Assembly (NCBI RefSeq): GCF_027533845.1
Contig: NZ_JAPZVN010000024.1
Span: forward strand, 1 to 64,000
Direction: 5' to 3'
Length of the DNA stretch: 64,000 bases
Origin: Streptomyces sp. RPT161
GTDB lineage: Bacteria; Actinomycetota; Actinomycetes; Streptomycetales; Streptomycetaceae
Of the stretch, positions 1 through 64,000 are shown piece by piece. The notes beneath the pieces were generated by a model. That model was not told the DNA's origin. It saw nothing but the letters and a program-made list of their open reading frames with translations, and made no database searches. The position numbers were made by a program, and so were the translations under genes. Each line of letters opens with the position of its first letter. The first letter of the stretch is position 1.

Positions 1-882
1 GGCGACAACGGCCCATGCCACGGCGGCGATCCACACGTGGTGCGGCAGTTGCGCGGAGGTGAAGCTGTCGATCAGCGCGAAGCGGATCAGGTCGATGTAC
101 ACGGCGGCCGGGTTCAGGTCCAGCAGCACGCCGACCGCGGTCGGCAGGTGCTTGACGACCTTGTCGATCGCGTAGAACACGCCGGAGACGTACATCCAGG
201 TGCGCAGCAGGAACGGCATCAGCTGGGCGAGGTCGGTGACCTTGCTGCCCAGCCGGGCCACGTACAGCGCGACACCGATGTTGAAGACGGACTGCAGCAC
301 CAGCGCGGGCAGCAGCAGGAACCAGGAGAACTGCGGCACCTCGCCGGTCATCAGCACGATGGCGACCAGCACGATCATCGAGTACAGCAGCTGCTGCAGC
401 TGGATGAGGGTGACCGAGATCGGCAGCGCGGCCCGCGGGAAGTGCAGTGCGCGGATCAACCCGAGGTTGTCGGAGATGGCCCGGGTGCCGGCGAGCACCG
501 TGGACTGGGTGAAGTTGAAGACGAAGACGCCGGTGACCAGGTAGGCGATGAAGTTGTCGATGCCGTGGTCGGTCTGCAGCAGCACACCGAAGATCAGGTA
601 GTAGACGGCCGCGTTGAGCAGCGGCGTCATCACGTTCCAGATCTGGCCGAGCCGCGCCTTGGTGTACTGGGCGCTCAGCCGGGCGATGGAGTACGCCACG
701 ATGAAGTGCCGACGTCCCCACAACTGGTGTACGTAATCCGGCAGGCTCGGCCGGGCACCGCTCACCGACAGCCCGTACTTGGCCGCCAGCTCGGCCGGTG
801 ACAGGCCGCCGTCAGCGGCCGAGACCGGCGGGGTGCTCACGGCGACCGCGCCCTCATGCGTGGTATCGCTCACAGTTGACAC
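1..882 (-). CDS. ABC-2 type polysaccharide/teichoic-acid exporter permease (partial)
   Basis: Translation of the minus strand gives a hydrophobic protein open to the window edge, so the C-terminus is missing. After a polar N-terminus of about 50 residues comes the stretch HFIVAYSIARLSAQYTKARL, typical of Wzm/TagG-like ABC-2 permeases, followed by several membrane segments (for example AVYYLIFGVLL, NFIAYLVTGVFVFNF, LLYSMIVLVAIVLM, FLLLPALVLQSVF). The family forms the transmembrane half of exporters that move lipid-linked glycopolymers across the membrane, so a Wzt-like ATPase is expected just outside the window. I chose GTG at 882 because AGGA lies five bases upstream; an in-frame ATG at 894 is possible but has no Shine-Dalgarno. 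It is the last visible gene of the minus-strand operon, 70 bases after the GT2 gene. Family assignment is firm; the substrate is inferred from the neighbours. Confidence 0.85.
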   Translation of the reverse strand, partial: MSTVSDTTHEGAVAVSTPPVSAADGGLSPAELAAKYGLSVSGARPSLPDYVHQLWGRRHFIVAYSIARLSAQYTKARLGQIWNVMTPLLNAAVYYLIFGVLLQTDHGIDNFIAYLVTGVFVFNFTQSTVLAGTRAISDNLGLIRALHFPRAALPISVTLIQLQQLLYSMIVLVAIVLMTGEVPQFSWFLLLPALVLQSVFNIGVALYVARLGSKVTDLAQLMPFLLRTWMYVSGVFYAIDKVVKHLPTAVGVLLDLNPAAVYIDLIRFALIDSFTSAQLPHHVWIAAVAWAVVA

Positions 883-952
883 TTTCGTCCTCATGGTGCA
901 CGGGCCGGGGCGGGATCCCGGTCCGCGCCCGATGCGTTTCCATCCGAGCTTG

Positions 953-1843
953 TCAGATGACGGGTGGTCGTCCCAGTCGGGTCAGCCGCCAAACCGTACG
1001 CCACTTCATTGTGTGACGCGGGCCACAGGGAGTGGTCCACCCCTCCTTGAAGCCGCCCACCCAGGCCCGCAGCGCCTGCCGGGACGGGCGCCGGGCGACG
1101 GTGAGCAGGATCCAGGTTCCCAGATACAGCGGCACCAGTGGAGCCGGAAGGTTCCTCCGGGCCAGCCAGACCCGGTTGCGGGCCACCATCCTGTGGTAGA
1201 CGGCATGGCGGCTCGGGGCGGTCGCCGGGTGTTCCAGCACCATGTCGGACCGGTAGTCGATCAGCCAACCGGCGTCCAGCGCCCGCCAGGCCAGGTCGGT
1301 CTCCTCATGGGCGTAGAAGAACTCGTCGGGCAGCCCGCCGACCTGCTGGAAGACCTCGGTGCGTGCCGCGCTCGCACCCCCCAGGAAGGTGGTGACCCGG
1401 GACGAGCGCATCGGGTCCGAGGCGCGCAGCCGCGGAACATGGCGGCGCTGGGTGGTGCCGGTGGCCGGGTCGGTGATGCGGAAGCTGAGGATGCCCAGCT
1501 TCGGGTCGGCGGTGAACGCCTCCCGGACCAGTTCCGCGGTGTCCTCGTTGGGCAGGAAGCCGTCGTCGTCCAGGAACAGGATCGCGTCGACCTCGGACCC
1601 GCCGGGCCCGAACGCCTCGATGCCCACGTTGCGTCCGGCCGGGATGCCCAGGTTCTCCGGCAGCTCAACGGTCCTTACCCCGTCGGGGAGTTCGGGAAGC
1701 GGTGAGCCGTTGCCCACCACCACCACCTCGACGGGCTCACCGCGCTGCTTGGCGACGGAGTCCAGCAGGGCGCGCAACTCGGCGGGGCGGTTGCCCATGG
1801 TGAGCACCACCGCGCCGAGCCTGGTCACCGGGCGGCCCGTCAT
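953..1843 (-). CDS. Glycosyltransferase family 2
   Basis: A 296-residue cytosolic GT-A glycosyltransferase. It begins with the GT2 nucleotide-binding strand (AVVLTMGNRP, residues 11-20), has NLGIPAGRNVGI at 64-75, the metal/nucleotide-sugar DDD motif at 92-94 (LFLDDDGF), and the acceptor-side HEETDLAWR at 179-187 common in rhamnosyl- and galactosyl-transferases of surface polysaccharides. The C-terminal 60 residues are basic and amphipathic, suggesting membrane association. The ATG overlaps the stop of the upstream CDP-alcohol phosphotransferase as ATGA (1840-1843), so translation is coupled. It presumably adds a sugar to the lipid-linked or phosphodiester-linked product of the two phosphotransferases before export by the downstream permease. 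The sugar donor cannot be told from sequence. Confidence 0.9.
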   Translation of the reverse strand: MTGRPVTRLGAVVLTMGNRPAELRALLDSVAKQRGEPVEVVVVGNGSPLPELPDGVRTVELPENLGIPAGRNVGIEAFGPGGSEVDAILFLDDDGFLPNEDTAELVREAFTADPKLGILSFRITDPATGTTQRRHVPRLRASDPMRSSRVTTFLGGASAARTEVFQQVGGLPDEFFYAHEETDLAWRALDAGWLIDYRSDMVLEHPATAPSRHAVYHRMVARNRVWLARRNLPAPLVPLYLGTWILLTVARRPSRQALRAWVGGFKEGWTTPCGPRHTMKWRTVWRLTRLGRPPVI

Positions 1844-2619
1844 CGCAACCTGCTCGACGCGAGGATGGACACCAGATGCAGCACCGTCTGCAGCATCGCG
1901 ATGGCAGCGAGCACGGCGACGCCCAGCCGCGAGAAGAACAGGTCGCCCCTGATCGCGTCCGCGACCGCCAGAGCCAGGATCAGCAGGGACGCCTCGATCC
2001 CCAGGACGAGCCGGTGGAACTTCAGGGCCGCGGCGGCCCTGCGGGCCAGCGCCAGACCGGACGAACGCGGCTCGGACGCCGCCTCCTTGACCGGGGGCAA
2101 CCCGCCCTGGTGGCGGGCGACGCCTACGAGGTCGGTCTCGGCCTTGATCAGGACCGCGCCGAGGGCGGCGAGGGTGCCGAGAAAGGCCCACAGCCAGTCG
2201 ATCCGCCCGTGGCCCCACAGGTCGGCGGCGCGCAGGCCGAAGCCCACCAGGACCGCTGCGTCGCACAGGTAGGCGCCGACCCGGTCCAGGTACACGCCGC
2301 CGAGCGAGAACTGCTTCTTCCAGCGGGCGACCTCGCCGTCGACGCAGTCGAGCAGCAGGTAGAGCTGGGCCATCAGCACACCGAGCACGGCGCCCGGAAT
2401 GCCGGGCACCAGCAGCGCGGGGCAGGCGAGGACACCGAAGAGGGTCATCAGGTAGGTCAGCTGGTTGGGCGTGACCCGGGTGTTCACCAGGTGCCGGTCC
2501 ACCCGCAGCGAGATCTCCCGCATGTAGATGCGCCCGGCCCAGTGCTCACCGCTGCGCCGGTCCTTCACCCCGGCGGGGTGAACGACCGGCCGCAGTTCAG
2601 CTACCGATGGCTTTGACAT
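1840..2619 (-). CDS. CDP-alcohol phosphatidyltransferase family protein with altered catalytic motif
   Basis: A 259-residue integral membrane protein with about six hydrophobic segments. The CDP-alcohol phosphotransferase signature DGx2ARx8Gx3Dx3D begins at D94 (CVDGEVARW) and is intact through D112, but the last position, normally the fourth aspartate, is Ala116 (LDRVGAYLCD; GCC codon at 2272-2274). In structurally studied members the four acidic residues bind the metal pair and the last one is proposed as the general base, so this copy may have altered chemistry or be a partner of the larger homologue at 4398-6125. It starts with ATG inside the end of the dehydrogenase gene (23-base overlap, no clear Shine-Dalgarno, so coupled). 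Family call is secure; substrate unknown. Confidence 0.85.
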   Translation of the reverse strand: MSKPSVAELRPVVHPAGVKDRRSGEHWAGRIYMREISLRVDRHLVNTRVTPNQLTYLMTLFGVLACPALLVPGIPGAVLGVLMAQLYLLLDCVDGEVARWKKQFSLGGVYLDRVGAYLCDAAVLVGFGLRAADLWGHGRIDWLWAFLGTLAALGAVLIKAETDLVGVARHQGGLPPVKEAASEPRSSGLALARRAAAALKFHRLVLGIEASLLILALAVADAIRGDLFFSRLGVAVLAAIAMLQTVLHLVSILASSRLR

Positions 2620-3658
2620 AGTCCGCGTACGCATCCCTGATCGCGTCGGTGTCGAGGTCCAGGTGTTCCAGGATGGTGTACCGCCCGGGGCGGGTCTGCG
2701 GCGCGTACTCCACCGCGGCCACGAACTCGGCGTCGGAGAAGCCGATTTCGCCCGGGAGCACCGGCAGGCTGTGCCGCCGCAGTACGTCGGCGATGTTGCG
2801 GGCCTCGTCGGCCGCGCCGCGCAGGTACATCGCGAACGCCGCACCCATGCCCACCTGTTCGCCATGGGAGGCGGCCCGCTGCGGGTACAGCAGGTCGAAG
2901 GCGTGGCTGATCTCGTGGCAGGCGCCGGACGACGGGCGGGTGTCACCGCTGATCGCCATGGCGATGCCTGAGAGCACCAGGCCCTCGGCGAGCGTGGTCA
3001 GGAAGTCGTCGTCGGTGATGGTGCCGGGATGCCGCAGCACCGACTCGCCGGCGCTGCGGGCCATCGCGGCGGCCAGGCCGTCGATGGGCTCGGCGGTCTC
3101 GCGGTGCGACAGCTCCCAGTCCGCGAGGGCGGACAGGTTGGAGACCGCGTCGCCGATGCCGGAGCGCACGAAGCGAGCCGGGGTCTGCCGGATCACGTCG
3201 AGGTCGATGACGAGCGCGATCGGCTGCGGGACGCCGTAGGAGCCGCGGCCGTTGTCGTTGTCCAGGGTGGACACCGGCGAGCAGATGCCGTCGTGCGACA
3301 GGTTGGTCGCCACCGCCACCAGGGGCAGCCCGACCCGCGCGGCCGCGTACTTGGCCACGTCGATCACCTTGCCGCCGCCGAGCCCGACCACCGCGTCGTA
3401 CCGCTTGCCGCGCATGGCGTCGGCCAGCTTGACGGCGGAGTCCAGCGAGCCGCCCGCCACCGAGTACCAGTCGGCGCCCGGCAGTTCGGGGGCGAGCCGC
3501 TCCCGCAGCTTCTGGCCGGAGCCGCCGCTGATGGCGACCGCGAGCTTGCCCGAGCTGGAGACGCGCTGGTCGGCGAGGAGGCCGGCCAGGTCGTCCAGCG
3601 CTCCGCCGTTGATGTCGACGACGACCGGCGAGGGGATCAGCCGGGTCAGTACAGGCAC
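2597..3658 (-). CDS. sn-glycerol-1-phosphate dehydrogenase-like enzyme (iron-containing alcohol dehydrogenase superfamily)
   Basis: The 353-residue protein has the NAD(P)-binding GGGK at 94-97 and the hallmarks of the EgsA/AraM glycerol-1-phosphate dehydrogenase branch: SHDGICSPVS at 121-130, GIGDAVSN at 167-174, SSGACHEISHAFD at 243-255 and SHGEQVGMG at 264-272. By alignment from memory D170, H252 and H265 are the metal ligands. Known family members reduce dihydroxyacetone phosphate to sn-glycerol-1-phosphate, the stereoisomer of archaeal lipids. The gene sits between a nucleotidyltransferase and a CDP-alcohol phosphotransferase, overlapping both (13 and 23 bases), which suggests it supplies the phospho-alcohol that is then activated with CTP and transferred. 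Start is GTG at 3658. A different keto-phosphate substrate is possible. Confidence 0.85.
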   Translation of the reverse strand: MPVLTRLIPSPVVVDINGGALDDLAGLLADQRVSSSGKLAVAISGGSGQKLRERLAPELPGADWYSVAGGSLDSAVKLADAMRGKRYDAVVGLGGGKVIDVAKYAAARVGLPLVAVATNLSHDGICSPVSTLDNDNGRGSYGVPQPIALVIDLDVIRQTPARFVRSGIGDAVSNLSALADWELSHRETAEPIDGLAAAMARSAGESVLRHPGTITDDDFLTTLAEGLVLSGIAMAISGDTRPSSGACHEISHAFDLLYPQRAASHGEQVGMGAAFAMYLRGAADEARNIADVLRRHSLPVLPGEIGFSDAEFVAAVEYAPQTRPGRYTILEHLDLDTDAIRDAYADYVKAIGS

Positions 3659-4401
3659 GCGATCTCCCGGGCCCGCTTGAGGTCGTCGTGGTTGTCGATC
3701 TCGACCCAGGAGACCTCGCCGATGGCGGCGGTGTCGACCTGGAAGCCGCGGTTGACCAGCTCCTGGTAGCCGTCCTCGTAGTACAGCTGCGGGTCGCGCT
3801 CGTAGGTCGCCTTCAGCGCGTCCGCGAGCGCCGCGGCGGCCTCGGGCTCGATGAGGGTGACGCCGATGTACTCACCGGTGGCCTCGGCCGGGTCCATCAG
3901 CTTGGTGATCCGCCGCACGCCCTTGCCGTCGGCGGTGACGACCTTCATCTCCTCGTCGGCGAGCTGCTTGACCGTGTCGAGGGCCAGGATGATCCGCTGG
4001 CCGTTGCCGCGGGCGGACAGCAGGGTGCGCTCCACGGAGGCGGGGTGGACGGTGTCGCCGTTGGCCAGGATCACGCCCTCGGTGAGCACGTCACGGGCGC
4101 ACCACAGGGAGTAGGCGTTGTTCCACTCCTCGGCCTTGTCGTTGTGCACCAGGTGCAGCTTGACGCCGTACTTCTTCTCCAGCTCCGCCTGGCGCTCGAT
4201 GACGGCCTCGCCGCGGTAGCCGATCACGACGGCCGCGTCGGTCAGACCGACCTCGGCGAAGTTGCCCAGGGTCAGGTCGAGGACCGTGGTGGCAGCCTCC
4301 GCCCCACCGGGGCGGCCTACGGGGACCAGGGCCTTCGGCAGGGTGTCGGTGTAGGGGCGAAGACGCCGTCCGGCGCCGGCCGCCAGCACGAGGCCGATCA
4401 T
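3646..4401 (-). CDS. Sugar/alcohol-phosphate nucleotidyltransferase (LicC-like, probably CTP-dependent)
   Basis: A 251-residue NTP-transferase with the signature LAAGAGRRLRPYT at 6-18 and the following conserved lysine (TLPKALVPV), an ANGDTV metal-binding motif, EWNNAYSLW in the middle as in choline-phosphate cytidylyltransferases, and a terminal VEIDNHDDLKRARE like the end of LicC and of inositol-phosphate cytidylyltransferases. It would activate a phospho-alcohol (glycerol-phosphate, inositol-phosphate or choline-phosphate) to the CDP form for the membrane phosphotransferases on either side. Its ATG is in an ATGA overlap with the stop of the upstream gene (4398-4401) and is preceded by AGGAG. 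Choice of CTP over other NTPs is inferred from the two CDP-alcohol phosphotransferase neighbours. Confidence 0.85.
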   Translation of the reverse strand: MIGLVLAAGAGRRLRPYTDTLPKALVPVGRPGGAEAATTVLDLTLGNFAEVGLTDAAVVIGYRGEAVIERQAELEKKYGVKLHLVHNDKAEEWNNAYSLWCARDVLTEGVILANGDTVHPASVERTLLSARGNGQRIILALDTVKQLADEEMKVVTADGKGVRRITKLMDPAEATGEYIGVTLIEPEAAAALADALKATYERDPQLYYEDGYQELVNRGFQVDTAAIGEVSWVEIDNHDDLKRAREIACLY

Positions 4402-6125
4402 GTGGGTTCTCCTGTTTCGTCGTGTACCGCGGGTGCACCGGCCGAGACCCAGAAACGGATGGACTCGGTGAGCACCACCAGCGCCAGGTATCCGGCCAGT
4501 ACTGCTACCGCCGTGGGCCAAGCTGCCGTTTTCAAAGCTGTGGTGTGCGCGAGCAGGGCTGAGGCCACGGTGATCACCAGCAGCCTGCCCTCATGGCCGC
4601 CGGTCGCGCGGACCAGGGCCCGGGGAGGCGCACCGGTGCCGCCGCGGATGCGGTACACCGTGTCGTAGTGATGGTAGGCGACGGCCGCCACCAGCCCGAA
4701 CGCCGCTGGAAGCGCGCCGGGCACGCCGGAGCGCGCGGCGAGCGCCAGGATCACGGTGTACTCGGTGGCGCGCAGGATCGGCGGGACCAGCCAGTCCAGC
4801 GCGCCCTTCAGCGGTGCCGCGACCGCCACCGCCGAGGTCAGGCAGTACACACCCGCCCCGAGCACCGGCCACCAGGTGCCGTACGGGGTGAGCAGGGCGG
4901 TCGCCAGTGCGGCGGCGCCGCCGACGCCCGCGGTCACCGGCGCCGCGAAGGACGGCAGCACGCGCGCCGCCAGCTCCGCCACCGGCCCGGAGTCCGCCAG
5001 ATCCGCCAGCGCCTGTGCAGCCCGGTCGGTGCGCCGCGCCTTGCGGGTGACCGAGCGCAGCACCCGGCCCGCGGTGGTGTAGCAGGCGGCGAAGGAGCAG
5101 CCGACGAGCAGCGCGTAGAAGACCACCCGCGGCGTGGTGGCCGCGGTCAGCACCGCGATCAGCGCCCACCGCTCGCCGATCGGCAGCACGATCATCCGGC
5201 GCACCCACACCGTCCAGCCCACGCCGTCCAGCCGGTCGGAGAGGGAAGCGGTGGGGCTGGTGTTGGCGGTGGCGTCGTGGTTGGACTCGTTGAAGGAGAA
5301 GTCCACGACATGGCGGCAGGTCTGCAGCACCATCGCGCCGAGGGCCAGCGCCCACACGTCGTCGCCCGCCCGGGCCGCGCCGAGCGCCAGGCCCGCGTAG
5401 TAGGCGTACTCCTTGGCCCGGTCGAAGGTGGCGTCCAGCCAGGCGCCGAGGGTGGAGTACTGCAGGGAGTAGCGGGCCAGCTGGCCGTCGGTGCAGTCCA
5501 GGAAGAAGGAGGCCAGCAGCAGCACGCCCGCCGCGACGAACCCGGCCCGGGTTCCGGTGGCCGCGCAACCGGCGGCGATCAGCGCGACCAGCAGCGAGGC
5601 GGTGGTCACCTGGTTCGGGGTGAGGCCGCGCCGGGCGCACCAGCGGGCCAGGTAGCGCGAGTACGGGCTGACGCAGAACGTCGTGAAGAAGCCGTCGCGC
5701 GACTTCACGGCGGTGCGCAGCCGTACCTCCTCGTCATCGACGGCCGCCACGGCGTCGCGGGCCTCGGCGCGCGCCGCCTCGTCGGCGGGCACCGCGGCGG
5801 TCAGTACGCCCAGCTCCGGCCGGTGTACCGGCACGCCGGCGGTGTCCAGTGCGGCGGCCAGTTCGTCGGGGGTGGCCAGGCCGTCGGCGGCGAGGCACAG
5901 CCGGTCACGGCCGGCGGGGCTGACGCCGAGCGCGCCGGGGACGGCCCCCGCCGTGAAGCGCGGGTCGGTCAGGGCCAGCCGCAGCGCGTGCCGGTGTCCG
6001 ATGAAGCGGCGGTCGACCACGGCGACCCTGGTCCCGGCGGGTGCGGCCTTGAGGTGTCCGGCGAGCTCGGCCGGGCTGTCCGCGGCGACCACGTCGAAGC
6101 CGAGGAGGCGCAGATCGTCCTCCAC
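4398..6125 (-). CDS. CDP-alcohol phosphotransferase fused to N-terminal soluble domain and C-terminal membrane domain (DUF5941-like)
   Basis: First gene of the operon, 575 residues from the GTG at 6125. Residues 1-140 form a soluble alpha/beta domain resembling a degenerate nucleotidyltransferase partner; EEVRLRTAVKSRDGF (132-146) matches the linker seen in fused inositol-phosphate cytidylyltransferase/phosphotransferase proteins. Residues 150-330 hold the CDP-alcohol phosphotransferase with a complete motif: D213, G214, A217, R218, G227, D231 and D235. The last 250 residues are mostly membrane segments, which I recall as DUF5941. The true start may be a CTG at 6170: it is in frame, an in-frame TGA lies just upstream of it, and AGGGAG sits nine bases before it, whereas GTG 6125 has no Shine-Dalgarno. 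It probably joins a CDP-activated phospho-alcohol to an acceptor in the membrane. Confidence 0.85.
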   Translation of the reverse strand: MEDDLRLLGFDVVAADSPAELAGHLKAAPAGTRVAVVDRRFIGHRHALRLALTDPRFTAGAVPGALGVSPAGRDRLCLAADGLATPDELAAALDTAGVPVHRPELGVLTAAVPADEAARAEARDAVAAVDDEEVRLRTAVKSRDGFFTTFCVSPYSRYLARWCARRGLTPNQVTTASLLVALIAAGCAATGTRAGFVAAGVLLLASFFLDCTDGQLARYSLQYSTLGAWLDATFDRAKEYAYYAGLALGAARAGDDVWALALGAMVLQTCRHVVDFSFNESNHDATANTSPTASLSDRLDGVGWTVWVRRMIVLPIGERWALIAVLTAATTPRVVFYALLVGCSFAACYTTAGRVLRSVTRKARRTDRAAQALADLADSGPVAELAARVLPSFAAPVTAGVGGAAALATALLTPYGTWWPVLGAGVYCLTSAVAVAAPLKGALDWLVPPILRATEYTVILALAARSGVPGALPAAFGLVAAVAYHHYDTVYRIRGGTGAPPRALVRATGGHEGRLLVITVASALLAHTTALKTAAWPTAVAVLAGYLALVVLTESIRFWVSAGAPAVHDETGEPT

Positions 6126-6170
6126 GGTCGAGTCCGCGACCGGCGGACCGGTGAGGATGGCGGTCGACAG

Positions 6171-6542
6171 ACGAACTCACTCCCTGATGGGTCAAGGCGA
6201 CGGCAAGGTCCCGCGTGGCTGCTGCACCTCGTGGCGCCCGGATTCCGGACGCGCCTGCGTCCCGCCACGGCAGTTCGCGGGGCGGGTTCGACGGCTGAGG
6301 CTATCGGATCCCCGGAAGGCACCGTTCACCGCACGTTCACTGCCCCCCGGTGGCGGCCTCGGCGCGGCCCTGGACCGGGCTGGTCGCCCGGGCGGGCGGC
6401 ACAGCAGACACTCCAGCATGGGCGAGGGTCGGGTGTGACGACAAACCGCCGGTGCGCCAGGTGATCGACCGGCGGGGGTGCGGTGGTGTGCGGCAGACTT
6501 AGGCATCTCGTACGTCATGAGCGTCAAGAGCGAAGGATGGCC
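6171..6542. promoter_or_regulatory. Divergent intergenic region between glycopolymer operon and idi
   Basis: About 370 bases without a convincing gene separate the minus-strand operon from idi. It must carry promoters for both directions. The operon leader includes AGGGAG at 6180-6185 next to the possible CTG start. I could not pick out a convincing -35/-10 pair or long inverted repeat. Confidence 0.4.
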
Positions 6543-7172
6543 ATGCCGATCAGTCCCGCCACCGGCCGGCCCGGCGACCCAGCGAGCACAGGTCCGTCGT
6601 CCGCCGGGCCGTCGTCCAACGGCAGCTCCGCACCGATCCTGCTGGAGCTGGTCGACGAGGGCGGTGTGACCATCGGCACCGCGGAGAAGCTGTCCGCGCA
6701 TCTGGCGCCGGGCAGGCTGCACCGGGCGTTCTCGGTCTTCCTCTTCGACGACGAGGGCCGGCTGCTGATGCAGCGGCGCGCGCTCGGCAAGTACCACTCG
6801 CCCGGTGTGTGGTCCAACACATGCTGCGGCCACCCGTACCCGGGCGAGCAGCCGTTCGTCGCCGCCACCCGGCGCACCGCCGAGGAACTGGGCCTCGCGC
6901 CCGTGCTGCTGCGCGAGGCGGGAACGGTGCGCTACAACCACCCCGACCCGGCCTCGGGCCTGGTGGAGCAGGAGTACAACCACCTGTTCGTGGGCCTGGT
7001 CCGGGCCGAGCCGCGGCCCGATCCGGAAGAGGTGTGCGACACCGCGTTCGTCACCCCGGACGGCCTCGCCGAACTGCGGGAGGGGACCACGCTGTCCGCG
7101 TGGTTCGGCACCGTGCTGGACGCCGCGCTGCCCGCGGTACGGGAGCTGACCGGCCCGTCGGCGGGCTGGTGA
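6543..7172 (+). CDS. idi: Isopentenyl-diphosphate delta-isomerase, type I
   Basis: Catalyses interconversion of isopentenyl and dimethylallyl diphosphate in isoprenoid supply. The 209-residue protein has the Nudix-fold IDI core starting at LHRAFSVFLFDD, the catalytic cysteine in NTCCGHP, the Nudix-like helix AATRRTAEELGL and the catalytic glutamate region QEYNHLF. A disordered Ser/Gly/Pro-rich N-terminal extension of about 30 residues precedes the fold, as in other actinomycete IDIs. Three in-frame ATGs are near; GAAGG at 6532-6536 is best spaced for the ATG at 6543 (six bases) rather than the one at 6537. It is monocistronic and divergent from the glycopolymer operon. Metal-ligand histidines are present, so the enzyme should be active. 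Confidence 0.92.
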   Translation: MPISPATGRPGDPASTGPSSAGPSSNGSSAPILLELVDEGGVTIGTAEKLSAHLAPGRLHRAFSVFLFDDEGRLLMQRRALGKYHSPGVWSNTCCGHPYPGEQPFVAATRRTAEELGLAPVLLREAGTVRYNHPDPASGLVEQEYNHLFVGLVRAEPRPDPEEVCDTAFVTPDGLAELREGTTLSAWFGTVLDAALPAVRELTGPSAGW

Positions 7173-7193
7173 CGGGCCGGTGGGCCGCCGACG

Positions 7194-7703
7194 TCACAGC
7201 AGCGGCATCGTCAGCGGGAGGGCCGCCCAGACCACCTTCCCGCCCGCCGGGGTGTGTTCGACGTCACAGACACCTCCCGCCTCGTCGGTGATCGCCTTCA
7301 CCAGCAGCAGGCCCCGGCCGCCGGTCTTGGCGTAGTCCGCCTCCAACGCCTTGGGGCGGTACGGGTGGTTGTCGGCCACGCCGACCCTCACCCACTGCGG
7401 CCCCACCGCGATCTCCACGGTGATCTGCGGGGAGAGCACGGCGGCGTGCCGTACCGCGTTGGTGACCAGTTCGGAGACGATCAGCAGCAGACCGTCCACG
7501 GTCTCGGCCGCGACGGGGACGCCCTGCCGGGCGAGCAGGTCGCGCACCGCGTGCCGCACCTGCGGTACCGAGGAGTCCAGGGCCGGTGCGGTGAACCGCC
7601 AGGTGCCCTCGTAGGGGCAGGGGGCGACCCGCTCCGCGCCCGGAACCGCTCGCGCGGTCTCCGGGGGCATGGGTTCGGGCGGGGTTCTCCCGCAGACCGT
7701 CAT
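7194..7703 (-). CDS. ATP-binding regulatory protein (RsbW/SpoIIAB-like HATPase)
   Basis: A 169-residue member of the small GHKL ATPases that are very numerous in Streptomyces and act as anti-sigma factors or orphan regulatory kinases. The N-box is IVSELVTNAVRHA, followed by VADNHPYRP in place of the usual DxGxG, and the G2 box is TGGRGLLLV. The first 40 residues are Pro/Glu-rich and probably disordered. I chose ATG 7703 as start; 33 further codons are open upstream but include no better-supported start. It is convergent with idi (21 bases between stops) and has no anti-anti-sigma partner beside it, so its target is unknown. Confidence 0.8.
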   Translation of the reverse strand: MTVCGRTPPEPMPPETARAVPGAERVAPCPYEGTWRFTAPALDSSVPQVRHAVRDLLARQGVPVAAETVDGLLLIVSELVTNAVRHAAVLSPQITVEIAVGPQWVRVGVADNHPYRPKALEADYAKTGGRGLLLVKAITDEAGGVCDVEHTPAGGKVVWAALPLTMPLL

Positions 7704-8014
7704 GACAGCACCAGCCCTCGCTGACGTACCCCGCAGTCCCGCCCTGTCCCCACTTGCCGGGGCGACGGGAACCGCCTCATATGTGAAGAGTGTTGGGGCC
7801 ACAAGGCGCTTGCCGTTGCGCTGACCACAAGTCAGCGTGTCTCGACGGGTCTTGACCGATTCAGACCGTCTACAGTGGGCGGCCAGAGCGGTCTTGCGGC
7901 TTTTGCTCGCTAATTTCGGGGGGTTGTCCGAGAGGCAGACATTAGGATCGCCCGAATCGGACCACCGGCCGGACAGCCCGGACGGACCCCCGCACCCCGA
8001 CTGGAGGAAGCCGC
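7704..8014. promoter_or_regulatory. Divergent intergenic region
   Basis: A 311-base region between the HATPase gene (minus) and the crotonase gene (plus). It is more AT-rich than the surroundings around 7745-7815 and 7895-7925, as expected for promoters in both directions. TTGACC at 7853 and TACAGT at 7872 resemble -35/-10 boxes but are only 13 bases apart, so I do not assign them. No open frame here looks coding. Confidence 0.4.
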
Positions 8015-8851
8015 ATGGCAGAGCCCGGCCTCTCGCTCGACCATGCCGACGGCGCCGCCACCGCGACCATCACCATCAGCAATCCGGCCAAGCGGAACGC
8101 CATGACCCCGGACATGTGGCGGCAGTTGCCGGAGTTGCTCGACCAACTGGCCGCCGACCCCTCGGTACGGGCACTGGTACTCACCGGCGCGGGCGGGACG
8201 TTCTGCGCGGGCGCCGACATCGAGGCGCTGCGCGGCCAGCCGGACCCCGGCGCACCGGCGGTGGTCGCGGAGGAGGCGCTGGCGGCCTTCCCCAAGCCGA
8301 CGATCGCGGCGATCCGCGGGTTCTGCGTGGGCGGCGGCTGCCAACTGGCCGCCGCCTGCGATCTGCGGTTCGCGGCGCGGGGGGCCCGGTTCGGGGTGAC
8401 ACCCGCCAAGCTCGGCATCGTCTATCCGGCGTCGTCCACCCGCAGGCTGGTCGGCCTGGTCGGCCCGGCCGCCGCCAAGTACCTGCTGTTCTCGGCCGAG
8501 TTGATCGACGGTGAACGGGCGCTGCGCACCGGGCTGGTGGACGAACTGCTCGCCGACGGGAAGCTGGACGCACGGGTCGCCGAGTTCACCGGGATCCTGG
8601 CCGCACGCTCCCAGCTCACCCAGGCGGCGGCCAAGGAGTTCACCGCGATGGCGCTGGGCGCGTCCGGCGCCGCGGATCCCGGCCGGCTGGCGCACTGGGC
8701 GGAGCAGGCGCGGGACAGCGCGGACCGCACCGAGGGGGTGGCCGCCTTCCTGGAACGCCGGGTGCCGAAGTTCACCTGGACGGTCGAGACCGCCCATACC
8801 GCCCGCCCGCCGCGGCGAGGACACCCCGGCAACGGTTCTACCGACGGGTAA
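8015..8851 (+). CDS. Enoyl-CoA hydratase/isomerase family protein (atypical active site)
   Basis: A 278-residue crotonase-fold protein. Both oxyanion-hole segments are visible: GTFCAGADIEAL near residue 65 and RGFCVGGGCQLAAACDL near residue 108. In classical enoyl-CoA hydratase two glutamates act as acid and base; here the first is Gln (GGGCQLAA instead of GGGCELA) and the second falls in FGVTPAKLGIVYP, where Glu is absent. It is therefore probably not a hydratase, and may be an isomerase, decarboxylase or thioester hydrolase of the superfamily. The C-terminal 25 residues are polar and Gly/Pro-rich. Start ATG 8015 follows GGAGG at about eight bases. The next gene begins ten bases downstream, so the two are likely co-transcribed. 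Confidence 0.85.
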   Translation: MAEPGLSLDHADGAATATITISNPAKRNAMTPDMWRQLPELLDQLAADPSVRALVLTGAGGTFCAGADIEALRGQPDPGAPAVVAEEALAAFPKPTIAAIRGFCVGGGCQLAAACDLRFAARGARFGVTPAKLGIVYPASSTRRLVGLVGPAAAKYLLFSAELIDGERALRTGLVDELLADGKLDARVAEFTGILAARSQLTQAAAKEFTAMALGASGAADPGRLAHWAEQARDSADRTEGVAAFLERRVPKFTWTVETAHTARPPRRGHPGNGSTDG

Positions 8852-8860
8852 CGTGACGCC

Positions 8861-9721
8861 ATGACGACTCTCACCCTGCGCGCGTCACGGCGTTGCTACA
8901 ACGCCCTCAACCCGCTGCACTCGGCCTTCTACTTCGCGCCAGAGCACGATGACGAGCTGGCCGCGCTCGGACTGGAACGCGGGTCGATGGCGTACTTCGC
9001 CGGGCGGGCCGCGCCACTGGGCGCCGTCGGTGCGGGCACGGTCACCGCGACGTTCTACAACTTCCACCCCGACCTGGTCGCCCGGCACATCCCGCGCGCC
9101 TGGCACGCCGCGTCGCCGCGGGCCGTGCTGGAGGCCCGGCTGCGCATCACCGACGCCTACCTGCGGCGGCTGCTCGGCCCGGAGGCCATCGGCTCCCGGC
9201 AGTTGACCGAGGCCGCCGAACTCGCGCTACGGGCCACCGAGGCCTGCGGCCGCCCCGGCCGCCCGCTGTACTCGGCCAACGCCGACCTGCCGGTGCCCGA
9301 CGCCCCCCACCTGGCGCTGTGGCACGCCGCCACACTGCTGCGCGAACACCGTGGTGACGGGCATCTGATCGCGCTCTCCGAGGCCGAACTCGACGGCCTG
9401 GAGGCCCTGGTGTCGCACACCGCCACCGGCAAGGGCTTCACCCGCTACTTCTCCCAGGCAACCCGCGGCTGGTCGGCCCAGGAGTGGTCGGCGGCCGAGG
9501 AGCGGCTGCGGGAGCGCGGGCTGCTGGACCCGGCGGGCGAACTCACCGAAGCCGGTGTGGAACTGCGGCGCACCATCGAGGACGACACCGACCGTCTGGG
9601 CTTCGCCCCCTACCGGCACCTGGGCGCGGAGTACGCCGAGCGGCTGACCGAGCTGGTCGCGCCGTTCACCAAGGCGGTGCTGGCGGCCAACGCGCTGCCG
9701 GTCAAGCACATGGGCAAGTAG
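8861..9721 (+). CDS. SCO6745-like conserved protein with C-terminal winged-helix-like region
   Basis: I recognise the 286-residue sequence as a conserved actinomycete family that I recall under the name SCO6745 family; its function is unknown to me. It opens with SRRCYNALNPLHSAFYF, includes YFAGRAAPLGAVGAGTVTAT, an all-helical middle, and ends with a segment (WSAAEERLRERGLLDP then GELTEAGVELRRTIE) that looks like a MarR-type winged helix. Tryptophan- and arginine-rich helices suggest a soluble protein. It starts ten bases after the crotonase stop, so the two probably work together. In S. coelicolor the idi locus number is close to 6745, which would fit local synteny, but this is from memory. 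The start ATG lacks a strong Shine-Dalgarno. Confidence 0.75.
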   Translation: MTTLTLRASRRCYNALNPLHSAFYFAPEHDDELAALGLERGSMAYFAGRAAPLGAVGAGTVTATFYNFHPDLVARHIPRAWHAASPRAVLEARLRITDAYLRRLLGPEAIGSRQLTEAAELALRATEACGRPGRPLYSANADLPVPDAPHLALWHAATLLREHRGDGHLIALSEAELDGLEALVSHTATGKGFTRYFSQATRGWSAQEWSAAEERLRERGLLDPAGELTEAGVELRRTIEDDTDRLGFAPYRHLGAEYAERLTELVAPFTKAVLAANALPVKHMGK

Positions 9722-9808
9722 CGGCCGGGCTCCCGTCAGCGGTCGCGGCCCTTGTGTGATGGGGTGGGTCAGCGAAAATGCTGCGAGCGCACCGACCAGG
9801 AGATGCCG

Positions 9809-11317
9809 ATGACACTCGCCGGGACAGCAGCGATAGGCGCCCGAACGGCCGGATCAGCGGTCGCCCGCGTCCGCCGTGATCCGCGACTGGCGGTCGTCGC
9901 CGCGCTGTACACCGTCGCGCAGCTGGTGTTCGCGGCGCCCGGCCGCTCGCTCGCCTGGGACGAGTCGATCTACTTCTCGCAGGTCGACCCGCGCTCCCCG
10001 GCCGCCTTCTTCAGCGCGCCGCGGTCCCGCGGGGTGACCCTGCTCGGCGCGCCGGTGGCGGCCTTCACCTCCGATCCACTGGTGCTGCGCACCTTCCTCG
10101 CGGTGCTCTCCGGGCTGGCGCTGTTCGGCGCGTTCGCGGTGTGGCGGCGGATCGTCGGGCCCGGCACCTCGGCGCTGGCGGCGCTGCTGTTCGCGGGGCT
10201 GTGGGTCACCGTCGAGTACGGGTCGCAGATGATGCCGAACCTGTGGGTGGCCTTCGGCGCGGTGGCCGCCACCGGCTTCTTCCTGCTCGCGGTGCGGGAG
10301 GGGCCGCGACGGCGGTACCTGGTGGGGCTCGCGGTGGCGGTGGGCTGGCCCACGCTGGTGCGCGCCCCGGACGGGGTGTGGCTGGCACTGCCGCTGCTCG
10401 CGGGGGTGCTGCTGGTCAGGGCCTGGCGCCGGTGGCGGGTCGCGGCGGCGATCGTCGTGGGGCTGGCGGCCGGGCTGGCCGAGTGGATCGCCGAGGCGTA
10501 CGCGCGGTTCGGCGGGGTCTGGGAGCGGCTGGCGGACTCCGACGCGATAGAGGGCGGACTGGGCTTGTCCTGGAACGTCGGAAACGCGCTGCGCAGCGCG
10601 GACGGTCCGCTGCTGTGCCGCCCGTGCGACGTCGGATACCCGCCGGTGGCGCACATCGCCTGGTGGCCCGCGCTGCCGCTGCTCGCGGTGGTCGGCGTCG
10701 TGGTGGCGGCGCGGGCCGGACGGCTGGCCGGCGCGCTGCTGCCGGTGGTGTGCGCGCTGTCGCTCACGGCTTCGTATCTGTTCCTGATCCCGTACGCGGC
10801 GCCCCGGTTCCTGCTGCCGGCGTATGCGCTGCTGGCGCTGCCGGTCGCCGGGCTGCTGGCGGCGGGGGCGCGGTGGGTGCGCAGTTCGCCGACGCCGCCG
10901 CGGATCGTGGCCGCCGTGCTCGCCGGTGCGCTGCTCGTCGGGCACTGGTACGTGCAGGGGGAGATCCTGCGGCGGCAGATCGGTTCCGCCGAGCGGAACG
11001 TCGGCGAGTACCGGGCGCTGGCCGACGCCCTGCGGCGGATCGGGGTACGGCCGCCCTGCCTGGTCGCCGGTGACACGCAGCCCATCGCCTACGACGCGGG
11101 CTGCGCGTCGTCGCTGCGCTCCAACCTGCGCAGTGACGCGTCGCAGGCCTCCGGCCCGGAGGTGGTCCGCGCGGCCCGGTCCCGCGCGGTGGCGATCCTG
11201 GTCCCGCCCGGGGGCTCCGCCCCCTCGTACGCCCCCGGTTGGCAGCGGCGCGCGCTCACCGGCTCCGCCGCGGTCACCGGTTGGTCCGCGTACGTACCGC
11301 CGACCGGGTTGCGCTGA
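9809..11317 (+). CDS. GT-C type membrane glycosyltransferase (GT39/ArnT-like)
   Basis: A protein of about 502 residues with roughly ten to twelve membrane segments. The first external loop carries LAWDESIYFSQVDP, the acidic metal-binding motif of GT-C enzymes that use polyprenyl-phosphate sugars, and the last 120 residues form a soluble extracytoplasmic domain after the final helix (AAVLAGALLVGHWYV). Such enzymes transfer mannose or other sugars from polyprenyl-phosphate donors to proteins or glycolipids at the outer face of the membrane. Start: AGGAG at 9798-9802 is best placed for the ATG at 9809; an ATG six bases earlier is too close. It is convergent with the next gene. Donor and acceptor are unknown. 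Confidence 0.8.
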   Translation: MTLAGTAAIGARTAGSAVARVRRDPRLAVVAALYTVAQLVFAAPGRSLAWDESIYFSQVDPRSPAAFFSAPRSRGVTLLGAPVAAFTSDPLVLRTFLAVLSGLALFGAFAVWRRIVGPGTSALAALLFAGLWVTVEYGSQMMPNLWVAFGAVAATGFFLLAVREGPRRRYLVGLAVAVGWPTLVRAPDGVWLALPLLAGVLLVRAWRRWRVAAAIVVGLAAGLAEWIAEAYARFGGVWERLADSDAIEGGLGLSWNVGNALRSADGPLLCRPCDVGYPPVAHIAWWPALPLLAVVGVVVAARAGRLAGALLPVVCALSLTASYLFLIPYAAPRFLLPAYALLALPVAGLLAAGARWVRSSPTPPRIVAAVLAGALLVGHWYVQGEILRRQIGSAERNVGEYRALADALRRIGVRPPCLVAGDTQPIAYDAGCASSLRSNLRSDASQASGPEVVRAARSRAVAILVPPGGSAPSYAPGWQRRALTGSAAVTGWSAYVPPTGLR

Positions 11318-11336
11318 CCCCGAACCCGCTGGGAGC

Positions 11337-11354
11337 TTGGGGTCTTCGCCCCCA
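11337..11354. terminator. Short bidirectional hairpin between convergent genes
   Basis: TTGGGG followed by TCTTCG and CCCCCA can form a short GC hairpin between the convergent stops at 11317 and 11357. No long T-run follows, so the call is tentative. Confidence 0.4.
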
Positions 11355-11356
11355 GG

Positions 11357-12265
11357 TCACCCCTCGACCGGGGCACGGGCGGCGTGGTCCGCGGGATGCG
11401 GATCACGCACCGCGCAGGGACCTTCCGGCATCGCCGGATGGCGCCCGAGGAGCACGATGCCGATCACGATGGCCAGCAGCCCGGACGCCTGCCAGGCGAG
11501 CGCACCGGGCGTCACCCGCAGCCGGTCGCCCAGGAACCCCACCCCGCAGGCGATACCGGCGAGCGGCTGCGCCGCGGTCAGCGCGGGCAGCGAGGACCGC
11601 AGCGGCGCGGTCTCGAACGCGCTTTGCACCAGCAGCAACCCGGTCAGCCCGAGCGCCACGATCACGTACGGCTGCCAGTGGACGAACAGCACCGCGACCC
11701 CGTCGCTCCTGACGAACTGCCCCGAGATCCGGGTGAGCGCGTCCTGCAACCCGTAGAGCAGCCCCGCGGCCAGTGCCAGCACGGTGGCCTCCAGGGTGGG
11801 CCTCAGCCGCTTGGCGAGCCCGGTCAGCAGCATCGCCAGGCCCACGAAGGTGCCGAACAGCACCCAGTGCCGCAGCGGCCCGGCGAGCTGGCCGTCCCCG
11901 GACGGGCGGCCGGCCACGATGAACGACGTCACGCCGAGCGCCAGCAACGCCACCCCGGCCCAGCCGCTCCAGCCCAGCGGCTGGCCGGAGAGCCATCTGG
12001 ACAGGCCCATGGCGAACAGGAGGTTGGTCGCGGTGAGCGGCTCCACCAGGGAGATCTCGCCGTGCGCCAACGCGAGCGCCCCCAGGACCATTCCGGCGAC
12101 CATCGCCACGATGCCGATGACCCACTCGGGCATCCGCATCAGGTCGAGCAGCAGCCGGAAGGACAGGAAGTCGGAGAGTGGAGCGCGTTGCGCGGCTCTT
12201 TGCTGGAGCACGAAGCCGAAGCCGAGGCAGCAGGCGGCGCTGAGCCCGAGTAGGAATACGACCAC
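11357..12265 (-). CDS. DMT-superfamily transporter (EamA-like)
   Basis: A 302-residue integral membrane protein with about ten hydrophobic helices arranged as two similar halves, e.g. VVFLLGLSAACCLGFGFVLQ at the start, WVIGIVAMVAGMVLGALAL, and in the second half GLLAIVIGIVLL. HGEISLVEPLTATNLLFAMG is characteristic of the drug/metabolite transporter superfamily, EamA clan. The last 30 residues are polar and cytosolic. Substrate cannot be inferred. Start GTG 12265 has GAGAGGG about nine bases upstream. It is transcribed alone, convergent with the GT-C gene and separated by 170 bases from the next minus-strand gene. Confidence 0.8.
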   Translation of the reverse strand: MVVFLLGLSAACCLGFGFVLQQRAAQRAPLSDFLSFRLLLDLMRMPEWVIGIVAMVAGMVLGALALAHGEISLVEPLTATNLLFAMGLSRWLSGQPLGWSGWAGVALLALGVTSFIVAGRPSGDGQLAGPLRHWVLFGTFVGLAMLLTGLAKRLRPTLEATVLALAAGLLYGLQDALTRISGQFVRSDGVAVLFVHWQPYVIVALGLTGLLLVQSAFETAPLRSSLPALTAAQPLAGIACGVGFLGDRLRVTPGALAWQASGLLAIVIGIVLLGRHPAMPEGPCAVRDPHPADHAARAPVEG

Positions 12266-12436
12266 GACGTTACCCTCTCCGGCTCGAACCGACTTCGGGC
12301 GCCGCCTGGGCGCCTGCCTTCGTACAACGGCTGTGCGGTCTCCGCAGTGCCGACGATAGCGCCCGGCGCCGGGGTCAGCGACCGTCTCCCGCCACCGCCC
12401 TCAGCCGAGGTTCACCCGCGACGCGGTCACGAGGGG

Positions 12437-13204
12437 TCAGTGCCACTGGTCATAGCCGAGCTTGGCGACCAGCAGCACGACGACCACGAGCAGCGCGTAC
12501 CGGACGAACGAGGCGCCCCGCTTGAGCGCCATCCGCGCCCCGAGCGCGCCACCCGTCACGTTGCCGACGGCCATGCCGGCGGCCAGCAGCCACAGCACGT
12601 GCCCCTGGACCACGAAGACGATGAGCGCGCCGAGGTTGGTGCCGACGTTCACCACCTTGGCCATGGCCGAGCCGTGCACGAAGTCGGCGCCGAGCACCAG
12701 CAGGAAGGTGATGATGAGGAAGGTGCCGGTACCGGAGCCGATCACCCCGTCGTAGAAGCCGATGCCGGCACCGCTGAGCGCGGCCGCGAGCGCCGCGCGG
12801 GAGCGGCTGAGCCGTACCGGCGCGTGGGTGCGGCCGAAGTCGGGGCGCAGGGTGACGAACGCGCCGACGGTCAGCAGCGCCGCCATGATCACCGGGCGGA
12901 ACACACCGCTGGGCAGCGCGGTGGCCACCAGTGCGCCAGCGGACGCCGCGGGCAGTGCGACCGCCGCCGCCAGCCCGACGAATCTCCAGTTGACGTCGGT
13001 TTTGCGCAGGAAGGTGATGGTGGCCGAGGTGGTGCCGGTTATCGCCACCGCCTTGTTGGTGCCGAGCACGGTCGCGGTGGGCAGGGTGGGGAACGCCACC
13101 AGCATGGCCGGGAGTTGCAGCAGACCGCCGCCGCCCACCACGGCGTCGATCCAACCGGCGGCGACGGCGACGGGTATCAGTTGCAAGGCGTCCAGCGCGG
13201 TCAT
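12437..13204 (-). CDS. Sulfite exporter TauE/SafE (TSUP) family protein
   Basis: A 255-residue membrane protein with about eight helices. The family signature appears twice: AGWIDAVVGGGGLLQLPAML with TVLGTNKAVAITGTTSATI in the N half, and GFYDGVIGSGTGTFLIITF with AMAKVVNVGTNLGALIVF in the C half. TSUP proteins move sulfur-containing anions such as sulfite, sulfoacetate or thiosulfate. I placed the start at ATG 13204 (MTALDALQL), because the family usually begins right before the first helix and a GGTGGGG stretch precedes it; ATG 13237 is the alternative. The neighbours do not indicate a substrate. Confidence 0.87.
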   Translation of the reverse strand: MTALDALQLIPVAVAAGWIDAVVGGGGLLQLPAMLVAFPTLPTATVLGTNKAVAITGTTSATITFLRKTDVNWRFVGLAAAVALPAASAGALVATALPSGVFRPVIMAALLTVGAFVTLRPDFGRTHAPVRLSRSRAALAAALSGAGIGFYDGVIGSGTGTFLIITFLLVLGADFVHGSAMAKVVNVGTNLGALIVFVVQGHVLWLLAAGMAVGNVTGGALGARMALKRGASFVRYALLVVVVLLVAKLGYDQWH

Positions 13205-13291
13205 CGGTCCCCACCCTTCGTCCAGGCCACCGATCATGCCGGACGCGGCAGCCGGCGGTTGAGCCGCCCCGGGGTGCGGGTGGCCCGCCGC

Positions 13292-14930
13292 TCAGGCCTC
13301 GACGACCTTGCCGTCCGCCACCTCGATCCGCCGGTTGGTACGCACCGCGCCGAGCATCCGGCGGTCGTGGGTGACCAGCAGCAGCGTGCCGTCGTAGGAG
13401 GCCAGCGCGGACTCCAACTGCTCGATGGCGGGCAGGTCAAGGTGGTTGGTGGGCTCGTCGAGCACCAGCAGGTTCACGCCGCGGCCCTGGAGCAGGGCCA
13501 GCGCCGCCCGGGTCCGCTCCCCCGGCGACAAGGTGGCGGCCGGGCGCAGCACATGGTCGGCCTTCAGTCCGAACTTGGCCAGAAGCGTGCGGACTTCGGC
13601 CGCGGGCATCTCCGGCACGACGGCGCCGAAGGCGTCCAGGAGAGCCTCATCTCCGTAGAAAAGCCCCCGGGCCTGGTCCACCTCGCCGACCACCACGCCG
13701 GGCCCGAGCGAGGCCGCGCCCGCGGTCAGCGGGATCCGGCCGAGCAGGGCGCCGAGCAGGGTGGACTTGCCGGAGCCGTTGGCACCGGTGATCGCGATCC
13801 GGTCCGCCCAGTCGACCTGGAGGTCCACCGGCCCCAACTGGAAGGTTCCGCGCCGTACTTCGGCGCCGCGCAGGGTGGCCACCACCGCTCCGGCGCGGGG
13901 TGCGGCGGCGATGCTCATCCGCAGCTCCCACTCCTTGCGCGGTTCCTCGACCACTTCGAGCCGCTCGATGAGGCGCTCGGTCTGCCGGGCCTTGGCGGCC
14001 TGCTTCTCGGTGGTCTCCACCCGGGCGTTGCGGCCGATCTTGTCGTGGTCGGTGGACCTGCGGCGGGCGTTCTTCACGCCCTTCTCCATCCAGGCGCGCT
14101 GCATACGGGCCCGGGCCAGCAGGTCGGACCGGTTCTGCGCGTACTCCTCGTACTCCTCGCGGGCGTGCCGCCGGGCGACCGCGCGCTCCTCCAGGTACGC
14201 CTCGTAGCCGCCGCCGTAGACGTTCACCTGCTGCTGGGCGAGGTCGAGTTCCACCACGCGGTTCACGGTGCGGGTGAGGAACTCGCGGTCGTGGCTGACC
14301 ACGACGGTTCCGGCACGCAGTCCGGTGACGAAGGCCTCCAACCGGTCGAGGCCGTCCAGGTCGAGGTCGTTGGTGGGCTCGTCCAGCAGGAAGACGTCGT
14401 ACCGGCTGAGCAGCAGCGAGGCGAGACCGGCACGCGCGGCCCTGGCCACCGGAGAGCGAGGCCATCGGCTGGTCGAGGTCGACGGTCAGGCCGAGGTCGG
14501 CGGCGACCGTCTCCGCGCGGTCCTCCAGGTCGGCCGCGCCGAGCGACAGCCAGCGCTCCAGTGCGGTGGCGTACGCGTCGTCGGCGCCCGGCGCTCCGTC
14601 GACCAGGGCCTCGGTGGCGGTGTCGAGTTCACGCTGGACGGCGGCCACACCGGTGCGGCGGGCGAGGAAGGCCCGTACCGTCTCGTCGGACCTGCGCTCC
14701 GGCTCCTGCGGCAGATGACCGACCACCGCCGCGGGCGGGCTGAGCCGCAACGTTCCCTGCTCCGGGGCGTCGAGACCGGCGAGCAGCCGCAGTAGCGTGG
14801 ACTTCCCGGCGCCGTTGGCCCCGACGAGCCCGATGACATCACCGGGTGCGACGACGAGTTCCAGACCGGAGAACAGGATGCGGTCGCCGTGTCCTGCGGC
14901 GAGGCCCTTGGCGACGAGAGTGGCACTCAT
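13292..14930 (-). pseudogene. ABC-F family ATPase interrupted by a +1 frameshift
   Basis: Two minus-strand frames together make one ABC-F protein of about 545 residues. Frame one (from ATG 14930) gives the first Walker A (GLVGANGAGKSTLL) and runs to MASLSGGQ; the second frame resumes with AARAGLASLLLSRYDVFLL, then DEPTNDLDLDGLD, the charged linker, a second Walker A (ITGANGSGKSTLL), signature LSPGERTR and LVLDEPTNHLDLP. The switch occurs at a CCC run (14440-14442), where one extra base is present compared with the expected SGGQAARAG. ABC-F proteins are soluble translation factors that act at the ribosomal E site, many conferring antibiotic resistance. Either the gene is a recent pseudogene or this is a single-base sequence error. 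It is divergent from the dimethylargininase gene with only 32 bases between starts. Confidence 0.85.
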
Positions 14931-14962
14931 AAGGGAGTAAATCCTAGCTGGAGGTATGTGCC

Positions 14963-15739
14963 GTGCCCAGTAAGAAGGCCCTCGTCCGCCGCCCCAGCCC
15001 GCGCCTCGCGGAGGGTCTGGTCACCCACATCGCACCCGAACCGGTCGACGCGGCGCTGGCCCTGCGGCAGTGGGAGGGCTATGTCGAGACCCTGCGGGCG
15101 CACGGCTGGCAGACCGTCGAGGTCGCTGCCGCCGACGAGTGCCCGGACGGGGTGTTCGTCGAGGACACCATGGTCGTCTTCCGCAACGTCGCGCTGATCG
15201 GCCGCCCGGGGGCGCAGTCCCGCAGACCGGAGACCGAGGCGGCCGAGCGGGCGGCGTCCGGCCTCGGGATGTCCATCAACCACGTCCGTGAACCGGGAAC
15301 CCTGGACGGCGGCGATGTGCTCAAGATCGGTGACACGGTGTACGTGGGCCGCGGTGGCCGCACCAACGCGGCCGGAGTACGGCAACTGCGCGCCGCGTTC
15401 GCGCCACTGGGCGCCCGAGTGGTGGCCGTGCCGGTCAGCAGGGTGCTGCACCTCAAGTCGGCGGTGACCGCGCTGCCGGACGGTACGGTGATCGGCCATC
15501 CGCCGCTGGTGGACGATCCGTCGGTGTTCCCGCACTTCCTGCCGGTGCCGGAGGAGGCCGGGGCGCATGTCGTCCTGCTGGGCGCCGACCGGCTGCTGAT
15601 GTCGGCTTCCGCCCCGAAGACGGCCGAGCTGCTGGCCGCTCTCGGCTACACCCCGGTCCCGGTCGACCTCACGGAGTTCGAGAAGCGCGAGGGCTGCGTC
15701 ACCTGCCTCTCGGTTCGTGTGCGCGAGTTGTACGGCTGA
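14963..15739 (+). CDS. Dimethylarginine dimethylaminohydrolase (DDAH)
   Basis: Hydrolyses N-omega-methylated arginines to citrulline and methylamines; it belongs to the guanidino-group-modifying (pentein) superfamily. The 258-residue protein shows the expected order: substrate-binding ALVRRPSPRLAEGL, VFVEDTMVVF with the conserved Asp, EPGTLDGGDVLKIG, the catalytic histidine in VLHLKSAVT and the catalytic cysteine in EGCVTCLSVRV near the end. The full catalytic set is there. The start is GTG 14963, eight bases after GGAGG; an ATG at 14956 opens a frame that stops after five codons. It is divergent from the ABC-F gene, and the 32-base gap must hold overlapping promoters. Confidence 0.92.
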   Translation: MPSKKALVRRPSPRLAEGLVTHIAPEPVDAALALRQWEGYVETLRAHGWQTVEVAAADECPDGVFVEDTMVVFRNVALIGRPGAQSRRPETEAAERAASGLGMSINHVREPGTLDGGDVLKIGDTVYVGRGGRTNAAGVRQLRAAFAPLGARVVAVPVSRVLHLKSAVTALPDGTVIGHPPLVDDPSVFPHFLPVPEEAGAHVVLLGADRLLMSASAPKTAELLAALGYTPVPVDLTEFEKREGCVTCLSVRVRELYG

Positions 15740-15882
15740 CGCCTGCCGGGTGGTGGGCGGGAGGTCGCTGCGAGTGCGGCCCCGCCGGGCTCCACCGTCG
15801 TGGTCACGCACCGACGCGGCGGGCTTTCTCGGTGTCGGGCCGACTCAGCCCCGGCATCCCGGCCGGAAGGCGAAAAACCATG

Positions 15883-15894
15883 CAAGCACGCTTG
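15883..15894. promoter_or_regulatory. Candidate TetR operator upstream of acyl-CoA carboxylase operon
   Basis: CAAGCACGCTTG has perfect 5-bp arms (CAAGC/GCTTG) around a 2-base centre and lies 80 bases before the first gene of the 15975-22008 operon, which encodes its own TetR regulator. The location and symmetry suit a TetR operator. Assignment is inference. Confidence 0.45.
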
Positions 15895-15974
15895 ATTGTT
15901 CCCTGTCCCGGTGCCAGCCTTCTCCCGTGGCGCAGCCAGACCCGAACTGACACCACGTCAACTGGGAGGCCCGC

Positions 15975-17564
15975 ATGGCCAATACGCTCCTCGCCGGGCC
16001 CGAATACCTGGCGAACCGCGAGACCGCCCTCGCACGCCTCGCCGAACTGGACGCCGAACACGCCAAAGCCATCGCCGGAGGCGGCCAGAAGTACGTGGAC
16101 CGGCACCGAGCACGCGGCAGACTGCTGGCCCGCGAGCGGATCGAGCTGCTGCTCGACCCGGACACACCGTTCCTCGAACTCTCCCCGCTCGCCGCCTGGG
16201 GCAGCGACTACCCGGTGGGTGCCTCCATGGTCACCGGCATCGGCGTGATCGAGGGCACCGAGTGCGTGATCACCGCCAACGACCCCACGGTACGCGGCGG
16301 CGCGAGCAACCCCTGGACGCTCAAGAAGGCGCTGCGCGCCAACGAGATCGCGTTCGCCAACCGGCTTCCGCTGGTCAGCCTGGTCGAGTCCGGCGGCGCC
16401 GACCTGCCCAGCCAGAAGGAGATCTTCGTCCCCGGTGGCGCGCTGTTCCGGGACCTGACCCGGTTGTCCGCCGCCGGAATCCCCACCGTGGCCGTGGTGT
16501 TCGGCAACTCCACCGCGGGCGGGGCGTACATACCGGGAATGTCCGACCACGTGATCATGGTGAAGGAGCGTTCCAAGGTCTTCCTCGGCGGGCCGCCGCT
16601 GGTGAAGATGGCCACCGGTGAGGAGAGCGACGACGAGTCGCTCGGCGGCGCCGAGATGCACGCCCGTTCCTCCGGCCTCGCCGACTACTTCGCGGTGGAC
16701 GAACCCGACGCGCTGCGCACCGCCCGACGGGTCGTCGCCCGGCTGTGCTGGCGCAAGTCGGGGCCCGCACCGCGCCCCGACCCGCTGCCGCCGCGCCACG
16801 ACGAGGAGGAACTGCTGGGCATCGTGCCCGGCGACCTGCGTGTCCCGTTCGACCCGCGCGAGGTGATCGCGAGGGTGGTGGACGACTCGGCGTTCGACGA
16901 GTTCAAGCCGCTCTACGGGCCGAGCCTGGCGACCGGTTGGGCCGAACTGCACGGCTATCCGGTGGGCGTACTGGCCAACGCGCGGGGCGTGCTGTTCAGC
17001 GCCGAGTCGCAGAAGGCGGCGCAGTTCATCCAACTGGCCAACCAGCGCGACATCCCGCTGCTGTTCCTGCACAACACCACCGGCTACATGGTGGGCAGGG
17101 AGTACGAGCAGGGCGGCATCATCAAGCACGGCGCGATGATGATCAACGCGGTGGCGAACTCCAGGGTCCCGCACATCTCCGTGCTGATGGGCGCGAGTTA
17201 CGGCGCGGGCCACTACGGCATGTGCGGCCGGGCGTACCAGCCGCGCTTCCTGTTCGCCTGGCCGAGCGCCAAGTCGGCGGTGATGGGTCCCGCGCAGCTC
17301 GCCGGAGTGCTGTCCATCGTCGCCCGCCAGTCGGCGGCGGCGCAGGGCAGGCCGTACGACGAGGAGGCCGACGCCGCGCTGCGCGAGGCGGTGGAGCGGC
17401 AGATCGAGTCGGAGTCACTGCCGATGTTCCTGTCCGGACGGCTCCACGACGACGGTGTGATCGACCCGCGGGACACCCGCACGGTGCTCGGCCTGTGCCT
17501 TTCTGCCATCCACAGCGCGCCCGTCGAAGGGGCGCGCGGCGGATTCGGCGTCTTCCGGATGTAG
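15975..17564 (+). CDS. Acyl-CoA carboxylase, carboxyltransferase (beta) subunit
   Basis: A 529-residue carboxyltransferase of the methylcrotonyl-/geranyl-/propionyl-CoA carboxylase type. N-domain features: KYVDRHRARGRLLARERIEL, SLVESGGADLPSQ, FGNSTAGGAYIPGMSDH (oxyanion and CoA binding); C-domain features: FLHNTTGYMVGREYE and MGASYGAGHYGMCGRAY. SGGADLPSQ and NTTGYMVG are the form found in methylcrotonyl-CoA (LiuB/MccB) and geranyl-CoA (AtuC) carboxylases rather than propionyl-CoA ones. It would carboxylate a branched enoyl-CoA with biotin carried by the next gene's product. ATG 15975 follows GGGAGG. First gene of a five-gene operon ending in a TetR regulator. Confidence 0.9.
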   Translation: MANTLLAGPEYLANRETALARLAELDAEHAKAIAGGGQKYVDRHRARGRLLARERIELLLDPDTPFLELSPLAAWGSDYPVGASMVTGIGVIEGTECVITANDPTVRGGASNPWTLKKALRANEIAFANRLPLVSLVESGGADLPSQKEIFVPGGALFRDLTRLSAAGIPTVAVVFGNSTAGGAYIPGMSDHVIMVKERSKVFLGGPPLVKMATGEESDDESLGGAEMHARSSGLADYFAVDEPDALRTARRVVARLCWRKSGPAPRPDPLPPRHDEEELLGIVPGDLRVPFDPREVIARVVDDSAFDEFKPLYGPSLATGWAELHGYPVGVLANARGVLFSAESQKAAQFIQLANQRDIPLLFLHNTTGYMVGREYEQGGIIKHGAMMINAVANSRVPHISVLMGASYGAGHYGMCGRAYQPRFLFAWPSAKSAVMGPAQLAGVLSIVARQSAAAQGRPYDEEADAALREAVERQIESESLPMFLSGRLHDDGVIDPRDTRTVLGLCLSAIHSAPVEGARGGFGVFRM

Positions 17565-17575
17565 GGGGCTGCTAC

Positions 17576-19486
17576 GTGATCTCTTCCCTGCTGGTGGCGA
17601 ACCGCGGCGAGATCGCCCGCAGGATCTTCAGGACCTGCCGCGAACTCGGCATCGCCACCGTCGCGGTCTACTCCGACCCGGACGCCGACGCCCCGCACGT
17701 ACGCGAGGCCGACGCCGCCGTGCGGCTGCCGGGCAGCGCGCCCGGCGACACGTATCTGCGCGGCGAGCTGATCGTGCGGGCCGCGCACACGGCGGGCGCG
17801 GACGCGGTGCACCCGGGGTACGGATTCCTCTCGGAGAACGCCGGGTTCGCGCGTGCCGTACTGGACGCCGGGTTGACCTGGATCGGCCCGCCGCCCGAGG
17901 CGGTCGAGGCGATGGGGTCGAAGACCCGGGCCAAGACCCTGATGGCGAAGGCCGGTGTGCCGCTGCTGGAACCGGTCGACCCGGCGACCGCCACACCGGA
18001 CCAACTGCCGCTGCTGGTCAAGGCCGCCGCGGGCGGCGGCGGACGCGGTATGCGCGTCGTCCGCGAACTCGGCCATCTCCAGGGAGAGTTGACCGCGGCG
18101 AGGGCCGAGGCGAGCGCCGCGTTCGGGGACGGCGAGGTCTTCGTCGAGCCGTACGTCGAGGACGGCCGCCACATCGAGGTGCAGGTGCTGGCGGACGCGC
18201 ACGGCACGGTGTGGACGCTCGGCGAGCGGGACTGCTCGGTGCAGCGGCGGCACCAGAAGGTCATCGAGGAGACCCCGGCTCCCGGCATCGGCGACGAACT
18301 GCGCCGCACGCTGTACGAGTCGGCCCGCGAGGCGGCACGGACGATCGGCTATGTCGGGGCGGGCACCGTGGAGTTCCTGGTCTCCGGGGACGGCCGCCCG
18401 TACTTCCTGGAGATGAACACCCGCCTACAGGTGGAGCACCCGGTCACCGAGTGCGTGACCGGCCTTGATCTGGTGGCCTGGCAGATCCGGGTGGCCGAGG
18501 GCGCCCGGCTGCCCGGCGAGCCCGCGCCGCCGAGCGGGCACGCGATCGAGGCCCGGCTCTACGCCGAGGACCCGACCCACGACTGGCAGCCGCGCACCGG
18601 CACCGTGCACCGCTTCGCCGTCCGCGCGGCGGACGGCATACGGGTGGACTCCGGCATCGAGGACGGCAGCACGGTCACCGCGCACTACGACCCGCTGCTC
18701 GCCAAGGTCATCGCCCACGCGCCGACCCGGCAGCAGGCGCTGCGGCTGCTCGCCCACACGCTGGAACGGGCCCGGATCCACGGCCCGGTCACCAATCGCG
18801 ACCTGCTGGTGCGGGTGCTGCGCGATCCGCGGTTCGTCGACGGCGGGGTGACCACGGCGTTCCTCGGCCAGCTGCCGCCGACCGCCACCGATCCGGGACC
18901 GGTTCGGCTCGCCGCGCTGGCCGCGGCGCTGTGCGACGCCGCGGGCCGTTCGCCGTTCGGCGGCTGGCGCAACGTACCGTCGCAGCCGCAGTCCAAGCGG
19001 TACCGCGCCGCGCCGAACGGCGAGGAGCACGAGGTCCGCTACCGGCTGGGCCGCGAGGGGCTGCTGGCCGAGGGCCACCCGGACGTCCGGCTGCTGACCC
19101 ACACCACGGACCGTGCGGTGTTCGAAGTGGGCGGTGTGCGCCGCGAGTTCGACGTCTCGGTGTACGGGGACCGGGTGTACGTCGACTCGGCGCTCGGCGC
19201 GGTCGCGCTCACCGCACTGCCGCGCTTCCCGGAGCCGCACACCCGTACCGCGCCGGGTTCACTGATCGCCCCGATGCCCGGCACGGTGGTACGCGTCGCC
19301 GAGGTCGCCGTCGGCGACCGGGTGGCGGCCGGGCAGCCGCTGGTCTGGCTGGAGGCGATGAAGATGGAGCACCAGATCACCGCCCCCGCCTCCGGCACCC
19401 TCAGCACGCTCCAGGCCGCCGTCGGCCGTCAGGTCGAGGTCGGCACCGTACTGGCCGTCGTCACGCAGGAGGGCACCACCGAATGA
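17576..19486 (+). CDS. Biotin-dependent acyl-CoA carboxylase alpha subunit (biotin carboxylase + BCCP)
   Basis: A 636-residue protein combining biotin carboxylase and carrier domain. The N-terminus LLVANRGEIARRIFRTC, the glycine-rich ATP loop KAAAGGGGRGMRVV, the ERDCSVQRRHQKVIEETP motif and EMNTRLQVEHPVTE are intact. A BT-type linker follows, and the biotinylation site EAMKMEHQI lies about 35 residues from the end. It carboxylates its own biotin using ATP and bicarbonate and passes CO2 to the beta subunit encoded 11 bases upstream. Start is GTG 17576, right after GGGGGCTGC. Its stop overlaps the next ATG as ATGA, so the dehydrogenase is translationally coupled. Confidence 0.93.
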   Translation: MISSLLVANRGEIARRIFRTCRELGIATVAVYSDPDADAPHVREADAAVRLPGSAPGDTYLRGELIVRAAHTAGADAVHPGYGFLSENAGFARAVLDAGLTWIGPPPEAVEAMGSKTRAKTLMAKAGVPLLEPVDPATATPDQLPLLVKAAAGGGGRGMRVVRELGHLQGELTAARAEASAAFGDGEVFVEPYVEDGRHIEVQVLADAHGTVWTLGERDCSVQRRHQKVIEETPAPGIGDELRRTLYESAREAARTIGYVGAGTVEFLVSGDGRPYFLEMNTRLQVEHPVTECVTGLDLVAWQIRVAEGARLPGEPAPPSGHAIEARLYAEDPTHDWQPRTGTVHRFAVRAADGIRVDSGIEDGSTVTAHYDPLLAKVIAHAPTRQQALRLLAHTLERARIHGPVTNRDLLVRVLRDPRFVDGGVTTAFLGQLPPTATDPGPVRLAALAAALCDAAGRSPFGGWRNVPSQPQSKRYRAAPNGEEHEVRYRLGREGLLAEGHPDVRLLTHTTDRAVFEVGGVRREFDVSVYGDRVYVDSALGAVALTALPRFPEPHTRTAPGSLIAPMPGTVVRVAEVAVGDRVAAGQPLVWLEAMKMEHQITAPASGTLSTLQAAVGRQVEVGTVLAVVTQEGTTE

Positions 19487-20658
19487 GCGTCACCCTGGAC
19501 AACGCGTTGCTGGACAGCGAGGAACGCCGCGCACTGCGCTCCGCCGTCACCGCCCTGGGCCGCCGCTACGGCCGCGAGTACCTCACCTCGGTCGTCCGCG
19601 AGGGACGGCAGACCGACGAGCTGTGGCGGGAGGCGGCCAAGCTGGGCTATCTGGGCGTCAACCTGCCGCAGGAGTACGGCGGCGGGGGCGGCGGGATCGC
19701 CGAACTGTCCATCGTGCTGGAGGAGTTGGGGGCGACCGGCTGCCCGCTGCTGCTGCTCGTGGTCTCCCCCGCCATCTGCGGCACCGTCATCGCCAGGTTC
19801 GGCACCGAAACGCAGAGGGCTCGCTGGCTGCCGGGGCTCGCCGACGGCTCGGTGCGGATGGCGTTCGGCATCACCGAGCCCGACGCGGGCTCCAACTCGC
19901 ACCGGCTGACCACCACCGCCCGCCGGGACGGCGGCGACTGGCTGCTGTCCGGCCGCAAGGTCTTCATCTCCGGCGTGGACATCGCCGACGCGACCCTGAT
20001 CGTCGGCAGGACCGAGGACGCCAGGACCGGCAAGCTCAAGCCCTGCCTGTTCATCGTCCCGCGCGACGCACCGGGCTTCGAGTTCCGGCCGATACCCATG
20101 GAACTGGTCGCGCCCGAGAAGCAGTTCCAGCTGTTCCTGGACGAGGTACGGCTGCCCGCCGACGCGCTCGTCGGCGACGAGGACGCGGGCCTGCTGCAAC
20201 TGTTCGCCGGACTCAACCCCGAGCGGATCATGACTGCCGCGTTCTCCCTGGGAATGGGCCGCTACGCGCTGGACACGGCTGTGGAGTACGCCCGCACCCG
20301 GCGGGTCTGGGACACGCCGATCGGCGCGCACCAGGCGATCGCCCATCCGCTGGCCCAGGTGCGGATCGAGCTGGAACTGGCCCAGTTGATGATGCGCAAA
20401 GCGGCGTTCCTGTACGACGCCGGCGAGGACATGGCCGCCGGAGAGGCGGCGAACATGGCCAAGTACGCGGCCGCGGAAGCCGGGGCGCACGCCGTCGACC
20501 AGGCCATGCACACCCTCGGCGGCAACGGGCTCACCAAGGAGTACGGCCTGGCGTCGCTGCTGACCGCGTCCCGGGTCGGCCGGATAGCCCCGGTCAGCCG
20601 GGAGATGGTGCTCAACTTCATCTGCCACCACACCCTCGGCCTGCCCAAGTCCTACTGA
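19483..20658 (+). CDS. Acyl-CoA dehydrogenase (isovaleryl-CoA dehydrogenase type)
   Basis: A 391-residue flavoprotein. FAD-binding MAFGITEPDAGSNSHRLTT and the WLLSGRKVFISG loop are clear. The C-terminal position that holds the catalytic Glu in short/medium-chain enzymes is not of the usual YEG form, but a Glu is present in FAGLNPERIMTAAF, which corresponds to the GLDLER site of isovaleryl-CoA dehydrogenase. This supports branched-chain substrates such as isovaleryl- or citronellyl-CoA and fits the carboxylase genes upstream. It overlaps the biotin carboxylase stop by four bases and is followed ten bases later by a hydratase gene. Electron acceptor (ETF) genes are not in the window. Confidence 0.9.
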   Translation: MSVTLDNALLDSEERRALRSAVTALGRRYGREYLTSVVREGRQTDELWREAAKLGYLGVNLPQEYGGGGGGIAELSIVLEELGATGCPLLLLVVSPAICGTVIARFGTETQRARWLPGLADGSVRMAFGITEPDAGSNSHRLTTTARRDGGDWLLSGRKVFISGVDIADATLIVGRTEDARTGKLKPCLFIVPRDAPGFEFRPIPMELVAPEKQFQLFLDEVRLPADALVGDEDAGLLQLFAGLNPERIMTAAFSLGMGRYALDTAVEYARTRRVWDTPIGAHQAIAHPLAQVRIELELAQLMMRKAAFLYDAGEDMAAGEAANMAKYAAAEAGAHAVDQAMHTLGGNGLTKEYGLASLLTASRVGRIAPVSREMVLNFICHHTLGLPKSY

Positions 20659-20668
20659 GGAGCCCCGC

Positions 20669-21397
20669 ATGCCCCACCTCCGACAGGACCACGAACGCGG
20701 CATCCGGATCGTCACCCTCGACTCGCCGCACAACCGCAACGCCCTGTCCACCGGGCTGGTCGCCGAGTTGCACGAGGCGCTGGCGGCGGCGGACAAGGCC
20801 CCGGACACCCGCGCCGTACTGCTCAACCACACCGGAGGCACCTTCTGCGCGGGCGCCGATCTGACCGAGAAGTCCCCCACCGGTCCACGGGCCCTCACCC
20901 AACTGCTGCGCACCGTCGTGGAGTCGACCAAGCCGGTGGTGGCCTGCGTAACCGGCCACGTCCGGGCCGGGGGCCTGGGGCTGCTGGCCGCCTGTGACAT
21001 CGCGGTCGCCGGGCCGAAGGCCACCTTCGCCTTCACCGAGGCACGGCTCGGCCTGGCCCCGGCCGTCATCTCGCTGACCGTGCTGCCACGGATACCGGCC
21101 GCGGACGCGGCCCGCTACTACCTCACCGGCGAGGTGTTCGACACCGCCGAGGCGGTGCGGATGGGGCTGGTGAGCGCCGGCCTGGAGGCGCTGGACGGCA
21201 TCCTCGACGGGCTGCGGGCCGCCTCCCCGCAGGGCCTGGCCGAGTCCAAGCGGCTCACCAGCGCCGCGGTACTGCGCGGCTTCGACCAGGACGCCGTGGC
21301 GTACGCCGAGCAGTCCGCCCGGCTGTTCGCCTCGGCGGAGGCGGCCGAAGGCGTCCGCGCCTTCCTCGAACGCCGGGAGCCGCAATGGGTGTTGTGA
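20669..21397 (+). CDS. Enoyl-CoA hydratase (methylglutaconyl-CoA hydratase-like)
   Basis: A 242-residue crotonase. Oxyanion-hole segments GTFCAGADLTEK and GHVRAGGLGLLAACDI are present, and FAFTEARLGLAPAVISL retains the catalytic glutamate in the form seen in 3-methylglutaconyl-CoA hydratases (LiuC/AtuE). In the operon order carboxylase, dehydrogenase, hydratase, it would hydrate the carboxylated enoyl-CoA. No HMG-CoA lyase gene is found next to it. Start ATG 20669 follows GAGGAG. Its end overlaps the TetR gene by 13 bases. Confidence 0.9.
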   Translation: MPHLRQDHERGIRIVTLDSPHNRNALSTGLVAELHEALAAADKAPDTRAVLLNHTGGTFCAGADLTEKSPTGPRALTQLLRTVVESTKPVVACVTGHVRAGGLGLLAACDIAVAGPKATFAFTEARLGLAPAVISLTVLPRIPAADAARYYLTGEVFDTAEAVRMGLVSAGLEALDGILDGLRAASPQGLAESKRLTSAAVLRGFDQDAVAYAEQSARLFASAEAAEGVRAFLERREPQWVL

Positions 21398-22008
21398 CGC
21401 CGCGCACCGCCACCTTCCCCAAGCAGGACCGCAGCCGGGCGACCCGGCGGCGACTGCTGGAGGCTGCGGTGGCCTGCCTCGCCGAGCGCGGCTGGGGCGG
21501 CAGCACGGTCGCGGTGGTGGCCGAGCGGGCCGGGGTGTCCCGGGGGGCCGCCCAGCACCACTTCCGCACCCGGGAGGACCTGTTCACCGCGGCCATCGAG
21601 CATGTCGCGGAGGAATGGCTGGCGACGCTGCGCGAGCACGCCCGCACCCTGCCGGACAGCGGGGTGCCGCGCACCCGTGCCGTGGTGGAGATGCTGGTCG
21701 GCGTCTACACCGGAGCGCTGTTCCGGGCGGCGCTGCACCTGTGGGTGGCCGCCGCCGACGAGGACCAACTAAGGCCGCGGGTCGTGGCGTTGGAGAGCCG
21801 CATCGGACGGGAGGCACACCGGCTGGCGGTGGAGTTCCTGGGCGCGGACGAGACCGTGCCGGGGGTACGGGAGACGGTGCAGGCCACCTTGGACATGGCG
21901 CGCGGCCTCGGCCTCGCCACTCTGCTGCGCGACGACACCCCGCGGCGCACCGCGATCGTGCGGGAGTGGTCCCGGATCCTGGACTCCGCGCTGCGCCGGG
22001 ACGGCTGA
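21385..22008 (+). CDS. TetR family transcriptional regulator
   Basis: A 207-residue regulator. The N-terminal HTH spans TRRRLLEAAVACLAERGWG, then STVAVVAERAGVSRGAAQHH with FRTREDLF, an unmistakable TetR_N domain; the rest is a helical ligand-binding domain with no recognised signature. It overlaps the end of the hydratase gene by 13 bases and so is the last gene of the catabolic operon, which it probably represses in response to an acyl-CoA intermediate. The palindrome at 15883-15894 is the best operator candidate. Start ATG 21385 is preceded by GGGAG; a GTG at 21394 is the alternative. Confidence 0.9.
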   Translation: MGVVTPRTATFPKQDRSRATRRRLLEAAVACLAERGWGGSTVAVVAERAGVSRGAAQHHFRTREDLFTAAIEHVAEEWLATLREHARTLPDSGVPRTRAVVEMLVGVYTGALFRAALHLWVAAADEDQLRPRVVALESRIGREAHRLAVEFLGADETVPGVRETVQATLDMARGLGLATLLRDDTPRRTAIVREWSRILDSALRRDG

Positions 22009-22057
22009 CCGGCGCGCGTACGCTGGGGGTGGGCACACCCACGACGGTGGGAGATGC

Positions 22058-22363
22058 GTGGCGATGCGTACCGGAAGCGAACCGACACAGGCCCGCAGCG
22101 CGCTGCGGCTGCGGTTGGGGCTGACACTGTTCGGCCTCGTCTGGTCACTGGGCGCCATGGCGGGCTTCGCCGTCGCCCGGCAGCCGGGCTGGGCGGGATT
22201 CTTCGGCGCCGTCGCACTGGTGGCGGTGGTGGATCTCACCGTGATCGTCCACCACATGCACCAGGGCGCCCACTACCAGCCCGGCCGCGACATCCCGCCC
22301 TACTGGCCCGCGGACCGCGCCGCCGACCGCCGCACCCCGTGGTGGCACCGTTTCCGGTTGTGA
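22058..22363 (+). CDS. Small membrane protein (DUF6343-like)
   Basis: A 101-residue protein with a short polar N-terminus (RTGSEPTQARSALRLRL), two hydrophobic helices (LGLTLFGLVWSLGAMAGFA and FFGAVALVAVVDLTVIVHH) and a basic, Trp-rich C-terminus ending PWWHRFRL. I recall this layout as the DUF6343 family, widespread in Streptomyces and of unknown function. Start GTG 22058 follows GGGAG; an ATG six bases on is also possible. It lies 49 bases after the TetR gene and could be read through from that operon. Confidence 0.7.
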   Translation: MAMRTGSEPTQARSALRLRLGLTLFGLVWSLGAMAGFAVARQPGWAGFFGAVALVAVVDLTVIVHHMHQGAHYQPGRDIPPYWPADRAADRRTPWWHRFRL

Positions 22364-22419
22364 CGGCCGGCGGGGGTGTCGCTGCCCGCCGTCACCCGCG
22401 CCCCTCACCGGAACCCGTG

Positions 22420-23970
22420 CTACCGCGTGACGAAGTCGGCCATCATCGCCATGTCCTCGTGCTCCAGGTTGTGGCAGTGGAACAGGAACCGCCCGGTGTA
22501 GTCGGTGAACCGCACGGCGATCTCCGCCGACTGCCCGGGCAGCACGTCCACCGTGTCCTTCCACCCCGCGTCATGGCGTCCCGGCGCCCCTCCGTTACGG
22601 GCCACCACCTGGAACGGGTTGAGATGCACATGTATCGGATGGTGGAAGTCGCTGACGATCCGCCACAGCTCGGTCGTCCCCAGCTTCGGCGCCGCGAGCG
22701 AGCGCCCCGGCAGGTAGGGCATGCCGTTGATCGTCCAACCGGCCGTCGTCCGGCGGAAGGAGAACGTGCGTACCGCCATGGCGCGGCGCGGGTCGAGCCG
22801 TTCGAAGGTGCAGAGCCTGGCTGGCACCGCGGTCTCGTCGACCGGGGCGCGGGTCGCGCCGGAGACGTCGAACCGCATCACCTCCGCCGTGGTACCGCTG
22901 CCGAGGCGGTTGACCAGCCGTACGCGGGTGCCGGGCCGGTAACGGGCGAAGTCGACCACGACGTCGAAGCGTTCGGCCGGAGCCATCGGCAACACGTCGT
23001 GCGGCACCGGCCGTTCCAGTAGCCCGCCGTCCGCGCCGATCTGCACCAGCGCTTCCCCGCCCGGTGGCGGTGGATCCAACTCCAGCCGGTAGATACGGGA
23101 GTTGGAGGCGTTGAGCAGCCGCAGCCGGTACCGCAGCCGCCGTACGTCGAGCACCGGCCAGGGCACGCCGTTGACCAGGATCGTGTCGCCGAGCATCCCT
23201 TCCATCCAGTGGTGGGTCACCCCGGGCATCCCCCACTCGGGGTCGAGCGCCGGATAGTGGAAGGACCCGTCGGCGGCGAAGGACCGGTCGGTGATCATCA
23301 ACGGGATGTCCCGCTCACCGCGCGGCAGCGGCAGCGCCTCCTCCTCGTCGTCGTGCACCAGGTGGAACCCGGCGAGCCCGCGGTAGGCGGACGGACCCGT
23401 GAAGCCCATGCGGTGGTCGTGGTACCAGAGCGTGGCGGCCCGCTGGTCCATCGGATAGCTGTACGTGCGCTCGCCCAGCGTTATCCGCCCCACTCCGCTG
23501 GTGTCGGCCATGGCGTACCGGTGCCGCCTGCTCCAGCCGACCGGCAGTATCAGGTCGGTGGGGTGGCCGTCGCTGTCGTGCGGGGTGTGGCCGCCGTGCA
23601 GATGGACGGCGGCCGGTTGCGGCAGCTCGTTGCGGTGGGTGACCACGGTGCGGCGTCCGGATCTGGAGACCAGCGTCGGCCCCGGATAGCTGCCGTCGTA
23701 GGTCCAAGCCTCGGTTTCGAGCCCGGGGAGTATGCGCAGGTGCGCGACCTGCTGGGTGACCTCGTAGAAGTCCGTGGTGGCGTCGGCGCGCAACGGGCGC
23801 AGCACCGCGGGTACGGGCAGCGGCACCTGGTACGGACGCGGAAGCGGGGCGGCGCTGCGCAGCGGCATCGGCAGCCCGGGGCGGCCGGGCGCCCGCAGCC
23901 GTCCGCCGAACGGGGCACCGGCCGCCAGGCCCGTCCCCGCCGCCGCTGTCAGGAAACGCCGCCGCTTCAT
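22420..23970 (-). CDS. Multicopper oxidase, Tat-exported
   Basis: A 516-residue secreted laccase-like oxidase. The N-terminus MKRRRFLTAAAGTGLAAGA is a twin-arginine signal. All copper-ligand motifs are present in order: HLHGGHTPH, WYHDHRMGF, HHPIHVHLNPF and HCHNLEHEDMAMM, giving three type-2/3 segments and the type-1 site with an axial Met. Motif layout (HDHRMGFTG, wide spacing) resembles CotA, bilirubin oxidase and phenoxazinone-synthase-like enzymes rather than two-domain small laccases. It couples oxidation of phenols or metal ions to O2 reduction outside the cell. AGGAGG sits just upstream of two consecutive ATGs; the second (23970) has the better spacing. It is convergent with the small membrane protein gene. 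Confidence 0.92.
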   Translation of the reverse strand: MKRRRFLTAAAGTGLAAGAPFGGRLRAPGRPGLPMPLRSAAPLPRPYQVPLPVPAVLRPLRADATTDFYEVTQQVAHLRILPGLETEAWTYDGSYPGPTLVSRSGRRTVVTHRNELPQPAAVHLHGGHTPHDSDGHPTDLILPVGWSRRHRYAMADTSGVGRITLGERTYSYPMDQRAATLWYHDHRMGFTGPSAYRGLAGFHLVHDDEEEALPLPRGERDIPLMITDRSFAADGSFHYPALDPEWGMPGVTHHWMEGMLGDTILVNGVPWPVLDVRRLRYRLRLLNASNSRIYRLELDPPPPGGEALVQIGADGGLLERPVPHDVLPMAPAERFDVVVDFARYRPGTRVRLVNRLGSGTTAEVMRFDVSGATRAPVDETAVPARLCTFERLDPRRAMAVRTFSFRRTTAGWTINGMPYLPGRSLAAPKLGTTELWRIVSDFHHPIHVHLNPFQVVARNGGAPGRHDAGWKDTVDVLPGQSAEIAVRFTDYTGRFLFHCHNLEHEDMAMMADFVTR

Positions 23971-24134
23971 CATGCCTCCTCGTCCGCGTCCGCCTCGTGT
24001 GCGTCGCTCGCGGTGTTGTCCCCCCACGCTGCGTCCGGCCCGCGGCGCCCGCCACGCGCGTTGCGCCAACAGGGCGACACTCACGGTCACCATGACGGCT
24101 CCGCGAAGCGTGATCCGGCGTTCACACGACGCCA

Positions 24135-24163
24135 TTGACAAGCGTTCGCCGGAACGTTGTCAT
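24135..24163 (+). promoter_or_regulatory. Candidate promoter/operator of the LAL regulator gene
   Basis: TTGACA at 24135-24140 is a consensus -35 box, and TGTCAT at 24158-24163 is 17 bases downstream and matches the -10 consensus at four of six positions. The same stretch forms a near-palindrome (GACAAGCGTTC at 24137-24147 against GAACGTTGTC at 24152-24161, with one unpaired base), so it may also be a repressor site. It is placed 70 bases before the GTG start. Confidence 0.5.
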
Positions 24164-24230
24164 GAGCACACGCATGGGCGTTCGAACGATCCCGCCCATC
24201 GTCGTCGGATTCCGGGCGAAGGGTGGGACC

Positions 24231-27062
24231 GTGCGAGAACCAGCCCTGACCGGCCGCGACGGGCTGCTCGAAACCGCTCGCGACGCGATGGCCGCGCACC
24301 GCGCGGTCCTCTTCCACGGCCCCGCCGGAATCGGCCGGTCCAGTCTGCTCGGCACACTCCTGCGCCAACTGCCGCCCGCCGCCCATGTGTTGCGCTGCGC
24401 ACCCGCGAGCGAGGACGCGGCGCTGCCCTATGTCGGGCTGATCGACCTGCTGGCGGTGGTGCCGCGGGGCGTCCTGGACGGCCTGCCGCCCGAGCCGGGC
24501 GCCGCCCTGCGCGCCGCGCTGCTGCGCGGCCGTGAACCGTCCGGTGCGCACAGCAGGCTCGCGGTGCGGATCGCACTGCTCGAAGTGCTGCGCAGGCTGG
24601 CCGACGCCGGCGGGGTGCTGCTGGTCGTGGACGACCTCCAGTGGCTGGACGGGCCGAGCGCCGAAGTGCTGGCCTTCGCGATGCGCCGCCTGGACGGCGC
24701 GGACGTCCGGATGATCGCGGCCGAGCGGGTACCGGACGGCGAGCAGCCCGAGCGGCTGCGGTGCTGCCCGCCGGGCACCGCCGAACTGCCGGTCCCCCCG
24801 CTGCCGACCAGCACCGTCACCCGGCTGCTGCGCGCGGCCACCGGCGCCGACCTGCCGCCCCCGGTGCTGCGCGCCATCCAGCGCACCGCCGCCGGAAACC
24901 CGCTGTACGCGCTGGAGTTGGCCCGAGCCGTGCTGCGCGAGGGCGCGCCCGAGTCACCGGACGGCCCGCTACCGGTGCCCCGCAGGCTCCGTACGCCGCT
25001 GCTCGACCGGTTCCGCACCCTGCCGGAACCGGTCCGCCGCACCCTCCTGGTGTGCAGCGCGGCGGCCCGGCCCACCCTCACCGTGCTGCACGCCGCGGGC
25101 CTGGCCGGGGCGGCGGCACATCTGTCGGCGGCAGAACGCCTCGGGGTGGCCGGTACCGACGGCTCCGGGGCGGTGCGCTTCCGCCATCCGCTGATCCGGG
25201 CGGCCGTCTACGCCGACGCCACCGCGCACGCCCGCCGCGAGGCACACGCCGTACTTGCCGCCGCGGTGACCGAACCCGTCGAACAGGCCCGGCACTTGGC
25301 GCTGGCGCATCCGCACGAGGACGAGGCGACGGCCGCCACCCTGCTGGCCGCCGCCGCGTCCGCCCGCCGCCGGGGCGCACCGGGCGCGGCGGCCGAACTG
25401 GCCGTGCTCGCGGCCCGCCGCACCCCGGCCGACCGCCCGGCGGAACAGGCCGAGCGCTGGCTGGCCGCCGCCGACTACGCGTGTGACGCCGGACAGCGCG
25501 CGGAGGCGGACCGGGCGGCACGGATCGTGCTGGAGGGTAGCGACTCGCCCCCGCAACGGGTGCGTGCCCGGCTGGTCCTGCTGCGCAACGCCGGACAGGC
25601 ACTGGAGGGCACCGGTTCGCTCATCGAGGAGGGGCTGCACGACGCGGCCCAGGACCCGGTCCTCAAGGCCCGGTTGTACCACTGGGCGGCGCTACGCGGC
25701 CTGCTTCGCGGGGAGTTGGCGCAGGCCGCGGGGCATGCCGAGCGTGCCGCCGCAGCCGGTGACAGCGCCGACCGGGCCGGAGCACTCACCACCCTCGCCA
25801 GGATCCGTTCGCTCGCCGGTCGGGCCGCCGAGGCGGACGCGGCGCTGACGGCGGCGCTCAACCTGCTCGGCGGGGCGGACGGCGGTCCGGAGAGCCGGGC
25901 GCTGGTGCGGATGCGCGCGGTGCTGGCGCTGGACTCCGACCGGGTGGCCGAGGCGCACACCCAGATCACCGAACTGCTGCGCACCACCGAGGGGTTGGCG
26001 GGAGTGGAGGACCGGCTTGCGGGCCTTGTCGTGCTCACCCGGGTCCAGGTGCGCTCCGGCGACTGCCGTCGCGCGCTGCGCACCGCGGCCCGCTGCACCC
26101 GGCTGCTCACCGAGTCCGGCGTGGAGTCGGCGCCCGCGCTGTACGCCGCGGCGCTGGCCGCCACCGCGGGCGGCGCCCCGCAGGAGGCGCGCCGACTGGC
26201 GGAGCGCGCGGTCCGGGCCTCCGAGGCGGACGGCGACCGGCTGTTCCTGCTGCGCGCCCTGGCCGTGCTGGGTCAGGCCGCGCTGCTCTCCGGGGACACG
26301 CCCGGCGCCGCGGCGGCGGTGGAGGCGCTGCGTCGGGTCAAGGAGATCGGCGCGGCGATGTGCGCCGCCGATCCGCCGCTGCTGCAGTGGTACGGCGATC
26401 TGGCCGAGGCGCTGGTGATGCTGGGTGAGACGGACGCGGCGGGGTCGGTGATCCAGGAGGCCCACCGGCTGGCGGCGAACCCGCCCGGCAGTGTGTTCGC
26501 CGCCCTGGAGCGGGCCGAGGGGCTGCGCGAGGCGGCGCTGGGCCGGGCGAAGTCGGGCGCGGCACTGCTGCGCCGCTCGGCGGACCGGCTGCGTGAACTG
26601 CCGCTTCCGCTGGAGCTGGTGCGTACGCTCATCGCGCTCGGGGCGGTGGAGCGGCGGGGCAGGCACCGCAACGCCGCGCGGGCCGCGCTGACCGAGGCGC
26701 TGGAGACCGCCCGGGTGTGCGGGGCGGCACCGCTGGAGGCGCGGTCCGCCGAGGAACTGGCCCGGCTGGACGCCGTGGAGCGCGGCGGCGGTCCCGAACT
26801 GACCGCCACCGAGGCCCGGATCGCCGCGTTGGTGGGCGGTGGGGCGACCAACCGCGAGGTCGCCGCCGAGCTGTTCATCAGCGTCAAGACGGTGGAGGGC
26901 ACGCTGTCCAGGGTTTACCGGAAGTTCGGGGTCCGCTCCCGTACGGCGCTGGCACATGCGATGGCGGTGGGTCCACTCGGCGCCAGCGTCACACCGATCA
27001 GCAGCAAACTTCCCTCGGCCAGGCGGGAGTTGGGACCACGCGTCGTCGACATACCGGGTTAA
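24231..27062 (+). CDS. LAL-type LuxR family ATPase transcriptional regulator
   Basis: A 943-residue large ATP-binding LuxR regulator. It starts with ALTGRDGLLETAR and a Walker A-like loop FHGPAGIGRSSLL in which the invariant lysine is Arg (codon 24336-24338). Walker B is LLVVDDLQWLD. The central 500 residues are TPR-like alanine-rich helical repeats, and the C-terminus is a LuxR/GerE HTH (LTATEARIAALVGGGATNRE, then ISVKTVEGTLSRVYRKFGV). LALs activate transcription, often of antibiotic or sugar-utilisation genes. GTG 24231 follows GGGTGGGACC and gives the usual short N-terminus; upstream codons would belong to the leader. It is immediately upstream of the sedolisin gene on the same strand, a possible target. 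Confidence 0.9.
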   Translation: MREPALTGRDGLLETARDAMAAHRAVLFHGPAGIGRSSLLGTLLRQLPPAAHVLRCAPASEDAALPYVGLIDLLAVVPRGVLDGLPPEPGAALRAALLRGREPSGAHSRLAVRIALLEVLRRLADAGGVLLVVDDLQWLDGPSAEVLAFAMRRLDGADVRMIAAERVPDGEQPERLRCCPPGTAELPVPPLPTSTVTRLLRAATGADLPPPVLRAIQRTAAGNPLYALELARAVLREGAPESPDGPLPVPRRLRTPLLDRFRTLPEPVRRTLLVCSAAARPTLTVLHAAGLAGAAAHLSAAERLGVAGTDGSGAVRFRHPLIRAAVYADATAHARREAHAVLAAAVTEPVEQARHLALAHPHEDEATAATLLAAAASARRRGAPGAAAELAVLAARRTPADRPAEQAERWLAAADYACDAGQRAEADRAARIVLEGSDSPPQRVRARLVLLRNAGQALEGTGSLIEEGLHDAAQDPVLKARLYHWAALRGLLRGELAQAAGHAERAAAAGDSADRAGALTTLARIRSLAGRAAEADAALTAALNLLGGADGGPESRALVRMRAVLALDSDRVAEAHTQITELLRTTEGLAGVEDRLAGLVVLTRVQVRSGDCRRALRTAARCTRLLTESGVESAPALYAAALAATAGGAPQEARRLAERAVRASEADGDRLFLLRALAVLGQAALLSGDTPGAAAAVEALRRVKEIGAAMCAADPPLLQWYGDLAEALVMLGETDAAGSVIQEAHRLAANPPGSVFAALERAEGLREAALGRAKSGAALLRRSADRLRELPLPLELVRTLIALGAVERRGRHRNAARAALTEALETARVCGAAPLEARSAEELARLDAVERGGGPELTATEARIAALVGGGATNREVAAELFISVKTVEGTLSRVYRKFGVRSRTALAHAMAVGPLGASVTPISSKLPSARRELGPRVVDIPG

Positions 27063-27214
27063 CACGACACCGGCAGTTAACACATGACGCAAGGGTTCCC
27101 CCGCTTATGCGAGCGTCCCTCCGTTTCTAGCGTGGTGTCAGTTCCGCTCCGCCCCTAGCGCGACCAGAGTGCGCCCAAAGCGCCCTGGCAGCGCGTCCCC
27201 CCATGGAGGACCCA

Positions 27215-28840
27215 GTGACGCCACGTCTGAAACTGCTCGCCCTGGCCGCCGTTCCGGCCCTGCTCGTCGCCGCCGTTCCCGCCGCCTACGCGGCGGCGCC
27301 GCAACCGCACGCGGCGAGCGCGGCGCTCACCGGTGACGTGGTCAAGGGCCTCGGCGCGCACGCGGTGCGCACCGGCGCCGTCGCCTCGGGCCATCGCATA
27401 TCGGTGGCGGTGAGCCTGACTCCCAGAGACGACAAGGCACTTGACACCTTCATCGCCAAGGTGAGCGACCCGCGCTCCAGCTCCTACGGCCACTACCTGA
27501 CCAAGGCCGAGTTCGCCGCCCGGTTCGGCCGCACCGACGCCGAGGTCAAGCGGGTCCGGGACTACCTGCGGGCCCAGGGCCTCACCGTCACCGCGGTACA
27601 CCCCGGCAACCTGCTGATCGACGCCAACGGCACCGCCGCCCAGGTGCAGAAGGCCTTCGGCACCAGGCTGTCGACCTGGAAGGACACCCGATCCGGCCAC
27701 ACCTTCTACGCCAACGACACCGCGCCGGCACTCCCCGGTTCCATCGCCTCGATCGTCAGTGACGTGGCGGGCCTGAACAACCGGCTCCAACTGCGCCACC
27801 AGGCCCCCTCCGGCGTGACCCCGCACAACGGCCCCGCTGGCGGCTACACCCCGGCCCAGCTCAAGGGCGGCTACAACGTGAAGGGCACCGCCAACGGCAG
27901 CGGCCAGAAGATCGCGCTACTGGAGTTCGACGGCTTCCAGCAGTCCAACATCAGTGCCTACGACAGCCACTACGGCCTGAACTCGCCCGCACCGTCGGTA
28001 CAGCAGGTGGACGGCGGCTCCGGCGCGCTGGGCGACGGCCAGGTCGAGGTCGAGCTGGACATCGAGGTGCTGCACGCGATCGCGCCCAAGGCGAACGTCA
28101 CCGTCTTCGAGGGTCCCAACTCCGACGCGGGCGAGGTCGACACCTACCAGGCCATCGTCGACAGCGGTATCCCGACCACGTCGATCAGCTGGGGCGCGGC
28201 CGAGACCCAGCGCACCAGCACCAACATCACCGCGGTGGACAACATCTTCAAGCAGGGCGCGGCCGAGGGCCTGGGCTTCTACGCGGCCTCGGGTGACAAC
28301 GGCTCCGACGACGCGGGCGACGGCGGCACCTCGGTGGACTACCCGGCGAGCGACCCGTACGTCACGGGTGTCGGCGGCACACGCCTGACTGTCAGCTCCT
28401 CCAACGCCTGGAAGAGCGAGGTGGCCTGGTCCGGTGGCGGCGGCGGGGTCTCCACCAGCTTCTCCATCCCGAGCTGGCAGAAGTCCGTCCAGCAGAGCGC
28501 GGGCGGCGGCCACCGCCAGGTGCCGGACGTGTCGGCGCACGCCGACCCGTCTCCCGGTGTCTCCATCTACTCGCAGGGCAGCTGGTCCTCGGTCGGCGGC
28601 ACCAGCGCCGCCGCCCCGGAGTGGGCCGCCTTCGCCGCCCTGGTCAACCAGCAGGCCGCGGCGGCCGGCAAGCCCAACCTCGGCTTCGCCAACCCGAAGC
28701 TGTACGCGGCGAACGGCACCGGCTTCCACGACATCACCAGCGGCAGCAACGGCGCCTACAGCGCGGGCAAGGGCTGGGACTTCGTGAGCGGCTGGGGCTC
28801 CTACAACGCGGCGACGCTGGCAGCGAAACTGCTCGGCTGA
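27215..28840 (+). CDS. Secreted S53 (sedolisin/kumamolisin-type) serine-carboxyl peptidase
   Basis: A 541-residue pre-pro-enzyme. A Sec signal (LLALAAVPALLVAAVPAAYA) is followed by a pro-kumamolisin activation domain (SVAVSLTPRDDKALDTFI-like, residues 60-190) and the S53 catalytic domain. Visible catalytic elements are the Glu/Asp pair in QVEVELDIEVLHAIAPK, the oxyanion Asp in AASGDNGSDD, and the nucleophile in GGTSAAAPEWAAF. Ca2+ binding near the C-terminus is suggested by FHDITSGSNGAY and GKGWDFVSGWGS. The enzyme degrades protein outside the cell, best at acid pH in known relatives. GTG 27215 has GGAGG five bases upstream and gives a clean signal peptide; ATG 27203 is less likely. It ends at a strong terminator. 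Confidence 0.93.
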   Translation: MTPRLKLLALAAVPALLVAAVPAAYAAAPQPHAASAALTGDVVKGLGAHAVRTGAVASGHRISVAVSLTPRDDKALDTFIAKVSDPRSSSYGHYLTKAEFAARFGRTDAEVKRVRDYLRAQGLTVTAVHPGNLLIDANGTAAQVQKAFGTRLSTWKDTRSGHTFYANDTAPALPGSIASIVSDVAGLNNRLQLRHQAPSGVTPHNGPAGGYTPAQLKGGYNVKGTANGSGQKIALLEFDGFQQSNISAYDSHYGLNSPAPSVQQVDGGSGALGDGQVEVELDIEVLHAIAPKANVTVFEGPNSDAGEVDTYQAIVDSGIPTTSISWGAAETQRTSTNITAVDNIFKQGAAEGLGFYAASGDNGSDDAGDGGTSVDYPASDPYVTGVGGTRLTVSSSNAWKSEVAWSGGGGGVSTSFSIPSWQKSVQQSAGGGHRQVPDVSAHADPSPGVSIYSQGSWSSVGGTSAAAPEWAAFAALVNQQAAAAGKPNLGFANPKLYAANGTGFHDITSGSNGAYSAGKGWDFVSGWGSYNAATLAAKLLG

Positions 28841-28848
28841 CGCCGTAC

Positions 28849-28886
28849 GGGCTCGGCCCGGGGGCCCAGACCCCCGGGCCGAGCCC
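28849..28886 (+). terminator. Strong intrinsic-type terminator of the sedolisin gene
   Basis: A perfect 16-bp stem: 28849-28864 (GGGCTCGGCCCGGGGG) pairs with 28871-28886, with the 6-base loop CCCAGA. It begins eight bases after the stop codon. No T-run follows, as is common in Streptomyces. Confidence 0.85.
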
Positions 28887-28888
28887 AT

Positions 28889-28916
28889 GGTCACGTGGTT
28901 GGTAACGCCACGGCCC
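28889..28916. repeat. attL candidate: left copy of 28-bp direct repeat
   Basis: Starts GGTCACGTGGTTGGT and matches 34179-34206 at 26 of 28 positions (differences at the 16th and 24th bases). It lies two bases after the sedolisin terminator. The right copy lies 17 bases beyond the IS-adjacent integrase end, so the pair is best read as attachment-site copies of an integrated element. Confidence 0.65.
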
Positions 28917-29135
28917 CGGACTTCGGAGGTCGCGCGCCGGGACAGCCGTACTCCTCGTCCACCAGGACGAGCACGACGAGGGGCACGTGTTCGCGTACGA
29001 CGGTCTCCAGTTCCTGGGAGTTCATCAGGAACGAGCCGATCGCCCATCATCGCCAGCACCCGCCGCTGCGGGCGGGCGAGCTTGACGGCGATCGCGCCCG
29101 GCAGCGCGAACCCCTGGTGGTTTCGATGAGCCGAA
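28917..29135 (-). pseudogene. Remnant of a thiamine-diphosphate-dependent enzyme (acetolactate-synthase-like C-terminal domain)
   Basis: The minus strand encodes GFALPGAIAVKLARPQRRVL then AMMGD, the ThDP-binding GDG region of acetolactate synthase/benzoylformate decarboxylase-like proteins. One extra base after GGCGAT shifts the frame; the sequence then continues as GSFLMNSQELETVVREHVPL and VVLVLVDEEYG. The fragment has no N-terminal domains, is frameshifted and is cut off at attL. It is thus a decayed relic of about 70 codons, not a functional gene. Confidence 0.75.
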
Positions 29136-29336
29136 CGTAGGTGCGGTACACCAGCGAGCCTGCGCCCCATCCGCGTTACTCCGGGCGCGGCGTGACCTGC
29201 CCAGGGGTTGTTCGGCTGTCGGGGTGGTCGCCGACAGTTGACTGTGCCGCAGCGACCGCGACGACTGCCGGGCCAGCACGATGTCAGCGTTGCGCCACCG
29301 TGAAGGGCATGGTGGCAAGATCCCCGGGAGGGCTCC

Positions 29337-30074
29337 TTGACCGCCCAGTCGCCGACCGCCGACGCACCGCCTGCTCGCTACGACGACCTGCGGGCCCTCG
29401 TCCTCAACTGCACGCTCAAGCGGTCGCCGCTGCGCAGCAACACCCAGGGGCTCATCGACCGCAGCGTGGGCATCATGGAGGGGCAGGGCGTCCACGTCGA
29501 CGTCGTGCGAGCCATCGATCACGACATTGCCACCGGTGTCTGGCCGGACATGACCGAACACGGCTGGCAGACCGACGCCTGGCCGGGGCTGTACGAAAAG
29601 GTCCTGGCGGCCGACATTCTCGTGCTGGCGGGTCCGATCTGGCTGGGTGACAACAGCTCGGTGACCAAGCAGGTGATCGAACGCCTGTACGCCTGCTCCA
29701 GCCTCCTCAACGAAGCCGGACAGTACGCCTACTACGGCCGGGTCGGCGGTTGCCTGATCACCGGCAACGAGGACGGCGTCAAGCACTGCGCCATGAACGT
29801 CCTCTACAGCCTGCAGCACCTCGGCTACACCATCCCCCCGCAGGCCGACGCCGGCTGGATCGGCGAGGCGGGCCCCGGCCCTTCGTACCTAGACCCGGGG
29901 TCAGGCGGCCCGGAGAACGACTTCACCAACCGCAACACCACGTTCATGACCTGGAACCTGCTCCACCTGGCCCGGATACTCAAAGACGCCGGAGGCATCC
30001 CCGCCTACGGCAACCAGCGAACCGCCTGGGGCGCTGGCTGCCGCCACGACTACGAGAACCCCGAACACCGGTAA
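29337..30074 (+). CDS. Flavodoxin-like NAD(P)H-dependent oxidoreductase
   Basis: A 245-residue flavodoxin-fold protein. After about 18 residues comes LRALVLNCTLKRSPLRSNTQ, the phosphate-binding strand-loop for FMN, and then ADILVLAGPIWLGDNSSVTK, the second FMN loop of NADPH-dependent FMN reductases. GRVGGCLITGNEDGVKH is the third. Typical members reduce quinones, azo compounds or flavins. The start is TTG 29337, five bases after GGGAGG; no ATG or GTG is suitable. It is the only metabolic gene that looks intact inside the att-bounded element. A specific substrate cannot be named. Confidence 0.8.
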   Translation: MTAQSPTADAPPARYDDLRALVLNCTLKRSPLRSNTQGLIDRSVGIMEGQGVHVDVVRAIDHDIATGVWPDMTEHGWQTDAWPGLYEKVLAADILVLAGPIWLGDNSSVTKQVIERLYACSSLLNEAGQYAYYGRVGGCLITGNEDGVKHCAMNVLYSLQHLGYTIPPQADAGWIGEAGPGPSYLDPGSGGPENDFTNRNTTFMTWNLLHLARILKDAGGIPAYGNQRTAWGAGCRHDYENPEHR

Positions 30075-30091
30075 TCGGCCGCTTCGCCACC

Positions 30092-30520
30092 TCACCCCTG
30101 ACAAAACTCCAGGTCGTTGCGACTGGCCTGCCGGGCCGCCGAGGTCGGGACACGGAAGGCCGCGACGGTGGCGGGGCGGAAGTGACGGAAGATCAGGGCA
30201 GCGCCGGAGGTGGTGAGGTAGGCCAGGACGAACAGGCCGCTCGCAGCGAGGTGCGCACGCACGGGCCGGATCGGGTACCGGCGGGAGGTGATTCGGCGAT
30301 TGGCCTCGGCGTTGAGGACCGTGATCATCAGGAGCGAGATCAGATTGGCCAGCGCGGGCGGCCACCAGCTCCGAAGCGCCCAGTAGAGCATGGCCTGGGC
30401 AACCGTGGAAGCGGCGCCGACGGCCAGGAAGCAGCCGACCGCCCAGGTCAGGGGAGAGCGACCGGGTTGACCGCCGCTGTCCGTCCGTGCCGTTCCGCGT
30501 CGCACGCCACCATCTTTCAT
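30092..30520 (-). CDS. GtrA-like membrane protein, probably C-terminally truncated
   Basis: A 142-residue protein with three hydrophobic segments (VGCFLAVGAASTVAQAMLYWA, ALANLISLLMITVLNAEANR, GLFVLAYLTTSGAALIF). The first two match GtrA proteins, four-helix membrane proteins thought to move polyprenyl-phosphate sugars or support glycosylation. The fourth helix is missing; the C-terminus is instead a polar tail (ATVAAFRVPTSAARQASRND), suggesting frameshift or truncation. It stops 17 bases after the flavodoxin gene, in convergent orientation. Start is uncertain: ATG 30520 chosen, ATG 30565 and a GTG at 30505 are alternatives. Confidence 0.5.
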   Translation of the reverse strand: MKDGGVRRGTARTDSGGQPGRSPLTWAVGCFLAVGAASTVAQAMLYWALRSWWPPALANLISLLMITVLNAEANRRITSRRYPIRPVRAHLAASGLFVLAYLTTSGAALIFRHFRPATVAAFRVPTSAARQASRNDLEFCQG

Positions 30521-30767
30521 CTTCGGCCAGCGCGGCGGACGTCGCGGATCGCACTCTGTCCGCATGTCGCGGCTGCCAGGAGGCCGTGCTCCACCGTTCG
30601 ACTGACGGGGGCGGGAGCGTGAGCCCGTCGGCTCTCTCCGGCTGTATCCCCATCGGGGGACTTGCCCGCTCTGGTCGGCCGGAGCGGGGGCTTAGACGGC
30701 GATTCCCAGGGCGATTGTCCAGCCCATACAGAACGCGATGCACGCGACGCACAGCAGCGTTCCGCGC

Positions 30768-30971
30768 CTACTCATCCACGCTGTCAGCCGGTGCACTCTG
30801 GCGCCCCTTCCTGATGCAGATGTGGCAGGGAAACGGGCACGGCGGTACGGGCTCACCCTGCGGGATGTAGGTCACGTACGGCATGGATGCATACGGCAGC
30901 GCCGACAGGACCACAGCCACGGAATCACGGGCGTTCTCCACTGCTACGCGCTCTGTCTCATCCGGGATCAC
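30768..30971 (-). CDS. Small protein with CPFPC motif, coupled to the gene upstream
   Basis: A 67-residue protein starting at GTG 30971. The GTG overlaps the TGA of the preceding small gene as GTGA (30968-30971), so translation is coupled. The sequence holds SVAVVLSALPYASMPYVTY and then PPCPFPCHICIRKG, a cysteine cluster (three Cys in CPFPCHIC) that could bind a metal. I do not recognise a family. It belongs to a two-gene unit divergent from the HTH regulator at 31423. Confidence 0.5.
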   Translation of the reverse strand: MIPDETERVAVENARDSVAVVLSALPYASMPYVTYIPQGEPVPPCPFPCHICIRKGRQSAPADSVDE

Positions 30972-31141
30972 GGCCGCACCACCGACGCCACACTGTGAAC
31001 CGTCCGCAGATGGCGCCGAGCCAACACGCGATAGTCGACTTCCCTGCTCGGGTTTCGGTTCAACCGAGCTGCCTGCTCGGCGGACTTCAGCCGCGCGCAC
31101 TCTTCGCACCCTTCCTGGTACGGCAGTGGCGGAGTCCTCAC
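30968..31141 (-). CDS. Small Cys-pair protein divergent from HTH regulator
   Basis: A 57-residue protein from GTG 31141: LPYQEGCEECARLKSAEQAA then VDYRVLARRHLRTVHS. The CEEC pair and a later His-rich tail (RRHLRTVH) look like a small zinc-binding module of the kind often found next to XRE-type regulators in Streptomyces; this is an impression, not a named family. A GTG-rich GGGGGTGG stretch precedes the start. Stop overlaps the next small gene's start. The start is uncertain because the frame is open upstream. Confidence 0.5.
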   Translation of the reverse strand: MRTPPLPYQEGCEECARLKSAEQAARLNRNPSREVDYRVLARRHLRTVHSVASVVRP

Positions 31142-31334
31142 CGCGCCACCCCCACACCGGAGGGCACGTGCAGCCCCACGGGCGCACTGGTGGACACCGC
31201 CAGGGCGGCGCGGCCTGGCGGGCGGAGGGTCAAGAGATCTCGGATACGCCCGACCCAGCGGGCGATAGTCTGTGGCATGTTGACGCTCCAAGCAGCGTTG
31301 ACCATGCCCCGGGACCGTGCCGTAACGGTCGCCG

Positions 31335-31354
31335 GGGTCTTGCCTGCAAGACCC
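31335..31354. promoter_or_regulatory. 20-bp perfect palindrome in the divergent region
   Basis: GGGTCTTGC (31335-31343) and GCAAGACCC (31346-31354) are exact inverse repeats separated by CT. It sits between the divergent small genes (start 31141) and the HTH regulator (start 31423). A second perfect palindrome, GAGACGTCTC, is at 31373-31382. Both are good operator candidates. Confidence 0.55.
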
Positions 31355-31422
31355 GATCCTGTCGGTTCGCAAGAGACGTCTCAGCCCGTAGTCAGCGACA
31401 GTTGGCCCGCCCTGGCGGTAGC

Positions 31423-32208
31423 GTGAAGAACGCCCAAACGTCCGCTGGGGGAGTCTTGAATAGAGCCTTACGATCAGCTATGGAGTCAGCCGGACTGTCG
31501 CCCCGTCAACTGGCACTACAGGTGGGGGTGTCCACCAAGACCGTCGAACGGTGGATGGCAGACTCGGAGTTGATCCCTCATGCCAGAAACCGGGAAGACG
31601 CCTCGCAGGTGTTGGGAGTTGAGGCTTACATGCTGTGGCCGAAGGCCGTCACAGACAGGTTGAAGATCGGCAACGATCGGGAGATCGTCCACAGTTACCC
31701 ATACCGGTCAGCGTGCCCGTCAACCGTGTGGGCAGACCTGATCGCCAGCGCCACCCACGAACTGTTCTTCGCAGGCTATACGAACTACTTCCTTTGGACG
31801 CAGCAGCCAGCCTTTGCAGCCACGCTTCGGGCCAAGGCTGCAACCGGTTGCCGAATCCGCTTTCTGCTAGGCAATCCCGACTGTGAAGTGACGCGCCAGC
31901 GGGAGGAGATTGAGGATGTTCCTCTCACCGTCTCTACCCGCATCAGGATCACTCTCGGTGAACTGGCGAAGATCGGCTCTGTAGATGGAATGGATACGCG
32001 ATTCTCCGCTACAGAAGACGCGGCATCTCATATCGCGCTCTCCGTATTTCTCTTCGACAGTGAAGCCTTGGTGACACCCCACCTTGCCCGATTGGTTGGC
32101 CACGATTCGCCGCTGCTGCATCTCCGACGACACAGCGAGCAGGGTTTGTTTGATCGCTTTGCAGGGCATGCCGAAGAGATTTGGTCCCGCGCAACAACCC
32201 CTCGGTGA
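31423..32208 (+). CDS. XRE-like HTH regulator with C-terminal PLD-like/DUF5919-type domain; contains a TTA codon
   Basis: A 261-residue protein. Residues 14-60 form an HTH (SAMESAGLSPRQLALQVGVS, TKTVERWM), and residues 95-255 a larger domain with LIASATHELFFAGYTNYF, RIRFLLGNPDCEV, and HIALSVFLFDSEALVT. It resembles phospholipase-D-fold sensor domains lacking the HKD residues; I recall this combination as DUF5919 in Streptomyces. Codon 16 is TTA (31468-31470), so translation should depend on the bldA tRNA and developmental timing. Codon use is more AT-rich than in the flanks, supporting foreign origin. The start is GTG 31423; a TTG at 31456 and ATG at 31480 are alternatives. Two palindromes lie upstream. 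Confidence 0.7.
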   Translation: MKNAQTSAGGVLNRALRSAMESAGLSPRQLALQVGVSTKTVERWMADSELIPHARNREDASQVLGVEAYMLWPKAVTDRLKIGNDREIVHSYPYRSACPSTVWADLIASATHELFFAGYTNYFLWTQQPAFAATLRAKAATGCRIRFLLGNPDCEVTRQREEIEDVPLTVSTRIRITLGELAKIGSVDGMDTRFSATEDAASHIALSVFLFDSEALVTPHLARLVGHDSPLLHLRRHSEQGLFDRFAGHAEEIWSRATTPR

Positions 32209-32278
32209 ACAGTGGAGAGCTGTCTACCGTCTGAGGCAGCCAGAACAGCCCTGAGACCCTCACAGCGTGGGGCTATCG

Positions 32279-32422
32279 TCATTGGGACTCGTCTTCCCGC
32301 TGCGCTCTCTTGCGCATCAAGTCTTCAAAGGCAGTAGTCGCCCGCACTCCGGCGGCACCGAGACGCGTTCTGCCCGCTGGAGTGAGCCCCAGAAACGATG
32401 CAAGCTCTGCGATTTGCTTCTC
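32279..32422 (-). pseudogene. C-terminal remnant of a phage terminase small subunit (P27-like)
   Basis: The minus strand reads EKQIAELASFLGLTPAGRTRL and ends RKRAQREDESQ before a stop. IAxLAxxLGLTPxxRxRL is the characteristic C-terminal segment of P27-family phage terminase small subunits. An in-frame stop lies just upstream of the fragment, so only 47 codons remain. It points to a phage origin for the element. The call rests on one motif. Confidence 0.5.
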
Positions 32423-32514
32423 ACGTGCTGATCACGGCGACGATTGAGTTTGCAACCATTCCGGCCCTGGGTTGGCAATCAATGGTCCATGCTCGTCAAT
32501 AGTGGCCAGCCAAA

Positions 32515-32895
32515 CGGCTCTGCGGTCCCTGATGGTCGTCTTGAAGCGACAGAAGGAGCGGCAAGAGGCGCAGACCGAGCGCCTTGGGCGCGGCTGGGAT
32601 ACCCAGTTCGAGGCGGACCGAGCAGGGGCCCGCAGGGCCCAGAGAAGGTCTCCGCACGATGGGGACCCTTCGGGCCGGACTGAGCCTGCCGGATGACTTC
32701 AGGATCCATGATCTTCGGCATGGCTACGTCACGGACGCTCTGGATGCCGGACAGAACCCTGTGGAGGTCTCGGCGAACGTACGGCACCACTCGCCGGGCT
32801 ACACGATGGAGCGGTACGGCAAGCGCCGGGCTGCGGGTGCAAAGAAGCTGGCTGCGAGCAACGCCAGCCGAGTAGGTCTGTCGACCCTGGTCTAG
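32515..32895 (+). pseudogene. Tyrosine integrase remnant (C-terminal catalytic part, frameshifted)
   Basis: One frame gives LRSLMVVLKRQKERQEAQTE and RLGRGWD, matching the region before the catalytic core of actinophage/AICE integrases. A second frame carries LPDDFRIHDLRHGYVTDALD and HHSPGYTMERYGKRRAAGAK, with the active-site HxLRH, the second His, and the Tyr nucleophile (MERYG). The N-terminal two thirds are missing and the frames disagree, so it is non-functional. Its stop codon TAG (32893-32895) is part of the CTAG target site duplicated by the neighbouring IS; without the IS it would lie 22 bases before attR, the usual int-att arrangement. Confidence 0.75.
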
Positions 32896-32952
32896 GCAGT
32901 GTCGTCAAAGTGCGCTTGGCAAGGCGGCCCGACCAGCAGGCATGATGTCCCG

Positions 32953-33261
32953 GTGGGGCATCTACCTGTCGATCTGCGCGCTTCCCTTCGACTCTTCGCG
33001 TTCTACCTGGCCAACGGCACTGTCGACGTTGACCTGCTCGACGGATTTGACTACCGACCCGCTCTCTTCCAGTTCGGTTCGTCGCTGGAGCAGGTCTTCG
33101 CGATCTACAGCAACGTGCTGGAGATCGACTCTGACGGCAACGTGTTGAATGACGGGGATGCCCAGTACCGTGCAGCCCAGTGGATCCGCAGCTTCTGTGA
33201 CCCGACGTACCAGGTTGAGCCGCCGTTCGAGGCCTGGGAGACGGAACTCCACGGGCCATGA
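32953..33261 (+). CDS. Conserved small acidic protein carried inside the IS element
   Basis: About 102 residues from GTG 32953. The sequence runs VDLRASLRLFAFYLANGTVD, then FGSSLEQVFAIYSNVLEIDS and AAQWIRSFCDPTYQVEPPFE. It is acidic and soluble, with good Streptomyces codon bias, and I have the impression of a conserved actinobacterial protein of unknown function, of the size of immunity-type or regulatory proteins. It lies wholly between the left IS repeat and the transposase stop and is convergent with the transposase (21 bases). The frame is open back to GTG 32899 inside the IS repeat, so the start is uncertain. Confidence 0.6.
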   Translation: MGHLPVDLRASLRLFAFYLANGTVDVDLLDGFDYRPALFQFGSSLEQVFAIYSNVLEIDSDGNVLNDGDAQYRAAQWIRSFCDPTYQVEPPFEAWETELHGP

Positions 33262-33282
33262 ACCCCATGGCCCCGTCGAACG

Positions 33283-34133
33283 TCATGCCCACATCAGTAG
33301 CGATGCGATGGTGACGGCCGCCTGGTAGGACTCAGCGGTTTTGTCGTAGCGGGTTGCTATGCCGCGCCACTGCTTCAGCCGGTTGAAGGCCCGTTCGACC
33401 ACGTTGCGGTGCTTGTAGAGCCGGCGGTCAAAGACCACCGGGCGACCGCCGAGCCGTCCCCGCCGCAGTCGGTTGGCGACCTGGTCGGCCCGCTCCGGGA
33501 TGGTGTGTGCGATCCCGCGACGCCGCAGCCAGTCGCGGATCGCCTTCGAGCTGTAGCCCTTGTCCCCAAGGACGTGATCGGGACGGACCCGGGGCCGTCC
33601 CGGCCCGATCCGGGGCACTCGTATCGCGGCCATGATGGCGGTGAACTGGGTGCAGTCGTTGGTGTTCCCGCCGGTCAGGACCAGGGCAAGCGGCCGGCCC
33701 CGACCGTCGACGGCCAGGTGCAGTTTGCTGGTCAGCCCGCCCCGCGAGCGACCGAGCGCCTGGTTCTGGGGCCCCCCTTTCGGGCCCCGGCGGCATGCTG
33801 GTGTGCCCGGACGATGGTGGAGTCGACCGACACGAGCCAGTCAATGTCGCCGGCCGCGTCCGCCTTGGCCTGCGCGGCTCGCAGCATCAGGTCGAACGTT
33901 CCGTCCCCTGCCCAGCGCCGGAAGCGCGTGTGCAAGGTGGCCCAGGAGCCGTACCTCGGAGGCACGTCCCGCCAGGCCACCCCAGTCCGGAACTTCCACA
34001 CGATCCCGTTCAGCACCGTCCGGTCGTCCAGCCGCGGACGACCCTTCGTCGGCCTTGGCAGCAGAGGTTCCAACAGCTCCCACTCAGCGTCGGACAGTTC
34101 ATGACGGCGTATCACCCCGCCATGATCCACCAT
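33283..34133 (-). CDS. IS5-family (IS427-like) DDE transposase, two frames joined by -1 frameshift
   Basis: The first frame (from ATG 34133) carries the N-terminal DUF4096-like domain ELSDAEWELLEPLLPRP, TGVAWRDVPPRYGSW, and the first Asp in VDSTIVRAHQHAAG. At AAAGGGGGG (33772-33780 on the plus strand as CCCCCCTTT) a -1 shift passes into the second frame, which gives GGLTSKLHLAVDGRGRPLAL, LTGGNTND, the second Asp in DHVLGDKGYSSKAIRDW and the Glu in NVVERAFNRLKQW. The DDE triad is complete. This layout, with slippage on an A-G run, is normal in IS427-group elements, so the gene is likely functional rather than broken. It spans nearly the whole right two thirds of the element. Confidence 0.88.
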
Positions 34134-34178
34134 CCAAGATCACTTTGACGACACTGCCTAGGGGTCGGCTGGGCTGTT

Positions 34179-34206
34179 GGTCACGTGGTTGGTCACGCCA
34201 CAGCCC
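34179..34206. repeat. attR candidate: right copy of 28-bp direct repeat
   Basis: GGTCACGTGGTTGGTCACGC begins the copy; 26 of 28 bases equal 28889-28916. It follows the IS right end by 21 bases and lies 39 bases beyond the 3' end of the tRNA-Leu gene, not in it. The copy contains a short internal repeat (GGTCACG twice, 12 bases apart) and is flanked by GGGCTG/CAGCCC arms, as recombinase sites often are. Confidence 0.65.
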
Positions 34207-34219
34207 AGAAATGAAGAAA

Positions 34220-34235
34220 GCCCCTGGTGAGGGGC
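34220..34235 (-). terminator. Intrinsic terminator of tRNA-Leu
   Basis: On the minus strand GCCCCT-CACC-AGGGGC forms a hairpin nine bases after the tRNA CCA end and is followed by TTTCTTCATTT. Stem plus T-rich tract is a good intrinsic terminator. Confidence 0.75.
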
Positions 34236-34244
34236 CTTCCAAGC

Positions 34245-34332
34245 TGGTGTCCGAGGGGGGACTTGAACCCCCACGCCCGATAAAGGGCACTAGCACCTCA
34301 AGCTAGCGCGTCTGCCATTCCGCCACCCGGAC
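34245..34332 (-). tRNA. tRNA-Leu (anticodon GAG), CCA encoded
   Basis: An 88-nt class II tRNA. The acceptor arms GTCCGGG and CTCGGAC pair with one G-T wobble. The anticodon stem-loop is CTAGC-TTGAGGT-GCTAG, giving GAG. A long variable arm pairs GCCC with GGGC, and the T-arm is GGGGG-TTCAAGT-CCCCC. The 3' CCA is encoded (34245-34247 on the plus strand as TGG). Confidence 0.95.
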
Positions 34333-34642
34333 TGGGTGTCCGCGGTTTCCCGCGGCGACAGGGATAACGATACCAAGGATTCGGAGTGCGTTTCACCTGC
34401 GTATCCCGGCCCAGGCCGGGGCCTGAAGGTCGGCTATGGGCGATACCTGTGATACAGCCGGTACGGCTGGTTCGTCAGCTGTGGGTGGCCGCCGCGGCGT
34501 GCGGTGAGCTGAGGCGCGGTCGGGCGGCTTCGGCCGTGTCGCCGTCGCGGGAGCGGCTGCGGGACACCTTCTGGCTCGCGCCCACCGTGTCGCGTAGTCG
34601 CGCTCCGACCGCAGCGGCCGGTCGCTGCGGGCGCTGGTCCCG
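34333..34642. other. Intergenic region upstream of tRNA-Leu
   Basis: About 310 bases between tRNA-Leu (minus) and the small plus-strand gene. It must hold the tRNA promoter near 34340-34385, where the sequence is locally AT-richer. The rest is GC-rich with interrupted frames in all directions; a frame in 34510-34600 has coding-like composition but meets a TAG at 34595. I see no convincing gene. Confidence 0.4.
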
Positions 34643-34918
34643 GTGGTGCACGACCCCACCACGGCCGTGCGGCGCCTGGGTCGGATCGTGCAGTTCCTGG
34701 CGATGGTGGCGCACCTGCCGCTGGGGGCGGTGCGCCACCACGACCGGGCCGCAGCGCTGCGGCTGGTACGGGACCTGCCCGCCTGGGCGGACCTTGCCGA
34801 TCCGGAGCGCCGCAAGGCGCTGGCCCGGCACCGTACGCCGCTGGCGCGGGCCGTGCGGCGGACGGTGCCGGACGACGACGAGTTCGCGCTGGTCGCCTAC
34901 CGTCAGGGCATCGGCTGA
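34643..34918 (+). CDS. Hypothetical small protein
   Basis: A 91-residue basic, Arg/Ala/Leu-rich protein from GTG 34643: RRLGRIVQFLAMVAHLPLGA, HHDRAAALRLVRDLPAWADL, then VPDDDEFALVAYRQGIG. The regular D/E-R helical pattern and the acidic C-terminus (PDDDEFALVAY) look coding. I do not recognise the family. An in-frame stop at 34595 limits the N-terminus, so it may be the end of a longer gene broken by a frameshift. It is convergent with the aldehyde dehydrogenase gene, three bases between stops. Confidence 0.45.
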   Translation: MVHDPTTAVRRLGRIVQFLAMVAHLPLGAVRHHDRAAALRLVRDLPAWADLADPERRKALARHRTPLARAVRRTVPDDDEFALVAYRQGIG

Positions 34919-34921
34919 CCG

Positions 34922-36463
34922 CTACGGCATCAGGTGGTAGTCCGGGAAGTTGCCCGGGAGCCGCTCGCCGCGCGGGCCGTCCGTGACGGCCCGTACCAGC
35001 AGGTCGCCGCCTACGAAGGCGCCGCGCCATGAGGCGCCGAAGCCGCCGAAGAGTTCGTCGCGGTCGCCACGGGAGCGCGGCCTGCCCAGGCCCACCTTGA
35101 ACGCCCGGATCTGCGGGGCCAGCCGCGCCGCGGTCCGTTCGTCGTCGCAGGAGAGGCTGGCGACCAGCGCACCGTTGCTGGCGTTCATCGCGGCCAGCAG
35201 CTCGGCCTCGGTGTCCACCAGCACGATGGTGTCCACCGGACCGAACGGCTCCGCGTGGTGCAGCGGCGACGAGCGCGGCGGGGCCAGCAGGGTGACCGGC
35301 GGCATGTAGCCGGAGGTGTCCTGAGCGGGCAGGAAGCGGCCGTCGGCGAGGGTGCCGCGGTGCAGCGGTACGGCACCGCGGTCGATCGCGTCGTCCACCA
35401 GCTCGGTCAGCTCCTTGGCCTTGGCCGCGTTGATCACCGGGCCGAAGTCCAGCTCGGGCAGCGGGTCGTCCGGCGACTCCACGGCGAGCGGATGGCCGAA
35501 GACCACCGACCGGACCGCCGGAAGGTAGGCGCCCAGGAAACGGTCGAACAGCCGCCGTTGCACCACGAACCGCGGATAGGCGGTGCACCGCTGCTTGGCG
35601 TAGTCGAAGGTCTTGCGAATCTGGCCGGAAAGCGTGTCCCAGTCACTGAACTCCCACAACCCCCAGCAGTTGAGCCCCTCCTGCTCCAGGATGTGCCGCT
35701 TGCCGAGGTCGGCCACGTCGGAGGCGACCCGGCCGCCCGCGTCCCGGCCGCCGACGAATGAGACGCAGCCGATCTCCGGCGCCCGCACCAGCGCCTCGGA
35801 CAGTTCCCCGCCGGAGCCGCTGACCAGGGTGATCGGGAGCCCCTCGCGCACCGCCAGCGCGCTGGCGAGCGTGAGGCAGGCCAGGCCGCCGTCGGTCGGG
35901 GTCTTGGCGATCACAGCGTTGCCCGCCAGGATCTGCACCAGCATGGCGTGCACCAGGACGCTCATCGGGTAGTTCCAGCTGGCGATGTTGCTCACCGGCC
36001 CGGCGAGCGGCGCCCGGCCCTCGACCATGCGGTCGATCTCCTCGACGTACCAGCGCACCCCGTCGATGGCACGGTCCACGTCGGCCTGGGCGAGCCGCCA
36101 GGGCTTGCCGATCTCCCAGACCAGCAGCAGCGAGAGCAGCTCCCGGTGCGCGGTGAGCGCGTCGAGAGCCGCGGTCACCCGCGCCTTGCGCTCCGGCAGC
36201 GGAACGCCGCGCCAGGCGCGGTGCTGGTCCAGCGAGGCGCGCACGGCATGGTGCGCGCCGTCCGGATCCAGCCGCGGCAGGCCCGCTATCGGGCTGCCGT
36301 CGACCGGCGACTGACAGGGCAGCAGTCGCCCGTCGGCATGCCAGCGGCCGTCCCACAGGTTGCGTACGCGGTCTTCGGCGAACGCTTCGGGCGCGGCGTC
36401 GAGACACCGCCGCCAGGCGTCCTGCCAGGCGGTTCCGGGCTTGAGGGTGAGGGTTGGTGCCAT
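34922..36463 (-). CDS. Aldehyde dehydrogenase family protein
   Basis: A 513-residue NAD(P)-dependent aldehyde dehydrogenase. Catalytic elements: the transition-state Asn in SNIASWNYPMSVL, Lys in NAVIAKTPTD, the NAD-loop SFVGGRDAGGRVAS, the general-base Glu in HILEQEGLNCWGLWEF (where most members have ELGGK/N) and the nucleophilic Cys in YAKQRCTAYPRFVV. The unusual EQEGLNCWG segment and CTAYPR suggest a sub-branch without assigned substrate. The C-terminus lacks membrane segments. Start ATG 36463 follows GGAG at seven bases. It is divergent from fdhD across about 210 bases. Confidence 0.85.
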   Translation of the reverse strand: MAPTLTLKPGTAWQDAWRRCLDAAPEAFAEDRVRNLWDGRWHADGRLLPCQSPVDGSPIAGLPRLDPDGAHHAVRASLDQHRAWRGVPLPERKARVTAALDALTAHRELLSLLLVWEIGKPWRLAQADVDRAIDGVRWYVEEIDRMVEGRAPLAGPVSNIASWNYPMSVLVHAMLVQILAGNAVIAKTPTDGGLACLTLASALAVREGLPITLVSGSGGELSEALVRAPEIGCVSFVGGRDAGGRVASDVADLGKRHILEQEGLNCWGLWEFSDWDTLSGQIRKTFDYAKQRCTAYPRFVVQRRLFDRFLGAYLPAVRSVVFGHPLAVESPDDPLPELDFGPVINAAKAKELTELVDDAIDRGAVPLHRGTLADGRFLPAQDTSGYMPPVTLLAPPRSSPLHHAEPFGPVDTIVLVDTEAELLAAMNASNGALVASLSCDDERTAARLAPQIRAFKVGLGRPRSRGDRDELFGGFGASWRGAFVGGDLLVRAVTDGPRGERLPGNFPDYHLMP

Positions 36464-36672
36464 GTCGGTCTCCGCTCGGTAGTCGGGAGATCTTGGCCAA
36501 CGGCAAGGCTCGGCAACGGCGAAGTGCCGTCGGAACGGGGGCCTCAAGGTCTACCGGAACGAACGGGCGCGCGGAACAGCGCGAGGCGCGACCCCGGTCG
36601 AGAGTGTCAACATCAGATCATGGAGTCGAACATTCTGAGCGGTACGAGCTTCGGAAAGCGGGACTGATCGCC

Positions 36673-37521
36673 ATGGGACGGGTAACCGAGCGCCGACGCG
36701 TGCTGCGGGTCAGGGACGGGGCGGTCGGCCATCGCTCGGACACGCTGGTCGCCGAGGAGCCGCTGGAGATCCGGCTGAACGGAAAGCCGCTGGCGATCAC
36801 CATGCGCACCCCGGGTGACGACTTCGCCCTGGCCGCCGGGTTCTTGGTGAGCGAGGGGGTGCTCGGCGCGGCGGAGGAGCTGGCTTCGATCGTCTACTGC
36901 GCGGGCGCGACGGACGACGGGTCGAACACCTACAACGTGGTGGACGTCTCGCTCGCCCCGGGCGTTCCGGTGCCGGACATCACCCTGGAGCGCAACGTCT
37001 ACACCACGTCGTCGTGCGGTCTGTGCGGCAAGGCGAGCCTGGACGCGGTGGAGACGACGACCCGCTGGCCGCTGTCCGACTCGCCCGAGGTCAGGCTCGA
37101 CCCCGAGGTGCTGGCGGTGCTACCGGACCGGCTGCGGGCCGCGCAGCGGGTCTTCGACCGAACCGGCGGCCTGCACGCCGCCGCGCTGTTCACCCCGGAC
37201 GGAGAACTGCTGGACGTTCGGGAGGACGTGGGCCGGCACAACGCGGTCGACAAGCTCGTGGGACGCGCCCTCCAGCAGGGTCTGCTCCCCCTGTCCGGAA
37301 GCGTGCTGCTGGTGTCCGGGCGCGCCTCCTTCGAGTTGGCGCAGAAGGCGGTGATGGCCGGGATCCCGGTGCTGGCCGCGGTGTCCGCGCCGTCCTCGCT
37401 CGCCGTGGACCTGGCCGTGCGGACCGGGATGACACTGGTCGGCTTCCTGCGCGGCACGTCGATGAACGTCTACGCGGGCGAGCACCGCGTGCTGCTGGAG
37501 ACGACGGCGGCCGGAGCCTGA
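36673..37521 (+). CDS. fdhD: Formate dehydrogenase accessory sulfurtransferase FdhD
   Basis: FdhD moves sulfur from the IscS desulfurase to the molybdenum cofactor of formate dehydrogenase. The 282-residue protein shows EEPLEIRLNGKPLAITMRTP, FALAAGFLVSEGV, the functional cysteine pair in TTSSCGLCGKASLD, RTGGLHAAALF, VREDVGRHNAVDKLVG and the C-terminal VGFLRGTSMNVYAG. All conserved blocks are intact. A formate dehydrogenase gene is not in the window, so the client enzyme is encoded elsewhere. Start ATG 36673 is chosen by homology; the frame is open upstream with no better site. Confidence 0.95.
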   Translation: MGRVTERRRVLRVRDGAVGHRSDTLVAEEPLEIRLNGKPLAITMRTPGDDFALAAGFLVSEGVLGAAEELASIVYCAGATDDGSNTYNVVDVSLAPGVPVPDITLERNVYTTSSCGLCGKASLDAVETTTRWPLSDSPEVRLDPEVLAVLPDRLRAAQRVFDRTGGLHAAALFTPDGELLDVREDVGRHNAVDKLVGRALQQGLLPLSGSVLLVSGRASFELAQKAVMAGIPVLAAVSAPSSLAVDLAVRTGMTLVGFLRGTSMNVYAGEHRVLLETTAAGA

Positions 37522-37559
37522 CCGGGGCTCAGGCCGCAGGACCGGGGAAGAACCGAGCC

Positions 37560-37808
37560 TCAGCGGGCCTGGGCGGATGCCTGGCGGTCGGCCGTAGCGG
37601 TGTTCGCGCCGTCGACCACCTCGCCCGCCACCGTGCGCTGCTCGCCCGCCGGGGTCTCGTCCTTGAGCGCCTTGGTCTCCGCCTTCAGGATGCGCATCGA
37701 CTTGCCGAGCTGCCGGGCGGTGTCCGGCAGCCGCTTGGCACCGAACAGCACGATCGCCACGACGGCGACGATCAGCAGATGGGTGGGCGTGAACAGGTCG
37801 CGGATCAC
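37560..37808 (-). CDS. tatA: Twin-arginine translocase TatA/TatE family subunit
   Basis: An 82-residue protein with a single N-terminal membrane helix ([20 protein letters not shown]), the typical FGxxRLP hinge, then an amphipathic helix ([20 protein letters not shown]) and a polar tail. TatA forms the pore of the Tat pathway, which exports folded cofactor proteins such as the multicopper oxidase and DyP peroxidase in this window. Start GTG 37808 follows GAGGAG by seven bases. It is nine bases downstream of the BASS transporter gene, so the two may be one transcript. It is probably one of several TatA paralogues. Confidence 0.9.
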
Positions 37809-37817
37809 AGCAACTCC

Positions 37818-38876
37818 TCAAGCGTGGACAGGGCGGGCCTGGGCGTCTGGCGACGACCGTTCCGATGGCAGGCTACCTTCCCCGCCGCCGTCCGCGTCAG
37901 TCGAGTCATGGGACCACCGCTTGGCGATCACCGCGCAGACCATGAGTTGCATCTGGTGGAACAGCATCAGCGGCAGGATCATCAGGCCCGCGTGCCCGCC
38001 GAACAGCACGCTGGCCATCGGCAGCCCGTTCGCCAGACTCTTCTTGGAGCCGCAGAAGACTATGGCGGTGCGGTCCGCGCGGGAGAAGCCGAGCCTGCGG
38101 GAGGCCACCGAGGTGAGGCAGAGCACCAGGCCGAGCAGCACCGCCTCGACCCCGAGCAGCGCCGACAGCCGGGCCGCCGTCACCTGGTGCCAGATGCCGT
38201 GCACCATGCCCTCGCTGAACGCCGTGTAGACCACGAACAGGATCGAGCTGCGGTCCACCAGTGAGAGCACCTTCTTGTGGCGGGCGACGAAGCCGCCGAT
38301 CCAGCGCCGCAGCAACTGCCCGGCCAGGAACGGAGCCAGCAGTTGCAGCGCGATGTCGGCCAGACCGTGCGCGGAGAACCCGGCACCGCTGGAGTGCAGC
38401 AGCAGCCCGGCGAGTACCGGTGTGACGACCATGCCGAGCAGCGCGGAGTACGTCCCGGCGCAGATGGCCGCCGAGACGTTGCCGCGCGCGATCGAGGTGA
38501 ACGCGATCGAGGACTGGATGGTCGAGGGCAGGATGCACAGATAGACGAACCCGGTGTAAAGCTGCGGGGTCAGCACGTACGGGACCAGGCCGCGGGCCGC
38601 CAGGCCCAGCAGTGGGAACACGGCGAAGGTGCTGAGCACCACGGTCAGGTGCAGCCGCCAGTGGCTCAGCCCCGCCAGCGCCTCACGGCTGGAGAGCCGG
38701 GCGCCGTAGAGGAAGAACAGCAGCGCGATCGCGAAGGTGGACGCCCCGTCGGCGACCGGCGCCGCGGCGCCCTTGGCGGGGAACAGCGCCGCCAGGCCCA
38801 CGGTGGCGACGAGCGCCACGATGAACGGTTCGATCGGCATCCAGGACGGCCAGGACGGCAGCGTGACGCGGCGCAT
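37818..38876 (-). CDS. Bile acid:sodium symporter family (BASS/YfeH-like) transporter
   Basis: A 352-residue protein with about ten membrane helices. FFLYGARLSSREALAGLSHW and CILPSTIQSSIAFTSIARGN are typical of the YfeH/SLC10A7-like branch; GSKKSLANGLPMASVLFGG is the conserved crossover motif of the second half. The C-terminal 40 residues are polar. The family exchanges organic anions with Na+, but no substrate can be assigned. ATG 38876 is the start. It is divergent from a LysR gene, which is the usual arrangement for a regulator and its target. Confidence 0.88.
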   Translation of the reverse strand: MRRVTLPSWPSWMPIEPFIVALVATVGLAALFPAKGAAAPVADGASTFAIALLFFLYGARLSSREALAGLSHWRLHLTVVLSTFAVFPLLGLAARGLVPYVLTPQLYTGFVYLCILPSTIQSSIAFTSIARGNVSAAICAGTYSALLGMVVTPVLAGLLLHSSGAGFSAHGLADIALQLLAPFLAGQLLRRWIGGFVARHKKVLSLVDRSSILFVVYTAFSEGMVHGIWHQVTAARLSALLGVEAVLLGLVLCLTSVASRRLGFSRADRTAIVFCGSKKSLANGLPMASVLFGGHAGLMILPLMLFHQMQLMVCAVIAKRWSHDSTDADGGGEGSLPSERSSPDAQARPVHA

Positions 38877-38980
38877 GTCTTCTCTCAGTCGGCTGTGGGA
38901 CGGGTCGGTACCAACCAGTGCACGCCTTCGTGGGGACGGGGGCGGTGACCCTGGTCAGCCTGCTCCTCACCAGGCTCATT

Positions 38981-38995
38981 GTGAACCCCGTTCAC
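38981..38995. promoter_or_regulatory. Inverted repeat, candidate LysR binding site
   Basis: GTGAAC-CCC-GTTCAC is a perfect 6-3-6 inverted repeat of the T-N11-A type, midway between the BASS gene (start 38876) and lysR-type gene (start 39045). TGATAATCATCA follows at 38999-39010, a second partial dyad. The position fits auto- and target regulation by the LysR protein. Confidence 0.6.
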
Positions 38996-39044
38996 CGGAC
39001 TGATAATCATCACAATTCACGATAACGGGGCTACCATCGGGGAC

Positions 39045-39914
39045 GTGTTCGATCCCACGCAGTTGCGGACCTTCCTCGCGGTGGCGCAGACCCTGAGCTT
39101 CACCCAGGCCGCGCACCGGCTGGAGCTGCGGCAGTCGACGGTGAGCCAGCACGTGCGCAAGCTGGAGGAGACCGCCGGGCGGCAGTTGTTCCTGCGCGAC
39201 ACCCATGGCGTGGAGCTGACCGAGGACGGAGAGGCGATGCTCGGCTTCGCCCGCACGATCCTGGAGGCCAACGAGCGGGCCGCGGGCTTCTTCGCGGGCA
39301 CCCGGTTGCGCGGGCGGCTGCGCTTCGGCGCCTCGGAGGACTTCGTACTGAGCAGGCTGCCGGAGATCCTGGAGCGGTTCCGCCATGACCACCCCGAGGT
39401 CGACCTGGAGCTGACCGTCGAACTGTCCGGCACCCTGCACCAGCAACTGGCCGACGGGCGGCTGGACCTGGTACTGGGCAAGCGGGCCGCAGGGGAGACG
39501 CACGGGCGGCTGGTGTGGCGGGACCGGCTGGTGTGGATCGGCGGCGAACGGCTGCGGATCGAACCGGACCGCCCGGTGCCGCTGATCCTCTATCCGCCGC
39601 CGAGCATCACCCGGGCCCGCGCCCTGGAGGTGCTGGAGCGGGCGGGCCGCTCCTGGCACATCGCCTGCACCAGCGGCAGCCTCAGCGGGGTGCGCGCGGC
39701 GGCGCTCGCCGGGCTCGGCGTGGTCCCGCACGCCCAGGGGCTGGTCCCCCCGGGCCTGCGCCCCCTGCCCGCCCGGTCCTGCGGGCTCCCGGAGCTGGGC
39801 GGGGTGGACTTCGTGCTGCTGCACGGGCGGCGCGCGACGGCGGCCCAGGAGCCCGCCATGGCGCTGTCCCGGGCGGTGCTCGCCGCGGGCGACCGGCTGC
39901 ACCGGCCGATGTGA
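39045..39914 (+). CDS. LysR family transcriptional regulator
   Basis: A 289-residue LTTR. The HTH is unmistakable: LRTFLAVAQTLSFTQAAHRL, ELRQSTVSQHVRKLEETAGR, QLFLRDTHGVELTEDGEAML. A LysR substrate-binding domain follows from about residue 90 (GRLRFGASEDFVLSRLPEIL). It presumably controls the divergent BASS transporter gene through the 38981-38995 dyad. Start GTG 39045 is preceded by GGGGA. Stop is two bases from the stop of the convergent Lrp gene. Confidence 0.9.
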   Translation: MFDPTQLRTFLAVAQTLSFTQAAHRLELRQSTVSQHVRKLEETAGRQLFLRDTHGVELTEDGEAMLGFARTILEANERAAGFFAGTRLRGRLRFGASEDFVLSRLPEILERFRHDHPEVDLELTVELSGTLHQQLADGRLDLVLGKRAAGETHGRLVWRDRLVWIGGERLRIEPDRPVPLILYPPPSITRARALEVLERAGRSWHIACTSGSLSGVRAAALAGLGVVPHAQGLVPPGLRPLPARSCGLPELGGVDFVLLHGRRATAAQEPAMALSRAVLAAGDRLHRPM

Positions 39915-39916
39915 CC

Positions 39917-40894
39917 TCAGCGCGGCCCTTCGTAGGTGAGCTGCTTGACCTGGCGCAGGATGGGCGCGGTCTCGACCTGCTGCACCCCGTCGAGGGCGCC
40001 GATCCGCTCGCTCAGATACCGGTACAGGCCCGAGGTGTCCCGGCAGACGGCGACGGCGACCACGTTCGACGGGCCGGTGATGGCCGCGGCGAAGACGATC
40101 TCGCGGTGTTCGGCGAGTGCGGCGCCCACCGATGCCAGGGCGGACGGGGTGACGGTCAGCCAGAGGGTGGCCTTGGTCTCGTATCCGATCAGGCCGGAGT
40201 CGAACTGGACGTCGACGAACAGCACACCGCTGCGCCGCAGTTGCTCCAGGCGGCGCCGGACCGCCGACTCCGACTGCCCCGTCACCTTCCGCAGTTCGGT
40301 GACCGGGGTGCGGCCGTCGCGTTCCAGCGCGGCCAGCAGCAGCTCGTCGGTGGCGTCGAGCACCACCGGGTCGGCTCCCGGCGGATCCACCGGTGGCGGG
40401 GCGAGCGCGGCGACCTGCTCGGGCGCGAGTATCCGCGACTTGGTGAACCAGCCGAGCGATCCGCCGTAAAAGGTGTGCAGCAGGCAGTGCGCGCTCACCG
40501 CGGTGACCCGCGGGGTGCGCTGAAGCTTGTCGAACAGCAGGCTGTCGCGCTCGTCGCGGCTGCGCGCGACCATCACGCAGAGCACCTCGGTACCGCCGGA
40601 CGTCAGGCCGACCCAGGAGGTGTCGGGGCGCCGGGCGAGCGCGGTGGCCAGTCCCTCCGCGGCGTCCGGGGTGCAGCTCAGCCGCAGGTACCAGCGGGTG
40701 CGGCCGAGCCGGGTCCCGTCGGTGACCCCGATGACCCGCAGGCCGCCGCTGGTGCGCAGTCTGGCGTAGCGGCGGGCGACGGTCTGGTCGGAGACGCCGA
40801 GCACGCCGGCGATCCTGCTGAACGCGGCCCGGCCGTCCAGTTGCAGCGCCTGTAGCAGCTGGAGGTCCAGCTCGTCGGCGACGAGGGAATCCAC
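39917..40894 (-). CDS. Lrp/AsnC family regulator with two tandem Lrp units
   Basis: A 325-residue protein, about twice a standard Lrp. Unit one: HTH ELDLQLLQALQLDGRAAFSR, VSDQTVARRYARLR, then an RAM-like segment. Unit two, from about residue 175: DATDELLLAALERDGRTPVT, ESAVRRRLEQLRRSGVL, and a second ligand domain ending QVKQLTYEGPR. Such double AsnC proteins are known in actinomycetes, and typically sense amino acids or related ligands. It is divergent from the MFS exporter gene (about 115 bases between starts), which it may regulate. Start GTG 40894. Confidence 0.88.
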   Translation of the reverse strand: MDSLVADELDLQLLQALQLDGRAAFSRIAGVLGVSDQTVARRYARLRTSGGLRVIGVTDGTRLGRTRWYLRLSCTPDAAEGLATALARRPDTSWVGLTSGGTEVLCVMVARSRDERDSLLFDKLQRTPRVTAVSAHCLLHTFYGGSLGWFTKSRILAPEQVAALAPPPVDPPGADPVVLDATDELLLAALERDGRTPVTELRKVTGQSESAVRRRLEQLRRSGVLFVDVQFDSGLIGYETKATLWLTVTPSALASVGAALAEHREIVFAAAITGPSNVVAVAVCRDTSGLYRYLSERIGALDGVQQVETAPILRQVKQLTYEGPR

Positions 40895-41010
40895 CGCTCC
40901 ACCGTCCTCGAATGTCGGTTTCCGCCGCCGCTCTCGCTCTGCCTGGCACGTATCGGCGCCGCCCGTTCATCGTACGTACCGCAACCAACGAACGAGGCAA
41001 GGGGCTTTCC

Positions 41011-42525
41011 ATGCGCAAGTGGGCACCGCTGATCGCGGTCTGCCTGGGTACGTTCATGCTGCTGCTCGACGTGACGATCGTGACGGTGGCGCTGCCGGAC
41101 ATGGCGGGGGCGCTGCACGCCTCACTGGCCAGCCTGCAGTGGGTGATCGACAGCTACGCCCTGGCTCTGGCCGCGCTGCTGCTGGGCGTGGGATCGGCGG
41201 CGGACGTGCTGGGCCGCCGCCGGACGTACGTGGCCGGGACGGTGCTGTTCGCCGCCGCGTCACTGGCCTGCGGGCTCAGCTCTAGCGCGGGGATGCTGGT
41301 GGCGATGCGCGGGGTGCAGGGGGTCGGCGGCGCGGCGATGTTCGCGACGACGCTCTCCCTGCTCGGCGCGGAGTACCAGGGCCGCGACCGGGGTGTGGCG
41401 TTCGGCGTGTGGGGCGCGGTCTCCGCCGCGGCGGCGGCGCTCGGCCCGGTGCTCGGCGGCCTGCTGACGCAGAACCTGGACTGGCGGTGGATCTTCTACG
41501 TCAACCTGCCGGTCAGCGTGGCCGCGGTGGCGCTGACGCTCCGGGTGGTCGGTGAGTCGCGGGGCCGAGCCGGGCAGCGGGTGGACGTGTTCGGCACCCT
41601 GTCCTGGACGGTCTTCGCCGGTACCGGGGTCTACGCGGTGGTGCGCGCGGACGCGGTGGGCTGGGGTTCGGCGGCCACGCTGGGCACCCTCGCGGTCTCC
41701 GCGGTGGCGCTGCTGGTGTTCCTGTTCGCCCAGTTGCGGGCGGCGGATCCGATGCTGGATCCGCGGCTGTTCCGCGGCGCGTCGTTCAGCGGTGTGATGG
41801 CGGCGGCGTTCGCGATCAGCGCGGCGGCGTTCGGCGTACTGCCGTACACCTCGATCTGGCTGCAGACGGTGTTGGGGTTCAGCCCGCTCAAGGGCGGGCT
41901 GGTGCTGGTACCGCTGGCCGCCGCGTCATTCGTGGCGGCGGCGGTGGGCGGACGGCTGCTGCACGGTGTCCCCGCCCGGCTGACGGTGGGCGTCGGCATG
42001 CTGCTGATCGGCGCCGGGGCTCTGGCGCAGGCCGTGCTGGGCGCCGGCTCCGACTGGCCGTCCCTGCTGCCGGGCCTGGTCGTGGCGGGCGTCGGCGTGG
42101 GCGTGGCCACCCCCGCGCTGTCCCAGGCGGCGCTGTCCTCGGTACCGCCGCACCGGGCCGGGATGGCGGGCGGCGCGGTCAACACCTTCCGGCAGCTCGG
42201 CTACGCGCTCGGGGTGGCCCTCTTCGGCACCCTGGCCGCCTCCCGGATGACACACGCCCTGACCGGTGAGGCCGCCGACCCGCACGGCACGGCGCAGGCC
42301 CTCGCCGGTGGGGCCGCACGGCAGCTGCTGTCCGCCCGGGTGGCCGCCCCGCACGCGCTGCGGGCCGCCTACGCCTCGGGCCTGGACGCCGCCGCGCTGG
42401 CCGCGGGTGCGGTGGGGATCGTGGCGGGCGTACTGGTGCTGCTGCTGGTCCGTACCCCGAACGCGCCGGTGCCGGGCCCACGGCGGGCGGCGGAGCAGGT
42501 ACCGGTGCGGGCCAACGCGGGATGA
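41011..42525 (+). CDS. MFS transporter, DHA2 (14-helix) drug exporter type
   Basis: A 504-residue proton-driven exporter with about 14 membrane helices. DHA2 signatures are present: LDVTIVTVALPDMAGALHAS near the start, WVIDSYALALAALLLGVGS, GRRRTYVAGTVLF, and the antiporter motif C region AALGPVLGGLLTQNLDWRWI with FYVNLPVSV. It most likely exports a hydrophobic drug or metabolite. ATG 41011 is preceded by AAGGGG. It is divergent from the double-Lrp regulator. No biosynthetic genes are close enough to suggest the cargo. Confidence 0.9.
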   Translation: MRKWAPLIAVCLGTFMLLLDVTIVTVALPDMAGALHASLASLQWVIDSYALALAALLLGVGSAADVLGRRRTYVAGTVLFAAASLACGLSSSAGMLVAMRGVQGVGGAAMFATTLSLLGAEYQGRDRGVAFGVWGAVSAAAAALGPVLGGLLTQNLDWRWIFYVNLPVSVAAVALTLRVVGESRGRAGQRVDVFGTLSWTVFAGTGVYAVVRADAVGWGSAATLGTLAVSAVALLVFLFAQLRAADPMLDPRLFRGASFSGVMAAAFAISAAAFGVLPYTSIWLQTVLGFSPLKGGLVLVPLAAASFVAAAVGGRLLHGVPARLTVGVGMLLIGAGALAQAVLGAGSDWPSLLPGLVVAGVGVGVATPALSQAALSSVPPHRAGMAGGAVNTFRQLGYALGVALFGTLAASRMTHALTGEAADPHGTAQALAGGAARQLLSARVAAPHALRAAYASGLDAAALAAGAVGIVAGVLVLLLVRTPNAPVPGPRRAAEQVPVRANAG

Positions 42526-42860
42526 ACGGGAGTCGGCGCCGGCCAGCACCTGTAAGGCGCGGGTGAGTGCCCCGGAAAGATGGCGGAGAGATTCGGTGCA
42601 GATCCACGGTCCGTTACATCGCGGAAACCGTAAGGTAGTTCCCGAAGTTTCCGGCATAACGCGACGACACGGGTGATCACCCGGCCGACAAGTCCGGATT
42701 CGCCGTATCTGCAGGCCTCTCCCCTGGCGCGACAGGATCAGGTAGCTTACGGGCCCGCCCGGCATCCTTGCCCCACGGGTCCGCTTTACGGCCACTGTTC
42801 CCCTCCCGGGCGACAGCACCATCGTCGAAGCGCCGCGCGGGGCGCTCCCGAGGAGCAGAA
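42526..42860. other. Intergenic region upstream of acyl-CoA ligase gene
   Basis: A 335-base gap following the MFS gene. It contains AT-richer patches near 42600-42665 and a GTGATCAC palindrome at 42672-42679, presumably promoter elements for the ligase gene. The ligase frame is open back to 42768, but the translation there is not conserved-looking. I see no gene. Confidence 0.4.
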
Positions 42861-44684
42861 TTGCGCGAGTTCAGTGTCCCGCCACTGGCGACGGCGCCCC
42901 AGGTCGGGGGACTGGCCGACGCCGTGTACAGCAACGCCGCGCAGGCGCCCGACCATGTGGTGCTCGGGCGCAAGACGGACGGCGCATGGCGGGACGTGAC
43001 CGCGGCACGGTTCCGCGACGAGGTGCTGGCGCTGGCCAAGGGACTGCTCGCCACCGGGATCCGGTTCGGCGACCGGGTCGGGATCATGTCCCGCACCCGC
43101 TACGAATGGACGCTGTTCGACTTCGCGTTGTGGTCGATCGGCGCCCAGCCGGTGCCGGTCTACCCCACCTCGTCGTCGGAGCAGGTCTACTGGATGCTCC
43201 ACGACTCCGGCGCGGTGGCCTGCGTGGTCGAGCACGAGGACCACGCGATGACCATCGGCGCGGTGGTCGACCGGCTGCCGCAGCTCACCCGGCTGTGGCA
43301 GCTGGACGCCGGTGCGGTCGCGGAGTTGACCGCCGCTGGAGCGCACATCGACGACGACGTGGTCGACCGCCACCGGTTCGCGGTGACGCCCGACGCGGTG
43401 GCCACCGTCATCTACACCTCCGGCACCACAGGCCGCCCCAAGGGCTGTGTGCTGACCCACGCCAACTTCATGGCTGAGGCCGACAACGTGGTGGCCCGCT
43501 GGGAGCCGGTGTTCCACTCCAGGCCCGGCGACGAGGCGGGCACTTTGCTGTTCCTGCCACTGGCACACGTCTTCGGCCGCATGGTGGAGGTCGCGGCGAT
43601 CCGCGCCCGGGTGCGGCTGGGCCACCAACCGAGCCTGGCGGCGAGGGACTTGCTCCCCGACCTGGCCGCCTTCCAGCCCACCTTCACGCTCGCGGTGCCG
43701 TACGTCTTCGAGAAGGTCTTCCACGCCGCGCGCCGCAAGGCGGAGGCGGATGGCAGGCTCGGCCCGTTCGACAAGGCCGTCGAGGTGGCGGTGCGCTACG
43801 CGGAGGCGCAGGAGCACAAGGCGTTCGGCACCGGCCCCGGCCCCAGCGCCGCGCTGCGGATGCAGCACCAGGTGTACGAGAAGCTGGTCTACACCAAGGT
43901 GCGCGCGGCGCTCGGCGGCCGGATGCGGCACGGGATGTCCGGCGGCTCGGGGATGGAACGCCGGCTCGGGCTGTTCTTCGCCGGTGCGGGCGTGACCATC
44001 TACGAGGGGTACGGGCTGACCGAGTCCACCGCCGCCGCGACCGCCAACCCGCCGGAGCGCACCCGGTTCGGCACAGTGGGCCAGCCGGTGCCGGGCACGA
44101 CCGTGCACATCGCGGACGACGGGGAGGTGTGGCTGCGCGGCGGCCAGGTCTTCGCCGGGTACCTGAACAACCCCAAGGCGACCGACGAGGTGCTGCACGA
44201 CGGCTGGCTGGCCACCGGTGACCTGGGCGCGCTGGACGACGACGGCTATCTGACCATCACCGGCCGCAAGAAGGAGATCCTGGTCACCAGCGGTGGCAAG
44301 AGCGTCTCACCGGTGCTGCTGGAGGAGCGGGTGCGGGCGCATCCGCTGGTCGCGCAGTGCGTGGTGGTCGGCAACGACCGGCCGTACGTCGCGGCGCTGG
44401 TCACCCTGGATCCGGACGGGGTGACCCACTGGCTGTCGATGCGCGGCAAGCCGCCGCTGCCGCCCGCCGAGCTGGTCCGCGACCCGGACCTGGAGACCGA
44501 GATCCGGCGGGCTGTGGTCGCCGCCAACACCCTCGTCTCGCAGGCCGAGTCCATCCGTACGTTCCGCATCCTCGCGGCGCAGTTCAGTGAGGAGAAAGGG
44601 TTGCTCACCCCCTCACTGAAGTTGAAGCGGAAGGCGATCGAGAAGGCCTACTCGGTGGAGATAGACGCGCTGTACCGGGCCTGA
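42861..44684 (+). CDS. Long-chain fatty acid--CoA ligase (FadD15-like)
   Basis: A 607-residue AMP-forming ligase that activates fatty acids to acyl-CoA. Adenylation motifs: P-loop YTSGTTGRPKGCVLTHAN, FLPLAHVFGRMVE, YEGYGLTESTAAA, WLATGDLGALDDDGYL and GRKKEILVTSGGKSVSP with the catalytic Lys near the end. The N-terminal LREFSVPPLATAPQVGGLAD is the usual beginning in Streptomyces and supports the TTG start at 42861, which has GAGGAG five bases upstream. It resembles long-chain ligases with extended N-terminus (FadD15/AAS type). Followed by an aldo/keto reductase after about 115 bases. Confidence 0.9.
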   Translation: MREFSVPPLATAPQVGGLADAVYSNAAQAPDHVVLGRKTDGAWRDVTAARFRDEVLALAKGLLATGIRFGDRVGIMSRTRYEWTLFDFALWSIGAQPVPVYPTSSSEQVYWMLHDSGAVACVVEHEDHAMTIGAVVDRLPQLTRLWQLDAGAVAELTAAGAHIDDDVVDRHRFAVTPDAVATVIYTSGTTGRPKGCVLTHANFMAEADNVVARWEPVFHSRPGDEAGTLLFLPLAHVFGRMVEVAAIRARVRLGHQPSLAARDLLPDLAAFQPTFTLAVPYVFEKVFHAARRKAEADGRLGPFDKAVEVAVRYAEAQEHKAFGTGPGPSAALRMQHQVYEKLVYTKVRAALGGRMRHGMSGGSGMERRLGLFFAGAGVTIYEGYGLTESTAAATANPPERTRFGTVGQPVPGTTVHIADDGEVWLRGGQVFAGYLNNPKATDEVLHDGWLATGDLGALDDDGYLTITGRKKEILVTSGGKSVSPVLLEERVRAHPLVAQCVVVGNDRPYVAALVTLDPDGVTHWLSMRGKPPLPPAELVRDPDLETEIRRAVVAANTLVSQAESIRTFRILAAQFSEEKGLLTPSLKLKRKAIEKAYSVEIDALYRA

Positions 44685-44800
44685 ACAGCGGCTTTCGGCC
44701 ACACGGCACAGCGCCACCCGAACGGAGGGGAATGCCTGGCAGGTGGCTCCTCGTTGGAACAGGGGAGACATCGGAGTCGGAGCTAAGGAAACGACCGCTC

Positions 44801-45634
44801 GTGAGCAAAGTCCCCGCCATCACCCTGAACAACGGCGTCACGATGCCGCAACTGGGCTACGGCGTCTGGCAGGTTCCGGACGCGCAGGCCACCGACGCGG
44901 TGCGCACCGCCCTGGAGGCCGGTTACCGCAGCATCGACACCGCCGCCGCCTATGGCAACGAGGGGGGCGTCGGCCGGGCGATCAGCAGCTCCGCCATTGC
45001 GCGTGAGGAAATCTTCGTCACCACGAAGGTGTGGAACAACCACCACGGCTACGACAGCACACTGCGGGCCTTCGACAGCTCGCTGGCCAAGCTGGGGCTG
45101 GAGCGGCTCGACCTGTACCTGATCCACTGGCCGGTGCCGTCCCGCGACCTGTACGTGGACACCTGGCGCGCGCTGGAGAAGCTCTACGCCGACGGCCTGG
45201 TCCGGGCGATCGGCGTGTGCAACTTCCAGCCCGCGCACCTGCGGCGGCTGCTGGACGAGACCGACGTCGTGCCCGCGGTGAACCAGATCGAGCTGCACCC
45301 CCACTTCCAGCAGGCCGAGCTGCGCGCCTTCCACGCCGAGCACGACATCGCCACCGAGGCCTGGTCACCGCTGGGCCAGGGCAAGGGGCTGCTGGACGAT
45401 CCGACGATCGGCAAGATCGCCGAGAAGCACGGCCGCACCCCGGCCCAGATCGTGCTGCGCTGGCACATCCAGCTCGGCAACGTGGCGATCCCCAAGTCGG
45501 TGACCCCGTCCCGCATCGCCGAGAACATCGACGTGTTCGGCTTCGAGCTGGACGGCGACGACCTCGCGGCGCTGGCCGGACTGGACAGCGGCACCCGGCT
45601 GGGCCCGGACCCGGACACGTTCGACATGATCTGA
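44801..45634 (+). CDS. Aldo/keto reductase
   Basis: A 277-residue NADPH-dependent TIM-barrel reductase of the DkgA type (AKR5-like). GVTMPQLGYGVWQV, catalytic Asp/Tyr in GYRSIDTAAAYGNE, Lys in FVTTKVWN and His in DLYLIHWPVPS give the full tetrad; IPKSVTPSRIAENIDVF is the NADPH phosphate-binding motif. Probable substrates are small carbonyl compounds such as methylglyoxal or 2,5-diketogluconate-like sugars. GTG 44801 is preferred as start by homology, with AAGGA upstream; the frame is open back to 44732. Confidence 0.92.
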   Translation: MSKVPAITLNNGVTMPQLGYGVWQVPDAQATDAVRTALEAGYRSIDTAAAYGNEGGVGRAISSSAIAREEIFVTTKVWNNHHGYDSTLRAFDSSLAKLGLERLDLYLIHWPVPSRDLYVDTWRALEKLYADGLVRAIGVCNFQPAHLRRLLDETDVVPAVNQIELHPHFQQAELRAFHAEHDIATEAWSPLGQGKGLLDDPTIGKIAEKHGRTPAQIVLRWHIQLGNVAIPKSVTPSRIAENIDVFGFELDGDDLAALAGLDSGTRLGPDPDTFDMI

Positions 45635-45717
45635 GCCCTCGGGCGCCCCGCCGGTGAGGACGGCGGGCACCCGGAAATCCGGATGCGCGCCGTGCCACCG
45701 GCCGCGAGTATGGGCCC

Positions 45718-46536
45718 GTGGACGCCATGAACGACGCGCCAGCGGAGCGCTTCATCCGCGACGGCTTCGTCAGGATCGAGGGCGCGTTCCCCCGGAAGAC
45801 GGCACTGGCCTGCGCCGAACTGCTGTGGGAGCAGACCGGTATGGCCCCCGACGATCCGTCGACCTGGCGGCAACCGGTCTACCGGGTCGGCGACATGGCA
45901 CAGCCACCCTTCGCCGCGGCCGCCAACAGCCCGGCCCTGCATGCCGCGTTCGACCTGCTGACCGGCGAGGGCCGGTGGACGCCGCGCCGTTCACTCGGAG
46001 GCTTCCCGCTGCGCTTCCCGCATGAGCTGGAGCCGCATGACGCCGGATGGCACATCGACGGCAGCTACCTGCCCGACGGCGCCGACCCCCGGTGGCACCA
46101 CGTCAACCTGCGCTCCAAGGGGCGCCTGCTGCTGATGCTGTTCCTCTTCTCCGAGGTGGGCGAGGACGACGCGCCCACCCGGATCAGGGTGGGCTCGCAT
46201 CTGGACGTGCCACCGATCCTGCGGCGGTACGGCGAGCAGGGGGTCTCGATGCTGGCGATCGCGCAGGAGGTGGCGCGGGCTTCGGCACATCGGCCGCTCG
46301 CCCACGCCACCGGTTCGCCGGGCGATGTGTACCTGTGCCATCCGTTCCTGGTGCACGCCGCGCAGCCACACCGCGGCAGCCGCCCGCGGTTCATGGCCCA
46401 GCCGCCGCTGTACCCCGCGGTCGAGTGCGAGCTGGAGCGCGCGGACGGCGGCTACTCCCCCGTCGAGTTCGCCATCCGCGCCGGCCTGCAGACCGCGGCT
46501 ACTGCCGCTTGGCCGCCGGGAGCTGCTTCCCGGTAG
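45718..46536 (+). CDS. Phytanoyl-CoA dioxygenase (PhyH) family protein
   Basis: A 272-residue Fe(II)/2-oxoglutarate-type dioxygenase. The metal ligands are visible in GWHIDGSYLPDG (HxD) and CHPFLVHAAQPHRGS (distal His), followed by Arg in SRPRFMAQP for 2-oxoglutarate binding. The start FIRDGFVRIEGAF is typical of the family. Members hydroxylate diverse secondary metabolites and lipids. GTG 45718 or ATG 45727 may start. Its 3' end overlaps the stop of the convergent lipoprotein gene by 38 bases. Confidence 0.85.
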   Translation: MDAMNDAPAERFIRDGFVRIEGAFPRKTALACAELLWEQTGMAPDDPSTWRQPVYRVGDMAQPPFAAAANSPALHAAFDLLTGEGRWTPRRSLGGFPLRFPHELEPHDAGWHIDGSYLPDGADPRWHHVNLRSKGRLLLMLFLFSEVGEDDAPTRIRVGSHLDVPPILRRYGEQGVSMLAIAQEVARASAHRPLAHATGSPGDVYLCHPFLVHAAQPHRGSRPRFMAQPPLYPAVECELERADGGYSPVEFAIRAGLQTAATAAWPPGAASR

Positions 46537-46972
46537 CGCCGTCCACCAGCTTGCGGTTGTCCAGCGGTGCCTTCAACGTGGTGCTGACCTGGGTGAGTTG
46601 GGCGATGTCCGGGCACATCTGCCCCGGCTTCTGGTGCTTGGTCACCTGCACGGTCAAGGTGACGTCCGACGTCGCTTCACTGGCCCGCAGCGCGACGGTC
46701 TCGCAGCCCCCGCGTACCGCTTCGGTGCGCAGCGTACGGCCGTCGGAGGCAACGGTGACCTGCTTGGTGATCGGCTGGTCCTTCGGCTGACCGGCGGCCG
46801 TGCCCCCGCCGGGGGCGGCGCTCGGGGCGTGTGAGCCGCTCGGGCTGGTGGAGGTCGGGCCGCTGGCCGGGGAGACGGTTTTGTTGCCGCAGCCGGTCAG
46901 GGCGGTGGTCGCGGCGATGGCCGCCGCGGCGGTCAGAGCAAGAAGTCGTCCGTTCATGTGGATGTGACGCAT
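46499..46972 (-). CDS. Putative secreted lipoprotein
   Basis: A 157-residue protein. The signal LLALTAAAAIAATTALTGC has a lipobox (LTGC), predicting membrane anchoring after cleavage before the Cys. A Ser/Gly/Pro-rich linker of about 45 residues leads to a globular part with two cysteines (GGCETVALR and GQMCPDIAQ) that may form a disulfide. No family recognised. The start is ATG 46972 or ATG 46957. It is convergent with the PhyH gene and overlaps it by 38 bases. Confidence 0.75.
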   Translation of the reverse strand: MRHIHMNGRLLALTAAAAIAATTALTGCGNKTVSPASGPTSTSPSGSHAPSAAPGGGTAAGQPKDQPITKQVTVASDGRTLRTEAVRGGCETVALRASEATSDVTLTVQVTKHQKPGQMCPDIAQLTQVSTTLKAPLDNRKLVDGATGKQLPAAKRQ

Positions 46973-47298
46973 GAGGCGCGATCCGGGTTCCGTCCCCGCG
47001 GACCACGGATCCGACGCGCCGAGTCCACCCCGTATCGGCCCACGGACGTGGACCGGCAACGGCGACGGACGTACCCTCACCCGTCGCGGATTGGCAATGC
47101 CCCATCAACCTCCGGCGCCTCTGCCCAGGCCCGGGGCCAGCGCCTTCAGGGGGAAACGTCGACCGCTCGCCACCGTCGCGGCCACCGAGCCCGCGAAGAG
47201 ATGTCCATGATGTGGAATGACCTGTCCCGAATTGCGAGATCGGCCTACTCTGCCGCTACCGGACCGAAGGCAGGGAATCTTCCGAAGGGAGCCTCACC
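46973..47298. promoter_or_regulatory. Divergent intergenic region, lipoprotein/methyltransferase
   Basis: A 326-base region. Right end contains GGGAG at 47288, the ribosome-binding site for the methyltransferase. Several short frames cross it but lack Shine-Dalgarno sites and conserved-looking sequence. AT-richer sequence around 47205-47245 probably holds the plus-strand promoter. Confidence 0.4.
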
Positions 47299-48096
47299 AT
47301 GGCCGCGTACACCCATGGACACCACGAGTCCGTACTGCGCTCGCACCGCTGGCGCACCGCGCGGAACTCCGCGGCGTATCTGATCGGTCATCTGCGGCCC
47401 GGCATGCGGCTGTTGGACGTGGGCTGCGGCCCGGGAACGATCACCGCCGACCTGGCCGAGCTGGTCGCCCCCGGACGGGTGAGCGCCGTCGACACGGCGG
47501 AGAGTGTGCTGGAGTCGGCCGCCCGGGTCGCCGCGGAACGCGGCCTGGACAACGTCGAGTTCCGCACCGCCGACGTGCACGCGCTGGAGTTCGCCGACGA
47601 CACCTTCGACGTGGTCCACGCCCACCAGGTGCTCCAGCACGTGGCCGACCCGGTCCAGGCGCTGCGCGAGATGCGCCGGGTGTGCAGGCCCGGCGGCATC
47701 GTGGCGGCCCGGGACTCGGACTACCACGGCTTCGTGTGGTATCCCCGACTGCCCGCGCTGGACGAGTGGATGGACCTGTACCAGCGATGTGCCCGGGCCA
47801 ACGGCGGTGAGCCGAACGCCGGGCGGCGGATGCTGGCCTGGGCCCGCGCCGCCGGGTTCACCGACATCACGCCGAGCACCAGCACCTGGTGCCACGCCGA
47901 CGACGCGGACCGCGCCCACTGGGGCGGCATGTGGGCCGACCGCATCCTGCACTCGGCCATGGCCGACCAGGCCCGCCGGGACGGCATGGCCACCGAGGAC
48001 GGCCTGCGCCGCATCTCGGCCGCCTGGCGCACCTGGTCCGCGGACCCCGACGGCTGGCTGAGCGTCCTGCACGGCGAGATCATCTGCCGCGCGTGA
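47299..48096 (+). CDS. Class I SAM-dependent methyltransferase
   Basis: A 265-residue Rossmann methyltransferase. Motif I is LLDVGCGPGTITADLAELV, motif II region VSAVDTAESVLE, then FRTADVHALEFADDTFDVVH and VLQHVADPVQALREMRRVCR, the UbiE/Methyltransf_11 pattern. The C-terminal part contains WADRILHSAMADQA, found in UbiE-like proteins of Streptomyces. Acceptor is unknown. ATG 47299 is preceded by GGGAG. Convergent with the permease gene. Confidence 0.9.
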   Translation: MAAYTHGHHESVLRSHRWRTARNSAAYLIGHLRPGMRLLDVGCGPGTITADLAELVAPGRVSAVDTAESVLESAARVAAERGLDNVEFRTADVHALEFADDTFDVVHAHQVLQHVADPVQALREMRRVCRPGGIVAARDSDYHGFVWYPRLPALDEWMDLYQRCARANGGEPNAGRRMLAWARAAGFTDITPSTSTWCHADDADRAHWGGMWADRILHSAMADQARRDGMATEDGLRRISAAWRTWSADPDGWLSVLHGEIICRA

Positions 48097-48112
48097 CCGG
48101 CGCGTCGGCGGC

Positions 48113-49477
48113 TCAACGCCCGGCGCGGCGGCCCTTCATCAGGACGTAGACCAGGACACCGGCGAACAGGAACAGCGTGCCCTGGTACACCGCCGCGTAT
48201 CCGGCACCGGCGACCAGCCACATGGAGAAGCCGAACGCACCCAGCGCCATGGCCACGTCGCGTGCGAAGCGACCCGGCCGCACCTGCTCGCGGCGGCCGG
48301 AGACCAGCCAGTACAACTGGGCGGCGGCGGCCAGCAGATAGGGCACGGTGGCCGAGAACGTGGTGATCAGCACCAGGATGTTGAACACCCCTGTGGCGCC
48401 GGTCGTGTAGTTGACGATGGTGAGCAGCGAGGCGAGCACCACGCCGACGAGCACGCCGAAGGTCGGCACACCACGCTGCTTCTTGGTGAACGCGGCCGGG
48501 AACAGCCCGTCCTGGGCGGCGGCGTAGGGCGCCTGGGCGCTCATCAGTGTCCAGCCGTTGAGCGCGCCGATGATGGAGATCACCGCGCAGACCGCGATGA
48601 GCGTGCCGCCCCACTGGCCGCCGAACATGTTGTTGACCGCGTCGGAGAAGGGGGCGGAGGACTTCACCAGGTCGCGGTGCGACACAGTGCCGAACACCGA
48701 GACGGTGCCGAGCAGGTAGACCAGCGCGGCGCCGATGGTGCCCAGCACGCTGGCCCGGCCGACGTTGCGCTCCGGGTCGCGCACCTCGCCCGCGCTCATC
48801 GCGGCGGACTCCACGCCCACGTAGGAGTAGAGCAGCAGCGCGGCCGAGGCGGAGATCCCGCCGAGCAGGTTGCCGCCACTGGGATCGAAGGGGCCGAGGT
48901 TGTGCGGGTCGAAGAAGAACAGGCCGATGACGGCGACGAACAGCAGCGGCAGGAACTTCAGCACGGTGGAGACGATCTGCACCGCGCCGACCCAGCGGGT
49001 GCCCGCGAGGTTCGCCAGGGCGGGCAGCCACAGCGCGGCGAGCGCCACCGCGAGGTGGGTCCACTTGGAGAAGTGGCCGGGGAAGACCACGTCGATGTAG
49101 CCGACGGCGGCCACCGCCAGCGCCGCGTTACTGACCCAGGTCATCACCCAGTACGACCATGCGGACAGGAACCCGGCGAAGTCGCCGAACGCCTCCCGGG
49201 CGTAGACGTACGGTCCGCCGGTGCGCGGGTTGCGCTGGGCGAGGCGGCCGAAGACCAGGGCGAGGGTGATCGCGCCGACCGTCAGCACCACGAAGGCGAG
49301 CAGGCTGAGCGTGCCGAAGGGGGCGACGGAGGACGGCAGCAGGAAGATGCCGCCGCCGATGATGTTTCCCATCACCAAAGCAGTGGCGGTGGGCAGCCCG
49401 AAACGCCGCGCGTGATGGGTCCCGTTCTCGGCCGGGTCGGCCGGCGGGGCCATGGTCTCGCTCGCGGTGTCGTGCAT
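48113..49477 (-). CDS. APC family amino acid permease (arginine/agmatine antiporter-like)
   Basis: A 454-residue transporter with 12 membrane helices. The first helix VMGNIIGGGIFLLPSSVAPF contains the GxGIF substrate-binding loop; YAREAFGDFAGFLSAWSYWV and SAAMSAGEVRDPERNVGRA are typical APC motifs, closest to AdiC/PotE-like exchangers. It likely takes up or exchanges a basic or neutral amino acid or its decarboxylation product. Start ATG 49477; the frame is open upstream, but the sequence there is not conserved-looking. A long perfect-stem hairpin lies in the leader at 49519-49556. Confidence 0.88.
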   Translation of the reverse strand: MHDTASETMAPPADPAENGTHHARRFGLPTATALVMGNIIGGGIFLLPSSVAPFGTLSLLAFVVLTVGAITLALVFGRLAQRNPRTGGPYVYAREAFGDFAGFLSAWSYWVMTWVSNAALAVAAVGYIDVVFPGHFSKWTHLAVALAALWLPALANLAGTRWVGAVQIVSTVLKFLPLLFVAVIGLFFFDPHNLGPFDPSGGNLLGGISASAALLLYSYVGVESAAMSAGEVRDPERNVGRASVLGTIGAALVYLLGTVSVFGTVSHRDLVKSSAPFSDAVNNMFGGQWGGTLIAVCAVISIIGALNGWTLMSAQAPYAAAQDGLFPAAFTKKQRGVPTFGVLVGVVLASLLTIVNYTTGATGVFNILVLITTFSATVPYLLAAAAQLYWLVSGRREQVRPGRFARDVAMALGAFGFSMWLVAGAGYAAVYQGTLFLFAGVLVYVLMKGRRAGR

Positions 49478-49518
49478 GGGTGTACGCGCCTCTCCTGCGT
49501 CCCGCCGCCGCACCGCAC

Positions 49519-49556
49519 ATCGCCGGGGCCGGTGCGGTCGCACCGGTCCCGGCGAT
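49519..49556 (-). promoter_or_regulatory. Long hairpin in the 5' leader of the permease gene
   Basis: 18-base arms (49519-49536 and 49539-49556, with one mismatch) around a two-base loop, 42 bases before the permease start. It is too strong to be chance and would block a leader transcript unless opened, so it could be an attenuator or part of a structured regulatory RNA. No known riboswitch core is recognised. Confidence 0.5.
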
Positions 49557-49707
49557 GACACGACGGAAGGTTGTTCTCCTTGTTCGGAGCGTCCCCATGG
49601 TGGACCAGTCCGCACACGTCAACAAATCGATTGCGGTTGTTTCGGGCCATGACCCCGCGCACGGTAAATGTTGCGGTCCGGCCGCCGTCGGACCGCAGAA
49701 ACGCCAA

Positions 49708-49743
49708 AGGGCGCACGGCCCGGGATTCCGAGCCGTGCGCCCT
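49708..49743 (-). terminator. Terminator of the sortase-anchored phosphoesterase gene
   Basis: AGGGCGCACGGC (49708-49719) pairs perfectly with 49732-49743. On the minus strand the stem begins 16 bases after the stop codon and is followed by TTTGGCGTTT. A second dyad (TGCGGTCCG/CGGACCGCA, 49672-49697) lies just beyond. Confidence 0.75.
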
Positions 49744-49759
49744 GTCCGGGCGGGCGGGA

Positions 49760-51640
49760 TCAGGCGGCGTCGCGGCGCCGGCGCAGTCCGAACGCGATGG
49801 CCCCGCCAGCGGCGATCACCAGGCCGGCGGCCAGCCCGACGGGCAGGGCCGGGAAGGACGCACCGGTCTCGGCGAGCTGCTGCTGGGCGATGTCGTCGGT
49901 GCTGGCGGCGTTACCGGTGTTGTCAGAGATGCTGGAGTCACCGGAGTTGTCGGAGCCGCCGTGCGACGGCGGAATCGGCTTCACCGAGGCGACGGAGCCG
50001 TCCGAATTCAGCAGCACCTGCTGGTCGTTGGGGTGCCTGAAGTCGAGCAGCGCCCCTATCGAGGTGGCCCGCTGGTCGAAGGAGCCGTCGCCGATGCGCC
50101 GGGTGCCCCAGTTGTCCTCGATGAACTTGGTGATCGAGGTCTGCTCGGTCTGGGTGTGGTCGACCTTGTTCACCTTGCTGAACGGGGAGATCAGCAGCAG
50201 CGGCTGCCGGGCGCCCGGTCCGCAGCGGTCCGCGTAGCCACCGGCGGGCGCGGGGCCGGCCTGGCAGGCGGGGTTGTCGACCGCCTTGCCGTCGGAACCC
50301 TTGGCGGAGTCCTTCGAGCCGTTCAGCGGCGGCGCGAAGACGTGGTCGTACCAGCCGTCGGAGTCGTCGTAGGCGAGCGCGATCGCGGTGTCGCGCCACT
50401 GCGGCGACTTCTGGATCTGGTTGATCTCCTTGACCAGGAAGTGCTGCTCGTCGATCGGGTCGGAGTAACCGGCGTGGCCGTCCTGGTAGGCCGGCGCCTT
50501 CAGGAAGCTGACCGAGGGCAGTCTGCCCGCCTTGACCACGGCGTCGAAGTCGCTGAGGTCGTAGTTGTGGTTGGCGCGGCCGTTGTGCCCGATCTCGTTG
50601 ATCGAGGCGGGCGCGAGGTGGTGCGGGTTCGAGGTGGACTGGTAGTACTCGAACGGGTCGTGGTGCGGGCTGTAGTCCTCCACCGCCGCGCCGCCGACGT
50701 TGGTGTGCGTGGTGCCCTTGCACTGGGCGTACGAGCCCTGCCGGCCGTTCCACGGAGTGCTGGGCCGGAAGCCGCCCTGGAACCAGCCCCAGCTGACGCC
50801 CTTGGCGTTGAGCCGGTCACCGATGTTCGGGCCGGTCATCTCGGCCAGCGCGTCCTTGGCGGTGTGGTCCTTGTTGGCGCAGTCGTCGAAGGCCGGGTCC
50901 GGGTCGTTGATCACGGTGCCGACGCCCTTGGCGTTGGGCGACTGGACCGTGTAGGGGTCGGGCGTCTTGGTCTGCTTGGGGTGCTCGGTGCCGGAGGCCG
51001 GGTCCACCGAGACCACGCCGTGCGTCTGCCCGGAGACCAGCTCCAGCGCGCCGGGCGTCGACGGGCCGTAGGCGGAGCCGAACGACTTGTCGTTGAGCGT
51101 GTAGTGCTGGGCGTAGTTCCACAGCGCGGTGACGGTGTTGCCGTCGTAGTAGTCCATCGCCAGGCCCGGTTCGCCGAACAGGTTGCCCGAGCACTTGCCC
51201 GAGTCGGTGTTCTGCACGAACTGGTCGGCCTTGCCGCCGTCGTACGCGTACTGCTCGGGGCTGTAGTCGTGGTTCTGGTCGCAGGTCATCGCCTGCGACG
51301 GGCTCAGCCGCTGCGGGGCGTACTGGTTGGGGTTCTTCGTCAACAGCCCCGCGTTGGCGAGGGTGTTGGTGTCCTTCGGGGTCTTCGGGGACGCGGTGAA
51401 CTTCGTGCCGTCGCTGTTCGCCGCCTTGGGGTAGGTGGCGAAGTAGTGGTCGAAGGAGATGTTCTCGTCGAAGATCACGACGAGGTGCTTGACCGGCGTG
51501 GCGGTGCGCACCGGTCCGCCGTGGGCGGGCGCGGCGATCGCCGGTGCGGTGCCGCTCGCCGCCAGCACAGCTGCTCCGGCCAGTGCTCCCCACCGTGCCG
51601 CCCGGCGCCGGGTACCGGCCGGTGTCACTCTGACGGTCAT
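49760..51640 (-). CDS. Secreted phosphoesterase/phospholipase C-like protein with sortase anchor
   Basis: A 626-residue protein of the alkaline-phosphatase-like phosphoesterase family (phospholipase C / acid phosphatase AcpA group). It has a Tat-like signal (TRRRAARWGALAGAAVLAAS), the nucleophile region KHLVVIFDENISFDHYFATY, HNYDLSDFDAVVKAGRLPSV, YSDPIDEQHFLVKEINQIQ and LAYDDSDGWYDHVFAPP metal-binding blocks. The C-terminus is a Ser/Asp-rich linker, then LAETG, a hydrophobic helix and RRRRD: a class E sortase signal, so the enzyme is attached to peptidoglycan. It probably releases phosphate from phosphoesters at the surface. GGAGGG precedes ATG 51640. Confidence 0.9.
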   Translation of the reverse strand: MTVRVTPAGTRRRAARWGALAGAAVLAASGTAPAIAAPAHGGPVRTATPVKHLVVIFDENISFDHYFATYPKAANSDGTKFTASPKTPKDTNTLANAGLLTKNPNQYAPQRLSPSQAMTCDQNHDYSPEQYAYDGGKADQFVQNTDSGKCSGNLFGEPGLAMDYYDGNTVTALWNYAQHYTLNDKSFGSAYGPSTPGALELVSGQTHGVVSVDPASGTEHPKQTKTPDPYTVQSPNAKGVGTVINDPDPAFDDCANKDHTAKDALAEMTGPNIGDRLNAKGVSWGWFQGGFRPSTPWNGRQGSYAQCKGTTHTNVGGAAVEDYSPHHDPFEYYQSTSNPHHLAPASINEIGHNGRANHNYDLSDFDAVVKAGRLPSVSFLKAPAYQDGHAGYSDPIDEQHFLVKEINQIQKSPQWRDTAIALAYDDSDGWYDHVFAPPLNGSKDSAKGSDGKAVDNPACQAGPAPAGGYADRCGPGARQPLLLISPFSKVNKVDHTQTEQTSITKFIEDNWGTRRIGDGSFDQRATSIGALLDFRHPNDQQVLLNSDGSVASVKPIPPSHGGSDNSGDSSISDNTGNAASTDDIAQQQLAETGASFPALPVGLAAGLVIAAGGAIAFGLRRRRDAA

Positions 51641-51742
51641 GCCATGCCCTCCGTAAGCTGCGGTATGCCGCGTTCCGACCGGTGATGCTGGTGGCCGGCC
51701 GGGGCGGTACGGCGGAACTGCGATGACATCGAAGTGAACAGT

Positions 51743-52966
51743 TCACGTCAAGAGGGCGCGCCCTAGCCAGTCGTCGCGGTCCCGCACGCCGGGCAGGGCG
51801 AAGAAGTAGCCGCCGCCGAACGGTGAGATGTAGTCCACCAGCGGCTCACCCGCCAGCCGCTTCTGCACCGCGGTGAACTGCCGGTCCAGGTCCTGCTGGT
51901 AGCACAGGAACACCAACCCCATGTCGAGGTTGCCGTTGGAGTCCATCCCCTTGTCGTAGTTGTACGCGCGGCGCAGTAGCCGCTGGTCGTCGGTGGCCGG
52001 TGTGCGGGGGTTGGCCAGCCGGATGTGGCTGTCCAGCGGGATCACGTCGCCCTTGGGGTCCTGGGGGTACTGCGGGATGTCGCTCTCGGCGTCGCCGTCC
52101 AGGGGCGCGCCGCTGTCCCTGCGGCGGCCGAACATCCGCTCCTGTTCGCTGATCGAGACCCGGTCCCAGAACTCCACCAGCATCCGGATCAGCCGCACCA
52201 CCTGGTAGCTGCCGCCCGCGGTCCACGCCGGTTCCCCCGAGCCGCTGGCCGGGACCCACACCAGGCGGTCCATCTCCCGGGTGTTGGAGGTGTCGGGGTT
52301 GGCGGTGCCGTCCTTGAACCCCATGTGGTTGCGCGGGGTGCCGGACGGGCGCGGTGCGCTGACGAAGCCGTCGATCCGCCAACGCACCTGTGCCCCGCCG
52401 CGGGTGTGCCGGGCGATGTCGCGCAGCGCGTGCAGCACGGTGTCGGTGGAGTCGGCGCACAGTTGCAGGCTCAGGTCGCCGTGGCACCAGGCCGGGTCGA
52501 GGTCGTCGTCCGGGAAGGTGTCCATCGCCCGCAGCCTGCGCGGCTTGCGGGCGCCCAGCCCGAACCGGCCGTCGAACAGCGAGGCCCCTGCGCCGACGGT
52601 CACGGTCAGCCGGTCGGCGGGCAGTCGTGGGCCGAGGGTGCCGGAGTCGGCGGGCGGCTCGGTGATGCCGAGGGACGGCGGGGTACCTCCCTCGGTCAGG
52701 AAGCGGGCCCGCTCGGTGATGGTGCGCAGCAGATCGGTCAGTTCACCCCGGTCGGCCGCGGTCACGTCCAACGCGGCCAGCACGCACTGGCGTTGCGACG
52801 CGGTGGTGACGCCCGCCTGGTGGACGCCGTGGAACGGGATGGTGGAGGGCGCGTCGAGCGGCGCGGCCTGCGCGGCGTCGGCCCGCACCAGACCGGTGGT
52901 GGCGGCGCCGGTGATCCCCGCGGCCGCGGCGCCGCGCAGGAAGAAGCGGCGGTCCAGCCCGGTCAT
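51743..52966 (-). CDS. efeB: DyP-type heme peroxidase / deferrochelatase EfeB, Tat-exported
   Basis: A 407-residue protein. The signal [20 protein letters not shown] is a classical Tat sequence. The DyP signature GFKDGTANP supplies the catalytic Asp, and [20 protein letters not shown] with [18 protein letters not shown] and the proximal region [10 protein letters not shown] are typical of the EfeB subgroup. EfeB oxidises or dechelates heme and works with EfeO in ferrous iron uptake. It overlaps the efeO stop as ATGA (52963-52966) and has GGAGG upstream. No efeU gene is adjacent. Confidence 0.92.
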
Positions 52967-54228
52967 GACGTCCTCCGTACATCGCATACCGCGGCGACCG
53001 CGGCGAGTTGCTCCACGGCGGCGCCGGTGTCGGCGTCGACCCGCTCGCGCTGGGTGCGGCTGAGGGCGTTCAGCGCGGTCCAGTGGCCGTCGGTTTCGAA
53101 CCCGTCGAGGGTGTGCTGCATCCGGTCCAACGCGGCGTCCACCCGCGGGAGTTGGGGGAGGCGGGCGGCGGTCAGCAGCGGCCGCAGGTAGCCGAGCGCG
53201 GTCCTGGTGCCGTCGAGGTTGGCGCGGGCGGTGGCCAGGTTGCTGCCGCTGCCGTAGTCGGTCCGGCCGGTCAGCTCGAACTGAACGGTGTTCTCCAGGA
53301 TCTCGTGCGCCCGCAGTCCCAGTTGTGCGGGGTCCATCCGCGCCTGCGACCAGCCGGACCGCAGTTGGTCCACGTCCTTGCCCAACTGGTCGGCGGGGCC
53401 GCGCAGTTGGTCGGCGCTCTGGCCGTGCCACAGGCCGTACTCGATACGGTGGAAGCCGGTGAAGCGCGGATCCGAGCTGCCCTGCGGCAGTCCGGCGGTG
53501 GTGCCGTTGATCGCCTTGTCGGCGTCGCCGAAGGTGCCGTACGCGGCGCCCATCCGCTCGTACACCAGATGCGCGGGCAGCCAGGCGGCGCGCGCGGCGT
53601 CGAGGTCCCCGCTGTCGACGGCGTCCTTCAACGCGCCGACCCTGTCGGCGAGCCGGCCCATCTGGCCGCCGATCCACTGCTGGTAGGCGATGGTGGGCGG
53701 GATCAGGTCGTGTTGGCTGACCGGTACCGCGGCGGGTCCGGCGGCGGCGTGACCGGCGATCCGGACCGTGGGGCCGGTCACGGCGTCGGCGTCGTCCGGC
53801 AGGCACTTGAAGGCGTAGGAGCCGCCGCCGAGGGTGACCTGGAGCGGGCGCGTGGTGCCCGGGGCCAGGCCCTCGACCTCGCCGTAGACCGCACCGGTGC
53901 CGGGATCGACCAGATCCACCTCGGCGGGGCCGCTGGAGGCGTTGTGGACGTCGAACACCTGGTCGCCGCCGTGCCCGTCGGTCCAGCCCTGCCCGCAGTC
54001 GCCCGCGGACATCGTCACCCGGGTGTGCGGCAACCCGTCCGGGTACGCGGCGCTCTGCCGCGCCGCGGGCCGGCCGGCACCGTCCATCGCGCTCACCAGC
54101 ACCGCGACCACCACGGCGACCGCCACCAGCCCACCGCCCGCCGACAGCAGCCCACGCCGACCGCGCGGTATTCGTGGGCGGATCACTCGGCGGCTCCAGC
54201 GGGCACAGGACGTAAACGGCGTGGGCAC
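52963..54228 (-). CDS. efeO: Iron uptake system protein EfeO
   Basis: A 421-residue protein with an N-terminal membrane helix ([19 protein letters not shown]), a cupredoxin-like domain ([30 protein letters not shown]) and a C-terminal M75 imelysin-like domain with the metal-binding HxxE in [10 protein letters not shown]. EfeO binds ferrous iron outside the membrane and passes it to the EfeU permease. Here it precedes efeB but no efeU is found. Start is GTG 54228. A cold-shock gene lies 124 bases upstream, same strand. Confidence 0.9.
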
Positions 54229-54352
54229 CAGTGCGAAGGGCAGGGGTGCCGCCGCTCATCGTAGGGAGCCGGACAGCTCCGCACCTATGCGCGCGGGGCC
54301 GGGAAACCGGGAATTCGACGGGATTTCACCTGTCCGGCATGTCCCGGCGGGC

Positions 54353-54556
54353 CTAGATGGGCATCACGCGGTCCGCCTGCGGTCCCTTCGGCCCCTGGCT
54401 GGTCTCGTACTCCACCCGCTGGCCCTCCTCAAGGGAGCGGTAGCCGCTGCCCTCGATGGCCGAGTAGTGGACGAACACGTCCGGGCCGCCCTCGTCCTGT
54501 GTGATGAAGCCGAACCCCTTCTCGGCGTTGAACCACTTCACGGTGCCTGTCGCCAT
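54353..54556 (-). CDS. Cold-shock domain protein (CspA family)
   Basis: A 67-residue single OB-fold RNA-binding protein. RNP1 [12 protein letters not shown] and RNP2 DVFVHYSAI are exact. It binds single-stranded RNA and acts as an RNA chaperone. ATG 54556 is preceded by AAAGG at nine bases; a GTG immediately before gives one extra residue. It is 73 bases downstream of the metallo-hydrolase gene with its own leader. Streptomyces carry many such paralogues. Confidence 0.95.
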
Positions 54557-54629
54557 CACTCATGGCCTTTCGTGCGCTGCCGCGGCGGCTTCGACACACC
54601 GCCCGCGGTCTCGTCAACAGCATCCACGA

Positions 54630-55703
54630 TCAGGTGCCATCCAGCACCCGCGAACCGCCGATCGGCAGATCCCACAGATCCTGTCGGGGACGCCCGCTGG
54701 CGACCCACGCCGCCCGGCAACGGGTCAGCGGCTCCAGCGGCGGCTCGGCGGAGAGCAGGAACGTCGCCCAGTGCATCGGGGCCATCACCCGCGCGCCCAC
54801 GTCGAGGCAGGCCTGGACCGCCTCCTCCGGATCGGTGTGCACCGAGCGCAGCAGCCGCCTGGGCTGGTAGGCGCCGATGGGCAGCAGGGCGATGTCGATG
54901 TCCGGGTGGCGGCGGCCGATCTCGCGGAACCAGTGTCCGTACCCGGTGTCCCCGGCGAAGTACAGCCGCTGCCCCGCAGGGTCGCTGAGCACCCAGCCGC
55001 CCCACAGCGAACGGCAGGTGTCGGTCAGGGTGCGCTTGCTCCAGTGGTGCGCGGGCACGAACTCGAAGCGCACCCCGCCCAGTTCGGCCGCTTCCCACCA
55101 GTCCAGTTCGGTGACCCGGGTGAAGCCGCGGCGGCGGCACCAGCGGGCCAGCCCGGCCGGGACGAACAGCGCGGTGTCGCGCGGCAGCCGCTTGAGGGTG
55201 GGGGCGTCCAGGTGGTCGTAGTGGTTGTGGCTGATGACCACCGCGTCCACCGGCGGCAGGTTCGCCCAGGCCACGCCGACCGGGGTGACCCGGGCAGGGG
55301 TGCCGAGGATCCTGCGGGACCACACCGGGTCGGTCAGCACGGTCAGGCCGCCGACGCGCACCACCCAACTGGCGTGTCCCACCCAGCTGATGGCCAGCGT
55401 CCGGGCGTCCACGTCGGGCAGCCGGGCGGGCCGGACCGGAAGCCTGGGCAGGTCGGCGAGGTCCTCACGGCGGGGGCGCAGACCTCCCTGGCGGCTGGCC
55501 CGGAACATCTCCAGGAAACCCGGGAGCGGTTCGGTCATACGGGCGGCGAAGGACCGCGGCCAGACCCGCCGCTCACCGATGGGCCGCGGACGGCTGTCGG
55601 TGCCGGGCGCGCCGGTGGGTCGCGGCGCCTCCGGCGCCGTGGGGCCGATATGGGGCCGCTCGGCCTGATCAGGCCGTTCGCTCTGTTCGGTCTGATCGGT
55701 CAT
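54630..55703 (-). CDS. NAPE-PLD-like metallo-beta-lactamase-fold hydrolase
   Basis: A 357-residue MBL protein. Metal motif HNHYDHLD (HxHxDH), then VPAHHWSKRTLTD, LYFAGDTGYGHWF and MAPMHWATF provide the other ligands. The arrangement ISWVGHASWVVRVGGLTVLT with DPVWSRRILG is characteristic of N-acylphosphatidylethanolamine phospholipase D-like and UlaG-like enzymes (150-residue class, not beta-lactamases). The N-terminal 60 residues are disordered (Pro/Glu/Arg). ATG 55703 follows GGAG at six bases. It lies 73 bases after the aminotransferase-like gene in the same direction. Substrate likely a phospholipid or phosphodiester. Confidence 0.85.
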   Translation of the reverse strand: MTDQTEQSERPDQAERPHIGPTAPEAPRPTGAPGTDSRPRPIGERRVWPRSFAARMTEPLPGFLEMFRASRQGGLRPRREDLADLPRLPVRPARLPDVDARTLAISWVGHASWVVRVGGLTVLTDPVWSRRILGTPARVTPVGVAWANLPPVDAVVISHNHYDHLDAPTLKRLPRDTALFVPAGLARWCRRRGFTRVTELDWWEAAELGGVRFEFVPAHHWSKRTLTDTCRSLWGGWVLSDPAGQRLYFAGDTGYGHWFREIGRRHPDIDIALLPIGAYQPRRLLRSVHTDPEEAVQACLDVGARVMAPMHWATFLLSAEPPLEPLTRCRAAWVASGRPRQDLWDLPIGGSRVLDGT

Positions 55704-55776
55704 CAACGCTCCAATCGGTGGGGGCACCTTGCGGCGGCCGGACGGGACCGAGGGCGGGGCGCCCGTTGACGGTATT

Positions 55777-56958
55777 TCAGGCGGCGGTCAGTTCGCAGAA
55801 GGCGGTGCCGAGCGCCGCCAACGCCTCGGCGACCTGCGGCACCCGCAGCGGTTCCGCGGCGTGCAGCGCGGCTTCCCGCTCGGCGGGCGTGCCGCCGTAC
55901 AGCACCGAGGTCGTGATCCGTACCCGCAGCGCGGCCGGGTCATCGCCGAACCAGGGGCCCGCGACGGCCCCCGGCAGCCGCTCGGCCAGCGCCTCCGGGC
56001 CGGTGACGCCGTGCTCGGCGAGAGCCGGGCGCAGCGGGCCGAAGTCGGGGTAGAGCTGGTGTCCGGCCTGCGGCGGCAGGCAGAGCGCGCCCAGTCGGGT
56101 GACGGCGCGGTGCGCGGCGGCGGCCACGGCGGCGTGCAGCCGTACGGCGGCGGCGGTGCGCTCCCGTAGCGCGGCGGGCTCGGCCAGGGCGAGTGCGGCG
56201 GCCTGGGCGACGGGGGCGGCCGGTACCGCCCGCTGCGCGTCGAGCAGATCGCGTACCGGGCCGAGCAGAGCGCCCGCCGGCTCGCCATGCGGGAACCGCG
56301 CGACGGCCGCGGGCCAGGAGGGCGGCAGCAGTGCGCCCGCCAGGTCGGTGAGCACCACGGTCTGCCGGGGGAACGACTCGGCCGGGCTGAGCAGCACGGT
56401 GTGCGGGTCGTGCAGCGTGTCGCGGAACGTCTCGTCGCAGGCCACCAGCACTGAGGCGGCGGCCGCCGCCTCGCACACCTCGTGCAGCAGCTCGGGCGGG
56501 GCGACGGTGCCGGTGGGGTCGTCGGCGACGGAGACCACCAGCAGCCGCGGCTGCGCTCCGCCCTCCCGGGCCCGGCGCAGGGTCTCCAGCAGCGCCACCG
56601 GGTCCGGTAGGCCACCGCACTCGGGCGGGGTCGCGACGGGGTGCACCCGGCGGCCGAGCACCCTCGCCTGCGCGGCGTACCAGGCCGTCGCGGGACTGGG
56701 CACCACCAGATCACCGCCGACCGCCGCCAGCAGGGCGAGCAGCAGCGGCGCCGGGCCCGGCGCGAGCAGCACCCGGTCCGGCTCGGTGGCCAGCCCACGC
56801 CGCCCCCAGTAGCCGCAGGCCGCGGTGCGCACGGCGACATCGCCGCCGGTCGGCTGCGGCGGCGCGTCCCGGGCCTGGGCGAACCGGTCGGCCAGCTCGG
56901 GGGCCGCGGGGAGCCCGGGATCGGGGCGGGAGGGGGAGCCAGCCGCCGTGCGGTGCAT
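55777..56958 (-). CDS. PLP-aminotransferase-fold protein lacking the catalytic lysine (no Lys at all)
   Basis: A 393-residue protein with the layout of class I/II aminotransferases: N-terminal arm, APGPAPLLLALLAAVGG, SPATAWYAAQARVLGRRV, VSVADDPTGTVAPPELL, VACDETFRDT (the PLP Asp region) and LTDLAGALLPPSWPAAV where SxSK should be. The PLP lysine is absent. In fact the translated protein has no lysine. It can thus not form the usual internal aldimine; a regulatory, binding or novel role is more likely than transamination. ATG 56958 is chosen because GGAGG lies five bases upstream; the ATG 12 bases earlier is less well placed. Downstream neighbours are the metallo-hydrolase and, upstream, a DUF6158-like gene. 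Confidence 0.8.
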   Translation of the reverse strand: MHRTAAGSPSRPDPGLPAAPELADRFAQARDAPPQPTGGDVAVRTAACGYWGRRGLATEPDRVLLAPGPAPLLLALLAAVGGDLVVPSPATAWYAAQARVLGRRVHPVATPPECGGLPDPVALLETLRRAREGGAQPRLLVVSVADDPTGTVAPPELLHEVCEAAAAASVLVACDETFRDTLHDPHTVLLSPAESFPRQTVVLTDLAGALLPPSWPAAVARFPHGEPAGALLGPVRDLLDAQRAVPAAPVAQAAALALAEPAALRERTAAAVRLHAAVAAAAHRAVTRLGALCLPPQAGHQLYPDFGPLRPALAEHGVTGPEALAERLPGAVAGPWFGDDPAALRVRITTSVLYGGTPAEREAALHAAEPLRVPQVAEALAALGTAFCELTAA

Positions 56959-56999
56959 CCGTACCTCCATGCGGCGGGCGTCGCGGCCACGGACGGGGC

Positions 57000-57239
57000 T
57001 CAGACGCAGGCGGCGCGGGCGCGGGCGCCTGCCCTGGTACGGCCGGGAGCCGGGCGGCGCTGCGGGTGACGCCGCAGGTACTCGCCCTCCAGCGCGGCCA
57101 TCCGCGAGCTGTGCGTCCGCAGCGCGTCCGACGATCCGTACAGCAGCGTCTCGTGCCGGGTGCGGTGGATGGCCTCCAGTTCCTTGATCAGCAGGCGGTC
57201 GTCCAGCCGCTCGGGTGCCACACCGTTGTAGTCGGCCAT
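57000..57239 (-). CDS. Small conserved protein (DUF6158-like)
   Basis: A 79-residue protein: APERLDDRLLIKELEAIHRT, RHETLLYGSSDALRTHSSRM, AALEGEYLRRHPQRR, then a basic tail. The helical pattern with HxTRHxTLxxGSxDAL and EYLRRHP is what I recall as DUF6158, a widespread actinobacterial family of unknown function. ATG 57239 follows GGAAGGA. It is 41 bases before the aminotransferase-like gene, so probably co-transcribed. Confidence 0.7.
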   Translation of the reverse strand: MADYNGVAPERLDDRLLIKELEAIHRTRHETLLYGSSDALRTHSSRMAALEGEYLRRHPQRRPAPGRTRAGARARAACV

Positions 57240-57415
57240 GGGCGCGTCCTTCCCGGCTCGGTCCTTCCGGTCCCGCCACGGCGGTCGCCCACGCGAAGCG
57301 CGTCCCCGTGGGGAACCGCGGCCAGCCCTGACGCGGCCAGTATCGCAACGGCCACCGGCCCCCGCACGCCCGCTCGCCTGTCCGGCGGACCCGGCGCCGA
57401 AGTACGCGGCGCCCG

Positions 57416-57928
57416 CTAGTCGGTCACGGGTGCCTCGCGCTGTTCCAGTTCCGCGAAGAACCGTTCCACCAACGCGCTGTCGCGGGCCGTCTCGTCAAGC
57501 GGTTCGCCGATGACGCGTCCGGCGAGCTGGACGGCGAGCGTCCCCACGTCGTGCCGCAGCTCCGCCTCCGCGAGGGCCCGGTCGGCGGCTACCTTCGCCA
57601 GACCGGCCGCCACGGTCTCCTCGCGCTGCCGTACGCCCTCCTCCCGGATCCGGGCGAGCAGTGCGGTGCCCTCCTCGATCCGGCCCTGCCGCTCGCGGGC
57701 CGCCTCACGGCGCGCCTCGGCGATGATCTCGCGCCCTTCCGCGGCTGTGCGTTCGGCCTCGGCGGCCTGTTCCTCGGCCTTCGCCAGCCCGCCGTCGATC
57801 AACTCCTCGCGCTGTGCGATGACCTTCGCGATGCGCGGCAGGAGCACCAGGCCGAACATCCCGAAGACGACGAAGAACAGGACGAGCCCGAGGACGAGCT
57901 CAGTGGTGTCCGGCTTCAACGGTCCCAT
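57416..57928 (-). CDS. Orphan ATP synthase b-subunit (AtpF)-like protein
   Basis: A 170-residue protein with one N-terminal membrane helix (LVLGLVLFFVVFGMFGLVLL) and PRIAKVIAQREELIDGGLAK, followed by a long heptad-rich helix (residues 45-150) and LRHDVGTLAVQLAGRVIGEP near the end. These are hallmark features of the F0 stator subunit b, including the delta-binding C-terminal section. It is not next to any other atp gene; it precedes DUF6158 and the lysine-free aminotransferase homologue. So it is a paralogue, perhaps recruited as an alternative stator or as a membrane scaffold. ATG 57928. Confidence 0.8.
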   Translation of the reverse strand: MGPLKPDTTELVLGLVLFFVVFGMFGLVLLPRIAKVIAQREELIDGGLAKAEEQAAEAERTAAEGREIIAEARREAARERQGRIEEGTALLARIREEGVRQREETVAAGLAKVAADRALAEAELRHDVGTLAVQLAGRVIGEPLDETARDSALVERFFAELEQREAPVTD

Positions 57929-58103
57929 GGCCTAAGGGTATTGACGCCCCGCGCGGCCGTTCGCGGCGGGGTGGCGGCCCATCGGCACCGTGATCCCGCG
58001 CGGCCGCGCCCTGACCTGGGGCGGGCCGGTCCGGCGCTCGACCACGCATACGAAGCCAGGGGGAGGTAAGACGGATAGACAGGACGACACCGGGAGGAAC
58101 ACC

Positions 58104-58478
58104 ATGCAGCGAGGCAGTGACCGGCTCAGCGTCTACCGTGACGACGAGATGAAGCACGAGTTGCAGGGGCTGATCCGCTCCGGACACGCGACGCGGGTGG
58201 CGGAGTGGTTCGACCCCGAGCCCCTGGCCGACGACGACCCGGCGGTGGCCGCGCATCCCGTACCGACCGGTATGCGCGGGGAGGACGCGTTGCGCTTCGA
58301 GCTGGCACGCCACCTGGGGCGCAAGAAGTTTCCGGCCAAGCGAAGCGCGCTGGTCCGTGAACTGGTCGCCCAGCACGCCCCGGACGCCCTCGTCGACCGG
58401 GCGCGGGCACTGCCCGCCGACACCACCTTCCACAACGTGCAGGAAGTGGTGGACGCGCTGCACCGGCGCGCCGCCTGA
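58104..58478 (+). CDS. DUF2795 domain protein
   Basis: A 124-residue soluble protein with LSVYRDDEMKHELQGLIRSG, GEDALRFELARHLGRKKFPA, then VDRARALPADTTFHNVQEVV. DUF2795 domains (about 60 residues, with LPADTTFxxVQEVVDAL) are common in actinobacteria with unknown function and may act in stress. Here the recognisable part is the C-terminal half. GGGAGG precedes ATG 58104. Convergent with the SseB-like gene; a perfect hairpin separates them. Confidence 0.75.
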   Translation: MQRGSDRLSVYRDDEMKHELQGLIRSGHATRVAEWFDPEPLADDDPAVAAHPVPTGMRGEDALRFELARHLGRKKFPAKRSALVRELVAQHAPDALVDRARALPADTTFHNVQEVVDALHRRAA

Positions 58479-58483
58479 CGGCC

Positions 58484-58516
58484 GGGCGCCACCTCGCCCA
58501 CGGCGAGGTGGCGCCC
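58484..58516. terminator. Bidirectional terminator between convergent genes
   Basis: Perfect 15-bp stem (58484-58498 with 58502-58516) and 3-base loop CAC, between the stops at 58478 and 58536. It can serve both strands. No T-run. Confidence 0.8.
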
Positions 58517-58535
58517 GTACCCGGTCGGCGGGTGG

Positions 58536-58952
58536 TCAGCCGCCGCCCGTCAGGGTGGCCAGAGCGCGTACACCCCGGCCCTGGACGGTGAGGGTGTCGG
58601 GTGACCCCGCGTCGATGGAGAGCGCGAGGTCGTCCGCGGGCCAGCCCTGCCCCAGCAGCGCCAACCGCACCGTGCGGTAGCTGTGGACCTGCGGCAGGGC
58701 GAGGGTGAGCCGATCCTCTGAGGTGAAGACCGGTACCAGGCGCAATCCGTCGCTCTGCTCGAACACCGGCAGTTGGAGGCCGCCCGGCTCACCGTCGGGG
58801 GATTCGACGTTGTCCGGAACGGGCACCAGCACCTCGCTGGCGGCCAGCGTGCCCAGCGCCACCACATCGTTGCTGTCGGTGGCGAGCTGGTGCAGTGCCT
58901 GCTGCGCGGCGTCCCGCGCTTGCGGCGAGTTCGGTTCGTTCTGCTCGGTCAT
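58536..58952 (-). CDS. SseB-like protein
   Basis: A 138-residue soluble acidic protein. ALHQLATDSNDVVALGTLAA, SEVLVPVPDNV, LPVFEQSDGLRLVPVFTSED and LSIDAGSPDTLTVQGRGVRA fit the SseB (enhanced serine sensitivity protein B) N-terminal domain common in Streptomyces. Biochemical function is unknown. Start ATG 58952 has GAGGAG seven bases upstream. Separated from the preceding gene by the hairpin at 58484-58516. Confidence 0.75.
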   Translation of the reverse strand: MTEQNEPNSPQARDAAQQALHQLATDSNDVVALGTLAASEVLVPVPDNVESPDGEPGGLQLPVFEQSDGLRLVPVFTSEDRLTLALPQVHSYRTVRLALLGQGWPADDLALSIDAGSPDTLTVQGRGVRALATLTGGG

Positions 58953-59075
58953 CGCGGCGCTCCTCGGATACGGTCGCCGGCCGCCCGGTGCGCCCGGCGT
59001 CGAACCTGCCGCGTACCCGAGGAGGCACAGGACATGCGCCCCGCAGGGCAAAGAAACACGTGACGGACACCGGGT

Positions 59076-60011
59076 TCAGGACACGGTCAGCACGATCTTG
59101 CCGCGGGTGCGCCCCTCGGTACTGGCGCGCCAGGCCTCGGCGGCCTCGGCGAGCGGCAGCTCCCGGTCGATGTGCACGGTCAGCTTTCCCTGATCGGCGA
59201 GTTCGCCGAGGGCGGTCAGGTCGGCGGAGTCCGGCCGCACCCAGACGAGGTGCCCGCCCGCCCTGGCCACGCCCTCGGCGTCCACGATCGAGGCGATTCG
59301 GCTGCCGTCGCCGTCCACCACGACCTGCTTGGACACGGCGACCGCGTCACCGCCCACGTAGTCCAGAGCCGCGTCCACTCCGTCGGGGGCCAGCGCCCGC
59401 ACCCGGTCGGCGAGCCCGTCGCCGTAGACGACCGGCTCGGCGCCCAGTGAGCGCAGGAAGTCGTGGTTGCGCTCGCTGGCGGTGCCGATGACCCGGGCAC
59501 CGGCGGCCACCGCGATCTGCGTGGCCAGGCTGCCGACCCCGCCCGCCGCGGCGTGCACCAGCACGGTCCGGCCCGCGCCGGGACCGCCGACCGCGCGCAG
59601 CGACTGGTAGGCGGTGAGCCCGGCCAGCGGCAGCCCGGCCGCCCGCACCCAGTCGAGCGAGGCGGGCTTGCGGGCCAGGGTGCGCAGCGGGACCGAGGCC
59701 AGCTCCGCGTACGTGCCGTGCTGCACGTAGTCCATGCGCGCGTAGCCGTACACCTCGTCGCCGGGTGCGAACTCGGTGACGCCGGGGCCGACCCGTTCCA
59801 CCACGCCCGCCAGGTCCCAGCCCGGGATGAAGGGGAAGTAGACGGTCAGCATCGAGTCGAGGTAGCCCTTGCCGATCTTCCAGTCCACCGGGTTGACCCC
59901 GGCGGCCCTGACCCGGACGAGGACGTCATCGGGTCCGACCTTCCGTTCCGGTACCTCGGCGATTTCCAGGTTCTCCGGGCCGCCATAGGCCCGCATCACG
60001 ATTGCCTTCAT
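59076..60011 (-). CDS. Quinone oxidoreductase-like NADP-dependent alcohol dehydrogenase family (MDR)
   Basis: A 311-residue medium-chain dehydrogenase of the quinone-reductase branch. It has VRVRAAGVNPVDWKIGKGY and PFIPGWDLAGVVERVG in the GroES-like domain and the Rossmann NADP loop VLVHAAAGGVGSLATQIAVA. No zinc-ligand cysteines are apparent, as expected for the zeta-crystallin branch. It reduces quinones or enones. ATG 60011 has no strong Shine-Dalgarno. Followed at 64 bases by the SGNH esterase gene on the same strand. Confidence 0.9.
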   Translation of the reverse strand: MKAIVMRAYGGPENLEIAEVPERKVGPDDVLVRVRAAGVNPVDWKIGKGYLDSMLTVYFPFIPGWDLAGVVERVGPGVTEFAPGDEVYGYARMDYVQHGTYAELASVPLRTLARKPASLDWVRAAGLPLAGLTAYQSLRAVGGPGAGRTVLVHAAAGGVGSLATQIAVAAGARVIGTASERNHDFLRSLGAEPVVYGDGLADRVRALAPDGVDAALDYVGGDAVAVSKQVVVDGDGSRIASIVDAEGVARAGGHLVWVRPDSADLTALGELADQGKLTVHIDRELPLAEAAEAWRASTEGRTRGKIVLTVS

Positions 60012-60075
60012 GATCGCGAAAACGAGCGGTGGCGAGGGGAGCAATCCCCCCGCCACCCGTTCGGCCGAGCGGAGG

Positions 60076-60870
60076 TTACAGCGCGGCCTGGAAGGCGGGC
60101 AGGTAGCCGCCCGACTGGCCGTCCGCCGTCGGGTGGTACGAGTCGGAGATCGGCCAGGTCACCGCGTGCAGCCACTGCGAGCCGTCGCACAGTTCGTGCC
60201 CGGCGAAGTAGCCGCGTACGTCGGCGAAGGTGAAGCCGCTGTACTTGGCGACCTCGGTGGAGATGACGCTGTCCAGCAGGTCGGCGGCCTTGTCGAGGGC
60301 GGTGCGCTTGGTGTTGTCGAGCCCGACGCAGCCGCTGGAGCGGGACAGGTCGTAGAACTCGGGATAGCCGAGCACGACGACATGGGCGTTGGGGGCGGCG
60401 GAGCGGATGTCCGAGTACAACGTGTCCAGGATGCCGGGGAGTTGGCTCCTGGCCTTGCTCTGCGCGGACGAGATCGCGTTGGTGCAGGTGCTGTCCCCGC
60501 CCAGTACGCAGCTCTCCATGACGCTGGAGAATCCGACGTCGTTGCCGCCGTCGGTGAGGCTGACCAGGGTGGTACCGGAGTTGAGGGCGGACAGCTGGCC
60601 GCTCTCGATGTCGGCGGCGGTGGCGCCGGTGCACGCCTTGAAGCTGAACGAGCTGGGCGAGTTGGCCTGCTGGTACAGGTACGGGTAGGCGTTGGTGCTC
60701 TGGTCACAGCTGTTGAGGTAGTTGTCGGTGGAGCCCACTCCGGAGGAGTAGGAGTCGCCGAGGGCAACGAAGTTGCCCCCGCTGGCGGTTGCGGAGGGGG
60801 CGCCGCCGAGGGTCATGGCGGCGGCCGCGGCGAGGCTTACGGCGGCAGCGAGCAGGGATGGTCTGCGCAC
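60076..60870 (-). CDS. Secreted SGNH/GDSL hydrolase (lipase/esterase)
   Basis: A 264-residue secreted esterase. Sec signal SLLAAAVSLAAAAAMTLGG, then block I FVALGDSYSSGVGS (nucleophile Ser), block III VSLTDGGNDVGFSS and block V SDSYHPTADGQS (catalytic Asp/His). Six cysteines (SCD, ACTGA, SCVLGGDSTC, GCVG, LCDG) suggest disulfides, as in the Streptomyces rimosus/scabies lipase-esterase family. It hydrolyses lipids or esters outside the cell. GTG 60870 follows GGAGG by seven bases. Confidence 0.92.
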   Translation of the reverse strand: MRRPSLLAAAVSLAAAAAMTLGGAPSATASGGNFVALGDSYSSGVGSTDNYLNSCDQSTNAYPYLYQQANSPSSFSFKACTGATAADIESGQLSALNSGTTLVSLTDGGNDVGFSSVMESCVLGGDSTCTNAISSAQSKARSQLPGILDTLYSDIRSAAPNAHVVVLGYPEFYDLSRSSGCVGLDNTKRTALDKAADLLDSVISTEVAKYSGFTFADVRGYFAGHELCDGSQWLHAVTWPISDSYHPTADGQSGGYLPAFQAAL

Positions 60871-61058
60871 GGGGTTCCTCCACGGGGTGATGCGGAAGAG
60901 TGGGGGTGGTACTCGCGGGTAAGCGCGAGCCCTACCCAGCAGTAAGGCGCAGACGGGGCGGGCGGTACAGAGGCGTGCGCCATGATTCAACCGATATCGC
61001 CAAGTTTTCACTTGTCGTGCACACGACCGCCACGTACCCCGCTGTTCACGGCCGGCGG

Positions 61059-61103
61059 AACGGCCGGTGCCGGACGCCAACCACGCGCCCGGCACCGGCC
61101 GTT
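61059..61103 (-). terminator. Terminator of the GH92 gene
   Basis: Perfect 15-bp arms AACGGCCGGTGCCGG (61059-61073) and 61089-61103, with a 15-base loop, beginning 12 bases past the GH92 stop. Downstream sequence on the minus strand is not T-rich. Confidence 0.7.
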
Positions 61104-61115
61104 GACCGAACCGGC

Positions 61116-64000
61116 TCAGTTCCCGTAGCCGATGGCGAAGATGTGCGCCGAACCGCTGTCCGTCACCGGCAGGGTGATCGAGGCCACCCGTTTGTCCGGA
61201 TCGATCGGCACCTTGGTGGCGAAGACATAGGTCTTCACCGTGTCCCTGCCCCCATCACCGGTGTCCCGATAGGGCGTACTGACCACCGTGGTGTCACCCG
61301 GAATCGGGCTGCTGGCACCGGCGTTGAGCGTCCAGTCCGAGAAGCCGACCGTCGCCTTGGACGTACTGCCGTCGGTGTAGGTGACGGTCAACTGGCCCTT
61401 GGCACCGTCCTTCGGGGCGTTGGTCGCCGCGCCCAGCAACCCCAACGACCCGGCACCGGAGGGCGAGGCGGTGGGAATGGTCTGGCCCGCCATGGTGATG
61501 TTGTCCAGGGTGCCGGGGGCCACCTCCGGCCAGATGTACGAGACGCCGTCCACTCCGACATCCGAACCCCCGCGAACTCCCGCCTCGTCCAGGGCGTTCT
61601 CCGAGTAGGCCGCGCCGTCACCGTCGAACCCGCCGGTGTAGCTGGAACCGTCCGGATACACACCCTCATCCGTGAAGTACGGCCAGACCTCGTCCTGGTG
61701 TGCCACCACCGCCCGTAGCACGGCCTCACCGAGCGGGCCGCCGGATGCGTTGGACAGCGCGAACGTCACCGGATACACGCCCTCCTTGTCGTCCGCCGTC
61801 ACCTTCACCTGCTCCTCGGCCCTGCCGCCCGGTGCGATGGTCACCGAGCCGTGCGCGGGGGCGACGGTCACCCCGGACGGCGCGGTGGCCGACCATGCCA
61901 CCGTGATCGGGGTCGCGCCGATGTTCGCCAGGTCCAGGGTGCCGGTGCCGTTCTCGCCCGGCGGCACCACCAGCCCGGCGCCCGAGGGACCGGTCGCCGC
62001 CAGCACCCCGTGCTCCCCGGTGGCGTCGGACGGCGGCGCCGCGGCGGGCGACGAGGCCCAGCTTGTGTTGGGCGCGGTGCCCAGGGTGTAGTCCAGGTCG
62101 GCACCGCGGCTCAGCGCGCCGAAGCCCAGCCAGGCCTTCTGCCAGTCCTGCCCGTTGACCCGCAGCGCCTGCACGTACGGCGCGTCAGGCGCCGCCTGCG
62201 GGGCGTTGATCCGTACCGCGTTTCCGTTGCCCAGCCTCAGCTCGGCGCGCGGAAAGACCGGGCTGCCCAGCGCGAGGATGTCCGTGCCTGCGGTCTCCGG
62301 ATAGAAGCCCAGTTCCGTCCAGACGTACCAGGAGGCCATCTCGCCCAGATCGTCATTGCCGAACGAGCCCACCGGTGCGTTGAACCAGAGCTTCTGCTCC
62401 GCCTGCCGCAGCACCTGCTGCGCCTTCCACGGCTGGCCGACGTAGTCGTACTCGTACGGGATCTCGATGCTGGGCTCGTTGCTCAGGTCGGCATTGGTAC
62501 CGGACGGGTTCGTGATGTTGCCCAGCAGACTGTCCAGGTACGCGCTGTACGCGGCGTTGCCGCCACGGGCGGCCACCAGCGCCCTGATGTTGAACGGCAC
62601 CATCGGCGTGTACTGGGCCGAGGTGCCCTCCACGAAGCCGTTGGAGGTCGCGGGGGTGAAACCGGCGGCGAACTCTCCGTCCGCCTTCTTCGCCTGCAGA
62701 TATCCGCTGCTCGGGTTGAACACGTTCTGCCAGTCCTGTGCCCGGGTCGCGAACCTGGTGTACAGGTCCTGGCGGCCCAGCGACCTGCCCAGCCAGGCGA
62801 CCGCGTAGTCCGCGATGTCGTACTCCTGCTGGGTGGAGACCGGGCCGTAGAAGTTACAGCAGCCCCAGTCCTTGCCGTCGATGGGCAGATACCCCTTGGC
62901 GTCCCTGACCGACTCACCGGGACGGATGTTGTTGGGCCTGGTGGCCTCGTGGACCAGCGCGTCCAGGGCGTGCCGGCTGTCGAAGTCACGCGCCCCGAAG
63001 GCGTACGCCCCGGCGATGATGCCCGCCGCCGGATCACCGACCATCACATACGTCTCACCGTTGTTCTGCGCCCACTTGGGCAACAGCCCTGTCTGGTCGT
63101 AGCCGTTGAGCATCGAGGTGACGACATCGCTTTCGACCCTGGGGTCGACCATGGCCATCAGCTGCGCCTGGGAGCGGTAGATGTCCCAGCCGGAGTAGTT
63201 GGCGTACTGGGCCAGTTGGCCTCGGGCGAGGCGGTGCACCTGGTTGTCCATCCCCATGTACTCGCCGTTGACGTCGGAGAACACATTGGGGTGCAGCAGC
63301 GCGTGGTACAGCGCCGTGTAGAACTTCACCTGATCGTCATGGCTGCCGCCGCCGACCCGCACCCGGCTCAACACACGGTTCCAGTCCTGGTGGTCGGCCT
63401 GCCGGAGCGCGTCGAAGTCCCAGCCGTGGACCTGCGCCACCCGGTTCCTACGGGCGTTGTCGTCGCTGGTGTACGAGATGCCGACGGCCGCCCTCACCGT
63501 CTGGTCGGCACTGGTGTCGAACGTCAGGTACATCCCGTTGGCCCCCGTCACCGGCGGGCCGACGGCGCCGCGCCTGCGGGGCGTCGAGGGGCCGTGCGTC
63601 GACGGCGAGGGCTTGCCGTGCACCGTGAAGTCCGGTCCCCTGGCCGGGCTCGTCGCGTCGTGCGGGCCGAAGGTCTGCTGCGGACGGCCCTGCTCCAGCG
63701 AGGTGGCGTTCTCGTCGATGGTGTCACCGACCCAGGTGCCGGTGCTGGTGAACGGGTGGTCGAACCTGATGTCGAAGTGCAGGGTGTAGGTGTTGTTGGC
63801 ACCGCAGAAGTGACCGCTTTGCACCGCGCCGACGACCTCGTGGTCACCCACGACCTCGGCCCGGGTGCCGTCCACCTGTGTGGCGCCGCCACTGAGCTTC
63901 AGCAGCAGATGGGAGTCCGCGGATCCGGGGAAGGTGAACCGGCCGAGGCCCGCCCGGGTGGCGGTGGTCAGTTCCGTCTTGATGCCGGAGGCGTCGGTCA
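61116..64000 (-). CDS. GH92 family alpha-mannosidase (partial, 5' end outside window)
   Basis: The C-terminal 961 residues of a large secreted glycosidase; the frame is open past 64000. GH92 hallmarks are present: NYSGWDIYRSQAQLMAMVDP, NGETYVMVGDPAAGIIAGAY, SNEPSIEIPYEYDY, GNDDLGEMASWYVWTELGFY and GSPVFPRAELRLGNGNAVRI. GH92 enzymes are calcium-dependent exo-alpha-mannosidases acting on mannans and N-glycans. From about 300 residues before the end comes a NEW3-like beta-domain (PGENGTGTLDLANIGATPIT), then an NPCBM/CBM-like module (AGQTIPTASPSGAGSLGLLG to the end), which likely binds carbohydrate. It ends at a strong hairpin. Window boundary hides the signal peptide. Confidence 0.9.
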   Translation of the reverse strand, partial: TDASGIKTELTTATRAGLGRFTFPGSADSHLLLKLSGGATQVDGTRAEVVGDHEVVGAVQSGHFCGANNTYTLHFDIRFDHPFTSTGTWVGDTIDENATSLEQGRPQQTFGPHDATSPARGPDFTVHGKPSPSTHGPSTPRRRGAVGPPVTGANGMYLTFDTSADQTVRAAVGISYTSDDNARRNRVAQVHGWDFDALRQADHQDWNRVLSRVRVGGGSHDDQVKFYTALYHALLHPNVFSDVNGEYMGMDNQVHRLARGQLAQYANYSGWDIYRSQAQLMAMVDPRVESDVVTSMLNGYDQTGLLPKWAQNNGETYVMVGDPAAGIIAGAYAFGARDFDSRHALDALVHEATRPNNIRPGESVRDAKGYLPIDGKDWGCCNFYGPVSTQQEYDIADYAVAWLGRSLGRQDLYTRFATRAQDWQNVFNPSSGYLQAKKADGEFAAGFTPATSNGFVEGTSAQYTPMVPFNIRALVAARGGNAAYSAYLDSLLGNITNPSGTNADLSNEPSIEIPYEYDYVGQPWKAQQVLRQAEQKLWFNAPVGSFGNDDLGEMASWYVWTELGFYPETAGTDILALGSPVFPRAELRLGNGNAVRINAPQAAPDAPYVQALRVNGQDWQKAWLGFGALSRGADLDYTLGTAPNTSWASSPAAAPPSDATGEHGVLAATGPSGAGLVVPPGENGTGTLDLANIGATPITVAWSATAPSGVTVAPAHGSVTIAPGGRAEEQVKVTADDKEGVYPVTFALSNASGGPLGEAVLRAVVAHQDEVWPYFTDEGVYPDGSSYTGGFDGDGAAYSENALDEAGVRGGSDVGVDGVSYIWPEVAPGTLDNITMAGQTIPTASPSGAGSLGLLGAATNAPKDGAKGQLTVTYTDGSTSKATVGFSDWTLNAGASSPIPGDTTVVSTPYRDTGDGGRDTVKTYVFATKVPIDPDKRVASITLPVTDSGSAHIFAIGYGN

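Follow-up and report, generated by a model that had tools for sequence, protein, structure and literature searches.

A lysine-free aminotransferase-fold protein from Streptomyces sp. RPT161 belongs to a clade that has probably given up PLP chemistry and is usually encoded beside a NAPE-PLD-like hydrolase

The window, the whole stretch of 64,000 nucleotides of Streptomyces sp. RPT161 that was analysed, carries a run of four genes on its minus strand. An AtpF-like gene comes first, then a gene encoding a DUF6158 protein, then the gene that concerns us here, and last a gene encoding a NAPE-PLD-like hydrolase. Neighbouring genes were called with an ORF script of our own. The features, in the order of the run, are these:

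57416..57928, minus strand: paralogue of the b subunit of ATP synthase (AtpF-like; PF00430), first gene of the run
57000..57239, minus strand: small DUF6158 protein, 79 aa (PF19655), just upstream of the Lys-less gene
55777..56958, minus strand: Lys-less class I aminotransferase-fold protein, 393 aa (open reading frame, PF00155, predicted fold and alignment)
56509..56523, minus strand: codons of residues 146-150, D-D-P-T-G, with D147 in place of the O3'-binding Asn of D-N-P-T-G (by alignment)
56335..56343, minus strand: codons for L-A-G (residues 206-208), opposite the L-S-K of active relatives (by alignment)
56335-56337, minus strand: codon of G208, at the position of the PLP lysine (by alignment)
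54630..55727, minus strand: MBL-fold metallo-hydrolase, NAPE-PLD-like, with an HxHxDH motif (PF12706; match to PDB 4qn9), the downstream gene, starting at GTG 55727 or ATG 55703

Also on the minus strand of the window (51746-54228) are genes for an imelysin-domain protein and then a Dyp-type peroxidase, a pair resembling what we take to be the EfeO and EfeB parts of an iron-uptake system.

The strand of the gene at 55777-56958 is corrected here to minus; read on the plus strand, the interval is interrupted by stops. Translation starts at an ATG (56958) directly preceded by GGAGGT, with a second in-frame ATG four codons upstream, and yields 393 residues that include no lysine. The longest open frame, 523 aa from a TTG at 57348, is Lys-free as well, so no alternative start introduces a lysine, and we reject the idea that a wrong start or frame hides one. 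The preliminary description was right that the protein contains no lysine at all, whichever in-frame start is used. An error in the sequence at the critical position is likewise excluded, because none of 95 distinct homologues has a lysine there. Since the protein has no lysine, PLP cannot be held in a Schiff base through one, as had been claimed, and the proposed alignment with class I aminotransferases extends the claim: besides the PLP lysine, further contacts to the cofactor are missing, namely the phosphate-site Arg, the Asn that binds O3' and the Trp that stacks on the ring.

The fold was said to be kept, and it evidently is. Residues 35-185 match Pfam PF00155 (Aminotransferase class I and II; E 3.6e-15, 56.5 bits against a gathering threshold of 19.7), no other Pfam family matches at E <= 0.001, and PF00155 is matched at that same threshold by 50 of the 51 clade members tested. 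A sequence search of the PDB also groups the protein with class I aminotransferases. An AlphaFold2 model (pLDDT 90.7) has aminotransferases as its top-ranked structural matches in the PDB, among them the prephenate aminotransferase of A. thaliana (5wmi; Z 38.5, 351 residues aligned, 2.8 A) and the aspartate aminotransferase (AspAT) of T. thermophilus (1bjw; Z 37.5). As modelled, then, the protein has the fold of a fold-type-I (class I) aminotransferase.

Relatives were gathered in several ways. A search of 61 genomes gave 22 with a match at E <= 1e-10, 18 of them with a Lys-less member and 4 with only a Lys-bearing one. A scan of named GTDB contigs gave 414 relatives, of which the best 80 were kept; by title, these 80 are mostly from Streptomyces, with others from Actinacidiphila, Wenjunlia, [Kitasatospora] papulosa and a Streptomycetaceae MAG. 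In all, 98 Lys-less rows were assembled, 95 of them distinct (duplicate records L050, L031 and L037 were dropped before counts were made), and a further 10 Lys-less loci were found beyond this first set. The Lys-bearing comparison set consists of 36 rows, 8 in a first group (L022-L029) and 28 in a second (L160-L179 and L182-L189). Within the family Streptomycetaceae, 210 of 297 genomes match at E <= 1e-50, some holding only a Lys-bearing relative. A draw of 296 genomes from across the class gave 66 matching at E <= 1e-30. Of these, 38 belong to other families; 20 of the 38 were read, and all 20 carry the PLP lysine. Among the rows examined, Lys-less members were met only in Streptomycetaceae.

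The state of the active site was tabulated for the 95 Lys-less rows and the first 8 Lys-bearing rows, aligned to 1bjw and numbered according to T. thermophilus AspAT. In that enzyme we take K234 to be the PLP lysine, R242 to lie at the phosphate site, N175 to contact O3', W126 to stack on the ring, D203 to contact the pyridine nitrogen, R361 to bind the carboxylate of the substrate and Y64* to be a Tyr lent by the other chain. Every one of the 8 Lys-bearing rows has Lys, Arg, Asn, Trp and Tyr at the positions of K234, R242, N175, W126 and Y64*, as do all 28 of the second group. In the Lys-less rows, K234 has been replaced by Gly (80), Ala (10), Ser (3), Val (1) or Pro (1), and never by His; R242 by Pro in 92, with Arg in 2 and Asn in 1. 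Trp is found at W126 in none of the 95, and at least 86 have a residue other than Tyr at Y64*. N175 is Asp in 94 and Glu in 1 and is never Asn, a count of Asp that may be inflated, as one of the two patterns used in the GTDB scan required DDPT and so favours D147. In rows found without that pattern, Asp 147 is present in 18 of 18 in one set and in 8 of the 9 readable in another. The protein in the window itself has Pro in place of the phosphate-site Arg and Asp in place of the O3' Asn.

Other positions are retained or newly fixed. The equivalent of D203 (D175 in the window protein) is kept in all 95 Lys-less rows and that of R361 (R345) in 92; one Lys-bearing row (L174) has Asn in place of the pyridine-nitrogen Asp. 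Position 205 is Asp in 93 of the 95 Lys-less rows vs Gly in all 8 Lys-bearing ones, while E125, R129 and E163, mixed in the Lys-bearing group, are present in 95 of 95. Loss of PLP chemistry in the Lys-less clade is thus well supported by the aligned residues: judged by these, no member can carry it out in the usual way, and the protein itself presumably holds no PLP.

What the clade conserves is that the PLP lysine has gone together with its site, rather than a total absence of lysine. Of the Lys-less rows, 64 contain no lysine whatever and 31 have one to three at other places, so total absence is not a conserved trait. A Lys-free protein of this size is nonetheless rarer than chance in its own genome. 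Among 205 ORFs kept by our own caller with a strict filter (from 20 stretches of 20 kb on two contigs of the same genome), none of the 40 of 350-450 aa lacks lysine, and only 1 of the 96 of at least 350 aa does. Lysine makes up 0.095% of residues in the Lys-less clade, 1.0% in the 8 Lys-bearing rows and 2.2% in the sampled ORFs. Bacteria with pupylation have been reported to have lysine deserts (PMC10665810). We set aside avoidance of lysine as an escape from pupylation: 23 of the 32 lysines in the 8 Lys-bearing rows fall at three positions (GSK, AGK and SK), so loss of the site may account for much of the decrease.

Two trees of hand-chosen rows, both built with the active-site columns kept in, place the Lys-less rows in one group, with support of 100/99 (42 rows: 32 of the 98 Lys-less, 8 Lys-bearing and 2 outgroups) and 99/95 (62 rows: 21 of the 98 and 5 of the 10 further Lys-less, 35 of the 36 Lys-bearing and 1 outgroup). 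The group lies among the Lys-bearing rows in the smaller tree, with weak support (84/29), and the node placing it within or beside them in the larger has support of 50/0. The first branch inside the Lys-less group is formed by L016 and L018, which lack the PLP lysine and keep the phosphate-site Arg, and so the lysine was, most simply, lost first. It would also, most simply, have been lost once. Comparisons of Lys-less pairs give dN/dS of 0.07-0.13 by YN00 (11 of 12 pairs) and 0.14-0.33 by NG86 (12 of 12), and those of Lys-bearing pairs give 0.047 (1 of 3) and 0.11-0.30 (3 of 3), respectively. By these estimates the Lys-less clade is evidently under purifying selection.

The neighbours named in the preliminary description, AtpF-like, DUF6158 and NAPE-PLD-like, are all present in the window, but of the three, only the hydrolase is widely conserved alongside the Lys-less gene in other genomes. 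The match to PF12706, the match to the NAPE-PLD structure 4qn9 (E 1.4e-58) and the HxHxDH motif, found in all 85 hydrolase rows read, identify it as a predicted NAPE-PLD-like MBL hydrolase. Its gene directly follows the Lys-less gene in 83 of 94 testable distinct loci (one further locus ends at its contig), and in 9 of the 10 further Lys-less loci, L180 among the 9, it lies on the same strand within the 2-3 kb fetched. From the stop of the Lys-less gene to the earliest start of the hydrolase, the median gap is 12 nt, and it is at most 100 nt in 73 of 85 rows (counted from 60 nt before the stop, with 2 of the 85 being duplicate records). Near Lys-bearing relatives, the hydrolase was found at 0 of 36 loci (8 + 28) within the stretches fetched, which at the first 8 took in about 9 kb. 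Across the 61 genomes, an orthologue of the hydrolase (E <= 8.6e-158; next best 3.0e-53) is present in 15, and all 15 hold the Lys-less gene; none of the 61 has the orthologue without it.

The pairing has exceptions on both sides. The hydrolase is absent or partial at 11 of the 94 loci, including one with a short match (L049), and the closely related L014 and L190 both belong to the loci without it, so it is not required; in the 61-genome set, G022, G023 and G025 lack an orthologue of the hydrolase though they carry the Lys-less gene. Conversely, the Lys-less gene of L180 (G260) is split over two matches, probably a decayed copy, beside a retained hydrolase gene, which suggests that the hydrolase can persist without it. 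Also, genes farther downstream are often kept (holin/phosphodiesterase in 61 of 81 loci, DedA in 50 of 81), and part of the pairing may therefore be plain synteny. In our view the pairing speaks strongly, though not decisively, for a joint function, a partnership that gene order suggests.

As conserved partners, the other two neighbours must be rejected, as they are present in few loci: the DUF6158 gene clusters with the Lys-less gene in 14 of 81, and the AtpF-like gene, among the Lys-less loci examined, is beside it only in the window's genus. The AtpF-like paralogue of the window (57416-57928, minus strand) has a better-placed second match on another contig, and two matches of this kind occur in 9 of 41 genomes. 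The second copy in G005 adjoins a sister aminotransferase that bears the lysine (L025, L117), so an AtpF-like neighbour has occurred in both groups. At 4 of 8 loci (L110, L111, L112 and L114), a gene with what appeared by eye to be a radical-SAM-like Cys motif lies beside the Lys-bearing sister; the one tested has no Pfam match at E <= 0.001, and that reading was dropped. The named Streptomyces neighbourhoods contain, in varying shares, genes for sigma-70 family, CBS-domain, DUF2795, DedA-type (VTT) and holin/phosphodiesterase proteins and for a second MBL hydrolase. The last, found in L090 (13054-13827, minus strand) and similarly in other named loci, lies on the opposite strand and, where it is the best match, is about 32-36% identical to the first. 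Such company hints at membrane or stress roles.

How might these facts fit together? A class I aminotransferase would have lost its PLP lysine, most simply in a single event, after which the rest of the PLP site changed. A new conserved acidic set may then have arisen, with D147 and D205 joining D146, D175 and E176, which were kept, as were the fold, the carboxylate-site R345 and also R347. The old cleft would now most likely bind a ligand or a partner, and the protein would serve the NAPE-PLD-like metallo-hydrolase encoded by the next gene as its regulator, adaptor or accessory subunit. We give a probability of about 0.5 to this reading, that is, a conserved non-PLP pseudo-aminotransferase of Streptomycetaceae, binding a ligand or partner and working together with the hydrolase; the tie to the hydrolase, taken by itself, we consider close to an even bet. 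More speculatively, and rather unlikely as a specific proposal, the acidic site (D146, D147, D175, E176, D205, R345 and R347) could sense an amine or metal, or present the head group of a lipid to the hydrolase next door. If so, the two genes would form a module in which a protein of aminotransferase fold is the specificity subunit and has been mistaken for an aminotransferase throughout Streptomycetaceae.

The hydrolase might instead be unneeded, the protein being a free-standing sensor or a new non-PLP enzyme whose acidic cleft, formerly that of PLP, binds an amine, a metal or some other ligand. The shared putative pocket, made up of the same new and retained residues, would suit this, as would the survival of the gene in the 11 loci lacking a full adjacent hydrolase. 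Yet the gene pairing suggests joint work, and a match to any family other than PF00155 is lacking at E <= 0.001, so we consider this possible though doubtful. Perhaps the gene is merely decaying and carried along by synteny. The split copy in L180, drifted motifs in L181, L193, L195 and L196, and the 87 of 297 family genomes without a match at E <= 1e-50 are what decay would produce, but the low YN00 ratios given above, the 42 columns invariant across 51 sequences and the residues conserved only in the Lys-less clade make it quite improbable.

Lys-less proteins of fold type I are known in SPTLC1, GcvPA and ColD. SPTLC1 pairs with SPTLC2 and GcvPA with GcvPB, while ColD and E1 are PMP-using sugar dehydratases in which the lysine has become His. 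An inactive subunit paired with an active aminotransferase, after the manner of SPTLC1/SPTLC2 or GcvPA/GcvPB, could be imagined here too, as the fold is shared with enzymes that presumably act as dimers. Against this, 15 of the 18 Lys-less genomes have no Lys-bearing sister at E <= 1e-10 (a search that reaches close paralogues only), the next matches in the window's own genome are just 25-30% identical, and the Tyr that we take to reach PLP across the chains is gone from at least 86 of the 95 rows. We think such a pairing improbable, if by a hair less so than decay. Least probable of all is use of a cofactor without the lysine, as PMP is used by ColD and E1: the universal retention of the pyridine-nitrogen Asp would favor it, but the lysine has given way to Gly, Ala, Ser, Val or Pro rather than to His, and the phosphate and ring contacts are missing too.

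Given the loss of the PLP site in the members of the clade and the usual adjacency of the hydrolase, the product of 55777-56958 is probably misannotated, being a pseudoenzyme that has taken on another role. Since 50 of 51 members match PF00155, annotation based on that family would label the clade PLP aminotransferases, and metabolic models would then count an enzyme unable to work as one. In this clade the losses can also be set in order (L016 and L018 keep the Arg, and 92 of 95 have Pro), which suits it to studying the passage from enzyme to pseudoenzyme, and through the paired hydrolase the new function can be approached directly and tested. A literature search of titles and abstract openings, with subscription journals thinly covered, did not find the family named, which is no proof that it is undescribed.

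Compared with known systems, the Lys-less protein is like the class I PLP aminotransferases (1bjw and 5wmi) in its whole fold, its pyridine-nitrogen Asp and its carboxylate-site Arg, and differs from them in lacking the PLP lysine, the phosphate-site Arg and the stacking Trp and in having Asp for Asn. The Lys-bearing sister subfamily, of the same class, is 38-46% identical to it over most of its length but has the lysine, Asn, Trp, Tyr and Arg in 36 of 36 rows and the hydrolase nearby in 0 of 36. SPTLC1, GcvPA and ColD are either paired with an active paralogue or have His for Lys, neither pattern being seen in the Lys-less clade. Yeast Alt2 is an aminotransferase paralogue reported to have lost activity (PMC3458083, PMC5960717); likened here by description, it differs in being a paralogue of an alanine transaminase of yeast. 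Rv3778c of M. tuberculosis, as described (PMC12910592), is likewise related to PLP enzymes while lacking their lysine and was judged likely noncatalytic; it differs in being, by that same description, distant kin of cysteine desulfurases and selenocysteine lyases.
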